A stretch of 64,000 nucleotides of DNA from Saccharopolyspora gloriosae (GTDB lineage Bacteria > Actinomycetota > Actinomycetes > Mycobacteriales > Pseudonocardiaceae), in NCBI RefSeq assembly GCF_014203325.1, contig NZ_JACHIV010000001.1:4279501-4343500 (forward strand). Direction: 5' to 3'. How positions within the stretch are numbered: the first letter of the stretch is position 1; the number at the start of each line of letters is the position of its first letter. Under the pieces are notes generated by a model. It searched no databases. It saw nothing but the letters and a program-made list of their open reading frames with translations, and had not been told where the DNA came from. Below, piece by piece: positions 1-64,000 of this stretch. A program made the position numbers and the translations under genes.

Positions 1-326
1 CGCACCGCCGCCAGCAGCGGAGTGCGGTCCGGTTCCCCGCGGCGAACCGGGATCTGCCCGATCCGGCGCAGGAACCAGCCGAGCGGCCCTCGGAACAACT
101 CGTGCTTCACCAGGAACACCACGTTGCGCGGCAAGATTCCGAACAGCAGCGGTGCTTCCAGCAGCGAACTGTGGTTGGCCACCAGCACCAGCGGCCCGGT
201 GCGCGGAACCCGATCGAGGTGGTGCACCCGCAGCCGGTACGGCAACCGCACGAAGGTCTTGCCGATCCAGCGCCCCACCCGGTGCAGCCGCCACGACGCG
301 CCTTCCGGCAGATCCCCGGCGCTCAT
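1..326 (-). CDS. plsC: 1-acylglycerol-3-phosphate acyltransferase (PlsC family), partial
   Basis: N-terminal 108 residues of a lysophospholipid acyltransferase that would acylate lysophosphatidate at the inner membrane face; the rest runs off the left edge. The reading contains the block ANHSSLLEAP, matching the family motif I (N-H-x4-D), and FLVKHELF..PLGWFLRRIGQIPVRRG, matching motif II/III. Motif I has Glu in place of the usual Asp (H-x4-E). The ATG overlaps the cmk stop (ATGA), so it is translationally coupled to cmk. In related genomes cmk is followed by an acyltransferase and the GTPase der, consistent with this order. The Glu substitution may mean a changed mechanism or just a conservative variant. 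Confidence 0.85.
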   Translation of the reverse strand, partial: MSAGDLPEGASWRLHRVGRWIGKTFVRLPYRLRVHHLDRVPRTGPLVLVANHSSLLEAPLLFGILPRNVVFLVKHELFRGPLGWFLRRIGQIPVRRGEPDRTPLLAAV

Positions 327-1045
327 CGCCTCGACTCCACCCCGGCGAACAGTCCCCTGGCGTCCACCAGCGTCCGCAGCTGCTCCAGCACGCCCGCCAC
401 GTCCAGCTCGGTAGTGTCGAGCTCGACGGCGTCGTCGGCCATCCGCAGCGGCGACACCGCGCGACCGGAGTCGAACGCGTCCCGCCGCTGCACGTCGGCA
501 TGCGTGCTCTCCAGATCGGAGACCCGGCCTGCCGCGGAGTCCTGATCGCTGCGGCGGCGCGCCCGCGCCTGCGACGAAGCGGTCAAGTACACCTTCAACT
601 CGGCCTCGCGCGCGACGACCGTGCCGATGTCGCGGCCCTCGACCACCACACCACCAGGTTCGCCCAGCGCCTCCCGGATGAGCCTGCGCTGCTCGTCGAC
701 CAGCAGCTCGCGCACGCGCGCGACCGCCGAAACCGCCGAGACCGCACCGGTCACCGCGGCGCCGCGGATCTCCTGCCCGATGTCCTCGCCGGCGAGGGTC
801 ACCGTCGGCAGCAGCGGGTTCGTGCCCATCACCGGCAGCGCCGAGGCGGCCACCTCGGCTACCGCTGCCTCATCGGCGACCGACACCTCCGCGCGCAGCA
901 CGGCGAGCGTGACCGCCCGGTACATCGCGCCCGTGTCGAGGTACGACGCAGACAGCGCCGCGGCCAGCTTCCGGGCCACCGTCGACTTCCCAGTGCCCGA
1001 GGGGCCGTCGAGGGCCACCACCCCACGAAGCTCGGCGTGTGCCAC
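323..1045 (-). CDS. cmk: Cytidylate kinase
   Basis: Phosphorylates CMP and dCMP to the diphosphates with ATP, cytosolic pyrimidine salvage. 240 residues, normal for the family. P-loop DGPSGTGKST at residues 13-22, followed by the family block YLDTGAMYRAVTLA (substrate CMP region) and VVVEGRDIGTVV. The GTG start at 1045 is preceded by an AAGGAGGAG ribosome site. It is the upstream partner of plsC with a 4-base overlap. In mycobacteria cmk directly follows rluB; here a divergent antiporter pair sits between them. Confidence 0.95.
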   Translation of the reverse strand: MAHAELRGVVALDGPSGTGKSTVARKLAAALSASYLDTGAMYRAVTLAVLRAEVSVADEAAVAEVAASALPVMGTNPLLPTVTLAGEDIGQEIRGAAVTGAVSAVSAVARVRELLVDEQRRLIREALGEPGGVVVEGRDIGTVVAREAELKVYLTASSQARARRRSDQDSAAGRVSDLESTHADVQRRDAFDSGRAVSPLRMADDAVELDTTELDVAGVLEQLRTLVDARGLFAGVESRR

Positions 1046-1243
1046 GTCGAGTCTCCTCCTTAGTCACCACCGGCCGAGGAAACGCCGGACCAACCACTCA
1101 TTGTGCCTGCTCCACCGATGGGTTCCCCACTTGCGTCCACGATCGACGGCACACCGCTCACGGCGCGCGCCCACCGCGCCCCGTCCGAGTCCGGTTCTCA
1201 CCGGTTCGTCCCAGGCGCTGCTCACGCGCACGCGTTCTTGTAT

Positions 1244-1256
1244 TAGGCTCGAACAC
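1244..1256 (+). promoter_or_regulatory. -10 box of a leaderless promoter for the KhtT-like gene
   Basis: TAGGCT at 1244-1249 fits the actinobacterial SigA -10 consensus TANNNT, and exactly 7 bases separate it from the GTG at 1257. Transcription would start at the first base of the start codon. No Shine-Dalgarno sequence precedes the GTG, which supports a leaderless mRNA. No good -35 box is visible. Inference from spacing only. Confidence 0.55.
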
Positions 1257-1739
1257 GTGGACGTCACAGTGACCCCGCTTCCGGGACTCGGGACCCAACA
1301 GGACTTCGTCACTCGTTCCGGGCACAGGATCGGTGTGATCACGTATCGCGACGGACGCTTCGAGCTGATCGTCTCCGGCCACGACGACCCGGACAAGGTC
1401 GCCGCCTCGGCCGGGTTGACCGCCGAGGAGACCAACACCCTCGCCAACCTGCTCGGCGCCCCTCAACTGGTGGCGCGCTTGAGCGAGCAGCAGCGCGAGG
1501 TCGCCGGGATCAACACCTGGCAGCTCCCGGTCAACCAGGGCTCGCCGTACGACGGACGGGCCCTCGGTGACACCGAGATGCGCACCCGCACCTCGGCGTC
1601 GATCGTCGCCGTCGTCCGCGAGGGGACCGTGCACCCGTCGCCGCGCCCGGACTTCGAGTTCAGCGCCGGCGACCTGGTGGTCGTAGTCGGCACCGCCGAC
1701 GGACTCCGCGCCGCCGGCGAAATCCTCGAACGGGGCTAG
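1257..1739 (+). CDS. KhtT-like TrkA-C (RCK_C) regulatory subunit of a cation:proton antiporter
   Basis: 160 residues, the size of Bacillus KhtT. The N-terminal half (residues 1-75) is a small alpha/beta domain; the C-terminal half reads as an RCK_C/TrkA-C domain with RTSASIVAVVREG and the terminal FSAGDLVVVVGTADGL, the usual ligand-binding fold. The next gene is a CPA2 antiporter, reproducing the KhtT-KhtU two-gene arrangement of a K+(NH4+)/H+ antiporter. By family knowledge the RCK_C domain may bind c-di-AMP or sense pH and gate the membrane subunit; the ligand here is not shown by sequence. Start chosen at the GTG placed 7 bases after a -10 box. Confidence 0.85.
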   Translation: MDVTVTPLPGLGTQQDFVTRSGHRIGVITYRDGRFELIVSGHDDPDKVAASAGLTAEETNTLANLLGAPQLVARLSEQQREVAGINTWQLPVNQGSPYDGRALGDTEMRTRTSASIVAVVREGTVHPSPRPDFEFSAGDLVVVVGTADGLRAAGEILERG

Positions 1740-1779
1740 GCGCAGAGCCGAGCCCCGCAGAGGACAAGGTCGTCCGCAC

Positions 1780-1808
1780 CCGCCCAAGAGCACCGCGCTC
1801 TTGGGCGG
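1780..1808. other. Strong hairpin between the antiporter genes
   Basis: Perfect 11-base arms CCGCCCAAGAG and CTCTTGGGCGG around a 7-base loop, in the 135-base gap between the regulatory subunit and the antiporter gene. No T-run follows, so it may be a processing or attenuation structure that sets the ratio of the two subunits rather than a full terminator. Confidence 0.6.
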
Positions 1809-1874
1809 AAACCCCGTGCGCTCAAGCAGCGGGACAACTGAATAGGTACTCGGACAGGGGCGAGAGGAAACACG

Positions 1875-3053
1875 GTGCACGACACGGCGATCTCCCTCAT
1901 CGAACTGGGAGCGGTGTTCTTCGGTCTCGGGGTATTAGGCCGCCTCGCCTGGAAAATCGGCATCTCGCCGATCCCGCTTTACCTCATAGGTGGAATCGCT
2001 TTCGGCACCGGCGGACTGATACCGCTGCACGGGATCGAACCGTTCACGCATCTAGCCTCCGAAATAGGCGTGGTGCTGCTCTTGCTCCTACTCGGGCTGG
2101 AGTACTCGGCTGGCGAACTCGTCACGGGGCTCCGGCGTTCCTGGCTTGCCGGTCTGGTCGATCTGGTGCTGAACTCGGCCCCCGGCGCGATCGTCGCCCT
2201 GCTGCTGGGCTGGGGTCCGATCGGCGCGCTGACCATGGCGGGCGTCACCTACATCTCTTCTTCCGGCATCATCGCGAAAGTCCTCGGCGACCTCGGCCGG
2301 CTCGGTAACCGCGAAACGCCGGTCGTGCTGTCGATCCTGGTTTTCGAGGACTTGGCGATGGCGCTCTACCTCCCGATCCTCACGGCGGTCCTGGGCGGGG
2401 TGAGCCTGCTCGGCGGGCTGACCGCCGTCGGCGTCTCGCTGATCGTGATCTCGATCGTGCTCGTCGTCGCTTTGAAGTTCGGCCGCTACGTCTCCGCGCT
2501 GATCGACAGCCCCGATCCGGAGGTGTTCCTGCTGCGGCTGCTGGGTTCGGCCCTGCTGGTCGCGGGCATCGCCTCGGAGTTGCAGGTCTCGGCCGCGGTC
2601 GGTTCGTTCCTGCTCGGCATCGCGATCTCCGGTTCCACCGCGCAGAACGCGACCCGGATGCTGGAGCCGCTGCGCGACCTGTTCGCCGCGGTGTTCTTCG
2701 TGGTCTTCGGGCTCAACACCGATCCGTCGCAGATCCCGCCGGTGCTCGGGTTCGCCCTGCTGCTGGCCGTGGTCACCGCGATCACGAAGATCGGTACCGG
2801 CTGGTTCGCCGCCCGTTCCCAGGGCATCGGCAAGATGGGCCGCGCCCGGGCCGGCGCGGCGCTCGTCGCCCGCGGTGAGTTCTCGATCGTCATCGCCGGG
2901 CTCGCCGTCGGTTCCGGCGCCGTCTCCGGCGAACTCGCCGCCCTGGCCACCGCGTACGTCCTGCTCATGGCCATCCTGGGTCCGGTCGCGGCTCGCGTCG
3001 TCGAGCCCGTCGCCCGGCTGCTCGTCTCGCGGAAGCCGCAGACCCAGTCCTGA
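1875..3053 (+). CDS. KhtU-like cation:proton antiporter (CPA2/KefB family)
   Basis: 392-residue polytopic membrane protein with about 11-12 hydrophobic segments and no C-terminal cytosolic domain, as in KhtU, whose regulator is a separate protein. Family features include LLLLLLGLEYSAGEL (the Glu-containing segment of CPA2 proteins), SSSGIIAKVL and FVVFGLNTDPSQIPP near the end of the helical bundle. GTG start follows a GAGAGGA ribosome site. Predicted to expel K+ or another monovalent cation in exchange for protons, controlled by the upstream RCK_C subunit. Ion selectivity cannot be read from the sequence. Confidence 0.88.
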   Translation: MHDTAISLIELGAVFFGLGVLGRLAWKIGISPIPLYLIGGIAFGTGGLIPLHGIEPFTHLASEIGVVLLLLLLGLEYSAGELVTGLRRSWLAGLVDLVLNSAPGAIVALLLGWGPIGALTMAGVTYISSSGIIAKVLGDLGRLGNRETPVVLSILVFEDLAMALYLPILTAVLGGVSLLGGLTAVGVSLIVISIVLVVALKFGRYVSALIDSPDPEVFLLRLLGSALLVAGIASELQVSAAVGSFLLGIAISGSTAQNATRMLEPLRDLFAAVFFVVFGLNTDPSQIPPVLGFALLLAVVTAITKIGTGWFAARSQGIGKMGRARAGAALVARGEFSIVIAGLAVGSGAVSGELAALATAYVLLMAILGPVAARVVEPVARLLVSRKPQTQS

Positions 3054-3075
3054 GCCGCACCGCACCCCTGGGCAC

Positions 3076-3138
3076 GAGGTCGGGCCGGGGACGCCGGACG
3101 ATCCGCTGATCGAACGTCCGCGTCCCCGGCCCGACCTC
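3076..3138. terminator. Bidirectional terminator between the antiporter gene and rluB
   Basis: Perfect 19-base arms (3076-3094 and 3120-3138) enclosing a loop that can itself pair (CGGACG with CGTCCG), followed on the plus strand by a T-rich stretch ending in GGGTTTT. It lies between two convergent genes and can serve both. Confidence 0.85.
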
Positions 3139-3265
3139 ATTGCGGGTTTTCACCGTTCAACTCGAACTGCGCCGAACCCAGGAAAAATTTCACTCGACAC
3201 TGAACAAATCGCGTCAATCGAACAGGTCGGGCATGAAGCGATCCGAACAGGATCACTTCCGAAGA

Positions 3266-4039
3266 TCACATGCCGACGGCCCGGTAGAGCGCGCCGACCT
3301 CCTTGCGGTCCAGCTTGCGGATCGCGCCGGGACGCTCGCTCGTCAGCTTCACCTCGTCGATCGCGGTGCGCACCAGGCGCCGCACCGGGTGCCCGACCTG
3401 CTCCAACATCCGCCGCACCACGTGCTTGCGCCCCTCGTGCAGGACGACCTCGACCAGCGCACGACCCTCGTTGACGTCGACCAGCCGGAACTTGTCGACC
3501 TTCACCGGACCGTCCTCGAGCTGCACCCCGGAGCGCAGCTGCTTGCCCAGGTCCTTCGCGATCGGCCCCGGCACCTCCGCCAGGTACGTCTTGAGCACCT
3601 GGTACGACGGGTGCATCAGCCGGTGCGCCAGCTCGCCGTCGTTCGTGATCAGCAGCAGGCCCTCGGTGTCGACGTCCAGCCGCCCCACGTGGAACAGCTT
3701 GCCGTCGCGCTCCCGCAGGTAGTCGCCGATGCAGGGCCGCCCCTTGTCATCGGACATGGAGCACAGGATGCCCTGCGGCTTGTTCAGCAGCAGGTGCTGC
3801 ACGTCCTCGTTGACGACCACCCTGGAACCGTCCACGTGGATCACCGACGTCTGCGGGTCCACCCGGCGTCCGAGCTCGGTGACGACCTCGCCGTCCACCT
3901 CGATGCGGCCTTGGGTGATCATGCCCTCCGCGGCGCGACGCGAAGCCACCCCCGCGCGGGACAGCACCTTCTGCAGCCGGATGCCCTCCGGCTGCGAATC
4001 CGCAGCGGACGAAGAAGCCGGGGCACGGTGTTCAGACAT
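3266..4039 (-). CDS. rluB: 23S rRNA pseudouridine synthase, RluB family
   Basis: 257 residues. An S4 RNA-binding domain at about residues 20-75 (RLQKVLSRAGVASRRAAEGMI) precedes the catalytic domain. The RsuA/RluB signature GRLDVDTEGLLLITNDG places the catalytic Asp at about residue 122. It isomerises a uridine in 23S rRNA near the peptidyl-transferase centre in the RluB/E/F/RsuA group. The start overlaps the scpB stop by 8 bases, so it is the third gene of the scpA-scpB-rluB unit found across actinobacteria. Confidence 0.92.
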   Translation of the reverse strand: MSEHRAPASSSAADSQPEGIRLQKVLSRAGVASRRAAEGMITQGRIEVDGEVVTELGRRVDPQTSVIHVDGSRVVVNEDVQHLLLNKPQGILCSMSDDKGRPCIGDYLRERDGKLFHVGRLDVDTEGLLLITNDGELAHRLMHPSYQVLKTYLAEVPGPIAKDLGKQLRSGVQLEDGPVKVDKFRLVDVNEGRALVEVVLHEGRKHVVRRMLEQVGHPVRRLVRTAIDEVKLTSERPGAIRKLDRKEVGALYRAVGM

Positions 4040-4751
4040 CGTCGATCGTATCCACTTCAGGCAACAAGGGAGCCAGCGGCGGAAGATCCTTCAGCGACGA
4101 CAGTCCGAGCCGTTCCAAGAACAGCTCCGTCGTGCAGTACAGGAACCCGCCGGTCTCCGGGTCGGTACCGGCCTCCTCGACAAGGCCGCGCCCCACCAGG
4201 GTACGGATGACGCCGTCGACGTTGACACCGCGTACCGCCGCCACCCGCGCACGGGTCACCGGCTGCCGGTACGAGATCACCGCGAGCGTCTCCAAAGCCG
4301 CCCGGGTCAGCTTCGCCCGTTGCCCGTCCAGCAGGTACCGCTCGACGTACGGCGCGTAGGTCTCGCGGGTGTAGAAGCGCCAGCCCTCACCGACTCGGCG
4401 CAGGTCGATGCCCCGCTCGGACTGCTCGTAGCCCTGCGCCAGCCGCTGCAGCGCAGTGCGGATCCGGGCGACCGGCTGCTCCAAGGTGTCGGCCAGCAGC
4501 TCCTCCCCAGCCGGAACGTCGACCACGAGCAGCAGCGCCTCCAACGCCGAGTCCAAGGCCTCGTCCGCGGTCAGGTCCGGCGGCGTGCGCGACACCGGGG
4601 CGCCCGGCGCATCCGCGCGAGGCTGCTCGGCCGCCTCAGCCGCGGGCTCCTGCCCGGCCGCCTCGGGCACGGCGGTGCCGGACTCGGCGAGGTCCTCCGC
4701 AGCCCGTTCCTGCTCGACCTGGGGCTCCGCGCCGGAAGCGTCGTCGTTCAC
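4032..4751 (-). CDS. scpB: Segregation and condensation protein B
   Basis: About 239 residues from a GTG 5 bases after the scpA stop, with a GAGGG ribosome site. An acidic, Ala/Pro/Glu-rich N-terminal tail (about 55 residues) precedes two winged-helix domains with the ScpB blocks ALEALLLVVDVP and LTRAALETLAVISYRQPVTRARVAAVRGVNVDGVI. ScpB dimers bind ScpA and regulate the SMC head ATPase in bacterial condensin. An upstream extension is open but starts inside scpA and has no support. Confidence 0.92.
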   Translation of the reverse strand: MNDDASGAEPQVEQERAAEDLAESGTAVPEAAGQEPAAEAAEQPRADAPGAPVSRTPPDLTADEALDSALEALLLVVDVPAGEELLADTLEQPVARIRTALQRLAQGYEQSERGIDLRRVGEGWRFYTRETYAPYVERYLLDGQRAKLTRAALETLAVISYRQPVTRARVAAVRGVNVDGVIRTLVGRGLVEEAGTDPETGGFLYCTTELFLERLGLSSLKDLPPLAPLLPEVDTIDDV

Positions 4752-4756
4752 TGCCC

Positions 4757-5671
4757 TCACCCGTATTCCTCGTCGTCCGCACTCCGCCGGTCCGCCTCGG
4801 CCGTCGCCCGCGCCTCTTCCAGGCTGCCGCCGACCCACCGCACCAGCAGATCCCCCAGCGGATCCTCCTGCTCGAAGGCGAGCACCTTCTCCCGGAACAA
4901 CTCCAGCAACGCCAGGAAACGAGCCACGATCTCCACCGTGTGCTCGCAGTCCTCCACCAGCGTCGAGAAGTCCGCGGCGCCCAGCTCCGCCAGCCGCACC
5001 CGCAACATCGCCGCGTGTTCCCGCACCGACACCTGGTGCTGGTGGATGTGGTCCAGCGACACCGAAGGCGGTGGTTTCGGCCGGAAGACCGCGGCGGCGA
5101 TCTCGGCCAGCCGCTGCGGGCCGACCCCGATCATCACCTCGGGCAACAACCCCTCGAAGCGCGGTTCGAGCGCCACCGACCGCGGATAGCGCCGCAGCGC
5201 TCCGGCCTCCAGCTCGCTGAACAGCGCCGCGACCTGCTTGTACGCCCGGTACTGCAACAACCGCGCGAACAGCAGGTCGCGCGCCTCCAGCAACGCCAGG
5301 TCGTCCTCGTCCTCCACCTCCGCGGCAGGCAGCAACCGCGCGGCCTTCAGGTCCAGCAACGTCGCCGCTACGACCAAGAACTCGGTGGTCTCGTCGAGGT
5401 TCCAGTGCTCCCCTAAGGCCTTGGTGTAGGCGATGAACTCATCGGTCACCTTGTGCAGTGCGACCTCGGTGACGTCCATCTGGTGCTGGGAGATCAACTG
5501 CAGCAGCAAGTCGAACGGGCCCTCGAAGTTGTCCAGCCGCACCGTGAAGCGACCGGAGGGCTGCGCCTCGTCCGGCGCACCGGCGGGACCCGGTTCGACG
5601 GGCGCGGTCTCGGCTTCGGCCCGGTCCTGCACCGGTTCGGCTTCGACCCCGCCGGTGGCGGAATCGGTCAC
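4757..5671 (-). CDS. scpA: Segregation and condensation protein A (kleisin)
   Basis: 304 residues. After a charged 40-residue leader, the kleisin N-terminal domain shows FTVRLDNFEGPFDLLLQLISQHQMDVTEVALHKVTDEF, the signature of ScpA; the C-terminal winged helix ends around FLALLELFREKVLAFEQEDPLGDLLV. ScpA bridges SMC heads and recruits ScpB. The GTG overlaps the stop of the upstream ribbon-helix-helix gene (GTGA), indicating coupling. Confidence 0.93.
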   Translation of the reverse strand: MTDSATGGVEAEPVQDRAEAETAPVEPGPAGAPDEAQPSGRFTVRLDNFEGPFDLLLQLISQHQMDVTEVALHKVTDEFIAYTKALGEHWNLDETTEFLVVAATLLDLKAARLLPAAEVEDEDDLALLEARDLLFARLLQYRAYKQVAALFSELEAGALRRYPRSVALEPRFEGLLPEVMIGVGPQRLAEIAAAVFRPKPPPSVSLDHIHQHQVSVREHAAMLRVRLAELGAADFSTLVEDCEHTVEIVARFLALLELFREKVLAFEQEDPLGDLLVRWVGGSLEEARATAEADRRSADDEEYG

Positions 5672-6009
5672 TCGCCGGACTCCGCCAGCAGCCTGCGCAC
5701 CAGCACCGAGTCCGCGCCTCGCGCATCAAGATCTGCGAGCAGCATCGCCACCCCTTCACGCACGACCCTGCCGCGATCCACCGCGATGCCGTGCTCAGCG
5801 CGCAGGGCGAGCCGGGCCTGTTCCAACGCCAGCAACTCCTCATCGGAGACGTACACGGTGATTTTCGCATCGTGCTTGCGGCGCCCCGACCCCGACCTGT
5901 CCTGGCGCGGCGCCTCGGGAGCAGCACGGTGCTCGGCCGGCGCCTCCGGGGTGCGCACCGTCGTCCGGAACAGCTCGGACGCACCGGGCAACTCGGCACG
6001 ACGCCTCAC
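5668..6009 (-). CDS. Ribbon-helix-helix-like small protein between parA and scpA
   Basis: 113 residues. A basic, disordered first half is followed by one beta strand (KITVYVSD), a long helix (EELLALEQARLALRAEHG) and a second helix (DRGRVVREGVAMLLADL), the order expected for a ribbon-helix-helix DNA-binding fold. GTG start with a GGGAGG ribosome site. It lies 34 bases after parA and overlaps scpA by 4. By analogy with plasmid ParA/ParG or delta/omega systems it could be the DNA-binding partner of the adjacent ParA. That role is inference; the gene itself is well supported by coupling and coding character. Confidence 0.75.
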   Translation of the reverse strand: MRRRAELPGASELFRTTVRTPEAPAEHRAAPEAPRQDRSGSGRRKHDAKITVYVSDEELLALEQARLALRAEHGIAVDRGRVVREGVAMLLADLDARGADSVLVRRLLAESGE

Positions 6010-6043
6010 ACGCCCTCCCCGGCGCCCAGCCGCACGGGAACGA

Positions 6044-6985
6044 TCACCGCGCGATCACCTCACGAGCCAGCGAGCGGTAGGCCTGCGCCCCCGCCGAGCG
6101 CGGCGCCCACCTGGTGATCGGCTCACCCGCCACCGTGGTCTCCGGGAACCGCACCGTCCGGTTGATCACGCTGTCGAACACGACATCGCCGAACGCCTCC
6201 ACCACCCGCGCCATCACCTCGCGCGAGTGCAGGGTGCGCGGGTCGAACATCGTCGCCAGGATGCCGCTGATCTCGAGCTTCGGATTCAGCCGTTCCTGCA
6301 CCTTCTCGATCGTGTCGATCAGCAGGGCGACGCCGCGGAGGCTGAAGAACTCGCACTCCAGCGGAATGATCACGCCGTCGGCGGCGGCGAGCGCGTTCAC
6401 CGTCAGCAAGCCCAGCGACGGCTGGCAGTCGACCAGGATGAAGTCGTACTCCTTCATCGCCGGGAACAGCACGCGCTGCAGCGTCTGCTCACGACCGACC
6501 TCGGCGACCAGCTGCACCTCGGCGGCCGACAGGTCGATGTTGCTGGGCAGCAGGTCCATGCCCTCGACGGTCGTGGACATCACGACGTCGCGGACGTCCA
6601 CCGCCCGTTCCATGATCACGTTGTAGATCGTCTGGTCCAGCTGGTGCGGCTGCACTCCCAGGCCGACCGAGAGCGCGCCCTGCGGGTCGAAGTCCACCAG
6701 CAGCACCCGGCGCCCGTACTCGGCGAGCGCGGCACCCAGGTTGATCGTCGACGTCGTCTTGCCGACGCCGCCCTTCTGGTTGCACATGGCGAGCACCGAA
6801 GCGGGACCGTGCCGGTCCAGCAGCGGCGGTTCCGGAATGTGCCTGCGCGGCCTGCCGGTCGGGCCGACGTTCCCGTCGGGCGACAACTCGGCTTCACCAC
6901 CCGAAGCCGACGGCTTGTGCGGGGCGATGCTCAGGTCGACCGCGCCCCGGGACCGCCCTTCGGCGGAGGGCTGCGGTGTCGACAT
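6044..6985 (-). CDS. ParA-family chromosome-partitioning ATPase
   Basis: 313 residues with a disordered N-terminal extension of about 60 residues. Deviant Walker A KGGVGKTT at residues 71-78, Walker A' region VLLVDFDPQGALSVGLG, and Walker B-type FILVDCQPSLGLLT define a ParA/Soj ATPase. It differs from the origin-linked ParA by lacking an adjacent parB and by sitting directly upstream of the RHH-scpA-scpB genes, the same place as mycobacterial Rv1708. It may position condensin or another cargo on the nucleoid. AAGGAG ribosome site precedes the ATG. Confidence 0.9.
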   Translation of the reverse strand: MSTPQPSAEGRSRGAVDLSIAPHKPSASGGEAELSPDGNVGPTGRPRRHIPEPPLLDRHGPASVLAMCNQKGGVGKTTSTINLGAALAEYGRRVLLVDFDPQGALSVGLGVQPHQLDQTIYNVIMERAVDVRDVVMSTTVEGMDLLPSNIDLSAAEVQLVAEVGREQTLQRVLFPAMKEYDFILVDCQPSLGLLTVNALAAADGVIIPLECEFFSLRGVALLIDTIEKVQERLNPKLEISGILATMFDPRTLHSREVMARVVEAFGDVVFDSVINRTVRFPETTVAGEPITRWAPRSAGAQAYRSLAREVIAR

Positions 6986-7015
6986 GGCGCTAGGACTCCT
7001 TGTCTGCCGGTGACG

Positions 7016-7021
7016 ATCATA
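7016..7021 (-). promoter_or_regulatory. -10 box for the parA-scpAB operon
   Basis: On the minus strand TATGAT lies 31 bases upstream of the parA ATG. It is a near-consensus -10 element in the 128-base gap between xerD and parA. The expected start would leave a leader of about 24 bases carrying the AAGGAG ribosome site. The -35 region is not clear. Confidence 0.45.
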
Positions 7022-7113
7022 CCGATCGAGCGCAGCCTAAGTGGCATTCACTACCTGCGGCAACGCGCCTCGCCGAGTCCCGGCGAAATGCGTGCCACCC
7101 CACTCCATCGAGT

Positions 7114-8064
7114 TCAAGTATCGCGTCGGAGCGCCCGCGGATGGGCCGTCGCATACACCTCGCGCAGCGTGTTCACCGTCACCAGCGTGTACACCTGCGT
7201 CGTGGTGACCGAGGCGTGGCCCAGCAATTCCTGCACCACCCGCACGTCCGCGCCGCCCTCCAGCAGATGCGTGGCGAACGAATGGCGCAGCACGTGCGGC
7301 GACACGGCACTGCTGATCCCGGCTCGGCCCGCCGCGGATTTCAACGCGTTCCACGCGCTCTGCCTGGACAACCGGCCGCCGTGCGAATTGAGGAATACCG
7401 CCGAAGCGCCTCTGCCCCGCGCCGCCAGCACCGGGCGGGCCCGCACCAGGTACGCGTCCAGCGCTTCCAGCGCCGGGCGCCCGATCGGCACCAGCCGCTG
7501 CCGTCCGCCCTTGCCGTTGAGCAGCACGGTGCGCTCACCCGAGTCGATGTCGTCGACGTCGAGGCCCACTGCTTCCGAGATGCGAGCACCCGAGGAGTAC
7601 AGCAACTCCAGCAGCGCGCGATCCCGCAGGCCGCGGACGTCCCGCCCGTCGGCGCCGTCGAGCAACCGGAGCACGTCGTCGACCGGCAGCGCCTTCGGCA
7701 ACCGCCGGGCAGGGCTGGGCGGCGAGACCTCTCGCGCCACGTCCACGTCGACCCACCCCTCGGCGTGGGCGAACCGGTGGAGTCCGCGCACCGCGACCAG
7801 CGCCCGCGCCGCCGACGACGGTGCGAGCGGGGCGTGTTCACCACGACCTTCGCGCAATTCCGCGGCGAACGAGGCCAGGTGCCGCGCGTCGACGTCGCGC
7901 AAGGTCCGCGCACCCGACTCCGCCACGTGCAGGCCGTACCGGCGCAGATCCCGCGAATAGGAGTCCAGGGTGCTGCGGGCACTTCCGCGTTCCACGGCCA
8001 AGTGGTCCAGGAAACCGGCGCACGCGGAGCGCAATGCCTCGGGAAGGTCCTCGAAGGCTTTCAC
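7114..8064 (-). CDS. xerD: Tyrosine recombinase XerD
   Basis: 316 residues from a GTG preceded by AGAGGAG; an open extension further upstream lacks a ribosome site. N-terminal SAM-like core-binding domain (residues 8-100), then the catalytic domain with Arg161 (GARISEA), Lys185 (NGKGGRQR), His257-x-x-Arg260 ([19 protein letters not shown]), His283 (LGHAS) and nucleophile Tyr292 (TTTQVYT). All catalytic residues are present. Resolves chromosome dimers at dif together with XerC and FtsK. Its position next to parA-scpAB is conserved in actinobacteria. Confidence 0.95.
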
Positions 8065-8262
8065 TGCCGGACTCCTCTGCGCGAAACGAACAGGTCGCAG
8101 CTTAGGACGCCACGCCGCCGGAGCTCCGGCCACCCGCCATCGTGCCCAATTCCGAAAATCCTTGATCATTGCGTACCTCGGGCAGGGGAATGGCGGAGGA
8201 AGCATTGGGCCGAACGAATGCATCTCCGTTCGGCCGTCCACCACAAGACCTCTGGTCTCGTC

Positions 8263-8275
8263 TATTCTGATCAAG
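8263..8275 (+). promoter_or_regulatory. -10 box of a leaderless promoter for the DUF1707-TM2 gene
   Basis: TATTCT at 8263-8268 fits TANNNT and is 7 bases from the GTG at 8276. Just upstream, AGACC-TCT-GGTCT (8246-8258) forms an inverted repeat in the promoter spacer that could be an operator. No ribosome site precedes the start. Confidence 0.5.
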
Positions 8276-8797
8276 GTGAGCTCCCCGCACGATCCCGGCA
8301 GGATGCGCATCGGCGATCACGAACGCGCTCAAGCGATCCAGGCGCTCGGCGAGCACTACGCCTTGAGCAGGCTGTCCCTGACCGAATACGAAGAGCGCGT
8401 CGACCGCGCCACGGGATCCGTCACCCGCGGCGACCTGATGGAGCTGTTCAGCGACCTGCCCGCGCCACGACCGACCGGTTTCGCGCAGATCCCCCAGCCG
8501 ATGGGTCCCGCACCGATGCCGTACGGCATGCCTCCGCACCCCTACGAGGGCGCGACGAGGTCCGACAAGTCACGGCTCGCCGCGGGGCTCCTGCAGATCC
8601 TGCTGCCGTTCGGGGTCGGCCGGTTCTACACCGGGCACACCGGCATCGCGGTGGCCCAGCTGCTGCTGTTCTTCCTCGGCGGAGTGATCACGTGCGGGCT
8701 CGGAACCTTCGCCGCGGTGATCTGGTGCGTGATCGACGGGATCGTCCTCCTGAGCACCGAGAGCACCGACGCGCACGGGCGCGTTCTGTCGTCCTGA
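8276..8797 (+). CDS. DUF1707 and TM2 domain membrane protein
   Basis: 173 residues. Residues 10-62 match DUF1707 ([34 protein letters not shown]), an actinobacterial domain of unknown function. A Pro/Met-rich linker follows, then a TM2 domain (about 105-165) with two hydrophobic segments: [20 protein letters not shown] and a Gly/Cys/Leu-rich second helix ending in WCVIDGIVL. Function is unknown. It is divergent from xerD and faces the Nudix gene across a strong hairpin. Start chosen at the GTG fixed by the -10 spacing. Confidence 0.85.
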
Positions 8798-8865
8798 ACA
8801 GGGGTTCTCTCGGCCGGAGCAATGCGTCGTCCCTCGCGGAGCGCCCGGCTGCGCGGCGCGGGTTG

Positions 8866-8896
8866 GTCGTCGCGGAGTTCGACACTCCGCGACGAC
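8866..8896. terminator. Bidirectional terminator hairpin
   Basis: Perfect 13-base arms GTCGTCGCGGAGT / ACTCCGCGACGAC with a 5-base loop, between the convergent TM2 gene and the Nudix gene. No T-run, as is common for high-GC terminators. Confidence 0.75.
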
Positions 8897-8899
8897 GCG

Positions 8900-9565
8900 T
8901 CACCCGTGCAGCCGGGAGCTCATCCGGTGCGGCCGGTCGATCCACTGCGCGGAAGCGGATCGCGGCTCGGCGGCGCCGGACCGCACCGCGTGCACCGCGA
9001 GCAGCCCAGCGACCGCGGGAGCGTTCACGATCTCCCCGGCGAAGACCATGCGCAGCGCCTCGTCGAACGGGAACCGGCGGATGACCAGGTCGGCCTCTTC
9101 GTCACCGGTCGCCGCCGGCCGCCCCACCTCGGTGAGCTCGCGCGCCAAGAACACGCGCTCGCTCTGATCGGTGAACCCCGGTGAAGAGGCGATGTCCGCC
9201 AGCACCGACCAGGTTCCCGCGGCCAGGCCGACTTCTTCGGCGAGTTCCCGCTGCGCCGTCCGCAGCGGGTCCTCACCTGCGATGTCGAGCAGCCCCGCGG
9301 GGAGCTCCCAGAGTCGCCGCCCCACCGGGTAGCGGTACTGGTGGATCAGGACCACCTGATCGTCCGCGTCGAGCGCCACCACCGACACGGCGCCGAGGTG
9401 CTCGACGACCTCGCGGCGGGCCTGGCCGCCACCTGGCATCGCGACCTCATCGGCCCGCAACGCGAGGATCTTCCCGACGTAGACGTCCTGGGACGTGACG
9501 GTGGCGAACCGGTGCGTGCCGTCGGTCCGTTCGATCTCGCCGTCGTGCGTGTTGTCTGCGCTCAC
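8900..9565 (-). CDS. Nudix hydrolase, ADP-ribose pyrophosphatase type
   Basis: 221 residues. The Nudix helix reads G-L-L-D-I-A-G-E ... AQRELAEEVGL, with one extra residue between the first Gly and Glu relative to the strict Nudix box; the upstream RYPVGRRLWELPAG and downstream SSPGFTDQSERVFLA are typical of ADP-ribose pyrophosphatases. It hydrolyses ADP-ribose or a related nucleotide diphosphate. It follows pyrG by 22 bases, as the mycobacterial Rv1700 follows Rv1699, implying one transcript. Confidence 0.88.
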   Translation of the reverse strand: MSADNTHDGEIERTDGTHRFATVTSQDVYVGKILALRADEVAMPGGGQARREVVEHLGAVSVVALDADDQVVLIHQYRYPVGRRLWELPAGLLDIAGEDPLRTAQRELAEEVGLAAGTWSVLADIASSPGFTDQSERVFLARELTEVGRPAATGDEEADLVIRRFPFDEALRMVFAGEIVNAPAVAGLLAVHAVRSGAAEPRSASAQWIDRPHRMSSRLHG

Positions 9566-9587
9566 GGAGCCACCCTACGGGTGGAGA

Positions 9588-11285
9588 TCAGACCCCTGCC
9601 TGCACGTTGTCCGTCAACTCGACCGGGAGCCGTTCCGCCGCGCGGTAGTCGACGGCGGCCCGGACGAAGGCGGCGAACAGCGGGTGCGGACGGGTCGGAC
9701 GGCTCTTGAGCTCGGGGTGCGCCTGGGTCCCGACGAAGAACGGGTGCTGCTCGGTCGAGAGCTCCACGAACTCGACCAGGCGGTCGTCGGGCGAGGTGCC
9801 CGAGAACACCAGACCCGCCTTGGCCAACCGGTCCCGGTAGGCGTTGTTCACCTCGTAGCGGTGCCGGTGCCGTTCGGCGACCTCGGTCGTGCCGTACGCC
9901 TCGGCGACCACCGACCCTTCGACCAGCTTCGCCGGGTACGAACCGAGCCGCATCGTGCCGCCCATGTCCCGATCCCCGGAGAGCACGTCGCGCTGGTCCG
10001 CCATGGTGCTGATCACCGGGTGCTGGCAGGGTTCTTCGAACTCCGCCGAATTCGCCCGCTTGAGCTCGGCCAGCGAGCGGGCCACCTCGATCACCATGCA
10101 CTGCAGGCCCAGGCAGAGGCCCAAGGTGGGGATGCCGTGGGTCCGGGTGTACCGGATCGCCCCCAGCTTCCCTTCGATCCCGCGAACCCCGAAGCCACCG
10201 GGAATCAGCACGCCGTCCATGCCGGCGAGAGCGTGCGCGGCGCCCGCGTCCGTCTCGCATTCGTCGGACGGGACCCACGCGATCTCGACCTTCGCGCGAT
10301 GCGCGAAGCCACCGGCGCGCAGCGCCTCGGTGACCGACAGGTAGGCGTCGGGCAGGTCCACGTACTTGCCGACCAGTGCGATCCGCACCCGCTCGGTCGG
10401 CTTGTGCACCCGGTCCAGCAGGTCGCCCCACACCGTCCAGTCGACGTCCCGGAACGGCAGTCCGAGGCGCCGGACCAGGTAGGCGTCCAGCCCTTCGCCG
10501 TGCAGCACCCGCGGGATGTCGTAGATCGACGGGGCGTCCGGGCAGGCGACGACCCCGTCGGAGTCCACGTCGCACATCAGCGCGATCTTGCGCTTGAGGT
10601 CCTCCGGGAGGTCCCGGTCGGCACGGCACACCAGCGCGTCGGGCTGGATGCCGATGTTGCGCAGCGCCGCCACCGAGTGCTGGGTGGGCTTCGTCTTCAG
10701 CTCGCCCGACGGAGCCAGGTACGGCACCAGCGACACGTGCAGGAAGAAGCAGTTGTCCCGGCCGACGTCGTGCCGCATCTGGCGGCAGGCCTCCAGGAAC
10801 GGCAGGGATTCGATGTCGCCGACCGTGCCACCGACCTCGGTGATGACCACGTCCGGCGTCCGGCCGTCCTCGTCCGGCTCGGACATCGCACGGATGCGAG
10901 CGATGATCTGGTCGGTGATGTGCGGGATGACCTGGACGGTGTCGCCCAGGTACTCGCCGCGACGCTCCTTCGCGATGACCGCCGAGTAGACCTGGCCGGT
11001 CGTCACGTTCGCGTTCTTGGTGAGGTCCCGGTCAAGGAACCGTTCGTAGTGTCCGATGTCGAGGTCGGTTTCCGCCCCGTCCTCGGTGACGAAGACCTCG
11101 CCGTGTTGGAACGGGTTCATCGTTCCGGGGTCGACGTTGAGGTAAGGATCGAGCTTCTGCATCGTCACCCGCAGGCCGCGGGAGGTCAGGAGTTCGCCGA
11201 GACTCGACGCGGTCAGGCCTTTGCCGAGTGAGGAGGCGACACCTCCCGTGACGAACACGTGCTTGATCGTGCGTGCTTGCGGCAC
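9588..11285 (-). CDS. pyrG: CTP synthase
   Basis: 565 residues. Amidoligase domain begins with [18 protein letters not shown] (nucleotide-binding loop) and contains [34 protein letters not shown]; the class I glutamine amidotransferase domain carries the Cys nucleophile in [13 protein letters not shown] and the His/Glu of AHPELKSRP. Converts UTP to CTP with glutamine and ATP. The GTG at 11285 is preferred because GGGGAG lies at a proper distance; a TTG one codon upstream is the alternative. Confidence 0.96.
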
Positions 11286-11372
11286 CAAGAAGGCTCCCCG
11301 TGGTCAAGCCGTCGCCGGGCTAGTGAATCTGCGCTGGCAGGACGGCTGATTCCGTCTCTCCCACGGGATTTC

Positions 11373-11378
11373 AGCCTA
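11373..11378 (-). promoter_or_regulatory. Candidate -10 box for pyrG
   Basis: TAGGCT on the minus strand in the 215-base gap upstream of pyrG, about 90 bases before the start codon. It fits TANNNT; the sequence 17 bases upstream (TGTACC) is a poor -35. The rest of the gap holds no gene that can be supported. Confidence 0.3.
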
Positions 11379-11500
11379 ACGCACGATGAACCGCCGGTAC
11401 ACGGCGACCCGCATGGCTTGGAACACGATGCGGAGCTCCAGGTCAACCGCCGTTGGTGCACGCGTCACTCTGATCACCACCGCCCCACCCGCCTCTCGCG

Positions 11501-12487
11501 TCACCGGACCGGTGGCGTTCCCGCCACCTCGAGCCAGCGAACCGAGTCCTCGGGCGGCAGCGCGGCCGCCCGCATCCGCTCCACCAGCTCGCGGTGGTTC
11601 TGCACCGCCACCGGATCGTCGATCAGGCTGGTACTCGAACCGAACGTGCTCACCACCGCTTCGGGCAGCTCCAAGTCGAACGACAGCAGTGAGAACGGTT
11701 CATCGGCCGCCAACGCTCCCGCGCTGAACGGCAGCACCCGGACCGTCACGGCCTCCCGCTGCGCCAGCTCTCGCAACCGTCCGAGCTGCCGCTCCAGCAC
11801 GCCTCGCCCACCGACCTCGCGGCGCAACGATGATTCGGCGAGCGTCAAGTCCAGCCGGAGCTCACCGGATTCCACCCGCTGCTGGCGGCGGCGGAGCACT
11901 TCGAGCGACCGTTCGACCTCCGCCGCGGACCGGTCCGCCAGCCGCACCGCCTTGACGGCCGCCGCGTACTCGGCGGTCTGCACCAGCTCAGGCACCGACT
12001 CGGTGGCGAACACCTGCACCGCCGCGGCCTCCGCCTCGAACCCGATGTGCTGGCGCGCATCCGGGGGCAGCACGTCCCGGTAGGACTCCCACCACCCGCG
12101 ACGCCGAGCGGAGTGCGCCAGGGCCACCAGTCGATCTCGGTGCTCCGCGGCGGCGTGGCAGATGTCCGCGAGCGCGATGACCGCGTCGACCCCGACGTGC
12201 TGCCGAGCCCCCTCGATCTTGCTGATCTTCGCTTGGGGCCAGTCCAGCCGGGCGGCGACGTCGGCGTGGGTCAGCCGGGCCGCATGCCGCAACCTCCGCA
12301 GCTCTCCGGCGAGCAGGTGGCGGCGGACCATCGGACTGCCCGACGCGTGACCTGGTGGGCTTTCGAGGTCCCGACCGAGGTCTTCCCGCCGGATTCCGGC
12401 TGGAACGTCCCTGCCGTCGTCCGACGCGGACCGACCGGAGCCGAAGTCGTCGGCACGGCCGTGCTGGGTGGATCGCATCTCGCTCAT
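11501..12487 (-). CDS. Helix-turn-helix regulator with DUF5753 (Scr1-like)
   Basis: About 328 residues. After a 40-residue charged leader comes an XRE-type HTH (ELRRLRHAARLTHADVAARLDWPQAKISKIEGARQ), then a DUF5753 domain with WWESYRDVLPP, the FEAEA block, and VTVRVLPFSAGA. These proteins normally pair with a small DUF397 protein and act as regulators in actinobacterial development; no DUF397 gene is adjacent here. Start uncertain: GTG at 12505, ATG at 12487 (used), or a later ATG close to the HTH. Confidence 0.8.
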   Translation of the reverse strand: MSEMRSTQHGRADDFGSGRSASDDGRDVPAGIRREDLGRDLESPPGHASGSPMVRRHLLAGELRRLRHAARLTHADVAARLDWPQAKISKIEGARQHVGVDAVIALADICHAAAEHRDRLVALAHSARRRGWWESYRDVLPPDARQHIGFEAEAAAVQVFATESVPELVQTAEYAAAVKAVRLADRSAAEVERSLEVLRRRQQRVESGELRLDLTLAESSLRREVGGRGVLERQLGRLRELAQREAVTVRVLPFSAGALAADEPFSLLSFDLELPEAVVSTFGSSTSLIDDPVAVQNHRELVERMRAAALPPEDSVRWLEVAGTPPVR

Positions 12488-12539
12488 GGACTCAAGTCTG
12501 ATCACGCCGCACCGCGCGGTCCAGGAATGTCACTCCATC

Positions 12540-12563
12540 GAATTATCGCGAATCGAATAATTC
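12540..12563 (-). promoter_or_regulatory. AT-rich inverted repeat overlapping a -10 box upstream of the DUF5753 gene
   Basis: GAATTAT and ATAATTC arms separated by 10 bases stand out in very GC-rich DNA. On the minus strand the inner arm contains GATAAT, a good -10, about 55 bases upstream of the regulator start. The repeat could be the autoregulatory operator of the HTH protein. No good -35 box is visible. Confidence 0.4.
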
Positions 12564-12667
12564 TCGAACATCATCGATGGCATGGACCTCACCACCCGGC
12601 CCGGCGCCGCCCCCTCCGTCCGCGTCCTGCCCCTCCCCCGGACGCGGCCGGAGCGCCGGGCCGCCCA

Positions 12668-12701
12668 GCCGGGCGGCGCACTCGCGTATGCGCCGCCCGG
12701 C
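12668..12701. terminator. GC-rich hairpin after steB
   Basis: Perfect 13-base arms GCCGGGCGGCGCA / TGCGCCGCCCGGC with an 8-base loop, just beyond the steB stop on its strand. No T-run. Neighbouring CCGG-rich repeats (12640-12725) can form further stems. Likely end of the nadK-recN-steA-steB transcripts. Confidence 0.6.
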
Positions 12702-12734
12702 GCGGCCGCACCGCCGGGCCGGGCACGGCTCTGC

Positions 12735-13673
12735 TCAGTCGCGCGTACCGGGCACCATGCCCTCTGCGCTGCTGGCCGTGCCGTAATGCCCGGCCCGGCG
12801 GTCGAGCTGTTCCCGCAGCGCCAGCACCGCGGCGACCTCGCCCTGGGGTGTGTCGGCGTTGTCCACCGTCGACAGCGCCGACGAGACCGCCGTGTCGGCC
12901 CGCGCGAACCCGACCGGCCCGTCACCGGCCGCGGACCCGCGGCCACCTGCGAGCACCGCACCACCACCGGAGCGGTCCAGCTGGAACGCGAAGCGGGCCA
13001 AGAACGCCGCCCGATCCGCGGCGCCGGCTCCACCACGCCCTTGGCCGGTCAGCACGAGCGCGAGCGGCGCGGAACGCACATCACCCACCGCCGTGGCGAA
13101 GCCCCCCTCGGTCAGCCCGGACATCGCGGCCGCGCGTTCCTCCGGGGAGACCTGGGGTGCACCCGTCCGCTGGTCGACCAGGGTCAGCGGCCCGAGCAGC
13201 CCACCGGTGAGCGTGCCGACGTCGGTAGCGGTGGGCAGCTGCACCCCTGCGGGCAGCAGCCGGGTCACCAATCGGCGTACCTGGTCGGAGCGGTCCGGAT
13301 CCGCCACGGTCTCGGACAGGCGCACCTCGCCGGTGACTTGCGCGCCAGAGGCTTCGACCATCCCGCGCATCGCCGCCCTGTCCTGTTCCGGCACGTCCCA
13401 GGAGCTGAAGAGGACGACGCCGCGGTCCGCGAGCCGACCCTGCACGGCCAGCGGCGCGGTCGCCGCGCTGAACCGGTGCGCGCCGTCGAGTTCCCCGCGC
13501 AACGCGGCCCGGTCGGCCTCCAGCTCCTCCACCTGGCGTCCCAGGGAGTCGCGTTCCTGTCCGACGTGCGAAAGCAGCCGTTCGCTCAGCGACGTCGACC
13601 CGAGCACGATGCCCACGGCCAGCGCCAGCAAAACCGCGATCAGGGAGATCACGTGGTGCCGCAGCGAGATCAT
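12735..13673 (-). CDS. steB: SteB / MctB-like membrane-anchored protein
   Basis: 312 residues. One N-terminal membrane segment (HHVISLIAVLLALAVGIVLG, about residues 6-26) is followed by a coiled coil (LGRQVEELEADRAALRGEL) and a large extracytoplasmic domain. Homologous in position and architecture to mycobacterial Rv1698 (MctB, reported in copper resistance) and corynebacterial SteB (septum/cell-envelope protein). The ATG overlaps the steA stop (ATGA). Which of the two reported roles applies is not decidable here. Confidence 0.82.
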   Translation of the reverse strand: MISLRHHVISLIAVLLALAVGIVLGSTSLSERLLSHVGQERDSLGRQVEELEADRAALRGELDGAHRFSAATAPLAVQGRLADRGVVLFSSWDVPEQDRAAMRGMVEASGAQVTGEVRLSETVADPDRSDQVRRLVTRLLPAGVQLPTATDVGTLTGGLLGPLTLVDQRTGAPQVSPEERAAAMSGLTEGGFATAVGDVRSAPLALVLTGQGRGGAGAADRAAFLARFAFQLDRSGGGAVLAGGRGSAAGDGPVGFARADTAVSSALSTVDNADTPQGEVAAVLALREQLDRRAGHYGTASSAEGMVPGTRD

Positions 13674-14854
13674 GCGAACCACTCCCCCAGCCGACCGAAG
13701 GCCGAACGGGCGAAGTCGACGAGCACCGCGAGGAAGGAGGCGCCGAAGCCGGACACCGCCAACGCCACGCCCAACACCACGAGCGCGGCCACCAGGAGCA
13801 TGGCGAGCGCACCGTTCGATCCCGCGGCCCGCTGCAACGACGCGACCGCCGCACCGTCGACGAGCCTGCTGCCCAGCCGCAACCGCGTCAGGAAGGTGGA
13901 CGGGTTCGAGCCGGACCGACCGCGATCGAGGAATTCGTGCAACGTCGCCTGGAACCCGACCGTCACCACGAGGCGGGCGTTGTGAGCATCAGCGATCAGC
14001 AAGGCGAGGTCCTCCGGATTCCCGGAGGCGGGGAACGTCAGCGCACCGATGCCGAGATCTTGGATGCGCTCGATCCCCGGCGCATGGCCGTCGAGGTGGG
14101 CGGGCACGACCACCTCCGTCGCCCGCTTCAGCGTGTCGGTCGCGATGCCGCTGGGGTCACCGACGATCACGTCGGGGTGGTAGCCGGCGCGCAGCAGCGT
14201 GTCGGCCCCAGCGTCCACGCCGATCAGCACCGGCCGGTAGTGCTTGATGTAGCGCTTGAGGCGCTTCAGGTCGTCGGCGTGCCCGTAACCGGGCACCAGC
14301 ACCAGCACGTGGCGCCCCTCGATCGGCACCGTGACCGCGGGGACGCCCACGCCGTCGAGGATGAGCATCCGCTCGGTGCGCAGGAACTCGATGGTGTCGG
14401 CCGAGAACGCTTCGAGCTGAGCGGTCATCCCGGTCTTCGCCTCGATCAGCTGGTCCGCGATCGAGTCGGCGTCCTGGTCGGTTCCGGACGCGAGCTCGCG
14501 GTCACCGGAGTACACCCGCCCCTCGTGCAGCCGCAGCCGAGCTCCGTCCTTGATCATTCGCATCGGATCCCTCCCGACGCGGTCGATCAAGGTGACCCCG
14601 GCGGCGGACAGCACTTCCGGCCCCAAGTTGGGGAACCGGCCCGAGATCGACGGCGCGGCGTTGACCACGGCGACGACACCGGCCGCCACCAAGGCGTCCG
14701 CCGTCCGACGATCGAGGTCGACCTGATCCAGCAGAACGATGTCACCGGGGCCGAGCCGCTGCGGCAGCTCGCCGGAACGACGTGGAACGCGCGCCGTTCC
14801 GGTCACTCCCGGCCGAACTTCCTCCTGGCGTGCGAGCAGACCACTGAGCTTCAT
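13670..14854 (-). CDS. steA: SteA-like cytokinetic protein (thiamine-pyrophosphokinase-like fold)
   Basis: 394 residues. Cytosolic body with a TPPK-like fold (YRPVLIGVDAGADTLLRAGYHPDVIVGDPSGIATDTL) and a C-terminal hydrophobic helix (ALAMLLVAALVVLGVALAVSGF) followed by a short tail. Corresponds to Rv1697 / SteA, which with SteB localises to the division site and affects peptidoglycan hydrolysis in corynebacteria. Overlaps steB by 4 bases. Active-site residues of true thiamine pyrophosphokinases are not clearly kept. Confidence 0.85.
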   Translation of the reverse strand: MKLSGLLARQEEVRPGVTGTARVPRRSGELPQRLGPGDIVLLDQVDLDRRTADALVAAGVVAVVNAAPSISGRFPNLGPEVLSAAGVTLIDRVGRDPMRMIKDGARLRLHEGRVYSGDRELASGTDQDADSIADQLIEAKTGMTAQLEAFSADTIEFLRTERMLILDGVGVPAVTVPIEGRHVLVLVPGYGHADDLKRLKRYIKHYRPVLIGVDAGADTLLRAGYHPDVIVGDPSGIATDTLKRATEVVVPAHLDGHAPGIERIQDLGIGALTFPASGNPEDLALLIADAHNARLVVTVGFQATLHEFLDRGRSGSNPSTFLTRLRLGSRLVDGAAVASLQRAAGSNGALAMLLVAALVVLGVALAVSGFGASFLAVLVDFARSAFGRLGEWFA

Positions 14855-14953
14855 GGACCGATGGTGACAAAGGGATCACCGTCCGAGCGGCCGCCACGCC
14901 GTAGCCGTAGGTCCGATCAGTCCATCTTAATTGATCCAAATGGACCAATCCGG

Positions 14954-16762
14954 TCAGTGGCGTCCAGCGGCGTCCTTCTTCTTGCCGCGGCCCTGCCCGC
15001 GGCCGGGCTCGGCCATCGACTTGTGGGAGGCGGCGGTCGCCAACAATTCCTCGGCATGGGCGCGCCCCGTGGCCGTGGAGTCCAAACCGGCCAGCATTCG
15101 GGCCAGCTCGGCGACCCGCTTCCCGGCGGCGACCGTGCGCACGTCGCTACGGGTCAGCCCGGTGTCGTTCGATCCCTTGTCGACCACCAGGTGCCGGTCG
15201 GCGTACGCGGCGACCTGGGCGAGGTGGGTCACCACCACGACCTGGTGGGTGCGGGCCAGCCGCGCCAGCCGACGACCGATCTCGACGGCCGCGCGTCCAC
15301 CCACCCCGGCATCGACCTCGTCGAACACCAGCGTCGGCACCGTGTCGGCGTCCGCCAGCACCACTTCCAGCCCGAGCATCACCCGCGAGAGCTCACCGCC
15401 CGAAGCTCCCTTGTGGATCGGCAGCGACGGCGCTCCGGAATGCGCGATCAGGCGGAGCTCGACCTCGTCGGTCCCTTCCGGGCCCGCGGCCAGGGTCCGG
15501 TCGCCCACCCGCAGGGCGGACGAGTCGGACTCGTCGATCTCCTTGGGCTCGACCACGACCTCCAACCGGGCCTGCGCCATGGCCAGTCCGGTGAGCTCCT
15601 CGGACACCGCCGCCGCGAGTCCAACGGCGGCTTCCTGCCGCTCCTTGGACAGCACCTGGGCGTGCTCGGCGAGTTCGACTGCGAGCTCATCGCGGCGCTG
15701 CGCGAGCGCGGCGAGCGCCTCGTCCGAAGTGTCCATCCCCGCCAGGCGTTCACGCGCGTCGGCCGCCCATGCGAGGACGCCGTCGACGTCGGCGGCGTAC
15801 TTCTTGGTCAAGTTCTTCAACTCGGCCTGCCGAGCCAGCACCTGCTCCAGCCGCCCCGGATCGGCGTCCAACCGGTCCAGGTAACCGCCGAGCTCGGCGC
15901 CGACATCGGCCAGCACCGCGGTGGCTTCCGCGACCCTCGAGTCCAGCTCGCGCAGCACGGGGTCCTCGGCTCCGCCGAGCCGACGGCGCGCATCACCGAG
16001 CAATCCCATCGCGCCGGGAGACTCAGGATCGCCGTCCGCCGCTCCGCTCACCGCGTGCTGAGCGCCCGCGGCGATCTCGCGCAACTGGTCCACGTCGGAG
16101 AGCCGGCGCGCCTCATCGACCAAGGCGGTGTCCTCGCCCTGCTCGGGGGCGACGGCCTCGATCTCGTCCACTCCGTGCCGGAGCATCTCGGCCTCACGAG
16201 CCCATTCGCGAGCGCGCTCGGTGCGTTCGGTCAGCTCCCGCACCGCGTCAGCCCATTCGGCACGCACCCGCTGGTACTGGGCGAGCACGTCGGCCACCGG
16301 ATCTCCGGCGAACCGGTCCAGCACCGCCCGCTGCTCACCGGCGCGCAGCAGCCGGAGCTGATCGTTCTGCCCGTGCACCGCCAGCAGCTGCTCGGACAGC
16401 TCGGAGAGCACCGCGTTCGGCACCGCCCGACCGCCCAGGTGCGCGCGGGAACGACCATCGTTGTTCACGCTGCGCAGCGCGATGAGGCTGCCGTCATCGT
16501 CCGGTTCGGCACCGGCGTCCCTGGCGACCTTCGCCGCCCCCGTCTCAGGGGCGACCTCGAACCGCCCTTCCACCAGAGCCCGAGGACTATCGGATCGGAC
16601 TCGCGAAGCATCGGCGCGCCCACCGCTGAGCAGATGCAGCCCCGTGACCACCATCGTCTTGCCAGCTCCGGTCTCACCGGTCACCACGGTCAGGCCAGGG
16701 TGCAGCTCCAGCGTGGCATCGTCGATGACTCCCAATCCTTGGATGCGCATCTCAGCCAACAC
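14954..16762 (-). CDS. recN: DNA repair protein RecN
   Basis: 602 residues. Walker A GETGAGKT at residues 29-36, long central coiled coils, C-terminal ABC signature GASGGELSRVMLGLEVVL, Walker B VFDEVDAGVGG, and the His switch VVVVTHLAQVAAYADRH. SMC-like ATPase recruited to double-strand breaks. The GTG at 16762 gives V-LAEMRIQGLGVIDD, aligning with the start of mycobacterial RecN; the 36-codon extension upstream is unsupported. A -10 box 7 bases before this GTG suggests a leaderless transcript of its own. Confidence 0.94.
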   Translation of the reverse strand: MLAEMRIQGLGVIDDATLELHPGLTVVTGETGAGKTMVVTGLHLLSGGRADASRVRSDSPRALVEGRFEVAPETGAAKVARDAGAEPDDDGSLIALRSVNNDGRSRAHLGGRAVPNAVLSELSEQLLAVHGQNDQLRLLRAGEQRAVLDRFAGDPVADVLAQYQRVRAEWADAVRELTERTERAREWAREAEMLRHGVDEIEAVAPEQGEDTALVDEARRLSDVDQLREIAAGAQHAVSGAADGDPESPGAMGLLGDARRRLGGAEDPVLRELDSRVAEATAVLADVGAELGGYLDRLDADPGRLEQVLARQAELKNLTKKYAADVDGVLAWAADARERLAGMDTSDEALAALAQRRDELAVELAEHAQVLSKERQEAAVGLAAAVSEELTGLAMAQARLEVVVEPKEIDESDSSALRVGDRTLAAGPEGTDEVELRLIAHSGAPSLPIHKGASGGELSRVMLGLEVVLADADTVPTLVFDEVDAGVGGRAAVEIGRRLARLARTHQVVVVTHLAQVAAYADRHLVVDKGSNDTGLTRSDVRTVAAGKRVAELARMLAGLDSTATGRAHAEELLATAASHKSMAEPGRGQGRGKKKDAAGRH

Positions 16763-16775
16763 ATCAAGCACCCTA
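16763..16775 (-). promoter_or_regulatory. -10 box of a leaderless promoter for recN
   Basis: TAGGGT (16775-16770 on the minus strand), 7 bases from the recN GTG, no ribosome site between. It would give recN a promoter independent of nadK, which ends 114 bases upstream. No classical -35 and no clear LexA box seen. Confidence 0.45.
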
Positions 16776-16876
16776 GCGGTCGGCCCCGACCGCCCGAGCC
16801 CCGCCAGCCCGATCAATGCCACCGATCCGAGCGGGGACGTACCTCCCGGACGCTCCGGCAGGCCGATCATGGCCGG

Positions 16877-17770
16877 TCAGTCGGCTGCCGGGCCGCGCCA
16901 CCCTTGCACCGGCAATTCGAACTTCCGCACCAGACGGTCGGTGAAGGACGCGTCGTACAACCGAACCAGCCGCAACGGGTTCGCCCCGGCGATGACCTCG
17001 ACCCTGGCGCCCGCGGGCAGGTCGAAGTGCCGTTGCCCGTCGCAGCACAGCACCGCGTCGTGGCCACCGTGGTCGATCTCCAGCGCGACCGTCGAATTCC
17101 GCGACACGACCAACGGGCGGGCGAACAACGCGTGCGCGTTGCTCGGCACCACCAGCAGAGCCTCCACCTCGGGCCAGACGACCGGGCCACCCGCCGAGAA
17201 CGCGTAGGCGGTGGATCCGGTCGGGGTCGAGCAGAGCACTCCGTCGCATCCGAACGCCGACACAGGATGACCGTCGACCTCGACGACCACGTCGAGGATG
17301 CGCTCCCGGCTGCTCTTCTCGACGCTGGCCTCGTTCAACGCCCACGTGGTGGCCAGCACCCGCCCGTCGAGCATCGCGGTGATGTCGATGGTCATGCGTT
17401 CTTCGACGTGGTAGCGCCCCTCGACGACCGCGAGCACCGCTTGGTCGAGCGCGTCGGAGTCGGCTCCGGCGAGGAACCCGACGCGCCCGAGGTTGACCCC
17501 GAAAACCGGGACTCCGGGCAACCGGGCGAGCTCGGCGGCGCGCAGCAGCGTGCCGTCACCGCCGAGGACGAACACCAACTCCGTTCCCGCGGCCGCGTGC
17601 GGCCCGGAGGACACGGCCTGGGTGTAGCAGCCGGGGCTGAGGTCGCGCGCCTCGTCCTCCAGCACCCGAACGCGCACCCCGGCTCCGACCAGCTGCCCGG
17701 CGACCTTCTCCGCCGTGCGCAGATTGTGCTGTTTACCGGTGTGGACCACCAGCAGCACCTCTCGGGTCAA
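16877..17770 (-). CDS. nadK: NAD kinase
   Basis: 297 residues. GGDGT motif at residues 70-74, NE in ALNEASVEK, and the conserved block STPTGSTAYAFSAGGPVVWP define ATP/polyphosphate-NAD kinase, which makes NADP from NAD. Start overlaps the tlyA stop by 4 bases (ATGA). In mycobacteria (ppnK, Rv1695) the same tlyA-ppnK-recN order is seen. Confidence 0.95.
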   Translation of the reverse strand: MTREVLLVVHTGKQHNLRTAEKVAGQLVGAGVRVRVLEDEARDLSPGCYTQAVSSGPHAAAGTELVFVLGGDGTLLRAAELARLPGVPVFGVNLGRVGFLAGADSDALDQAVLAVVEGRYHVEERMTIDITAMLDGRVLATTWALNEASVEKSSRERILDVVVEVDGHPVSAFGCDGVLCSTPTGSTAYAFSAGGPVVWPEVEALLVVPSNAHALFARPLVVSRNSTVALEIDHGGHDAVLCCDGQRHFDLPAGARVEVIAGANPLRLVRLYDASFTDRLVRKFELPVQGWRGPAAD

Positions 17771-18663
17771 CTCCGGCTCCCTTGTCGGTGCTCGGTCGTT
17801 CCGGCTGGAGCCTCCCCGGCTCCGCCGTTCTTCCCCGTCGTCTGCGGGCCTCGGCGCACCGCGTCCTCGACGAGTTCCGAGGCCACGGCTGGTTCCGTGC
17901 TCGCCCCCGCCCGCAGCCAGACGAAGAACTCGACGTTGCCCGACGGACCCGGCAGGGGACTGGCTTCGACGCCCTGCACACCCATCCCGGCGTCGGCGGC
18001 GAAGCGCACGACATCGAGCACGGCCTCGGCGCGCAATTCAGGATCGCGCACCACACCGCCGGACCCCAACCGCTGCTTGCCCACCTCGAACTGCGGTTTG
18101 ACCATCGGAACCAGATCGGCGCCCGGCTTCGAGCACGCCAGCAACGCGGGCAGCACCAACTTCAGCGAGATGAACGACAGATCGGCGACCACGAGGTCCA
18201 CCGGACCGTCGATGTCGGTCGGCTCGAGCGCGCGGACGTTGGTGCGGTCGTGGATCCGAACCCGCTCATCGGTCTGCAGCGCCCACACCAGCTGGCCGTA
18301 CCCCACGTCCACGGCCACGACCTCACGTGCCCCTCGGCGCAGCAGGACGTCGGTGAATCCACCTGTCGACGCCCCGGCATCGAGGCAACGACGCCCTTCG
18401 ACGGACAGGCCCGACTCCCCGAACACGTCCAGCGCACCCAGCAGCTTGTGCGCGCCGCGGGAGGCCCACCGCGGATCTTCGACGTCTTCGGTCACGACCA
18501 CCGGAGCGTCGATCTCGACGGCGGTGGCGGATTTCCGGGCGAGCATGCCCCGCACCGTCACCCGGCCCGCGGCGATCAGTTCCGCGGCGTGCTCGCGGGA
18601 CCTGGCCTGCCCACGTCGTACGAGTTCAGCGTCCAAACGCGCCTTGCGCGGCATCCTGATCAC
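17767..18663 (-). CDS. tlyA: 16S/23S rRNA 2'-O-methyltransferase TlyA
   Basis: 298 residues. N-terminal S4 domain (ARLDAELVRRGQARSREHAAELIAAGRVTVRG), then a Rossmann methyltransferase with motif I DAGASTGGFTDVLL and VDVGYGQLVW. TlyA 2'-O-methylates C1409 of 16S and C1920 of 23S rRNA, which makes ribosomes sensitive to capreomycin. Carries a 30-residue Gly/Ala/Thr-rich tail beyond the usual end. GTG at 18663 overlaps the upstream stop; an ATG three codons later is possible. Confidence 0.94.
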   Translation of the reverse strand: MIRMPRKARLDAELVRRGQARSREHAAELIAAGRVTVRGMLARKSATAVEIDAPVVVTEDVEDPRWASRGAHKLLGALDVFGESGLSVEGRRCLDAGASTGGFTDVLLRRGAREVVAVDVGYGQLVWALQTDERVRIHDRTNVRALEPTDIDGPVDLVVADLSFISLKLVLPALLACSKPGADLVPMVKPQFEVGKQRLGSGGVVRDPELRAEAVLDVVRFAADAGMGVQGVEASPLPGPSGNVEFFVWLRAGASTEPAVASELVEDAVRRGPQTTGKNGGAGEAPAGTTEHRQGSRS

Positions 18664-18896
18664 CCACCGCCGGTCGAGCCGGACAGCATGTTCTCGGCTT
18701 TGCTCAGCGCGTCCGACAGCGCCGTGTGCACGGCTTCGAATCGTTCGACGTGGTCTGCCACCGGCAGCTCGCGCACCTCGTCGAGCCGTGCGAGGGCCTC
18801 ACCGATCGCGTGCTCGGCCGCCGACCCGTCGTCCGACGGTCTCGCCAACATCGACGGGTTCGGGGCGTGAGAGCCGCCCTGTCCTGGAGAGGTCAT
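18660..18896 (-). CDS. Small conserved actinobacterial protein upstream of tlyA
   Basis: 78 residues. A Gly/Ser/Pro-rich first 25 residues, then one amphipathic helical region (EHAIGEALARLDEVRELPVADHVERFEAVHTALSDAL) resembling the small protein encoded at this place in mycobacteria (Rv1693 region). No known domain or membrane segment. Stop overlaps the tlyA GTG. Function unknown; coupling suggests a link to TlyA expression or rRNA metabolism, which is inference. Confidence 0.75.
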   Translation of the reverse strand: MTSPGQGGSHAPNPSMLARPSDDGSAAEHAIGEALARLDEVRELPVADHVERFEAVHTALSDALSKAENMLSGSTGGG

Positions 18897-18992
18897 CGTC
18901 TCCCGCTTCTGTTGCCCACGTCGCCGGACGTGTCACGACGACTACATCAACGCTATCCGACCAAGACGACCGGTGTGCGGACCCTGGCCGCT

Positions 18993-20021
18993 TCAGCCCA
19001 GGGCCAACTCGCGCAACGCATCGCTGGACGCGGCGTCCTGCGCACGAACCTCGACGGGGCCGGAACCGAGCGGCCACCAGGCCGCGCACAACGCGCGGAG
19101 CGCACCGAGAGCGGCGACCCGTGCCTCGCCGGAGTCCGGCTGCGGCGCGGTGTCCGCCGACAGCTCCAGCACTCCTTCGCCGACGCGAACCTTCCAGCCC
19201 GCCTGTTCACCGACCACCGTGGCCGACGGCGGCAGGTTCAGCCCGCGCAGATCGTCCGCGACGTGGTCCGGACGCTCCTCGACGGGGGCGAACAACACGT
19301 CGGCGGCCGTGCCGACGCCGGTCAGCACCATCAGGGACGGCATCCCCGAGCGGACGGCTCCGCCGATGTCGGTGTCCAGTCGATCGCCCACCATCAGCGG
19401 ACGGCTCGCCTGCGCCGAGGACACGGCGCGGGCCAGCAACGGCCGTTCCGGTTTGCCCGCGACCTGCGGCTCCTGCTTGGTCGCCGCACGAAGCGCAGCG
19501 ACCATCGAACCGTTGCCCGGCAGCTCGCCGCGTTCGGTCGGCAAGGTGGCGTCGGCATTGCACGCGACCCACAGCGCCCCGTCCCGGATCGCCAAGCACG
19601 CCTCCGCGAGGTTCCACCAGCCGGTGTCGGGCGAATGCCCCTGCACCACCGCGACCGGCTCGTCCGCGTTCTCCCGGACCGGGGTGAGCCCGACCTGCGC
19701 GACCTCGTCCGCCAACGCCGCCGACCCGACCACCAGCACCTTCGCCCCGGCGGGCAACTGCTCGGCGAGCAGTGCCGCACCTGCTTGCGAACTGGTGCTC
19801 ACCTCGTCGGGAGTGGCGCTCAAGCCGAGCGAGTTCAAGTGCTCGGACACGGCCTGCGCCGGCTTCGAGGCGTTGTTGGTCACGTAGCGGACCAGAACGC
19901 CTCGAGCACGGACCTCCGCGATGGCTTCGTCAGCGCCGGGAGCGAGCTGCCCACCGCGGTACACGGTGCCGTCGAGATCGAGCAGCACCACGTCGTGGTG
20001 ATCGAGCAAGGTGCCGGTCAC
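18993..20021 (-). CDS. HAD-family phosphatase (glycerol-3-phosphate phosphatase type)
   Basis: 342 residues, NagD/PGP subfamily. HAD motif I DLDGTVYRGG with both Asp, motif II TNN in RYVTNNASKP, a C2 cap, and motif IV GDRLDTDIGGAVRSGM. The syntenic mycobacterial protein Rv1692 has been reported as a glycerol-3-phosphate phosphatase recycling membrane phospholipid heads. C-terminal 80 residues form a further domain (SATVVGEQAGWKVRVGEGVLELSAD) seen in that group. GTG overlaps the stop of the upstream gene (GTGA). Confidence 0.87.
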   Translation of the reverse strand: MTGTLLDHHDVVLLDLDGTVYRGGQLAPGADEAIAEVRARGVLVRYVTNNASKPAQAVSEHLNSLGLSATPDEVSTSSQAGAALLAEQLPAGAKVLVVGSAALADEVAQVGLTPVRENADEPVAVVQGHSPDTGWWNLAEACLAIRDGALWVACNADATLPTERGELPGNGSMVAALRAATKQEPQVAGKPERPLLARAVSSAQASRPLMVGDRLDTDIGGAVRSGMPSLMVLTGVGTAADVLFAPVEERPDHVADDLRGLNLPPSATVVGEQAGWKVRVGEGVLELSADTAPQPDSGEARVAALGALRALCAAWWPLGSGPVEVRAQDAASSDALRELALG

Positions 20022-22099
20022 TGCGATTCGTCCCCTCGCGGGTCACTCGCCTTCACTGCACGGTCGGTCTGCGCCGCCTCGTCATCGGCGTCCTTCGACA
20101 CCTCGGCGGCCGGAATGTCCGCTTCATCGTCGACGACCGCTGCGGGCGTCTCATCGAGGTGCTGGTCGTCCTCCTCGGCATCGTCGATCTCAGCGGACTC
20201 CACGACGGCGGCCGGACCCGCTGCCGTCGCCTCTGCCACGAGCTCTTCCGCATCGACGTCACCACCGAGCTGGGCGACCAGTTCGTCCAGACGCTCCGGC
20301 GCGTCGGTGTCACCGTCGTCGTCCGCGTGGGCCGCATGCACGAACCACGTGAACGACTCCTGAACCCGGTCGGCCGCGAGCAGGTTGTCCGCGTACGCGT
20401 AGAACAGCCGGGCGCTCCAAGGCTCCTGCTGCTTCGGGTCGAGTTCGGGGATCTGCAGGCTCACCACCGACGCCTCGATCTCACCGAGATCCCGGCGGGC
20501 ACCGGCCGCAACGATCCGCAGCTCAACGGCTTCCCCGCCGACCAGTTCGGCCGCCTCGGCGCTCCGGCTCAGCTCGAGGGCGCGCTGCGGGCGGCCCAGT
20601 GCGCGCTCGCAGTCCGCCATGATCGCGATGTGGCCGGGACCGCCGCCCATGCGGCGGGCGGCGCGCAGCTCGGACAGCGCCTCGGTCCACTCACCCATCT
20701 GGTAGGCGCACAGACCGTTCGCTTCACGTGCCGCACCGATCCGCGACGCGCGGTGCCGGGCGTAGCGGGCGTGCACCAAGGCCTGTTCCGGGTCGGTGTC
20801 CATCAGCTTGCCGGCCGCGACCAGGTGGGCCGCGACCTTGTCCGCGAGGCCCTTCGGCAGCGAACGCATGTCGCGACGGATCTCGCCGTGCAGTTCGGAA
20901 GCGTCGACGTCCTCCGGCAGTTCGGGAGCCACCTCCACCGGCTTCGCATCCACGGCTTCGTTCGCCGACGTCCCCTGCCGGGGGTTGCCCCCGCGATCGT
21001 CCCGCCGCGGACCACCCCGCCCGCGGTCGTTCGAATTCGGACGCTGCCGGTCGTCCCGGCGCGGCCGGTCGTTGTCGAAGCGTTCGCGCTTGCCTTGCGG
21101 CCGAGGGGCACTCCGGCGGTCGTCGCGCTGCCGGTCGTTCGGCGGGCGGCCACCACGGTCGTCGCGCCGGTCGTCGTTGTACCGCCGATTCCCGCCGCGG
21201 TCGTCGCGACGCTTGTCCGCCCAAGGGCGGTCATTGCGGTCGCGACCCTCGTTCTTGCGGTCGTTCCACGAACGGTCCGTCCTCGGCCGGTCGTCGCGTC
21301 GCCGATCGTCAGGGCGCTGTCCACCGCCCTGGTAGCGGTTGCCACCCTGCCGGTTGTCGTCCGGGCGGCCGCCGCCACGCCGGTCGTCGTCGCGCCGGTT
21401 GTCCGGTCGGCGGTCGTCGCGCTTGAAGTTCGAGTTGGGCCGGTCCCGCCGGTCATCGAACCGGGGCTTGTCCCTGCGGTCACCGCCGCGGAACTCGCCG
21501 CGAGTGCGGTCGTCCCGCCCGCGGTCGTCGCGCTGGGGCCGGCTCGGACGGTCATCGCGGTCGAACCGACCGCCGCGGTCATCCTGCCGGTCGAAGCGGC
21601 GCGGACCGCCACCGGCACCCCGGCCACCATCGTTGCGCCGGTCGTCGCGGGGACCACTACGCCGCTGGTCGGACGGACGTCCGCCCTTGCGGTCGTCGAA
21701 CTTCGAGTCCCGGCGGAATCCGCCCTTGTCGCCAGGACGGCCCTTGCCGTCCTTGCGGTACTTCGAATCGTCCTTGCCACCAGGGCTGCCCCAGGTCTGC
21801 TCATCGCGACCTTGGCCGAACGCGCGCTGGCGGTGACCACCGTCGGCACGACGATCCTCGATGCGAGGACCGCTGCGACGGTCGTCCCGTCGATCCTTGT
21901 TCCCGAACCGGTCGCCGCCACCACGACCCTGGCGTCCGCGATCGTTCGCCGAGCCGCGGGACCCACCGTCGCGGCCGCGGTCGTTCTTAGCGCCGCCGAA
22001 CCCGCGTCCGGCCGACCCGTTCCTGCCGGCCTGGCCGCTACGGCCGGAATCGGCTCCGCGGCGGTCGCCGCCGCCACGTGTGTCGTCGGACCCGGACAC
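20018..22099 (-). CDS. Arg/Asp-rich disordered protein with C-terminal TPR-like domain
   Basis: 693 residues in two parts. Residues 1 to about 375 are almost only R, D, G, N, P and K, with dozens of DDR, RDDR and GGR repeats and a few aromatic residues: a strongly charged, intrinsically disordered RGG/RD segment. Residues about 385-600 are alpha-helical with TPR-like repeats (ALVHARYARHRASRIGAARE, EWTEALSELRAARRM), matching the Rv1691-type protein of mycobacteria, and the last 90 residues are acidic. GTG start with AGGAGG. Lies just downstream of the rRNA operon in the same direction and is coupled to the HAD gene. RNA or ribosome association is inference from composition. Confidence 0.85.
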   Translation of the reverse strand: MSGSDDTRGGGDRRGADSGRSGQAGRNGSAGRGFGGAKNDRGRDGGSRGSANDRGRQGRGGGDRFGNKDRRDDRRSGPRIEDRRADGGHRQRAFGQGRDEQTWGSPGGKDDSKYRKDGKGRPGDKGGFRRDSKFDDRKGGRPSDQRRSGPRDDRRNDGGRGAGGGPRRFDRQDDRGGRFDRDDRPSRPQRDDRGRDDRTRGEFRGGDRRDKPRFDDRRDRPNSNFKRDDRRPDNRRDDDRRGGGRPDDNRQGGNRYQGGGQRPDDRRRDDRPRTDRSWNDRKNEGRDRNDRPWADKRRDDRGGNRRYNDDRRDDRGGRPPNDRQRDDRRSAPRPQGKRERFDNDRPRRDDRQRPNSNDRGRGGPRRDDRGGNPRQGTSANEAVDAKPVEVAPELPEDVDASELHGEIRRDMRSLPKGLADKVAAHLVAAGKLMDTDPEQALVHARYARHRASRIGAAREANGLCAYQMGEWTEALSELRAARRMGGGPGHIAIMADCERALGRPQRALELSRSAEAAELVGGEAVELRIVAAGARRDLGEIEASVVSLQIPELDPKQQEPWSARLFYAYADNLLAADRVQESFTWFVHAAHADDDGDTDAPERLDELVAQLGGDVDAEELVAEATAAGPAAVVESAEIDDAEEDDQHLDETPAAVVDDEADIPAAEVSKDADDEAAQTDRAVKASDPRGDESQ

Positions 22100-22214
22100 C
22101 AGACCTCCTGGAAACGTACAACTCGGTTAACTACCAGCGTAGACCTCAGCGCCACCCGCTCAGTCGGGAGCGCCTGCGTGCGCTGCGGGACGGATCAGAA
22201 CCAGTCCTCGGCAC

Positions 22215-22266
22215 GAAAAAAAGGGGCCGACCGGTCCGTCCCGTTGGACGGGCCCGGTCGGCCCCT
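22215..22266 (-). terminator. rRNA operon terminator
   Basis: On the minus strand a stem of 13 perfect pairs (arms 22222-22234 and 22254-22266) is followed by a run of seven T. It lies just past the 5S gene and is the only classical T-tailed terminator near the operon. Confidence 0.9.
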
Positions 22267-22280
22267 TCTGATGAGTATTG

Positions 22281-22397
22281 TCGGCGGTGTCCTACTCTCC
22301 CACACCCTATCGAGTGCAGTACCATCGGCGCTGGAGGGCTTAGCTTCCGGGTTCGGAATGGGACCGGGCGTTCCCCGCTCCGCTAAAACCACCGACA
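22281..22397 (-). rRNA. rrf: 5S ribosomal RNA
   Basis: About 117 bases; reading on the minus strand gives the helix I ends (TCGGTGG ... CACCGCCGA), the loop sequence GGTCCCATTCCGAACCCGGAAGC and TGGTACTGCACTC typical of actinobacterial 5S. Ends are approximate to a few bases. Confidence 0.95.
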
Positions 22398-22488
22398 AAC
22401 CACATACACCACAAAACAACCAGCACACCGGTCACCGTGGTGAAACCTATTCAGAAATCAACAACCCAAAGTTGTTGTCTCAGACACC

Positions 22489-22514
22489 GTATAGTGGATG
22501 CGTAGCAATCTTTG

Positions 22515-22516
<2 letters not shown>
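22489..22516 (-). other. 3' arm of the 23S precursor processing stem
   Basis: This segment is the reverse complement of 25595-25620 at nearly every base (14 consecutive pairs, then about 10 more with small bulges). In the transcript the two would pair across the 23S gene, giving the RNase III processing stem. Confidence 0.85.
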
Positions 22517-25594
<3,078 letters not shown>

Positions 25595-25620
25595 CACAAA
25601 GATGCTCGCATCCACTATAC
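25595..25620 (-). other. 5' arm of the 23S precursor processing stem
   Basis: Pairs with 22489-22516. A boxA-like element (TTGTTTGAGAACTG on the minus strand) lies immediately upstream in the spacer. The 16S-23S spacer (25595-25814) contains no tRNA gene. Confidence 0.85.
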
Positions 25621-25810
25621 AGTTCTCAAACAACAACCAAGAAAACACACCACGTGTGTTCTCTCAGACACCCAACAGCGTGCACGATGACAATCAAAAC
25701 CGAGTGGCATTTCCACTAATCCTATGAGCCTTCCAGGCAGAAGAACATGCGTCTCCTACACCCGGAACACCCCACAACCCGGTCACCCGGACTATGGATG
25801 TGATATTGCT

Positions 25811-27336
<1,526 letters not shown>

Positions 27337-27446
27337 TGTTTAGAGAAAAATCCTGCCCCGAAATAAACGAGGCACCCCGATCAAAACCACAAAGGCCGAC
27401 CAGGGCATAAAATCAATCTAATGAGTTACCACTCATCATCATCGGC

Positions 27447-27470
27447 ACGCTGTTGAGTTCTCAAAGAACA
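27447..27470 (-). promoter_or_regulatory. boxA-like antitermination element in the rRNA leader
   Basis: The minus strand reads TTCTTTGAGAACTCAACAG, the conserved actinobacterial rRNA leader element, about 110 bases before 16S. A related element occurs before 23S in the spacer. Probable Nus-factor loading site. Confidence 0.65.
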
Positions 27471-27757
27471 CACCCACACCATCACCCACAACCCCCAACC
27501 TCAGGGCCGCGAACTCCGGGGAGTCATTTCCGTCTTTCGTTCTTGCGATGTTCCAAACTCTAGCAGGCCCGTTTTTCCGCTGTTTCAGGGGGGTCAACCT
27601 CGCGGTCACCCGCACCCCGGAACGTCGAGAAACCCGATCCGCATTTAGAGTTTTGTATTCGAGTCACCCACTCTACCAGGACTAACTGGGAGCTTGGTTC
27701 GTGACCCCGTCGCGCCCGGTCCGTTTGTTTCCGGCCCGTTCCGCGCTGACTTGGAAT

Positions 27758-27786
27758 AAGTTACGCGCCGACCGACTCAAAGTCAA
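27758..27786 (-). promoter_or_regulatory. rRNA operon promoter
   Basis: On the minus strand TTGACT (27786-27781), a 17-base spacer and TAACTT (27763-27758): the best SigA-type promoter in the window. Two further TAGAGT -10-like boxes lie downstream at 27675-27670 and 27562-27557, without good -35 boxes, suggesting multiple rRNA promoters as in other actinobacteria. The whole stretch 27337-27856 (520 bases) holds no gene; it is the rRNA promoter and leader region. Confidence 0.75.
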
Positions 27787-27856
27787 GTCAGCGCCCAGCA
27801 GGACCGGAAGGAGGTAAACCAGCAGGTCACCCGCCGTTTCCGGCCCTGCGAACAGG

Positions 27857-29146
27857 CTAGTACAGCACCTTGATCCCTGCAGTGTGACGCTTGCCACGTC
27901 GAATGACCGCCCAGCGGCCGTGCAGCAGGTCCTCCTTCGACACGGACCACGTCTCATCTGCGATTTTGGTGTTGTTGACGTAGGCGCCGCCTTCGTTGAC
28001 GGTGCGCCGGGCGGCCCCGCGGCCCTGTGCGAGACCTGCTTCGACGAGCAGGTCGACGATGGTCGGCTCGTCGGACAGGCGCACTTCGCCGGTGGGGACC
28101 TCGGCCATCACGGCGTCCAGCGTGGCCTCGTCCAGCTCGGCGAAGTCGCCGCGGCCGAACAGGGCTTGGCTGGCGGCGATGACCTGGTGGGTCTGCTCCT
28201 GCCCGTGGACGAGGGTCGTGAGCTCTTCGGCGAGCCTGCGCTGGCCGGCGCGCTGCTGCGGGCGCTCGGCGGTGGTGCGCTCCAGCTCCTCGATCTCCTC
28301 GTGGTCGAGGAACGTGAACAGGCGCAGGTACTTGCCCACGTCGGCGTCCGAGGAGTTCACGAAGTACTGGTACCAGGCGTAGGGCGAGGTCAGCTCGGGG
28401 TCGAGCCACACGTTGCCGCCGCCGGTGGACTTGCCGAACTTGCGGCCCTCCGCGTCGGTGACCAGCGGGAGGGTCAGGGCGTGGCCGGTGGCGTTCTCCT
28501 GGCGGCGCAGCAGGTCCACGCCTGCGACGATGTTGCCCCACTGGTCGGAGCCGCCGAGCTGCAACCGGGTGCCGTGCCTGCGGTAGAGCTGCACGAAGTC
28601 GTTGGCCTGCAACAGCATGTAGCTGAACTCGGTGTACGACAGGCCGTCGCCTTCCAGGCGGCGCTTGACCGTCTCCCTGGACAGCATCGTGTTGATGGAG
28701 AAGTGCTTACCGACCTCGCGGAGGAACTCGGTGACCGGGAGCTGCGCGGTCCAGTCCGAGTTGTCGGCGACCAGCGCGCCCGTCGGGGACTCCGGAGCGC
28801 CGTCCGGGACGAAGTCGACGAACTTCGCGAGCTGGTGCCCGATCCGCTCCGTCCACTCCCGCACGGTGTCGATGTCGTGCAGGTTGCGCTCACCGGTGTC
28901 GCGCGGGTCGCCGATCAGGCCGGTCGCGCCGCCGGAGAGCACCACCGGGCGGTGCCCGGCGAGCTGGAAGCGGCGCAGCGTCAGCAGCGGGATGAGGTGA
29001 CCGGCGTGCAGGCTCGGCGCGGTCGGGTCGAAGCCCGCATACAGAGTGAGCGGTCCGGAGTCCAGGTCCGAACGCAGCGCGTCGAGGTCGGTGGATTGCG
29101 CGATCAGGCCGCGCCAGGACAGCTCGTCAAGGATGTGCTCGCTCAC
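27857..29146 (-). CDS. tyrS: Tyrosyl-tRNA synthetase
   Basis: 429 residues, TyrRS class Ic. Signature PSLHAGHL (HIGH) near residue 45, tyrosine pocket [19 protein letters not shown] (KMSKS) motif, and a C-terminal S4 domain ([35 protein letters not shown]). GTG at 29146 gives [20 protein letters not shown], aligning with mycobacterial TyrRS; the in-frame upstream extension is not supported. Lies directly upstream of the rRNA operon promoter. Confidence 0.95.
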
Positions 29147-29178
29147 GCGACCAGTCTGGCGCATCCCGGCAATCGGTT

Positions 29179-29802
29179 TTATGCCTGGTCCCGGCTCCGG
29201 CGGCGGCCGCCCCTCCGGTACGGACTGACCGAGGGGGAACCGTCGATCCAGGAGCGCCACGGGAGGTCGACGGCGGTGGCGACGCCGACGCGCGGCCCGG
29301 TCCGGACGTCGTCCTCGTCGACGTCGGTGCCGGCGAACAGGCGGACCGGTGAGTCGGGGGCGGTGAGGTCGATGCCGTTGTGCTCGCCGGTGATGCCGAG
29401 AACACCGGCCAGGCGCGCCGGTCCGCTGGCGAGCTGGGCGTCCTTGCGCACGGCGGGGCGGCGGCGCCGGGCCAGTTCGGTGCCTTCGAGGACTTCGCCC
29501 CCGCGCAGCAGCACCGCGCCCGGGGTGCCGTTCTCGGTGCACACCACGTTGATGCAGAAGTGCATGCCGTAGACGAAGTAGACGTAGAGGTGACCTGCCG
29601 GGCCGAACATCACGGCGTTGCGCTGGGTCATGCCGCGGTAGCAGTGCGAGGCGGGGTCGTCGCCGCCCCGGTAGGCCTCGACTTCGACGAGCCGGATCCG
29701 CACGTCGCCCTCCGGGTGGCTCGACCGCAGCTCGCAGCCGAGCAGGCGGCGGGCCACCCAGAGGGGGTCGTGTGCGAGGTCTTCGCGCTTGAGCTGGCTC
29801 AC
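29179..29802 (-). CDS. mpg: 3-methyladenine DNA glycosylase (AAG/MPG family)
   Basis: 207 residues. Conserved blocks [50 protein letters not shown] match the AAG/MPG fold, including the catalytic Glu-Ala-Tyr and the intercalating Tyr region. Removes alkylated purines in base excision repair. Sits between argH and tyrS, as mycobacterial mpg precedes tyrS. Confidence 0.93.
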
Positions 29803-29836
29803 GGGCGGAACAGTACCGACCGAACGCGAGGGGTCT

Positions 29837-33974
<4,138 letters not shown>

Positions 33975-33978
<4 letters not shown>

Positions 33979-34886
33979 GCGTTCTCGTCTTCCTTCCCGG
34001 GCAGCACCATGGTTCCGACGCCGGCGCTGGTGAACACTTCGAGCAGCACCGAGTGCGCGAGCCTGCCGTCGATGACGTGCGCTCGCGGCACGCCGCCGCG
34101 CACGGCGCGCAGGCACGCCTCCATCTTCGGCACCATCCCGGAGGCCAGTCCGGGAAGCAGTTCTTCGAGCTGGTCGGCGTCGAGCCGGGACACCAGCGAG
34201 GAGCGGTCGGGCCAGTCGGTGTAGAGGCCTTCGACGTCGGTGAGCACGACGAGCTTCTCCGCGCCGAGGGCCACGGCGAGCGCTCCGGCGGCGGTGTCGG
34301 CGTTGACGTTGTGCACCACGCCGTCGACGTCGGGCGCGACGGTGGACACGACGGGGATGCGTCCGGCGCTGATCAGGTCGAGCACCGCGTCGGGGTTGAC
34401 GGCGACGACGTCGCCGACGAGGCCGACGTCCACGGGTTCGCCGTCGACGGTGGCGGTGCGGCGCGCGGCGGTGAACAGCTGCGCGTCCTCGCCGGACATG
34501 CCCACGGCGTGCGGGCCGTGCTTGTTGATGAGGCCGACGAGTTCGCGCCCGACCTGGCCGACCAGGACCATCCGCACCACGTCGAGCGTTTCGGGCGTGG
34601 TGACGCGCAGGCCGCCGCGGAATTCGCCGGCCATGCCGAGGCGGTCGAGCATCGAGGTGATCTGCGGTCCGCCGCCGTGCACGATGACGGGGTGCAGGCC
34701 CGCGAGCCGCAGGAACACCATGTCCTGCGCGAACGCGGCTTTGAGCTCGTCGTCGACCATGGCGTTGCCGCCGTACTTGATGACGACGGTGGCGCCGTGG
34801 AAGCGCTCCAGCCAGGGCAGTGCTTCGACGAGCACGCTGGCCTTCTCGGCGGCGGTGGCGAGCCTGTCTGCCGGGGTCGGTGTCAT
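33975..34886 (-). CDS. argB: Acetylglutamate kinase
   Basis: 303 residues. Amino-acid kinase fold with [20 protein letters not shown] and the C-terminal GMVPKMEAC. Phosphorylates N-acetylglutamate. Overlaps argJ and argD by 4 bases each. The N-terminal helix (about residues 5-25) resembles that of arginine-sensitive enzymes, so feedback inhibition is possible but unproven. Confidence 0.95.
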
Positions 34887-36036
34887 GAGGAGTACGCGCT
34901 GTTCTCTTCGACGTAGTCGTGCGACAGGTCGGTGGACAGGATGGTGGCCGTCTGGTCGCCGAGGTGCAGGTCCACGACGATCCGGATGTCGCGGCCGGTG
35001 AGGTCGGCTTCGCCGCGGTCGCGGTTGGGCAGGCCACCGGCGAACAGCGAGACGTCGTTGGTGATGATCTCGACGCGGTCCACGTCGATCTCGGCCTTCG
35101 CCCGCCCGAGCGCCATCGCGATCCGGCCCCAGTTGGGGTCGGAGCCGAACAGCGCGGTCTTGACCAGGTTGTCCTCGGCGATGATCCGTCCGATGTGGAC
35201 GGCGTCGTCCTCGGTGCGCGCGCCGCGCACGGTGATGTCGACGGCCTTGGTGGCGCCTTCGGCGTCGCCTTGGAGCTGGCGGACGAGGTCGGTGCTCACG
35301 GCGGTGAGGACCTCGGTCAGCTCGTCGGCGGTGGGTTCGACGCCGGAGGCTCCGGAGGCCAGCAGCAGCACGGTGTCGTTGGTGGAGGTGCCGCCGTCGA
35401 CGTCGAGCCGGTCGAAGGTGGTGCGGGTGGCGGCGCGCAGCGCGGCGTCGAGGGTCTCGGGGGCGACGACGGCGTCGGTGGTGAGGACGCTGAGCATGGT
35501 CGCCATGTTGGGGGCGAGCATGCCCGCGCCCTTGGCGAAGCCGCCGACGCTCCAGCCGTTCCCGGTGGCGAGCGCCTGCTTGGCCTTGCTGTCGGTGGTC
35601 AGCACCGCCGTCGCCGCGTCGGTCCCGGCGGCTTCGGTGTCCGCGAGCGCCGCCGCCGCACTGTCCACTCCGGACACAACGGCGGGCATCGGGAGGCGTT
35701 CGCCGATCAGGCCCGTGGAGCACACGGCGACGTCGATGGCGCCGACGCCGAGCACTTCGGCGACCTTCTCAGCGGTGGCGTGGGTGTCCTGGAAGCCTTC
35801 GGGTCCGGTGCAGGCGTTGGCGCCGCCGGAGTTGAGCACCACGGCGCGCAGGCTGCGCTCCTGCAGCACCTGCTGGGACCACAGCACCGGGGCCGCTTTG
35901 ACCTTGTTGGTGGTGAACACGCCGGCCGCGGTGTGGCGCGGGCCGTCGTTGACGATCAGAGCGAGGTCCCGGGCTCCGCTCGCCTTGATCCCGGCGGGCA
36001 CACCGGCCGCCCGGAATCCGGCGGGGGCTGTGACGC

Positions 36037-36040
<4 letters not shown>
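34883..36040 (-). CDS. argJ: Ornithine acetyltransferase / N-acetylglutamate synthase
   Basis: 385-residue precursor. The autocleavage site [14 protein letters not shown] places nucleophile Thr181; the oxyanion glycines STG and downstream [17 protein letters not shown] are present. Transfers acetyl from acetylornithine to glutamate, so the pathway is cyclic. Coupled to the ACT-domain gene upstream and argB downstream by 4-base overlaps. Confidence 0.95.
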
Positions 36041-37818
<1,778 letters not shown>

Positions 37819-37917
37819 CACCGCTCCGTTCGCCGACGTTCTGTACCGGTGAAGCTATTAGGAATGATTCCGCGCGTCATTTACACGACCAGGTGATCCA
37901 CAAAAGCCGGGTGAGCT

Positions 37918-38805
37918 GTGACGATGATCCGCATGCTGACCACTCCCGACCCGCGCATGCTCCGGATCCAACTCGGCATAGAACTGCGCCGTCTACGCGA
38001 GGAAGCCGACCGCAGCACCTTCGAAGCGGCCGATGTGCTGGGCTGCAAGCAGCCGAAGATGAGCAAGGTCGAAGGCGGCAGCCAAGGCATCAAACCCGAG
38101 GAAGTGGTGCAGCTGCTGGATTTCTACGGCGCGCCCGCGAAGCAGCGACGGTATCTCTCCGAGGTCGCCGAGCAGGCGGCGAAGCGCAACCGGCCGAAGA
38201 AGTACCACCGCGACGCCGTCCCCGACTGGTTCCAGCGGTTCCTCGCGCTGGAGAGCGCGGCTACGGAGCTACGGTTGTACGAAGTGGAGATCATCACCGG
38301 GCTGCTCCAGACTGAGGACTACGCACGCTCCACGATCCAGGCGTGGGAGCCCGCGGCTGATCCCCGTGTCGTCGAGCAGCAGGTGCGGACCCGCATCAGT
38401 CGACAAGGCTCATTGTCGCGGTCGCGTTCACCTCTCAAGCTGCACGCCGTGCTCAGCGAAGCCGCCTTGCATCGGATGCAGGGCGACGCGAACACGATGC
38501 GATCGCAGCTGGCACATCTGCTCACCATGTCCGAGCTGCCGAACATCACGCTGCAAGTACTCCCCTTCGCGGTCCCGAACCGGATAGCAGTCACCTCCAG
38601 CGCAATGTTGCTGAACTTGCCCGAACAACGGTTGGCGAGCGTCTACCTGGAGGACTTCTTCGGCGCGACTTATCTCTACGAGCCTGAGGACTACACGCGC
38701 TACAGCGTTCTGTTCGAGCGCTTGAGCGCAGCTGCTCTCCCACACCGTGAAACGCAGGCGCTGATCGCTAAGGTGCTGGATACCTACGCAGTTACCCGCG
38801 ACTGA
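37918..38805 (+). CDS. Helix-turn-helix regulator with DUF5753 (Scr1-like)
   Basis: 295 residues. XRE-type HTH at residues 15-75 (LRRLREEADRSTFEAADVLGCKQPKMSKVEGGSQGI), then DUF5753 with VPDWFQRFLALESAATELRLYEVEIITGLLQTEDYAR and ITLQVLPFAVP. 11 bases upstream of a DUF397 gene, the canonical pair. Such pairs, abundant in actinobacteria, are named antitoxin-like but are best known as developmental regulators. Possible regulator of the WXG-hydrolase module downstream. Confidence 0.9.
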   Translation: MTMIRMLTTPDPRMLRIQLGIELRRLREEADRSTFEAADVLGCKQPKMSKVEGGSQGIKPEEVVQLLDFYGAPAKQRRYLSEVAEQAAKRNRPKKYHRDAVPDWFQRFLALESAATELRLYEVEIITGLLQTEDYARSTIQAWEPAADPRVVEQQVRTRISRQGSLSRSRSPLKLHAVLSEAALHRMQGDANTMRSQLAHLLTMSELPNITLQVLPFAVPNRIAVTSSAMLLNLPEQRLASVYLEDFFGATYLYEPEDYTRYSVLFERLSAAALPHRETQALIAKVLDTYAVTRD

Positions 38806-38816
38806 GAGAGGCTCAA

Positions 38817-39092
38817 ATGGCGGACACGTCCTTAGCTTGGGGGCCTTGGACCAAGTCCAGCCACAGCAGCTCCAGCGGTGGTCAGTGCATCGAGATCGCC
38901 TTTTCGCCCAGCGCCGCCAGCTGGAGGAAGGCTAGTCGCAGCCAGGGAAACGGCGGCGCATGCGTTGAGGTCGCAGTGCAGCCGTCCGTCGTCGGGTTGC
39001 GGGACTCGAAGGACTCCGACGGCCCGGTCCTCGCAGTAGGACGCGGCACCTTCGAGTCGTTCCTGCGGGCGGTCAAATCCGGGCGCGTGTGA
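38817..39092 (+). CDS. DUF397 protein with a duplicated core motif
   Basis: 91 residues, longer than the usual 60-70. The DUF397 core occurs twice: WTKSSHSSSSGGQCIEIAFS and WRKASRSQGNGGACVEVAVQ, followed by the single C-terminal part VGLRDSKDSDGPVLAVGRGTFESFLRAVKSG. ATG 11 bases after the DUF5753 gene with GAGAGG. Partner of that regulator; the half-motif duplication is unusual. Confidence 0.88.
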   Translation: MADTSLAWGPWTKSSHSSSSGGQCIEIAFSPSAASWRKASRSQGNGGACVEVAVQPSVVGLRDSKDSDGPVLAVGRGTFESFLRAVKSGRV

Positions 39093-39142
39093 CCCGTCGC
39101 GAAGATCGGCCGAAACGAGGACTGCCGGTCACTTCGCGCTGC

Positions 39143-39172
39143 TAGGGTCCCTCCCCGCGAGGAGGGGGCACA
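39143..39172 (+). promoter_or_regulatory. Promoter and ribosome site of the WXG-hydrolase module
   Basis: TAGGGT -10 at 39143-39148, then CCCTCC and GGAGGG arms (39149-39154, 39161-39166) around a 6-base loop; the second arm is the ribosome site for the GTG at 39173. If transcription starts near 39155 the first arm is outside the RNA and the dyad would act as DNA operator; an earlier start would let it mask the ribosome site. Confidence 0.45.
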
Positions 39173-39475
39173 GTGGGATACGAGGTTGTGACCAGGGAGT
39201 TGGAGTCGGCGGCGAAAGCCGCGCGCTCGGCTGCCGAACAGGCCAGGTCGGTGCGGCTCCAGGCCGCCACCGACAAGATCACCCAAGCGATGCCCGGCTC
39301 CACCTCGGCGCCCGCCGCCGGACGCACCGGGAACAGCTGGCGCGGCACGCTCGACACGTGGAACCGGGACACCGAGCACTACGCGGACTCGCTCGACAAG
39401 AGCGCCTCGGACTACGCCGCTCAAGAAGGCGACGCCGCCGACGAGCTCAAGGCCTCCCAGGGCGGTGGCTCCTGA
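39173..39475 (+). CDS. WXG100-like small protein, probable type VII secretion partner
   Basis: 100 residues, no signal peptide. Two predicted helices (about 3-40 and 57-95) separated by a Pro/Ser/Gly-rich turn with Trp56-Arg57-Gly58, a W-x-G motif in the usual place for ESAT-6/WXG100 proteins. GTG start. Its stop overlaps the ATG of the hydrolase gene by one base (TGATG), so the two are made together. Likely the heterodimer partner of the N-terminal WXG domain of the hydrolases. No secretion machinery is in the window; the export route is inference. Confidence 0.75.
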   Translation: MGYEVVTRELESAAKAARSAAEQARSVRLQAATDKITQAMPGSTSAPAAGRTGNSWRGTLDTWNRDTEHYADSLDKSASDYAAQEGDAADELKASQGGGS

Positions 39476-39554
39476 TGGTGAACATCGGCGACCTCCGCCG
39501 CTGGAACCCCGACCTCCTCGACGACGCCATCGACGACCTGAAGCGGGAACAGGA
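39462..39554 (+). repeat. 93-base exact direct repeat, copy 1
   Basis: Identical to 41725-41817 at every base; covers the last codons of the WXG100-like gene and the first 27 codons of hydrolase 1. Spacing between copies is 2263 bases, the length of the duplicated module. Confidence 0.95.
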
Positions 39555-41166
39555 AAGCCTGGTCCGCTTGGACGACGAGCTCGCGAGCTCCGGGAGGCCG
39601 AAGGAGTGGCAGGGCAAAGCGGCCGACTCCGCGAACGCCGAGCACGGCAAGCTCGGCGAACGCATGCGGGAACTCGTCGTCGAGGTGTCCACGGTCCGCA
39701 GCGCGGCCATCCCCACCGTCGACGAGATCCGGGCGGTGCAGGACCAGCTCACCGAAGTCGACGGCCTGGCGCGGGCGTACAACTTCCGCATCGGCGATGA
39801 CGGGAAGGTGCAAGACCTCGGCACTCCCCCGGACACCCCTGCCGACGAGGTCAGCAGCGTCGACGAGAACCGCTACCGCCGGATCCGTCCCGACCTGGTC
39901 GAACGCGTCCAAAACGTCCTGAAGCGCGCGGCCGACGCCGATGCCGAACTGGCCAAGGTCCTCGGCGACGCCGACAAGGACCTGATGGACGCGCGCGGTG
40001 CCAAGAACCTCGCCGACGCGGCGGCGCTCGGTGACGCGCGTGGTCTCGGCGAAACGATCGAACCGCCGCCGCCGGGCGATCCCGCGAAGAACGCCGACTG
40101 GTGGAAATCCCTGCCCGCCGAAACGAAATCCGCGCTCGCCGCCGCTCCCCCGGCCTGGCTCGGCGGCATGGACGGCATCCCCGCGTCCGTCCGCAACACC
40201 GCCAACGTCAACCGCATCGACGACGAACGCAGCACGCTGCAAGCGGAGGCGGCGCGGCTGCAGAGCGCGGTCAACAAGCCACGCCCCGGCCCCGGCGGTG
40301 ACCTGGTCCAAGGCAGGTACCAGCGCGAACTGGACCAGGTCAACTCGAAGCTGACCTCCTTGGACAAGGTGGAGACGGTGTTGGAGCGGGGAGATCGGCA
40401 ACTCCTGGTGCTCGACACCTCCGGCGAGCGCACCAAGGCGGCCGTGGGCATCGGGGACGTCGACACCGCAGACCACGTCAGCGTGTTCACGCCGGGCATG
40501 GACAGCAGCGTCGAAGGCGGAAGCCTGGGCGACTACGACCGGAACATGGACATGCTGGCGCAGGACGCGCAGTCGCAGTCCGACCAGTACGGCGACGGTG
40601 GCGAGGTCGCGACGGTGACGTGGCTCGGTTACGAGGCGCCTCAACTGGACGAGACACTCGACCCCAGCGATTCCGTGGCCAGTTCGGCTCCGGCCAAGCG
40701 CGGCGCCGAAGATCTGGCGGATTTCTACCGGGGCATCAACGAATCTCGGACGGACGATCCGAACCTGGTCGCGATGGGCCACTCGTACGGATCCACCACC
40801 ACGGGGTATGCGCTGCAGGAGGAAGGAACCGGAGTGGACGCCGCGCTCACTCTGGGATCTCCCGGCGTAGGAACACCATCGGTCAGCGATATCAACGTTC
40901 CCGAAGACCGGTTCTACAACCTCGAATCGGGCGGGGACGTCGTCGCCGACCTCGGGCGTTTCGGCGGTGATCCGTCCTGGAAACCGGGGATCGACGACCT
41001 GTCGACCGAGGACGCCGTCGCGCCCGACGGGCAGCGCCTCAAGGAGTCGAGCGGGCACGGCACCGGTGGACCGACCGGCTACCTCACCCGCGGGAACACC
41101 AGCCAGTACAACGCCAGCGTCATCGCGGCCGGAGTCCCGGACCGCGCCGTGAACAGCTGGGGATGA
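39475..41166 (+). CDS. WXG-domain / DUF1023 alpha-beta hydrolase, copy 1
   Basis: 563 residues. N-terminal helical WXG-like domain (1-105) with Trp45-Gln46-Gly47, a middle helical region (about 130-320), then a DUF1023 serine hydrolase domain with VTWLGYEAPQ, nucleophile Ser437 in GHSYG, candidate Asp488 (ESGGDVVADL) and His528 (SSGHGTGG). All triad candidates present. No signal peptide. Downstream lipoprotein gene is 23 bases away or overlapping depending on start. Substrate unknown; an envelope or extracellular target is plausible for a type VII substrate. Confidence 0.85.
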   Translation: MVNIGDLRRWNPDLLDDAIDDLKREQESLVRLDDELASSGRPKEWQGKAADSANAEHGKLGERMRELVVEVSTVRSAAIPTVDEIRAVQDQLTEVDGLARAYNFRIGDDGKVQDLGTPPDTPADEVSSVDENRYRRIRPDLVERVQNVLKRAADADAELAKVLGDADKDLMDARGAKNLADAAALGDARGLGETIEPPPPGDPAKNADWWKSLPAETKSALAAAPPAWLGGMDGIPASVRNTANVNRIDDERSTLQAEAARLQSAVNKPRPGPGGDLVQGRYQRELDQVNSKLTSLDKVETVLERGDRQLLVLDTSGERTKAAVGIGDVDTADHVSVFTPGMDSSVEGGSLGDYDRNMDMLAQDAQSQSDQYGDGGEVATVTWLGYEAPQLDETLDPSDSVASSAPAKRGAEDLADFYRGINESRTDDPNLVAMGHSYGSTTTGYALQEEGTGVDAALTLGSPGVGTPSVSDINVPEDRFYNLESGGDVVADLGRFGGDPSWKPGIDDLSTEDAVAPDGQRLKESSGHGTGGPTGYLTRGNTSQYNASVIAAGVPDRAVNSWG

Positions 41167-41189
41167 CCGACCGAGAGCGGGGACCGACC

Positions 41190-41738
41190 ATGAAGCGCTT
41201 CGCAGTCCTGGCGGCGCTCACCCTGAGCCTCACCGGATGCGGTGGCGGCGAGTTGGGGCCGAAGTTTGGAGGAAGCATGGAAGAGCAGCGCGCCGAACTC
41301 ATGAGCAGGCCCAGCATGGAGGAGGCCAGCGCTCGGTACCTCGAGATGCAAGGTCGCCTCCGGGACGAACTCGCCGCGGCCTTCCCCTGGATCCAATGGG
41401 AGCAGAGCCGCGAGCTCCACCGCGCCGGATGCTCCGACTTCGACGCCTTCACCGATACCGGCGAGAGCCAAACCCTCGGAGCTTGGCGGTCCGAAGGCAA
41501 CATCCCCGACCCCGAGTGGCCTCGCGCTGAGCAGATCGTCGCCCAGGTCAGCGCCGAATACGGCTTCACACCGCCGGAAACCGTCGTCAGCCGCCCCTCC
41601 GACCACCAGGTCGTCGGCAGCGACCGCTACGGCGCGGGCTACCGCTTCGGCACCGCCAAGCGCACCGTCCTCTCCGGCTCCACCGGCTGTCACCTCCCGC
41701 AAGCCGAGAAGGACAAGCTGACACGCGGTGGCTCCTGA
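41190..41738 (+). CDS. LppA-like lipoprotein, copy 1
   Basis: 182 residues. Signal peptide MKRFAVLAALTLSLTGC with lipobox LTGC, so a lipid-anchored exported protein. The mature part has a helical first half (EEQRAELMSRPSMEEASARYLEMQGRLRDELAAAFPWIQWEQ) and a C-terminal domain with two Cys; arrangement resembles the LppA family of mycobacterial lipoproteins. ATG at 41190 matches the start of copy 2; an ATG at 41163 overlapping the hydrolase stop is an alternative. The last residues RGGS come from the duplication junction, replacing the native tail. Possible immunity or adaptor partner of the hydrolase (inference). Confidence 0.8.
   Translation: MKRFAVLAALTLSLTGCGGGELGPKFGGSMEEQRAELMSRPSMEEASARYLEMQGRLRDELAAAFPWIQWEQSRELHRAGCSDFDAFTDTGESQTLGAWRSEGNIPDPEWPRAEQIVAQVSAEYGFTPPETVVSRPSDHQVVGSDRYGAGYRFGTAKRTVLSGSTGCHLPQAEKDKLTRGGS
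41501..41719 (+). repeat. 219-base near-identical repeat, copy 1 (lipoprotein C-terminus)
   Basis: Only 3 mismatches to 43760-43978 by direct comparison, while the 5' halves of the two lipoprotein genes differ strongly. Suggests recent gene conversion or recombination. Confidence 0.9.
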
Positions 41739-41817
41739 TGGTGAACATCGGCGACCTCCGCCGCTGGAACCCCGACCTCCTCGACGACGCCATCGACGAC
41801 CTGAAGCGGGAACAGGA
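41725..41817 (+). repeat. 93-base exact direct repeat, copy 2 (duplication junction)
   Basis: Identical to 39462-39554. Its left end lies within the last codons of lipoprotein 1, so the tail of that gene is a graft of the WXG100-like gene's end: the signature of a tandem duplication joint. Confidence 0.95.
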
Positions 41818-43426
41818 TCGGCTCGTCGGCTTGGACGACGAACTGGCGCACTCCGGTCGGCCGAAGGAGTGGCAGGGCAAAGCGGCCGACTCCGCCACGG
41901 CGGAGCACAGGAAGCTCGGCGAGCGACTGCGCGAACTCGTCGTCGAGGTCTCCACGGTCCGCAGCGCCACCATCGCCACCGCCGACGAGATCCGCGAGAT
42001 CGGCCACGAACTCACCGAAGCCGAAGCGCTCGCCCACTCCCACCACTTCGCGATCGGCGAAGACGGGAGCATCGAAGATCTGGGCACACCGCTCGGCCTC
42101 CACCCCGATGAGGCGGAAAGCGTCAACGAAGACCGGAACAACCGCGTCCGCCCCGACCTCGCCGACCGGGTCGAGCGCATCCTGGCCCGCGCCACGGACA
42201 CCGACCGCGAACTCGCCAAGGTCCTCGGCGACGCCGACAAGGACCTCATGGACACCCGCGGCGCGCACAACCTCGCGGAAGCGGCGGCCCTGGGAGACGC
42301 GCGCGGACTCGGCGAAACGATCGAGCCACCGCCACCCGGTGACCCGAAGCAGAACGCCGAGTGGTGGAAATCCCTGCCCGCCGAAACGAAATCGGCGCTG
42401 GCCACCGCTCCCCCGGCCTGGCTCGGCAACATGGACGGCATCCCCGGAGCAGTCCGCAACACCGCCAACATCAACCGCATCGACGACGAACGCGCGACGC
42501 TGCAAGCGGAAGCAACCCGGCTGCGGAACGAGATCAAGGCACTTCCGAACGGCCCCGGTTCGAGGGGCGACCGCGCCGCGCTGCGCAACCCACTGGACAA
42601 GGTCGAAGCAAAGCTGAAGTCCTTGGACCAGGTGGAGAAGGTCATGGCCAAGTCCGACCGCCAGCTGCTCGTGCTCGACACGTCGGGCGAACGCACCAAA
42701 GCAGCCGTCAGCATCGGGAACGTCGATACGGCCGAACACGTCTCGGTCTTCACACCTGGCCTGAACAGCACAGTCGAGGGAGGTAGCTTGGACGACTACG
42801 ACCGGACCGCCTCACAGCTTCGCTACGACGCGAAACACCAGTCGACGATGTACGGCGACGGCGGCGATGTCGCTGCGGTAACTTGGCTCGGCTACGAAGC
42901 ACCCCAGCTCAACGACAGCATCGGCGAGCAGTCCGTGGTCAGTTCCACCTCCGCCGAACGTGGTGGCGACAAGCTCTCCGACTTCTACCGAGGTATCAAC
43001 GAGTCGCGCGACGACGACCCCCACCTCGTCGCCCTCGGCCACTCGTACGGGTCGACGACCACCGGGTACGCGTTGCAGCATGAGGGAACCGGCGTTGATG
43101 CCGCCGTCACGATGGGTTCCCCAGGAGTGGGAACGGACTCTCCCAGCAACTTCAACATTCCGGCCGGGCAGGCTTACAACATCGAATCCAGCTGGGACCC
43201 GGTCGCTGACCTGAGATGGTTCGGTGGAGATCCCTCCTCAACACCTGGGTTTCAGCAGCTTTCCGCAGACGAAGCCGTCACTCCGGATGGTCAACGCCTC
43301 GAAGCTTCGAGCGGACACAACACCGGCGGGCCGGACGGCTATCTGACCGATGGCAATACGAGCCAGTACAACGCCAGCGTCGTCGCGGCCGGGGTACCCG
43401 AACGCGCAGTTCGGGCATCCGATTGA
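41738..43426 (+). CDS. WXG-domain / DUF1023 alpha-beta hydrolase, copy 2
   Basis: 562 residues, colinear with copy 1 and highly similar throughout. Trp45-Gln46-Gly47 in the WXG-like domain; hydrolase domain with VTWLGYEAPQ, Ser436 in GHSYG, Asp487 (ESSWDPVADL) and His527 (SSGHNTGG). Divergence is concentrated in residues 90-125, the linker around 265-300, and the loops after the nucleophile. ATG overlaps the stop of lipoprotein 1 (TGATG), recreating the coupling that copy 1 has with the WXG100-like gene. No second WXG100-like gene exists, so both hydrolases may share one partner. Confidence 0.85.
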   Translation: MVNIGDLRRWNPDLLDDAIDDLKREQDRLVGLDDELAHSGRPKEWQGKAADSATAEHRKLGERLRELVVEVSTVRSATIATADEIREIGHELTEAEALAHSHHFAIGEDGSIEDLGTPLGLHPDEAESVNEDRNNRVRPDLADRVERILARATDTDRELAKVLGDADKDLMDTRGAHNLAEAAALGDARGLGETIEPPPPGDPKQNAEWWKSLPAETKSALATAPPAWLGNMDGIPGAVRNTANINRIDDERATLQAEATRLRNEIKALPNGPGSRGDRAALRNPLDKVEAKLKSLDQVEKVMAKSDRQLLVLDTSGERTKAAVSIGNVDTAEHVSVFTPGLNSTVEGGSLDDYDRTASQLRYDAKHQSTMYGDGGDVAAVTWLGYEAPQLNDSIGEQSVVSSTSAERGGDKLSDFYRGINESRDDDPHLVALGHSYGSTTTGYALQHEGTGVDAAVTMGSPGVGTDSPSNFNIPAGQAYNIESSWDPVADLRWFGGDPSSTPGFQQLSADEAVTPDGQRLEASSGHNTGGPDGYLTDGNTSQYNASVVAAGVPERAVRASD

Positions 43427-43457
43427 CCGAAGTACTCAGGCACAGAGGAACAAACCG

Positions 43458-43997
43458 TTGAAACGCTTGACGCTTCTCGCAGCCCTGGCACTCAGCCTCA
43501 CGGCCTGTGGCAGCGACGATCCCGCTGAAGGAAGTATGGAAGACCAACGAGCTGAGTTGCTGCAGCGCCCCAGCATCGAAGAAGTCACCTCCCGCTACCA
43601 GGAGATGCACTCCCGCATCCGGGATGAGCTTGCGCAGAGCTTCCCTTCGATTCGTTGGGAAGAAGTCGAGAAGGGAACCAAAGCGGGCTGCATCGGGTTC
43701 GACGACTTCTCCAGTGCGTCCGAGAGCAACACCCTCGCCATGTGGGCCACCGATGGCACCATCCCCGACCCCGAGTGGCCTCGCGCTGAGCAGATCGTCG
43801 CTCAGGTCAGCGCCGAATACGGCTTCACACCGCCGGAAACCGTCGTCAGCCGCCCCTCCGACCACCAGGTCGTCGGCAGCGACCGCTACGGCGCGGGCTA
43901 CCGCTTCGGCACCGCCAAGCGCACCGTCCTCTCCGGCTCCACCGGCTGCCACCTGCCGCAAGCCGAGAAGGACAAGCTCGCGCAGCAGCCCCAGTGA
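43458..43997 (+). CDS. LppA-like lipoprotein, copy 2
   Basis: 179 residues from a TTG preceded by GAGGAA; signal peptide (L)KRLTLLAALALSLTAC with lipobox LTAC. N-terminal mature half diverges from copy 1 (EDQRAELLQRPSIEEVTSRYQEMHSRIRDELAQSF), C-terminal 70 residues are almost identical. Ends KDKLAQQPQ, likely the original tail. Same possible role as copy 1. Confidence 0.8.
   Translation: MKRLTLLAALALSLTACGSDDPAEGSMEDQRAELLQRPSIEEVTSRYQEMHSRIRDELAQSFPSIRWEEVEKGTKAGCIGFDDFSSASESNTLAMWATDGTIPDPEWPRAEQIVAQVSAEYGFTPPETVVSRPSDHQVVGSDRYGAGYRFGTAKRTVLSGSTGCHLPQAEKDKLAQQPQ
43760..43978 (+). repeat. 219-base near-identical repeat, copy 2 (lipoprotein C-terminus)
   Basis: Partner of 41501-41719; three mismatches, all synonymous by reading. 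Confidence 0.9.
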
Positions 43998-44036
43998 GCG
44001 GCTACGCCCTTCTCGTCACTTGAGACCGTGCGCGTT

Positions 44037-44077
44037 CTGGTCGGCGTGACCGGCAGAAGCCCAGTCACGCCGACCAG
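44037..44077. terminator. Bidirectional terminator after the module
   Basis: Perfect 14-base arms CTGGTCGGCGTGAC / GTCACGCCGACCAG with a 13-base loop, between convergent lipoprotein 2 and the DUF3558 gene. Confidence 0.8.
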
Positions 44078-44083
44078 TTCACA

Positions 44084-44611
44084 TCACTTCGGCAAGCCCG
44101 ACGCGGTCTGGTTGACGATCTTCTCCAGCTCAGGGCACGCGTCGATCGAATCGGCCATCTTGCCGGAGATCCCGTAGATGGCCACGCCGCCGCCTGCATC
44201 GACCAAGATGTCGCAGCCCCCGGTGGTCCCTGATCCTGGGACGTTCGCGATCGCGGCCGATCGCCCGGCGATCGACCGCTTCTCGTACTTCTCCCAGTTG
44301 CCACCGGTCTCGTAGGACTCGACGGTCTCATCGACGTTCTTGTGGAGCGTGAGCGACATCTTCTCGCCGGTCCAGCGGCAACCGGGCTCAAAGCTGACCT
44401 GCGTGAACGGCTCGCTCTGAGGCGACAGCCCGAATCCGGTCAAGTCATCAGGGGAGAAGAACGCACAGGGATCGAAGGCCTCCAACGAGGCTCCAGCGGC
44501 ATCCGAGGTCGGCGCCTGGGTCCCATCGCCCTCGCCCAAAGCGCACCCGGACAGCCCGACAAGAACCGCACTGCTGGCCACCACGGCCAGCGACCGGACA
44601 AGCTTGCTCAC
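44084..44611 (-). CDS. DUF3558 lipoprotein
   Basis: 175 residues. Signal peptide with lipobox LSGC at about residues 20-23, a short Thr/Ser-rich linker, then DUF3558 features: FDPCAFFSPDDLTGFGL and the paired Cys in PGCRWTG and GGCDILVD. Members are exported actinobacterial lipoproteins of unknown function. Convergent with the hydrolase module; a functional link is not shown. Upstream 44612-44812 holds no supportable gene. Confidence 0.85.
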   Translation of the reverse strand: MSKLVRSLAVVASSAVLVGLSGCALGEGDGTQAPTSDAAGASLEAFDPCAFFSPDDLTGFGLSPQSEPFTQVSFEPGCRWTGEKMSLTLHKNVDETVESYETGGNWEKYEKRSIAGRSAAIANVPGSGTTGGCDILVDAGGGVAIYGISGKMADSIDACPELEKIVNQTASGLPK

Positions 44612-44812
44612 TGAATACCCACCTGCTGGTTGATCGGCTGAGCCTGGCCTCGCGGTCTTCGGTTTTCCCTTGCCGCCGCGAAACCGTCGCGTCCGCGCTC
44701 GTTAACCCACCACTCTGCACCCTGCTTATCGGCCCCTGAACGTCGAGCACCTTAGCGCGTCGTTGCGGAAAGGATCACCGTCTCGGATAAGACCGCAGCC
44801 CCAGTGAAACGA

Positions 44813-44846
44813 GCAGGCGCCGCCGCGCTGTTGCGGCGACGCCTGC
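44813..44846. terminator. Hairpin after the D-amino-acid dehydrogenase gene
   Basis: GCAGGC / GCCTGC outer arms with inner CGCCGC / GCGGCG pairing, just past the stop at 44860 on the minus strand. No T-run. Confidence 0.6.
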
Positions 44847-44859
44847 CCTTCGGGGGTGG

Positions 44860-46104
44860 TCAGCGGAGGGGGTTGAAGGGGCGGAGCTGGTCGGGCTGCT
44901 TGCCGGTGACGATCTGCTCCGACAGCAGCTGCCCGGTGAGCGGTCCGAGGGTGAGGCCCCACATGCCGTGCCCGCCCGCGACGTACGCGCCGGGCATGTC
45001 GGTGGCGCCGATCAGCGGCAGGCCGTCGGGGGTGACGGGGCGGCCGCCGACCCAGTCGTCCCGGCGGTCCTCCCAGGACACGCCGCGCAGCAGTGGCTTC
45101 GCGGAGCGCTCGATCGCGGCGATGCGCTCCGGGTAGAGCTTCGCGTCCGGGGAGCGGAACTCCATCGTCCCGGCCACGCGCAGGCCGCCCTGGTACGGGG
45201 TGCAGGCGACGCGCACGGCGGGCAGGTAGATGGGGCCGGGAACCGGCTCCTCGGTGGGGACGGTGAACGAGTAGCCGCGGCCCGCGCGCACGGCGGTGCG
45301 CACGCCCAACGGCTTCGCGAGCGAGCTCAGCCAGGCGCCGGTGGCGAGCACGACCGAATCGGCCGTCAGACGCTCGTCGCCGGAGCGCACGACGGTGCGG
45401 CCCTGCTCGCGCGTCACCTCGTCGACGGTGAAACCGCTGCGGATCTCGCCGCCGCGGGCCTCGACGGACCGCGCCAAGGAGCGGACGAACTCGCCGGGGT
45501 CGACGTAGCGCTGCCCTTCGATCCGGAGCACCGCCTCGATGTGGGAGGACAGCTGCGGCACGCCCGCCTCGGCGACCGAGGAGTCGACGACCCGCACGTC
45601 CTGGCCGGACTCGCGGATCAGGTCGAACTCGCGGCGCAGGTCGGCGACCTGCTCGGCCTTCTCGAAACCGGCGGTGATCGGGGCGGCCTTCGTCGGAGCC
45701 TCCACGCCACCGGCGGTGAGCGCGTCGAACGCGTCCAGGCACTCGTTGTTCATCGGCACGAACGGCTGCATCGAGCGGCGCCACGAGCGCATGTTGCAGT
45801 GCGCGGCGAACCTCGCCAGGAACGCCCACAGCTGCGGGTCCACGCGGGCGGGCACGTACAGCGGGGCGTTGCGGTCCAGCAGCGAGCGCAGGCCGTAGCG
45901 CAGCACACTCGGCTCCGGCAGCGGGATGGAGAACGCGGGGGCCAGGTAGCCCGCGTTGCCCCAGGACGAACCGGCGGCCACGCCGTCGCGGTCGACGACG
46001 GTCACCCGCACACCGTGCTCCTGCAGGAACCACGCCGTGGACAACCCGACGGCGCCCGCCCCGGCGATCACCACGTGCCGCGGGGTCTGGTCGTTGCCGG
46101 CCAT
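44860..46104 (-). CDS. FAD-dependent D-amino-acid dehydrogenase (DadA-like)
   Basis: 414 residues, DAO family. N-terminal FAD motif VVIAGAGAVGLSTAWFLQEHG, then SSWGNAGYLAPAFSIPLPEP as in DadA, and the C-terminal GGHGMWGLTLGPLTGQLLSE. Oxidatively deaminates D-amino acids to 2-oxoacids at the membrane in the DadA group; glycine oxidase or a related oxidase is the alternative. The PucR regulator gene lies 103 bases upstream in the same direction and may control it. Confidence 0.85.
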   Translation of the reverse strand: MAGNDQTPRHVVIAGAGAVGLSTAWFLQEHGVRVTVVDRDGVAAGSSWGNAGYLAPAFSIPLPEPSVLRYGLRSLLDRNAPLYVPARVDPQLWAFLARFAAHCNMRSWRRSMQPFVPMNNECLDAFDALTAGGVEAPTKAAPITAGFEKAEQVADLRREFDLIRESGQDVRVVDSSVAEAGVPQLSSHIEAVLRIEGQRYVDPGEFVRSLARSVEARGGEIRSGFTVDEVTREQGRTVVRSGDERLTADSVVLATGAWLSSLAKPLGVRTAVRAGRGYSFTVPTEEPVPGPIYLPAVRVACTPYQGGLRVAGTMEFRSPDAKLYPERIAAIERSAKPLLRGVSWEDRRDDWVGGRPVTPDGLPLIGATDMPGAYVAGGHGMWGLTLGPLTGQLLSEQIVTGKQPDQLRPFNPLR

Positions 46105-46207
46105 CTTCGCCCTCCTCAGATCGGTTGGATCCGAGTGTGACCGGCAGTGACGGCCCGGCGATTGTCAGTTCGGCACAATCTCGCCGCCGACGATTGGTCG
46201 ATCCGCA

Positions 46208-47680
46208 CTAGTCGATGAGCAGCGCGATGATGAGGGCGAGGCGTTCGTCCGGATCGTCCAAGTCGAGGCGGGTCACCTCGGCCATCTTGCGCATCCGGTA
46301 CCGCACGGTGTTCGCGTGCACGCCCAGCCGGTTCGCCGCCGCCCCCGGATCGCCTTGGCAGCGCAGCCATTCCCGCAGCGTGGCGGCGTAGCGGGTGCCG
46401 TTGTCGGCGTCGTGGCGACGCAGGTCCCACACCGGGCCGCGGGACGGGACGCGACCGCTGGAGGCCGCGTTGCGGACCCGGCGCAGCAGGATCTCGTGCC
46501 ACGCCTGCTCGTAGCCGACGATCTCCCGATCGCCGTCCACGGCAAGGCACTCGTCGGCTTCCTGCCTGCTCAGCGGCAACGCCAACGGCTCGGCCACACC
46601 GCCCACCCCGGCCCGCAGCCGCACGTCGGCGGGCATGTTCCGCAGCAGACCCCGGAACCACCGCTCCCCCGGTTCCCCATCGGGCAGCACGGTGTAGACG
46701 GTGTTCGCGAACAGCGCGCTGCGGCCCGGCCGCGCCCAGCCGAAACCGGCGGTGGCGCGCTCGAAGGCGATCAGCACCGCGGCGTCCTGCGCCTCCTCGG
46801 CCTGCATCGCGACCACCCGGAAACCGTTGCCGCGCAACCCGAGCCTGCTCAGCACCGCGGGCGCGTCGGCCTGCCCCTCCAGCAGGCCGATCACCAGGTC
46901 CGACTCGATCTGCCGCTCCAAGTCGGCGCTGGCCCGCGCCCGCAGCAGGTGCAGCGACGCCGTGCGGGCGCCCGCGCGCAACGCCGCCGAACGCTCCTCG
47001 TCCAGCGGCTCCGTCACCTCCACCCAGATCGACCCGAGCAGTTCCCGACCCGCGCGGACCGCGATGAGCGCGCGGCCGTGGAACTCCTGCTCCGGCATCG
47101 GCTCGGCGAACAACGGCTCGGCCGACGACGCCAGGTGCGCGTACACGCCGCGCGCGGTGAGCTCGGCGCGGATGTCCGCGGGCACCCGCCTGCCCAGGAT
47201 CGTGGCGAGCCGTGCGCGGTCGGCGGACTCCTGCCTGCTCGAATACGCCAGCACACCGGCGTGCTGGTCCTCGATCGTGACTGGGCCGCCGACGGACGCC
47301 GCCAACGCGTCGGCCAGCGCGAACAGGTCCGTCGGCCCGCGTCCCGCCTCCGTCTCGCGGCCTTCGAGCACCAGCCCGTACACCACCGCCGCCAGCTGGC
47401 CCCAGGACACGTCGGGGTCGATCCGCACCACCGCGACACCGCGCTCGCGGGCCACGGCCAGTTCCTGCTCGTCGACTTCGCGCAGCAGCACGACCGCGGC
47501 CGGCGTCTCGGCGAGCACCGCTCCGATGGAGTCGATGCCGACGGCCAGCAGCACCTCCTCCGCACCCGCCGGATCGTGCAGCGCGACACCGCGCAGCTCC
47601 ACGTCCCGCCCGCGCGGCGCGGTGCACAACCGCGCGCCGTAGCCGCCGAGGACGTTGATCAGCCGATCGAGTTTGACCAT
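46208..47680 (-). CDS. PucR-family transcriptional regulator
   Basis: 490 residues. N-terminal PucR purine-catabolism-like domain (LINVLGGYGARLCTAP..VELRGVALHDPAG), a central GGDEF-like/CdaR segment, and the C-terminal PucR HTH: RLGVHANTVRYRMRKMAEVTRLDLDDPDERLALIIALLI. Usually an activator of nearby catabolic genes; the D-amino-acid dehydrogenase downstream is the obvious target. ATG at 47680 chosen because the domain begins there; no clear ribosome site. Confidence 0.88.
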   Translation of the reverse strand: MVKLDRLINVLGGYGARLCTAPRGRDVELRGVALHDPAGAEEVLLAVGIDSIGAVLAETPAAVVLLREVDEQELAVARERGVAVVRIDPDVSWGQLAAVVYGLVLEGRETEAGRGPTDLFALADALAASVGGPVTIEDQHAGVLAYSSRQESADRARLATILGRRVPADIRAELTARGVYAHLASSAEPLFAEPMPEQEFHGRALIAVRAGRELLGSIWVEVTEPLDEERSAALRAGARTASLHLLRARASADLERQIESDLVIGLLEGQADAPAVLSRLGLRGNGFRVVAMQAEEAQDAAVLIAFERATAGFGWARPGRSALFANTVYTVLPDGEPGERWFRGLLRNMPADVRLRAGVGGVAEPLALPLSRQEADECLAVDGDREIVGYEQAWHEILLRRVRNAASSGRVPSRGPVWDLRRHDADNGTRYAATLREWLRCQGDPGAAANRLGVHANTVRYRMRKMAEVTRLDLDDPDERLALIIALLID

Positions 47681-47842
47681 CAGCGGGTCCCGGGGGCGGA
47701 GCGGAGGTGGCACGGCACCCCGGCAGGTTCTCACGATCGCGCGTTCGCGGTGCCGGCCAGCACCGAAAAGGTCGAACGGGACGAATACCGAAAGCGCTAG
47801 GGTGGTCGCACACCGCGCTCGCCCCCTTCGGAAAGGTGCTCC

Positions 47843-48436
47843 ATGGGCTCCGCCTCACCACCTCGCACCGACCCGGCGAGCGCGCCCGCGCCGACGCCGG
47901 AAGACTTCGCCGCCGGGGTCGTGCTGATCACCGGCATCCAGGCCGCGGGCAAGTCGACCGTGGCGCAGCTGCTCGCGGAACGACTGCCGAACTCCGTGCA
48001 CCTGCGCGGCGACCTGTTCCGCCGCATGATCGTCAACGGCAGGCAGGACATGACACCGGAACCGAGCGAGGCAGCGACCGACCAGCTCCGGTTGCGCCAC
48101 CGGCTCACCGCCCAGACCTGCGAGCAGTACACCGCCGCCGGCTTCACCGTGATCGCCCAGGACGTCGTGATCGGCGAACACCTCACCGAGATCGCGCAGG
48201 AGATCCGCAGCCGCCCGCTCTACGTCGTCGTGCTCGCGCCGCAGGCCGCCGCCATCGCCGACCGCGAAGGGGAACGGGACAAGGCGGCCTACGACGAGTG
48301 GACCGTGCGCGCGCTCGACGCGGTGCTGCGCGAGGACACCCCGCGCCTCGGGCTCTGGCTCGACACCTCCGAGCAGACCCCGGAGGAGACGGTCGAGGAC
48401 ATCCTCCGCCGCGCTCCCGCCGAGGCCGCGGTGTGA
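47843..48436 (+). CDS. P-loop kinase-like ATPase
   Basis: 197 residues. A disordered Pro/Ala-rich start, then Walker A GIQAAGKST at residues 32-40, a Lid-type Arg-rich region and a Walker B-like VIAQDVVIG. Resembles small-molecule phosphotransferases of the chloramphenicol phosphotransferase/shikimate kinase group; the substrate cannot be named. A -10 box TAGGGT at 47798-47803 and a GGAAAGG ribosome site precede the ATG. Ends 7 bases from the convergent next gene. Confidence 0.8.
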   Translation: MGSASPPRTDPASAPAPTPEDFAAGVVLITGIQAAGKSTVAQLLAERLPNSVHLRGDLFRRMIVNGRQDMTPEPSEAATDQLRLRHRLTAQTCEQYTAAGFTVIAQDVVIGEHLTEIAQEIRSRPLYVVVLAPQAAAIADREGERDKAAYDEWTVRALDAVLREDTPRLGLWLDTSEQTPEETVEDILRRAPAEAAV

Positions 48437-48443
48437 CCGGAGC

Positions 48444-48914
48444 TCAGCAGAAGCCGCGGTGGATTCGCTCCGAGTCGCCCGACGCGGAGCCGGAGAAGTC
48501 CGTGAAGTCCATGTTCGCGATCTCCAGGTTCGTGTGCATCTCGCTGACCGCCCCCGGCACGAGGCGGAACTCGCGGCCGTGGGACATCTCCTCCTCGTAG
48601 TCGTCCTCGTCCTCGGCGTCCTCGCGCGTCAGCGTCGAGACCGCGAGCAGCGGGTGCGCACCGCGCATCGTCTCGGCGTCGGCCAGGAAGACGACGGCGG
48701 GCTTGTGCTCCTCCTCCACCGCCGCCAGCACGTCGTCCGGGCTCGCCCCGGTGAACGCGGGATCGTCGACGAGCTGGTTGCTGGAGTCGAATTCGTCGTC
48801 GCCCCAAGGGATTTCGAGCAGCCCCACGACCTCGGTCCACGCGGCGTCGTCGGAGAAGTCCACGCGCACGACCAGCGCGTCGAACTCGTCCTCTTCGGAT
48901 CGTTTGATCAACAT
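48444..48914 (-). CDS. Acidic conserved protein (DUF6924-like), copy A
   Basis: 156 residues, strongly acidic. Reads LIKRSEEDEFDALVVRVDFSDDAAWTEV..LLEIPWGDDEFDSSNQLVDDPAFTGASPDDVLAA..., without signal peptide or membrane segment. Paralogue of 51377-51847 over its full length (same length, about two-thirds identical by eye). Function unknown. Divergent from the DinB-like gene; both copies have a DinB-like gene or remnant next to them. Confidence 0.8.
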   Translation of the reverse strand: MLIKRSEEDEFDALVVRVDFSDDAAWTEVVGLLEIPWGDDEFDSSNQLVDDPAFTGASPDDVLAAVEEEHKPAVVFLADAETMRGAHPLLAVSTLTREDAEDEDDYEEEMSHGREFRLVPGAVSEMHTNLEIANMDFTDFSGSASGDSERIHRGFC

Positions 48915-48991
48915 GGGGCGAGTATGCACGGGCGCACCGACAATCCCGCCGGAAGCTCCGAAAACGATTGCCCGGCGTTCCGCCGGAGCAC

Positions 48992-49003
48992 TAGGTTGCT
49001 CCG
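48992..49003 (+). promoter_or_regulatory. -10 box of a leaderless promoter for the DinB-like gene
   Basis: TAGGTT at 48992-48997, 6 bases before the GTG at 49004, no ribosome site. Lies in the 89-base divergent gap. Confidence 0.45.
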
Positions 49004-49660
49004 GTGGAGCTGTTCTCACTCACCTGGACGGCGTTGCGCACGGCCGTCGCCGAACTCGCCGACGAGGACTTCGCGCGCCCCTCGGGCTGCACCGGGTGGC
49101 TCGTGCGGGACCTGGCGTGCCACCTGATCATCGACGCCCAGGACGTCCTGATCACCCTCGCGACACCCGTGGACGAAGCGGCTACGCGGGACGCGGCGAC
49201 CTACTGGGAGGTCTCCGATTCGCCGCCGACCGGGGACGATCCGCTGGACGCGCTGACCGTCCGGCTGGCCGCCGCCTACCAGGAACCGTGGCTGCTCCAG
49301 TTCCACCTGGACGACGTCGGGTCCGCCGCGGACCGCGCCGCCGCGCTCGCCGACCCCGGGCGCCGCGTCGGCACCCGCGGCGGGGTGCTCACCACGGCCG
49401 ACTACCTGTCCGCGTACGTCCTCGAATGGACGCTGCACCACCTGGACCTGATCGCGCACCTGCCCGGCGCCGCGGACCCGCCCACTGCGAGCCTCGCCGC
49501 GTCCCGCGCGCTGCTGGGACGCATCGCCGGCGCCGCGTTCCCCACGTCGTTCTCGCACCGCGACGCGCTGCTGATCGGCACCGGCCGACGCGAGCCGACC
49601 GAGGTCGAACGAACCGCGCTGGGCGCACTGGGCAGACGGGTACCGCTCATCCTCGGGTGA
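49004..49660 (+). CDS. DinB-like / mycothiol-dependent maleylpyruvate isomerase family protein
   Basis: 218 residues. The N-terminal four-helix part reads LTWTALRTAVAELADEDFARPSGCTGWLVRDLACHLIIDAQ, with the His of the CHL block typical of the DinB metal site, and a second His pair in LEWTLHHLDLIAHL. Family members use a divalent metal and often a thiol cofactor (mycothiol in actinobacteria). Reaction unknown. A frameshifted paralogue lies at 50782-51319. Confidence 0.8.
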   Translation: MELFSLTWTALRTAVAELADEDFARPSGCTGWLVRDLACHLIIDAQDVLITLATPVDEAATRDAATYWEVSDSPPTGDDPLDALTVRLAAAYQEPWLLQFHLDDVGSAADRAAALADPGRRVGTRGGVLTTADYLSAYVLEWTLHHLDLIAHLPGAADPPTASLAASRALLGRIAGAAFPTSFSHRDALLIGTGRREPTEVERTALGALGRRVPLILG

Positions 49661-49697
49661 GCGATTTTCCCACCGCTGCGCGGATTCGACGGCTCGC

Positions 49698-50636
49698 TCA
49701 TCCGGACACCGGTGTCGGCGCGGAGTCGAGCGCCGCCCAGGAACCGAGGGCGAACGCGTCGCCGTTCCGCCGCACTTCGACGACGCCGGAGCCACCGAAG
49801 TGGGCCGGAACCAGCAGCTCCCGCTCCTCGGCCGCGCGGGCGAGGACCCGGCGGCGGGAGGCCGCGGCCCGCCCCGGATCCAGGCAGGCGTTGCTGCTGC
49901 AGGACGGATCCAGGATCTGCACCGGGCTGTGCAGCAGATCCCCGGCGAAGACCGCGCGGTCGTTCCCGGAAGCCAGCCGCAGCACCGAATGACCGGGCGT
50001 GTGGCCGGGCGCCGCCTCCAAGGTGAGGTGGTCGTCGATCCGGTGCGAGCCGTCCCACAGCACGACCTGCCCCGCCCGGTGGACGGGCGCGACGCTGTCG
50101 GCGTAGATCAGCCGGTCGACCTCCTGGAGACCGCGCGGATCGGGGTTGTCCGGCCCGTAGTGGAAGTCGTCAGCGGCCGGGACGAGGTACTGCGCCCGCG
50201 GGAACGTCGGCACCCAATCGCCGTCGGCGCCGGTGGTGTTCCAGCCGACGTGGTCGACGTGGAGGTGCGTGTTGACGACGACGTCCACGTCCCGCGGACG
50301 CACACCGGCGCGGTCCAGGAGCCCGAGGAAGTCGCCCTCGCACCGGTGGAACGGGGCCATGCCCGGACGTTCGCGCCCGTTGCCCGCACCGGTGTCGATC
50401 AGGACGGTCCGCCCGCCGCTGCGCAGCACCCACGTCTGCAACGCGATCACCGCCCGGCCGCTGCGCGGCTCCCAGTGGTCCGGGGCCAGCCAGCGCTCGT
50501 TGTCCCGCCACACGCCGGCCGCGACGTCCGGGAACATCTCGGCGGCGGGGACGAACGGCTCGTGCCATTCGACGATCCGGATGACCTCGACGTCGCCCAG
50601 CACCATGCGCTGCACGTTCCTGCTCACGTTCGCCAT
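49698..50636 (-). CDS. MBL-fold metallo-hydrolase
   Basis: 312 residues. Metal motif NTHLHVDHVGW (HxHxDH), further ligands in GHTPGHS, FAGDLLHSP and the terminal VPAHFGGSG. Sequence resembles quorum-quenching lactonases and methyl-parathion-hydrolase-type enzymes, but substrate is unknown. Has two extra Cys (PSCSSNAC) not part of the metal site. Separate transcript between the two DinB-like copies. Confidence 0.87.
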   Translation of the reverse strand: MANVSRNVQRMVLGDVEVIRIVEWHEPFVPAAEMFPDVAAGVWRDNERWLAPDHWEPRSGRAVIALQTWVLRSGGRTVLIDTGAGNGRERPGMAPFHRCEGDFLGLLDRAGVRPRDVDVVVNTHLHVDHVGWNTTGADGDWVPTFPRAQYLVPAADDFHYGPDNPDPRGLQEVDRLIYADSVAPVHRAGQVVLWDGSHRIDDHLTLEAAPGHTPGHSVLRLASGNDRAVFAGDLLHSPVQILDPSCSSNACLDPGRAAASRRRVLARAAEERELLVPAHFGGSGVVEVRRNGDAFALGSWAALDSAPTPVSG

Positions 50637-50719
50637 GCCGACGACCCTAAGCAGGCTGGACGATCCGATCGATGCACATCCGGCTCACATGAGTGCTCGT
50701 TCGTCGCAGGGAAGAACGC

Positions 50720-50777
50720 CTCAGCGGGTGCGGCTGTTGAGGACCGCGGTCACGGCGATCTTCCAGCTCTCACCGTC
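50720..50777 (-). pseudogene. Fragment of the 3' end of the Ser/Thr kinase gene
   Basis: 58 bases that match 51911-51968 (stop codon and last codons of the kinase) with 4 mismatches. No ORF remains. It joins directly to the DinB-like remnant at about 50780, so the two broken pieces form a chimeric scar. Confidence 0.75.
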
Positions 50778-50781
50778 CTGA

Positions 50782-51319
50782 TGCACCGGACGGCTCCGTG
50801 CGCGACCTCGTGTGCCACCTGATCATCGACGCCCAGGACGTCCTGATCACCTTCACGACACCGGCCGAGACCGATCCGACCCGGAACGAGATCACCTGCC
50901 GGGTCGTCGCTAGACACACCACCCACCGACGACGACCCGCTGGGCGCGCTGGCAGTCCGGCTCGCGACCGCGTACGCGGAACCGCGGTTGCTCGAGTTCC
51001 ACCTCGACGACGTCGGCGCCGCCGGACCCGCCGCCCCGGGGCTGGCCGTCGGCGCCCACGACGAAATCCTCGCCGCGGGCGACTACCCGTCCGCGCAAGT
51101 CCTGGATGCACCACCTCGACCTGATCACGCACCTCCCCGACCCGGCCGAACCACCGGCCCAGGGCATCGCCCGGTCACGCGCGATGCTGGAGCAGATCGC
51201 CGGAACGGAGTTCCCCGAGTACCTTCTCCGACCAGGCCGCGCCGCTGATCTGCACCGGCAGACGGGCCCCCGCCGAAGCAGCCGGACGAGCGACGAGACT
51301 CCCGCTCGCTCTCGGTTGA
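50782..51319 (+). pseudogene. Frameshifted DinB-like paralogue
   Basis: Matches the intact gene at 49004-49660 from its TGCACCGG (codon about 28) to its stop, but the frame changes at least three times: RDLVCHLIIDAQDVLIT in one frame, LLEFHLDDVGAAG in another, MHHLDLITHLPDPAEPP in a third, and FSDQAAPLICTGRRAP..LALG then stop in a fourth segment. The first 27 codons and start are missing. DNA identity in the best stretch (about 50800-50850) is very high, so decay is recent. Confidence 0.85.
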
Positions 51320-51376
51320 GCACGGCGACTTCCCCTGCACGACGGGAAAGCCCATTGAGCCGGTGCGCTTTCCCGG

Positions 51377-51847
51377 TCAGAGAAAGCCGCGGTGGATCCT
51401 CTGATCGTCGTCGGCCGCCGAACCGGAGAACTCCGAGAAGTCCATGTTCGCGATGGTCAAGTTCACGTGCATCTCGCTGACGGCCGTCGGAACGAGGCGG
51501 AACTCGCGGCCGTACTCCATCTCCGACTCGTACTCGTCGTCATCCTCGGCTTCTTCCCTGGCCAAGGTCGATACCGCCAGCAGCGGGTACGGCTCGCGCA
51601 TCGTCGCCGCGTCCGCCAAGAACACGACCGGCGGCTGCGCTTCTCCCGCCGCCGCGGCCAAGACCTCATCAGGAGTCGCGCCGGTGAAGGACGGGTCGTC
51701 GACGAGCTGGTTGGACGACTCGAATTCTTCGCTGCCGTAAGGGAGTTCGAGCAGTTCCGCGACGGTTCCCCACGCGAGCTCGTCGGAGAAGTCGACGCGC
51801 ACGACGAGGGCGTCGAACTCGTCGTCTTCGGTGCGATAGATCAACAT
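51377..51847 (-). CDS. Acidic conserved protein (DUF6924-like), copy B
   Basis: 156 residues, paralogue of 48444-48914: LIYRTEDDEFDALVVRVDFSDELAWGTV..LLELPYGSEEFESSNQLVDDPSFTGATPDEVLAA and the same ending (R)IHRGF. Intact frame with ATG at 51847; the sequence just upstream is also similar to that of copy A. Function unknown. Confidence 0.8.
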   Translation of the reverse strand: MLIYRTEDDEFDALVVRVDFSDELAWGTVAELLELPYGSEEFESSNQLVDDPSFTGATPDEVLAAAAGEAQPPVVFLADAATMREPYPLLAVSTLAREEAEDDDEYESEMEYGREFRLVPTAVSEMHVNLTIANMDFSEFSGSAADDDQRIHRGFL

Positions 51848-51912
51848 GAGGCGAGTGTGCCGGACGGCACCGACAATCCGACCGCCGCGACCGGCCGCGC
51901 AGCCCAGGACCC

Positions 51913-53361
51913 TCAGCGGGTGCGGCTGCTGAGGACCGTGGTCGCGGCGATCTTCCAGCTCTCCCCGTCGCGGACCAGGGTGTAGCGGGTCTTCTCCTCG
52001 ACCGTGCGGCCGTCGTCGAAGTCGTAGGTGATCGTGGCCAGCGCCGAGTTCGCGCCCTCGGTCGACACGTTCGAAGCCTGCACGCTCTGAACCGGCGCCC
52101 AGAACTCGCTGAACGCCTCGTAGCCGCCCGCGTGGTTCGTCTGGTAATCCGGCGTGAGCTGCTCCCAGGCGGCGGGCAGGTTCCCCGGCATCGCCGCGTA
52201 GTACTCCGACACCACCGCGTCCGGCGTCTGCGCCTGCGGCGGTGCTTGCGGGGCCGGGGGCTCCACCGGCGCGGGCTGCTGCTCGGGCGGTGACACCGGG
52301 CTCGGCTCGGGCCGCGGCTGCGGCGGCTGCGAAGCGGCGGGCCTGGACGCGGTGGGATCACCGGTGAGGTTGCCCGTCAGCAGCGCCGCGATGACGCCCG
52401 CACCGACGACGAGCAGCGCGCCCACGACGATCAGCCCGTACCGACCGCGATTGCCCGACGACTCCGGCTCCGGCTGCGGCGGGACCTCCGGGCGCGCGGG
52501 CTTCGTGGGAGTCGGCACCGGCACGGCGGTGAACGACTCCGGCAGTTCCTTCCCGTCGCTGACCGCGGCCAGCGCGCGCTGCGCCTCGTGCATCGTCGGG
52601 CGCTGCGCCGGTTCGGTCGCCAGCATCCGCAGCAGCACCGGCGTGAGCGCCTCCGCGTGCTCCGGAACGTCGAAGTCACCCGCCGCGACCCGGTGCAGCA
52701 GCGCGATCGAGTTGTCCCCCAAGCCGAACGGCGGACGGCCCTCCAGCGCGGCGTAGAGCGTGGAGCCCAGCGAGAAGACGTCGGTGTGGAAATCCGCTTT
52801 GCCGCCCTGCGCGACCTCCGGGGCGAGGTAAGCGGGAGTTCCCGCGAGCACCCCGGTCGTGCTCGCGTCACCGAGCGCGCGGGAGATCCCGAAGTCGGTG
52901 ATCTTGGTGATGTCCTCGGCGACGAGGATGTTGCCCGGCTTCACGTCCCGGTGCACGATCCCCGCGTCGTGCGCGGCGGCCAGCGCGGAGGCCACGTCGG
53001 CGCCGAGCTTCGCGACCTCGGCGACCGGCATCGTCCCCCGATCGGCGAGCACCGCCTCCATGCTCCGCGACTCCAAGAACTCCATGATCAGGCAAGGACG
53101 GCCGTCCTCCTCGACCACGTCGTACACGGCGATCGCGTGCCGGTGCATCAACCTCGCGGTGATCCGGCCTTCCCGGATCGCCCGCCGCTTCGCGGTCTGC
53201 ACGTCGGCGTCGTTGAGCGACTGGCGCAAGTGCAGTTCCTTCACCGCGACCGTGCGGTTCAGGCGCTCGTCGGAGGCCTTCCAGACCACGCCCATCGCGC
53301 CACTGCCCAGCCTCGACTCCACCCGATACCGCCCGGCGACCAGTCGATCCTGAGCGCTCAT
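51913..53361 (-). CDS. Membrane Ser/Thr protein kinase with extracytoplasmic domain
   Basis: 482 residues. Kinase domain 10-270: Gly loop GSGAMGVVW, Lys40 (AVKEL), catalytic HRD at 136-138 (IVHRDVKPGN), DFG at 155-157, APE at 179-181; all key residues kept. A membrane helix at about 307-329, a Pro/Gln-rich stalk, and a C-terminal 105-residue domain (DAVVSEYYAAMPGNLPAAWEQLTPDYQTN ... GESWKIAATTVLSSRTR) resembling NTF2/SnoaL-like sensor domains, in place of PASTA repeats. ATG with GGAGGAG ribosome site. Confidence 0.92.
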   Translation of the reverse strand: MSAQDRLVAGRYRVESRLGSGAMGVVWKASDERLNRTVAVKELHLRQSLNDADVQTAKRRAIREGRITARLMHRHAIAVYDVVEEDGRPCLIMEFLESRSMEAVLADRGTMPVAEVAKLGADVASALAAAHDAGIVHRDVKPGNILVAEDITKITDFGISRALGDASTTGVLAGTPAYLAPEVAQGGKADFHTDVFSLGSTLYAALEGRPPFGLGDNSIALLHRVAAGDFDVPEHAEALTPVLLRMLATEPAQRPTMHEAQRALAAVSDGKELPESFTAVPVPTPTKPARPEVPPQPEPESSGNRGRYGLIVVGALLVVGAGVIAALLTGNLTGDPTASRPAASQPPQPRPEPSPVSPPEQQPAPVEPPAPQAPPQAQTPDAVVSEYYAAMPGNLPAAWEQLTPDYQTNHAGGYEAFSEFWAPVQSVQASNVSTEGANSALATITYDFDDGRTVEEKTRYTLVRDGESWKIAATTVLSSRTR

Positions 53362-53610
53362 GACACGACTCCTCCACACATTCCACTGCGATCACGTCAC
53401 GATCGACTTTGCCAGGTCCGGAGGGACCCGCGGGCACAGGGGTGGGAAAGGGGAATTCACTCGGACGACTACTCCGCATGGCCCGGACAAGCGATGCGTT
53501 CGGCGGAACGCGCACCGATCGGCGACGGAATTCGGAGCGGCACGCACCCATTCGATCCCGCATTCGCACGATCGGCGGCCACCGCCGGAGTCGGAAGTGC
53601 GGAATGAAAA

Positions 53611-53649
53611 AACCGGGGTGTTCTTCCGCTCAGGAAGAACACCCCGGTT
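53611..53649 (-). terminator. pheST terminator
   Basis: 17-base perfect arms (53611-53627, 53633-53649) with a 5-base loop; on the minus strand it is followed by a short T-run (53607-53610 are A on plus). Sits just after the pheT stop. The rest of 53362-53610 is the kinase upstream region with no supportable gene. Confidence 0.88.
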
Positions 53650-53663
53650 CGTTCGACGCGGTG

Positions 53664-56156
53664 TCAGGCGCGCAGTGCTGCTCCGAAGCGGGATTCGGCG
53701 GCGTGCAGCGCGGAATCGCGGGCCTCGGTCGCCTCCTCCTGCTTGAGGGTCCGGTCCGCGGCGCGGAACCGCAGCGCCAGCGCCAGCGACTTCTTGCCGT
53801 CCGCGAGCTGCTCGCCGGAGTAGACGTCGAACAGCCGCACGTCCTCCAGCAGCTCGCCGCCGCCGGAACGCACCGCGTCGACGAGCTCCGCCGCGGGCAC
53901 CGCCTCGTCCACGACCAGCGCCACGTCCAGCAGCACCGGCGGGTACGACGAGATCGACGGCGCCGGGCGAGACTCCTCCAGCGGCAGCGCGTCCAGGTCG
54001 ATCTCCATCGCGCAGGCGCGCTTCGGCAGGCCCAGCTCCTCGACGACCTTCGGGTGCAGCTCACCCGCGTGGCCGACGACGACGTCGCCCACCTTCAGCT
54101 CGGCGCAGCGGCCCGGGTGCCACGGCAGCAGGTCGCCCGCGGCCACCGTCAGCTCCACCCCGGCGGCCCTGGCCACCGTGCGCGCCGCCTCGACGGCGTC
54201 GGCCCAGCCCGCGTCGCGGCCCGGACCCCACCAGCCTTGGCGCTCGCGCTTGCCGGCCAGCACCACCGCGGCGTGCGTCGGCTGCGCGGGCAGCGCCGCG
54301 TCCAGCGCGGCGATCTCCGCGTCCGTCGGCCGCTGCGCGACGCCGACCTCCGGCATCGCGGGCGGCTGCTGCGCGGGCAGCACGACCTGTCCGATGTGGA
54401 ACAGCGCCAGGTCGCGCTGACCGCGGGACACGTTGCGCTGCAACGAATCCAGCAGGCCGGGAAGCAGCGTGGTCGCCAGCTGCGAGCGGTCCGACTCCAG
54501 CGCGTTGAACAGCGACAGCGCGCGACGACGCGGATCGTCCTCGCCGATGCCGAGCTTGCCCAGCACCTCGTCGCTGGTGAACGGGAACGGCAGCACCTCG
54601 ACGTGACCGTCAGCGGCCAGTGCCCGCGACACCGCGCGGCGGCGACGCTGCGCGGCCGTGAGGCCCCGGCCGGGAGGCGCGGCGGGCAGCACCGACGGGA
54701 TCGTGTGGTAGCCCTCCAGCCGCAGCACCTCCTCCACGAGGTCCGCGGCCTGCTTCAAGTCCGGGCGCCACGTCGGCGGGTGCGCGGTGACCAGGCCCAC
54801 GCCCTCGTCCGAGGTGCCGACCTCGATGCGGCAACCGATCTGCGACAACCGGCGAGCGGTGATCCCGCGCTCGTAGGACACGCCCGCGATCTTGTCCGGC
54901 AGCGCCAGCGGCATCGTCACCGGAGCCGGAGCCAGCGGCGAACCGACGTCCGTGCGCCCCTGCGCGATGCGGCCCTCGCCGTAGCGCACCAGCAGCTTCG
55001 CCGCGAGCTCGGCGGCCACCGGGGCCACCGCCGGGTCCACCGTGCGCTCGAAGCGCTTGCCCGCCTCGCTGGGCAGCTTGTGCCTGCGGATGGTGCGGGC
55101 GATGCTCGCCGGATCCCAGTTCGCCGCCTCCAGCAGCACGTCGTGGGTCTCCGCGCCGATCTCGGTGCTCGCGCCGCCCATCACGCCCGCCAGGCTGACC
55201 GGGCCGGACTCGTCGCAGATCACGATGTCGTCCGGGTCCAGCTCGCGCTGCACGTCGTCGAGGGTGGTGAGCTTCTCGCCCTCCGCCGCGCGGCGGACCA
55301 CCACGTCACCGGTGAGCTTCGAGGCGTCCCACGCGTGCAGCGGCTGCCCCAGCTCCAGCATCACGTAGTTCGTGACGTCCACCGACAGCGAGATCGACCG
55401 GATGCCCGCCAGCGCCAGCCTGCGCCGCATCCACCACGGCGTCGGCGCCGTCGGATCCACGCCCGTCACGCGGCGGAACACGAACCGCGAGCACGCCGAC
55501 TCGTCCTCGATGCGCACCTCGCGCGAAGCCCGCTCGTCCTCCGGCACGTGCATCGAGGCCGGGTCGCCGAACGGCACTTCCAGGGCGTTGGACAGCTCGC
55601 GGGCCAGGCCGCGCACGGAGAAGCAGTAACCGCGGTCCGGCGTGATCGCCAGCTCGATGACCGAATCGTCCAGGCCCACCAGCTCGGTGGCGTCGGAACC
55701 CGGATCGGCCACGCCCGCGGGCAGCACCAGGATGCCGTCGTGGTCCTCGCCGATGCCCAGCTCCTTGGCCGAGCAGATCATGCCCTCGCTGACGCGACCG
55801 TAGGTCTTGCGCGAAGCGATCTCGAACCCGCCGGGCAGCACCGTGCCGGGCAGCGCCACGACGACGAGGTTGCCCTCGGAGAAGTTCGTCGCGCCGCACA
55901 CGATGCCCTGCGTGGGCCGCTCGCCGTCCTCGGCGTCGCCGACCTCCACCCGGCAGAACCGGATGGGCTTCTTGAACCCCGACAGCTCTTCGATCTCGGC
56001 CACACGACCGACCACCAGCGGGCCGCTCACCTGCGACAGGTGGGCGACCTCCTCGACCTCCAGCCCGATCCGGACGAAGGCCTCCGCCAGCGTGTCGGCG
56101 GTGGTGTCCGCGGGCAGCTCCAGATGCTCGGCCAGCCAGGAAACCGGAATCCGCAC
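53664..56156 (-). CDS. pheT: Phenylalanyl-tRNA synthetase beta subunit
   Basis: 830 residues. Domains in order: tRNA-binding OB domain (FVRIGLEVEEVAHLSQVSGPLVVGRVAEIEELSGFKKPIRFCRVEVG), B3/B4 editing region, B5 (YERGITARRLSQIGCRIEV), catalytic-like core, and C-terminal anticodon-binding FDX-ACB domain (ISSYPPVLLDVALVVDEAVPAAELVDAV). Complete length. 36 bases after pheS. Confidence 0.95.
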   Translation of the reverse strand: MRIPVSWLAEHLELPADTTADTLAEAFVRIGLEVEEVAHLSQVSGPLVVGRVAEIEELSGFKKPIRFCRVEVGDAEDGERPTQGIVCGATNFSEGNLVVVALPGTVLPGGFEIASRKTYGRVSEGMICSAKELGIGEDHDGILVLPAGVADPGSDATELVGLDDSVIELAITPDRGYCFSVRGLARELSNALEVPFGDPASMHVPEDERASREVRIEDESACSRFVFRRVTGVDPTAPTPWWMRRRLALAGIRSISLSVDVTNYVMLELGQPLHAWDASKLTGDVVVRRAAEGEKLTTLDDVQRELDPDDIVICDESGPVSLAGVMGGASTEIGAETHDVLLEAANWDPASIARTIRRHKLPSEAGKRFERTVDPAVAPVAAELAAKLLVRYGEGRIAQGRTDVGSPLAPAPVTMPLALPDKIAGVSYERGITARRLSQIGCRIEVGTSDEGVGLVTAHPPTWRPDLKQAADLVEEVLRLEGYHTIPSVLPAAPPGRGLTAAQRRRRAVSRALAADGHVEVLPFPFTSDEVLGKLGIGEDDPRRRALSLFNALESDRSQLATTLLPGLLDSLQRNVSRGQRDLALFHIGQVVLPAQQPPAMPEVGVAQRPTDAEIAALDAALPAQPTHAAVVLAGKRERQGWWGPGRDAGWADAVEAARTVARAAGVELTVAAGDLLPWHPGRCAELKVGDVVVGHAGELHPKVVEELGLPKRACAMEIDLDALPLEESRPAPSISSYPPVLLDVALVVDEAVPAAELVDAVRSGGGELLEDVRLFDVYSGEQLADGKKSLALALRFRAADRTLKQEEATEARDSALHAAESRFGAALRA

Positions 56157-56192
56157 TTGCTCAGGTCCTTCTCTCTCGCAGCGGGACGGGGA

Positions 56193-57386
<1,194 letters not shown>

Positions 57387-57501
57387 CTAGGTGACCTGCG
57401 GATGCGTGCCGCAGCCACACGAGTCTAAGCGACCCGGTCGAGCGATTTTCGCGCAGCCGCGTTCCTGGGCGTGTTCACCGGTCCGAGGGCGGCTGCGATG
57501 A

Positions 57502-58293
57502 CTATCCGTGATGGCGCTGGGCCCGCGCGGAGGCGTACAGGCAGACCGCGGCGGCGGTGGCCAGGTTCAGGCTCTCCGCACCGCCGTAGATCGGCACCCG
57601 CAGCGTCGCGTCCAGCTCGGCGAGCACGTCCTCCGGCAGGCCGTGGGCTTCGCTGCCGAACACCCACGCCGTCGGACCTGCCAGTTCGCCGCGCACCGAA
57701 GCCGAATCGAGGTCGTCGGAGGCGTAGCCGTCCGCGCCGACCAGCCGCAGACCCGCCTCCCGGCAGGCGGCGAGCACCGCGAGCGCGTCCCGGTCCCGCG
57801 CCACCGGCAGGTGGAACAGGCTGCCCGTCGACGCGCGCACCGCCTTGCCGTTGTACGGATCGACGGTGTCCCCGGCGAACAGCACCGCACCCGCGCCCGC
57901 CGCGTCCGCGACGCGCACGACGGTGCCCGCGTTGCCCGGATCGGCCACGCCCAGCAGCACCGCCACCAGCGGCGGCCGGGACGCCAGCGCCTCCGCGGGC
58001 GTGGTGGCCGGCAGCTCGCACTGCGCCACCAGGCCCTGCGGGGTGACCGTCTCCGACAGCGAGGCCGCCGCCCGATCGGTCACGACGTGCACCGGGACGC
58101 CCGCGTCGGTGAGCTTCGCGGCCTGCTCCTCGGTGGCGAACAGCGATCGCACCCGCACCCGGCCCGCCGTGTGCGCGGCCAGCGCCTCGCCGACCGCCTG
58201 CGAACCTTCCGCGAGGAACTCGCCCGCGCGGTCCCGCCCGGCGCGGCGAGTGAGCTTGCGCGCAACAACGACCCGAGACGAACGCTCCGTCAA
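57502..58293 (-). CDS. SpoU-family 23S rRNA/tRNA methyltransferase (TsnR/RlmB-like)
   Basis: 263 residues. N-terminal substrate-binding domain, then SPOUT motifs LLGVADPGNAGTVVRVADAAGA, WVFGSEAHGLPEDV and VPIYGGAESLNLATAAAVCLY, which form the knotted AdoMet site. Adds a 2'-O-methyl to rRNA or tRNA. Lies after rplT, as Rv1644 (tsnR) does in mycobacteria. Its TTG start lies in the loop of a strong hairpin and no good ribosome site precedes it; no other plausible start exists nearby. Confidence 0.88.
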   Translation of the reverse strand: MTERSSRVVVARKLTRRAGRDRAGEFLAEGSQAVGEALAAHTAGRVRVRSLFATEEQAAKLTDAGVPVHVVTDRAAASLSETVTPQGLVAQCELPATTPAEALASRPPLVAVLLGVADPGNAGTVVRVADAAGAGAVLFAGDTVDPYNGKAVRASTGSLFHLPVARDRDALAVLAACREAGLRLVGADGYASDDLDSASVRGELAGPTAWVFGSEAHGLPEDVLAELDATLRVPIYGGAESLNLATAAAVCLYASARAQRHHG

Positions 58294-58309
58294 CGGAGGC
58301 GTCTCGGGT
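58271..58309 (-). other. Two-tier hairpin holding the methyltransferase start codon
   Basis: Outer arms ACCCGAGACG / CGTCTCGGGT (58271-58280, 58300-58309) and inner arms CTCCGT / ACGGAG (58285-58290, 58293-58298). On the minus strand the TTG (58293-58291) is at the apex. It could end rplT transcripts (stop at 58338) or control translation of the methyltransferase. Confidence 0.7.
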
Positions 58310-58337
58310 CGCTGAGGCTCATGCGTGCCCTCGGTGA

Positions 58338-58706
58338 TCAGGCCGCACCTTCCGGCAGGTGCTGCTTGGCGACGTCCACCAGAGCGGTGAAGGCCTGCGG
58401 GTCGCGCACCGCGAGGTCCGCCAGGATCTTGCGGTCCACCTCGACCTCAGCGGCCTTCAGGCCCTGCACGAAGCGGTTGTAGCTCAGGCCGTTCTGCCGG
58501 GTCGCCGCGTTGATGCGGGTGATCCACAGCTTCCGGAAGTCACCCTTGCGGGCACGCCGGTCGCGGTAGGCGTAGACGTTCGAGTGGAGCGTCTGCTCCT
58601 TGGCCTTGCGGTACAGCCGGGAGCGCTGGCCGCGGTAACCGCTGGCCTGCTCGAGAATGCTGCGGCGCTTCTTCTGGGCGTTCACTGCCCGCTTGACGCG
58701 TGCCAC
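58338..58706 (-). CDS. rplT: 50S ribosomal protein L20
   Basis: 122 residues, complete; [37 protein letters not shown] and the conserved [25 protein letters not shown]. Binds 23S rRNA early in 50S assembly. Third gene of infC-rpmI-rplT. Confidence 0.97.
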
Positions 58707-58823
58707 GGGTCCGTCCTGTCGATCTCATCGGGGGCGGCGGGACCGCCCTGGGGGGCTGGGAGCACTGGGGAGCACGTGCACCGGCGATCCGCCCGCGAGG
58801 GGGCGTCGCGCAGGTGCGGCGGC

Positions 58824-59018
58824 TCAGCGGCCCAGGAGCTTCTTGATGCGCTTGACGTCGTTCTTGGCGACGGCTTCGGTGCCCTCCAGGCGACGGGTCA
58901 CCCGGCTGGACTTCTTCTCCAGGATGTGGCGACGGCCCGCCTGCTCGCGACGCAGCTTGCCACTGCCGGTGACCCGGAAGCGCTTCGCGGTCCCGCTGTG
59001 GGTCTTGTTCTTCGGCAT
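58824..59018 (-). CDS. rpmI: 50S ribosomal protein L35
   Basis: 64 residues, [31 protein letters not shown] and ending KRIKKLLGR; typical size. AAGGATTGAG ribosome site. Between infC and rplT. Confidence 0.97.
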
Positions 59019-59040
59019 CTCTCAATCCTTCTCATACGGG

Positions 59041-59182
59041 GTCCGCCGCGGCTGGGAACTCCACGGCGGACCTGATCGGCCCGTTGCCCGACCGGGCTCT
59101 CCGACCGGTCGGCCTTGCACCCGACCGGCGCCGGCGTCCGACCATCGCATCGTGGCGCCGGCCCCGGCTCAGCGGCCGGGGC
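59041..59182 (-). other. Structured infC-rpmI spacer
   Basis: The 188-base spacer (59019-59206) carries several stems: GTCCGCCG / CGGCGGAC (59041-59048, 59064-59071), a CCGACCGGTCGG palindrome near 59101, and GCCCCGGC / GCCGGGGC (59161-59168, 59175-59182). No gene fits here. Possible ribosomal-protein leader or attenuator. Confidence 0.45.
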
Positions 59183-59206
59183 GGCTACCGACGCGTTCCG
59201 GTGGCC

Positions 59207-59746
59207 TTACGCGGTCGCCTTCGGCTTGGTCTTGTTCGTCTTGTGCGGCGCCAGGACCATGATCATGTTACGGCCGTCCTGCTTCGGGTTGGCCTCGATG
59301 AACCCCAGTTCGGCGACGTCGTCGGCCAGCCGCTGCAACAGACGAAAGCCCAGCTCGGGACGCGACTGCTCACGACCGCGGAACATGATCGTCACCTTGA
59401 CCTTGTGACCCTGACCGAGGAAGCGGGTGACGTGACCCTTCTTCGTCTCGTAGTCGTGCGGGTCGATCTTCGGCCGGAGCTTCTGCTCCTTGATGACGGT
59501 CTGCTGCTGGTTGCGGCGCGATTCGCGAGCCTTCTGCGCACTCTCGTACTTGAACTTGCCGTAGTCCATGAGCTTGCAGACCGGCGGGCGCGCCTGCGGG
59601 GCGACCTCGACAAGGTCCAGATCCGCTTCCTGCGCCAGGCGGAGCGCGTCCTCGATGCGGACGATGCCGACCTGTTCGCCGTTCGGTCCGACCAAGCGGA
59701 CTTCGGGCACGCGGATGCGGTCGTTGATGCGCGTCTCCGTGCTGAT
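59207..59746 (-). CDS. infC: Translation initiation factor IF-3, AUC start
   Basis: 179 residues. The family N-terminus [27 protein letters not shown] begins at ATC (59746-59744), 4 bases after a full GAGGAGG ribosome site; the GTG twelve codons later would delete conserved residues and lacks a ribosome site. C-terminal domain has [24 protein letters not shown]. Rare AUU/AUC starts of infC are known to allow IF-3 to repress its own translation. Codes for the 30S fidelity factor that discriminates start codons. Confidence 0.95.
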
Positions 59747-59981
59747 GGGGCCTCCTCGGTTCGATGCTTCGGTCTTGCTGCAAGCCTCGGCGCGTGAAGC
59801 TCTGCCCCTGGACGTGCAGTAGTCCCACGCACTCCGGATTCCCGGAAGCGCGAGACCCTACTCCTACCGATCGAACCGGTACCGCAATACCGCTCATGCC
59901 ACCGGCGCGGTGCGCCGATGTGACCGGGACCCGGCGGCCTGAGAGTCGGCTGCACGGGTGGGAGCGGGGCTCCACTTTGCC

Positions 59982-60001
59982 GCCCCCGGCTAAGCGGGGG
60001 C
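59982..60001. other. GC-rich hairpin in the infC upstream region
   Basis: GCCCCCG / CGGGGGC arms with a 6-base loop, in the 281-base divergent gap between infC and the DUF1844 gene (59747-60027). May be an operator or part of the infC leader. The gap has no other gene. Confidence 0.4.
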
Positions 60002-60014
60002 TGGTCGCTCATGT

Positions 60015-60027
60015 CAGGGTACCAGCC
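60015..60027 (+). promoter_or_regulatory. -10-like box of a leaderless promoter for the DUF1844 gene
   Basis: CAGGGT at 60015-60020 then 7 bases to GTG at 60028; no ribosome site. First base departs from TANNNT. Confidence 0.35.
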
Positions 60028-60459
60028 GTGAACGAACCGCAGTCGACCCCGCCCTCCGACGGCATTCCGGACGGATCGCAGGAGTTCAGGTCCCAGGAGT
60101 TCGGGGCCGGCTCCGCCACCGAGGCGGACACCGATCTCAACGTCCGCGAGCTGGTGGATGTTCCCAGCGTCGAGGTGATCAGCCGCGCCGCGGTGATGCT
60201 GATGTCCTCCGCCGCGGAGAAGCTCGGCCTGGGCGACGAAGACCCCGACACCGCGCCGAGCCGGGACCTCGACGAGGCCCGGCGCCTGATCACCGCGCTC
60301 GCGGGACTGGTCACGGCGTCGGTGGAGTACCTGGGGCTGCACGCCGCGCCGATCCGGGACGGACTGCAGAGCCTGCAGCGCGCGTTCCGCGAGGCGAGCG
60401 CCGTTCCCGACGCGCCTGGCCAGGGCCCCGGCGAGAAGTACACCGGGCCGGTGCACTGA
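60028..60459 (+). CDS. DUF1844 protein
   Basis: 143 residues. Disordered N-terminus, then the DUF1844 helices LNVRELVDVPSVEVISRAAVMLMSSAAEKLGLG and DLDEARRLITALAGLVTASVEYLG. Conserved next to infC across actinobacteria; function unknown. GTG chosen from the -10 spacing and because homologues start close to this point. Confidence 0.82.
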   Translation: MNEPQSTPPSDGIPDGSQEFRSQEFGAGSATEADTDLNVRELVDVPSVEVISRAAVMLMSSAAEKLGLGDEDPDTAPSRDLDEARRLITALAGLVTASVEYLGLHAAPIRDGLQSLQRAFREASAVPDAPGQGPGEKYTGPVH

Positions 60460-60483
60460 CCCCGTCCCGCTGCCCGCGGGCGT

Positions 60484-61014
60484 TCAGTCGCCCCCGTAGT
60501 ACGGGTGGGTGAGCCGGTCGCGTTCCTCGACGAGGCCGCGGATGCGTTCCTTGGTGTGACCGGTGACGGCGTCCCGGATCGCCTCCCCGACCGCTTCCCG
60601 CGCGGAGAAGCGCACGGCCGTCTCGTCGTCGGCGTCGTGGTCCAACCACAACGACACGAAGACCATCGTCTCCTGGTCGGCTTCCAGCAGGCCCTCGGCC
60701 ACCGAGTCCAGCACGCCCTGCGCGACGCCGACCTGGCTCGCGCCGAAGACCAGCGCCGCGGTCCGCCCGGAGGCGGCGACCTCGTGGCCGACCAGCAACG
60801 TCGGCGGCTGCACCGCCGTGCAGGAGTCCCGGTCCTCGCCGACCGAGACCAGGATCGGCGCGAGCCGCTCGGTGGGGACCGTGAGCGTGGTCAGCAGCCC
60901 GGCCGCGGTGGTGCCGCCGCGGCGGGCGAGCACCACGATCACCCGGCATCCGTTGGGTTTGCGTCCGCCCCAGCCTTGCGCGAGCCGGCCGTCGAGGTCG
61001 CCGAACGTGGTCAT
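60484..61014 (-). CDS. Formaldehyde-activating-enzyme (Fae)-like protein without the catalytic His
   Basis: 176 residues, Fae length. Fae-like blocks: LVFGASQVGVAQGVLDSVAEGLLEADQETMVFVSLWLDHDADDETAV, REAVGEAIRDAVTG, and the ending RDRLTHPYYGG. In true Fae a His near residue 17 (AHIDLIIG) condenses formaldehyde with tetrahydromethanopterin; the aligned position here (CRVIVVLARRGG) is Arg. Actinobacteria do not use tetrahydromethanopterin, so another pterin or a non-catalytic role is likely. ATG with AGGAGG. Family call by my reading; function unknown. Confidence 0.75.
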   Translation of the reverse strand: MTTFGDLDGRLAQGWGGRKPNGCRVIVVLARRGGTTAAGLLTTLTVPTERLAPILVSVGEDRDSCTAVQPPTLLVGHEVAASGRTAALVFGASQVGVAQGVLDSVAEGLLEADQETMVFVSLWLDHDADDETAVRFSAREAVGEAIRDAVTGHTKERIRGLVEERDRLTHPYYGGD

Positions 61015-61083
61015 GTCCGCCCTCCTTGGCTGCCGCTCCGGGCGGGCCGGGCGGACCGGGGTGACTGATCGACACCTTCCGAG

Positions 61084-61116
61084 CACCGCACCCGGTTGTC
61101 AAGGTCGGGTGCGGTG
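61084..61116. terminator. Hairpin after RidA
   Basis: Perfect 11-base arms CACCGCACCCG / CGGGTGCGGTG with an 11-base loop, between RidA and the Fae-like gene on the minus strand. Confidence 0.65.
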
Positions 61117-61222
61117 AGCGGTCGACCGGCCGCGACCGGCCCACCGCGCACCGCTTCGGACTTCGGTCCCGCTGGTCCCCGGAACGGAGCAACCTGCGAC
61201 GACGAGCACCGGCCGCCGGAGG

Positions 61223-61612
61223 TCAGTCGCCGAGCACCGCGAGGGCGTCGATCTCCACGAGCAGGCCCGCGGGCAGGCCGACGTAGACGGTGGTGCGGGC
61301 CGGGTAGGGCTCGCCTACGACGCGGGCGTAGGTCTCGTTCATCTCCGCGAACTGCGAGACGTCGGTGAGGTACACGCGCAGCATCAGCACGTCATCCAGC
61401 CCGGCTCCGGCTGCTTCGAGCACGGCGATGACGTTGCGCAGCGCGCGCTCGGTCTGCTCGGGGACGCCGCCCGCGACGAGCTCACCGGTGGCGGGGTCGA
61501 CCGGGGTCTGCCCGGAGACCTGCACGATGTTGCCCTTGCGCACGCCCGGCGAGAGCGGGATGTGCGGCGGCGGGGTCGGGGCGTCGCTGCTCGTGATGAT
61601 GGTCCTGGGCAT
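61223..61612 (-). CDS. RidA-family 2-iminoacid deaminase
   Basis: 129 residues, YjgF/YER057c/UK114 fold. Blocks SPGVRKGNIVQVSGQTPVDPATGELV, LMLRVYLTDVSQFAEMNETYARVVGEPYPARTTVYVGLPAGLLVEIDALAVL; the conserved Arg (ARTTV) that contacts substrate is present. Hydrolyses reactive imine/enamine intermediates released by PLP enzymes. Divergent from the D-threonine-aldolase-like gene, which would generate such intermediates. ATG with AGGAGG. Confidence 0.92.
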   Translation of the reverse strand: MPRTIITSSDAPTPPPHIPLSPGVRKGNIVQVSGQTPVDPATGELVAGGVPEQTERALRNVIAVLEAAGAGLDDVLMLRVYLTDVSQFAEMNETYARVVGEPYPARTTVYVGLPAGLLVEIDALAVLGD

Positions 61613-61749
61613 GGTTCCTCCTGCGTTTCGGCGGTTTCCCGGTGCGAATGGGCGGGCCAGGGCGGAGTCCGAAGATTCGTCTGGACCACTGCACCGTCCG
61701 AGTGCTTATCATCTCCCGATCAGATCGCGCTGCTCGCACTGGAGGCCCC

Positions 61750-63054
61750 TTGCCCCGCTCCGCACCCGGCATCGACCAGCACGCGGTGGCGCGGCTGCGC
61801 CAGGAAGTCCTCGACTGGCGGTTCAAGGGCCTGCCAGCCGAGTCGTCCGGGCGCACGGTCGAGGAATTCCTCGGCTCCGAGCCGACGCTGTTCGGCTCCG
61901 GTTTCACCGGCCCGGTGCTGACGCTGGACGAGGCCGCGCTCACCCACAACCTGTCGACGATGGCGCGGTGGTGCCACGAGCACGGGGTGCTGCTCGCCCC
62001 GCACGGGAAGACGACGATGGCGCCGCGGCTGTTCGAGCGGCAGCTGGAGCACGGGGCGTGGGGCATCACCGCGGCGAACCTCCCGCAGTTGCGGGTGTAC
62101 CGGGCGTTCGGGGTGCGGCGGGTGCTGCTGGCGAACCAGCTGCTCGATCCGGCCGGGCTGCGCTGGCTGGGTGCCGAGCTCGACGCGGATCCGGAGTTCT
62201 CGGTGAGCTGCTGGGCGGATTCGGCCGACGGGGTGGCGCTGATGGCAGGGGCCCACTCCGGCCGGCGCCCGCTGGACGTGCTGGTGGAGCTGGGCTGGGA
62301 CGGCGCCCGGACCGGCGCGCGGTCGGTGCAGCAGGCCCTGGAGGTGGCGCGGGCGGTCGCGGCGAGCCCGAACCTCCGCCTGGCGGGCGTGGGCGGTTAC
62401 GAGGGCGCTGCCGCGCACGGCACCGCGGACTCAGCTCTGGCCACTGTGGATGAATACATGTCCCGGATGCGTTCGCTGGTGGGCGAGATCGAGCGCGCGG
62501 AGCTGTTCGAGACCGACGAGATCATCGTCACCGGCGGCGGCAGCGCCTACTTCGACCAGGTCGCGGAGTCGCTCGCGGCGCCGTGGCCGACGCGCGCGCG
62601 GGTGCTGCCGGTGCTGCGCAGCGGCGCCTACATCACCCACGACGACGGGCTGTACCGGCGCAACTCCCCCTTCGGCCGCCCGCACCGGCTGGCGGGCGAG
62701 GAATCGCCGTTCCTGCCCGCGATGCGGATCTGGGCGCAGATCACCTCTCGCCCCGAGCCGGGCCTGGCGCTGGTGACGATGGGGCGCCGGGACGTGTCCT
62801 TCGACCAGGACCTGCCGGAGCCGCAGGTGTTCCGCGGCGCCGACGGGGTGACGCGGGAGCTCCCGCCCGGTTCGTGCCGGGTGACCTCGCTCGCCGACCA
62901 GCACGCGTTCCTCGCCGTCGAAGGTGACGAACCGCGCATCGGCGACTGGGTCGGGTTCGGCCTGTCGCACCCGTGCACCGTCTTCGACAAGTGGCCGCTG
63001 ATCCCGGTGGTCGACGGGGAGAACGTGGTCGACCTGGTGCGCACCTTCTTCTGA
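61750..63054 (+). CDS. D-threonine aldolase-fold PLP enzyme (D-serine/D-amino-acid deaminase type)
   Basis: 434 residues from a TTG 4 bases after GGAGG. Alanine-racemase-fold barrel with PLP Lys in LLAPHGKTTMAPRLFERQL, and C-terminal metal site HPCTVFDKW (His and Cys ligands as in eukaryotic-type D-serine dehydratase). Acts on a 3-hydroxy-D-amino acid; whether aldolase or dehydratase is not decidable. 27 bases before the D-aminoacylase gene, suggesting one pathway. Confidence 0.87.
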   Translation: MPRSAPGIDQHAVARLRQEVLDWRFKGLPAESSGRTVEEFLGSEPTLFGSGFTGPVLTLDEAALTHNLSTMARWCHEHGVLLAPHGKTTMAPRLFERQLEHGAWGITAANLPQLRVYRAFGVRRVLLANQLLDPAGLRWLGAELDADPEFSVSCWADSADGVALMAGAHSGRRPLDVLVELGWDGARTGARSVQQALEVARAVAASPNLRLAGVGGYEGAAAHGTADSALATVDEYMSRMRSLVGEIERAELFETDEIIVTGGGSAYFDQVAESLAAPWPTRARVLPVLRSGAYITHDDGLYRRNSPFGRPHRLAGEESPFLPAMRIWAQITSRPEPGLALVTMGRRDVSFDQDLPEPQVFRGADGVTRELPPGSCRVTSLADQHAFLAVEGDEPRIGDWVGFGLSHPCTVFDKWPLIPVVDGENVVDLVRTFF

Positions 63055-63081
63055 CCCGCACGGCGAGAACCGGAGGTCGAC

Positions 63082-64000
63082 ATGGACGGGGTGTTCCGCG
63101 CGGCGACGATCGTCGACGGTTCCGGGCGGGACCGCTACCGCGGCGACGTCGCGGTCCGCGGTGAGCGGATCAGCGAGATCGGCCCGCCGGGCGCGCTCGA
63201 CGGCGAGCGGGTGCTCGACGCCGACGGCCTGGTGCTCGCGCCGGGCTTCATCGACATGCACTCGCACTCCGACCTGCAGATCCTCGCCGAGCCGGACCAC
63301 CTGGCGAAGGTCTCGCAGGGCGTGACGCTGGAAGTGCTGGGCCAGGACGGGCTGTCCTACGCGCCGGTCGACGACGCGACGCTGGCCGCGGTGCGAGCCC
63401 AGATCGCGGGCTGGAACGACGACCCGCCCGGTTTCGACTGGAACTGGCGCGGCGTCGGCGAATACCTCGCGCGGCTGGACACCGGGATCGCGGTCAACGC
63501 CGCGTACCTGGTGCCGCAGGGCACGTTGCGGATGCTGTGCGTCGGCCACGACGACCGGGACGCCACGCCCGCCGAGCTCGACCGGATGCGCCAGGTGCTC
63601 GCGGACTCGCTCGCCGAGGGCGCCGTCGGCATGTCCTCGGGGCTGACCTACACGCCGGGCATGTACGCCTCGGACGCGGAGCTGACCGAGCTGTGCCGGG
63701 TCGTGGCCGCGCACGGCGGTTTCTACAGCCCGCACCACCGCAGCTACGGCGCGGGGACGCTCACGGCCTACGCGGAGATGATCGAGGTGAGCCGCGCGTC
63801 CGGCTGCCCGTTGCACCTGGCGCACGCGACGATGAACTTCGAGGTGAACCGGGGCCGCGCGCCCGAGCTGCTGTCGCTGGTCGACGACGCGCTCGCCGCG
63901 GGCGCGGACATCACGATGGACAGCTACCCGTACCTGCCGGGGGCGACCTCGCTGCACGCGCTGCTGCCGAGCTGGGCCGCCGAAGGCGGTGTCGAGGCGA
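63082..64000 (+). CDS. D-aminoacylase (N-acyl-D-amino-acid deacylase), partial
   Basis: First 306 residues, truncated by the window edge. Amidohydrolase features: metal motif FIDMHSHSDLQ, the D-aminoacylase-type SSGLTYTPGMYASDAELTELCRVVAAHGGFYSPHHRSYG and the His in LHLAHATMNF. Releases free D-amino acids from N-acyl-D-amino acids. ATG with GGAGGT. Together with the previous enzyme and RidA it forms a D-amino-acid uptake/degradation group. Confidence 0.92.
   Translation, partial: MDGVFRAATIVDGSGRDRYRGDVAVRGERISEIGPPGALDGERVLDADGLVLAPGFIDMHSHSDLQILAEPDHLAKVSQGVTLEVLGQDGLSYAPVDDATLAAVRAQIAGWNDDPPGFDWNWRGVGEYLARLDTGIAVNAAYLVPQGTLRMLCVGHDDRDATPAELDRMRQVLADSLAEGAVGMSSGLTYTPGMYASDAELTELCRVVAAHGGFYSPHHRSYGAGTLTAYAEMIEVSRASGCPLHLAHATMNFEVNRGRAPELLSLVDDALAAGADITMDSYPYLPGATSLHALLPSWAAEGGVEA

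What the first reader, a model, noticed from the sequence alone, without database searches (positions are those of the whole stretch)
39173..43997. Duplicated WXG100 / WXG-DUF1023 hydrolase / LppA-like lipoprotein module
A WXG100-like protein (WRG at residues 56-58) is coupled by a one-base overlap to a hydrolase with its own WXG motif (WQG, residues 45-47) and an intact Ser-Asp-His candidate triad, followed by an LppA-like lipoprotein. The hydrolase-lipoprotein pair is repeated in tandem. This looks like a type VII secretion effector system in which one small WXG100 partner serves two hydrolases and each hydrolase has an adjacent lipoprotein that may be its immunity protein or surface adaptor. 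A DUF5753/DUF397 pair upstream may regulate it. I know of no described system with exactly this make-up.
Basis: partly seen in the sequence, partly recalled or inferred. Interest (0 to 1): 0.78.

Follow-up and report, generated by a model that had tools for sequence, protein, structure and literature searches.

The report
Probable exported-enzyme toxin with lipoprotein immunity
A soil-type actinobacterium carries a small gene set that probably exports an ester- or fat-cutting enzyme to harm rival bacteria while a membrane-anchored partner protein protects the producer; enzyme and protector appear to be swapped together between related strains, which suggests a possible job for the little-understood tuberculosis lipoproteins LppA and LppB.

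Summary
The genes are real and correctly placed: a WXG100/EspC-like small protein, two Abhydrolase_8 (DUF1023) serine hydrolases with a WXG helical hairpin in front, two LppA-family lipoproteins. The operon is conserved: 64 of 79 family LppA loci have all three genes, and 64 of 80 loci picked by the hydrolase have LppA downstream. The window's second unit is a mosaic, not a plain duplicate: its WXG gene is deleted (a sister genome keeps it) and its catalytic domain and LppA N-half are another allele. Among 26 close orthologous pairs, 5 had the catalytic domain replaced, and all 5 had LppA replaced while the WXG part stayed; in the other 21 neither was. LppA also occurs in surplus, alone, or beside hydrolase fragments; in some relatives a DUF4853 lipoprotein of the same fold, or membrane proteins, fill its slot. 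Best reading: a type VII-exported esterase/lipase toxin with membrane-anchored immunity, working like S. aureus TslA/TilA but a different family. Export, toxicity and neutralisation are inferred, not shown. If right, it offers a function for M. tuberculosis LppA/LppB.

The parts
37918..38805 (+). HTH_31 + DUF5753 regulator-like gene; linked only within the genus
   Evidence: Pfam; upstream of the module in the 5 same-genus loci L035-L039 and in the window
38817..39092 (+). DUF397 small protein
   Evidence: Pfam; genus-level linkage
39173..39475 (+). WXG100/EspC-like small partner (100 aa), YxxxE signal at residues 81-85
39475..41166 (+). hydrolase 1: WXG hairpin (helices 12-38 and 48-101, WQG 45-47 in the turn), middle helical domain, Abhydrolase_8 domain about 306-562, triad S437/D488/H528
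41190..41738 (+). lipoprotein 1 (LppA family), lipobox Cys17, invariant Cys81 and Cys167
   Evidence: start ATG 41190 inferred
41726..41737 (+). 12-nt scar: 3' end of a lost second WXG gene fused to the end of lipoprotein 1
   Evidence: identical to 39463-39474; intact second WXG gene in sister genome G120; deletion inferred from these
41738..43426 (+). hydrolase 2, different catalytic-domain allele
43458..43997 (+). lipoprotein 2 (LppA family), divergent N half, C half 97% identical to lipoprotein 1
   Evidence: start TTG 43458 inferred from an AGAGGA site

Best explanation
This is a polymorphic toxin-immunity operon for the actinobacterial (ESX-type, T7SSa) secretion system. The small WXG100/EspC-like protein pairs with the N-terminal WXG helical hairpin of the hydrolase; the WxG turn of one and the YxxxD/E tail of the other form the composite export signal (inferred from model and motif). 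The C-terminal serine hydrolase, an esterase/lipase-type enzyme, acts outside the cytoplasm on rival cells, most likely on envelope lipids (inferred). The LppA lipoprotein, anchored on the outer face of the producer's membrane, binds and blocks the hydrolase domain of its own allele (inferred). New specificities arise when the catalytic domain and LppA are exchanged as one cassette between conserved stretches (the pattern of replaced and kept stretches is shown; recombination is the inferred cause). In this genome a second unit with a different cassette sits behind the first and lacks its own WXG gene, so one partner presumably serves both (inferred).
Against: No toxicity, export or binding was tested; no complex could be folded. 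Catalytic domain and LppA are adjacent genes, so linkage alone gives some co-replacement; in G046/G079 hydrolase 81-160 and the DUF5753 gene are replaced as well. Two LppA-positive genomes (G270, G328) gave no EccB match, and G270 (97% complete) carries the full module. 16 of 80 hydrolase-found loci have no LppA by HMM; a Rhodococcus group with a WXG-type N-terminus has no membrane-tethered neighbour that I could see. In the phylum sample 6 of 11 long non-LppA hydrolases show no lipoprotein directly behind them. In family f8 (which contains Mycobacterium) only 2 of 20 LppA loci show a recognisable WXG gene, though the HMM may miss diverged ones. Within an allele purifying selection dominates (dN/dS 0.02-0.34); no positive selection was shown here (one 65-codon stretch, hydrolase 241-305, reaches 1.07 between units 1 and 2). 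Some hydrolase fragments may be draft-assembly errors. Where the EccB genes of this genome lie was not examined.
Confidence: 0.66

Rival explanations
1. LppA is a steric chaperone or surface tether for a hydrolase that remodels the producer's own envelope or scavenges lipids, not an immunity protein.
For: Constant operon order; a foldase would also be exchanged with its enzyme; lipoprotein location fits a tether.
Against: Extra LppA copies without extra hydrolases (17 of 79), LppA without hydrolase (8 of 79) and beside hydrolase fragments (5 of 79); other membrane-tethered proteins fill the slot in some relatives; rapid allele replacement is unusual for housekeeping enzymes (general knowledge).
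Confidence: 0.14
2. The exported hydrolase faces a host, predator or phage and the locus varies by antigenic or receptor diversification; LppA is a surface receptor or adaptor.
For: Hypervariable cassette in otherwise near-identical genomes; M. tuberculosis lppA/lppB are recombination hotspots with sites under selection, read by those authors as possible antigenic variation (PMC4770551, passages).
Against: Present in many genera that I recall as mostly soil-dwelling; catalytic triad invariant; replacement is coupled between enzyme and lipoprotein, which antigenic variation alone does not demand.
Confidence: 0.12
3. Ordinary secreted esterase operon; neighbour conservation reflects an old operon and the mosaics reflect neutral recombination.
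For: Tandem copies invite gene conversion (lipoprotein C half 97% identical); within-allele purifying selection.
Against: Replacement also occurs between loci with one hydrolase-LppA pair (L035/L036, the three Nocardia cyriacigeorgica genomes) and in L067/L077, with the catalytic domain and LppA replaced each time.
Confidence: 0.08

Closest known systems
Staphylococcus aureus TslA / TilA / TlaA1-TlaA2 (T7SSb lipase toxin; PMC10730906, passages read)
   Same: Small helical partners, a lipase-type toxin with a helical targeting domain, a membrane lipoprotein as immunity next to the toxin domain, lipoprotein genes in variable number, polymorphic toxin domain.
   Different: TslA has the reverse domain order (lipase N-terminal, targeting C-terminal) and TilA is DUF576; here the targeting hairpin is N-terminal, the enzyme PF06259, the lipoprotein PF16708, and the host system would be T7SSa.
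LXG toxin clusters (order given in PMC10730906; PMC10765036, passages) and the TipC immunity family (PMC9484751, passages)
   Same: Order partner - toxin - immunity; TipC has a predicted lipoprotein signal, stands in tandem copies and recombines through conserved end blocks around a variable middle.
   Different: No LXG match here; the review states that no LXG proteins are associated with T7SSa.
M. tuberculosis LppA (PDB 2v7s) and LppB
   Different: 17-18% identity to the solved chain. The gene order around M. tuberculosis lppA (Rv2541, Rv2542) is recalled, not tested.
Tox-ABhydrolase-3 polymorphic toxins (PMC3482391, section 33 whole, tables by passages)
   Same: Predicted lipase-like alpha/beta-hydrolase toxin domain, listed with WXG-type export among others.
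   Different: Listed with Imm66 and Imm69, not with a lipoprotein; the words LppA and DUF1023 do not occur in the part of the text that is held.
DUF4853 (PF16145, PDB 4mjg)
   Different: Separate Pfam family of unknown function.

Membership tests
Abhydrolase_8 / DUF1023 (PF06259) | match over the curated cut-off and an intact Ser-Asp-His triad | tested here: met
   115.1 and 120.6 bits against 20.5; triad invariant; alpha/beta hydrolase fold
LppA (PF16708) | match over cut-off, lipobox, LppA fold | tested here: met
   128.4 and 126.1 bits against 26.4; 59 of 59 alignment members match; fold as 2v7s
WXG100 (PF06013 / TIGR03930), small protein | match over cut-off | tested here: not met
   13.4 of 27.3 bits, 15.7 of 44.85; of 42 alignment members 13 match EspC and 8 WXG100 at E 0.01
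T7SS substrate pair | WxG in a helix-turn-helix hairpin of the effector and YxxxD/E in a partner | tested here: met
   hairpin with WQG in the turn, W45 97% and G47 97%; Y 92 of 96 and D/E 96 of 96 (sequences picked by an HMM that contains the motif)
T7SS substrate pair | partner-effector complex and ESX-dependent secretion | not testable with these tools
   no complex prediction; no experiment
Polymorphic toxin-immunity system | conserved trafficking part, exchangeable toxin domain with its adjacent partner gene | tested here: met
Polymorphic toxin-immunity system | toxicity and specific neutralisation | not testable with these tools
   needs the bench
LXG toxins | LXG domain | tested here: not met
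   no LXG match among Pfam hits of the window hydrolases up to E 1
TslA/TilA | C-terminal targeting domain and DUF576 lipoprotein | tested here: not met
   hairpin is N-terminal; lipoprotein is PF16708 with no DUF576 match
Tox-ABhydrolase-3 with Imm66/Imm69 | that hydrolase family and those immunity families | tested here: inconclusive
   no such model was run by itself; Pfam names other families

The most novel reading that the evidence does not exclude
LppA, a lipoprotein family labelled as confined to pathogenic mycobacteria, is the immunity arm of a wide actinobacterial family of ESX-exported esterase/lipase toxins; ESX (T7SSa) systems therefore also serve competition between bacteria, and recombination and selection at M. 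tuberculosis lppA/lppB is toxin-immunity evolution rather than antigenic variation.
Probability: 0.45. Interest if true: 0.87.

Novelty: new variant of a known kind. Interest (0 to 1): 0.74.

Why it matters
Antibacterial T7SS toxins are described for Bacillota; a 2023 review notes that no LXG proteins are associated with T7SSa (PMC10765036, passage). This operon is a concrete, testable T7SSa counterpart with a lipase-type effector. It would give a function to two families without one (LppA and DUF4853), it contradicts the Pfam label 'confined to pathogenic Mycobacterium' (LppA in 83 of 249 genomes of the window's family), and it offers an explanation for recombination and selection at lppA/lppB in M. 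tuberculosis (PMC4770551, passages). The strain pairs with replaced cassettes are ready-made material for specificity tests.

Full report
WHAT IS THERE. The window lies in a 6.83-Mb single-contig genome. The small protein is WXG100/EspC-like but below both Pfam cut-offs. The hydrolases are PF06259 (DUF1023, shown to be an alpha/beta hydrolase by Zheng 2005, as cited in PMC11878206, passage). The lipoproteins are PF16708 (LppA). The genome has three PF06259 and two PF16708 matches and three EccB matches (3 of 5 candidates scored).

CONSERVATION OF THE OPERON. LppA occurs in 83 of 249 genomes of the family, 27 of 46 genera, and in 66 of 397 of the order. By my count one search lists about 109 separate places; I fetched 79 (the window's own place and 29 weaker places were left out). 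Of the 79, hydrolase stands directly before LppA in 66, and all three genes in order in 64. From family f8, which contains Mycobacterium, I fetched 20 of about 39 places: hydrolase before LppA in 15, all three in 2. To remove the LppA selection I scanned named genomes with a hydrolase alignment: of the best 80 loci (of 579 confirmed), 64 have LppA within 3 kb downstream, in Saccharopolyspora, Amycolatopsis, Kibdelosporangium, Knoellia, Nocardia, Rhodococcus, Mycobacterium and others. Many of these genomes are also among the 79. Of the 16 without LppA, one (Buchananella, L215) has a DUF4853 lipoprotein 15 nt behind the hydrolase, one (Actinomyces oris, L224) four tandem proteins of 349-383 aa that look like membrane-anchored paralogues by eye, two (Crossiella) a small non-lipoprotein gene, and a Rhodococcus group and the others nothing similar that I could see. 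In a phylum sample I looked at 11 long (over 500 aa) PF06259 frames in 10 loci without LppA: 5 are followed directly by a lipoprotein of 171-213 aa with two further cysteines (L267 second frame, L268, L272, L273, L276), 6 are not; a WXG-type N-terminus with the hairpin part was recognised in L268, L272 and L273 among the five. The genome's own third hydrolase has a small gene with YxxxD upstream and a 111-aa protein, polytopic by eye, overlapping downstream.

THE DUF4853 CHECK. The fold match of LppA to DUF4853 suggested that DUF4853 might occupy the same slot. I then scanned the one full-length lipobox protein directly behind a hydrolase in the 80 loci that the LppA HMM had not recognised (the other unrecognised lipobox hits were 69-154 aa frames, mostly overlapping or distant), and it was DUF4853 over its cut-off (38.8 against 34.8 bits).

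EXPORT SIGNAL. Over 96 distinct partner proteins, Y of YxxxD/E is kept in 92 and D/E in 96; the W of WxG in 84% but a strict WxG in only 30. EccB, an ESX core component, is found in 64 of the 66 LppA-positive genomes and 208 of the 331 LppA-negative ones (my comparison of the lists, which appear to have drawn the same 397 genomes); relatedness confounds this. The two exceptions, G270 and G328, belong to one family, and G270 has the full module.

MOSAIC HISTORY IN THE WINDOW. Unit 1 matches its orthologues in G137 and G120 at 88-95% throughout. Unit 2 is a patchwork: residues 1-80 are about equally close to unit 1 (90%), G120's second unit (88%) and G137 (88%); residues 81-240 are closest to G120's second unit (89-91%), whose catalytic domain (69/65%) and LppA N-half (57%) differ; catalytic domain and LppA N-half are closest to the single unit of G101 (81/74% and 75%); the LppA C-half is 97% identical to unit 1. 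Synonymous divergence between units 1 and 2 is about 1.3-1.6 in catalytic domain and LppA N-half but 0.06 in the LppA C-half. G120 keeps six genes, WXG-hydrolase-LppA twice; in the window the second WXG gene is gone except for its last 12 nt, which now end lipoprotein 1. One recognised WXG gene with two or three hydrolase-LppA pairs also occurs in S. shandongensis and S. elongata (L158, L159) and in G145 (L059).

CASSETTE EXCHANGE. G046 and G079 are mostly 96-100% identical on both sides of the locus, but DUF5753, hydrolase 81-160, catalytic domain and LppA fall to about 65-80%, while the WXG gene, hydrolase 1-80 and 161-240 stay at 92-97%. In 26 non-redundant orthologous pairs with flanks at least 90% identical, 5 show a replaced catalytic domain (L035/L036, L209/L211, L209/L212, L211/L212, L067/L077) and all 5 a replaced LppA N-half; the other 21 show neither (limits chosen after seeing the table). 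Three of the five come from three Nocardia cyriacigeorgica genomes, so there are about three independent settings besides the window's own. In L211/L212 the LppA C-half is less diverged (0.89), as in the window. Hydrolase 81-160 is replaced only in L035/L036.

COPY-NUMBER ASYMMETRY. Of 79 family loci, 17 have more LppA than full hydrolases (L097 has four to one), 8 have LppA without hydrolase (one of them, L065, on a 7.7-kb contig), and 5 have LppA beside hydrolase fragments only (draft errors not excluded). This is what retained immunity would look like and is hard to square with a chaperone.

MECHANISM. Shown by sequence or model: operon, WXG hairpin, export motif, lipobox, intact triad, LppA fold, coupled replacement, retained or surplus LppA. 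Inferred: export by ESX, an extracytoplasmic esterase/lipase action on rival cells, blocking of the active site by LppA. The parallels are S. aureus TslA, a T7SS phospholipase neutralised by the lipoprotein TilA, and TipC, an immunity family with a predicted lipoprotein signal that recombines through conserved end blocks (PMC10730906 and PMC9484751, passages). It works like these but is not a member: no LXG, no DUF576, other domain order.

LINK TO M. TUBERCULOSIS. LppA of that species belongs to this family. PMC4770551 (passages) reports lppA/lppB among recombination hotspots, 43% of lppB sites under selection, possible antigens, and a role still to be investigated. Several Mycobacterium loci here have hydrolase plus one to four LppA genes (genus g53 is taken as Mycobacterium because G554's contig has the same length, 345,895, as Mycobacterium sp. 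MYCO198283). That the tuberculosis germ's own lppA follows a DUF1023 gene (Rv2542) is my recollection and was not tested.

NOVELTY. Polymorphic alpha/beta-hydrolase toxins with WXG trafficking were predicted in 2012 as Tox-ABhydrolase-3, with immunity families Imm66 and Imm69 (PMC3482391, section 33 whole, tables by passages). I saw no paper that describes DUF1023 proteins as T7SS toxins or LppA as immunity (open-licence library; 29, 76 and 77 list only 20 papers each). I therefore rate it a new variant of a known kind.

Noticed in passing
L035 (G046) and L036 (G079), and window 37918-39092: The DUF5753 regulator gene and the start of DUF397 next to the module are themselves hypervariable (66-70% identical) between two genomes whose flanks are mostly 96-100% identical.
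   Followed up: partly
L114:7044-9535 (-): The genome's third Abhydrolase_8 hydrolase has a small gene with a YxxxD tail upstream and a 111-aa protein, polytopic by eye, overlapping downstream, reminiscent of membrane-type immunity proteins.
   Followed up: partly
L224:1521-6164 (+): In Actinomyces oris the hydrolase is followed by four tandem proteins of 349-383 aa that look like paralogues with one membrane anchor each.
   Followed up: no
L193-L196, L203, L204: Rhodococcus hydrolases with a WXG-type N-terminus but no lipoprotein; in L194-L196 and L204 a peptidyl-prolyl isomerase-like gene (named from recall) follows about 0.5 kb downstream.
   Followed up: partly
G280:C1:4624002-4630859 (L263): Four Abhydrolase_8 matches fall in one 4292-aa open frame in a genome of genus g53 (Mycobacterium); a 4990-aa frame with one match occurs in G268.
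   Followed up: no
window 44084-44611 (-): A DUF3558 lipoprotein gene (PF12079, E 1.1e-16) faces the end of the module.
   Followed up: no
window 22279-27336 (-): A complete 16S-23S-5S rRNA operon explains the low-GC stretch.
   Followed up: yes
G270 (L278): A complete partner-hydrolase-LppA module in a genome (97% complete) without an EccB match.
   Followed up: partly
literature, PMC8467076 (passage): A mutation in a Micrococcus luteus DUF1023 gene (Mlut_18770) is listed in a table of a paper on competence-gene expression.
   Followed up: no
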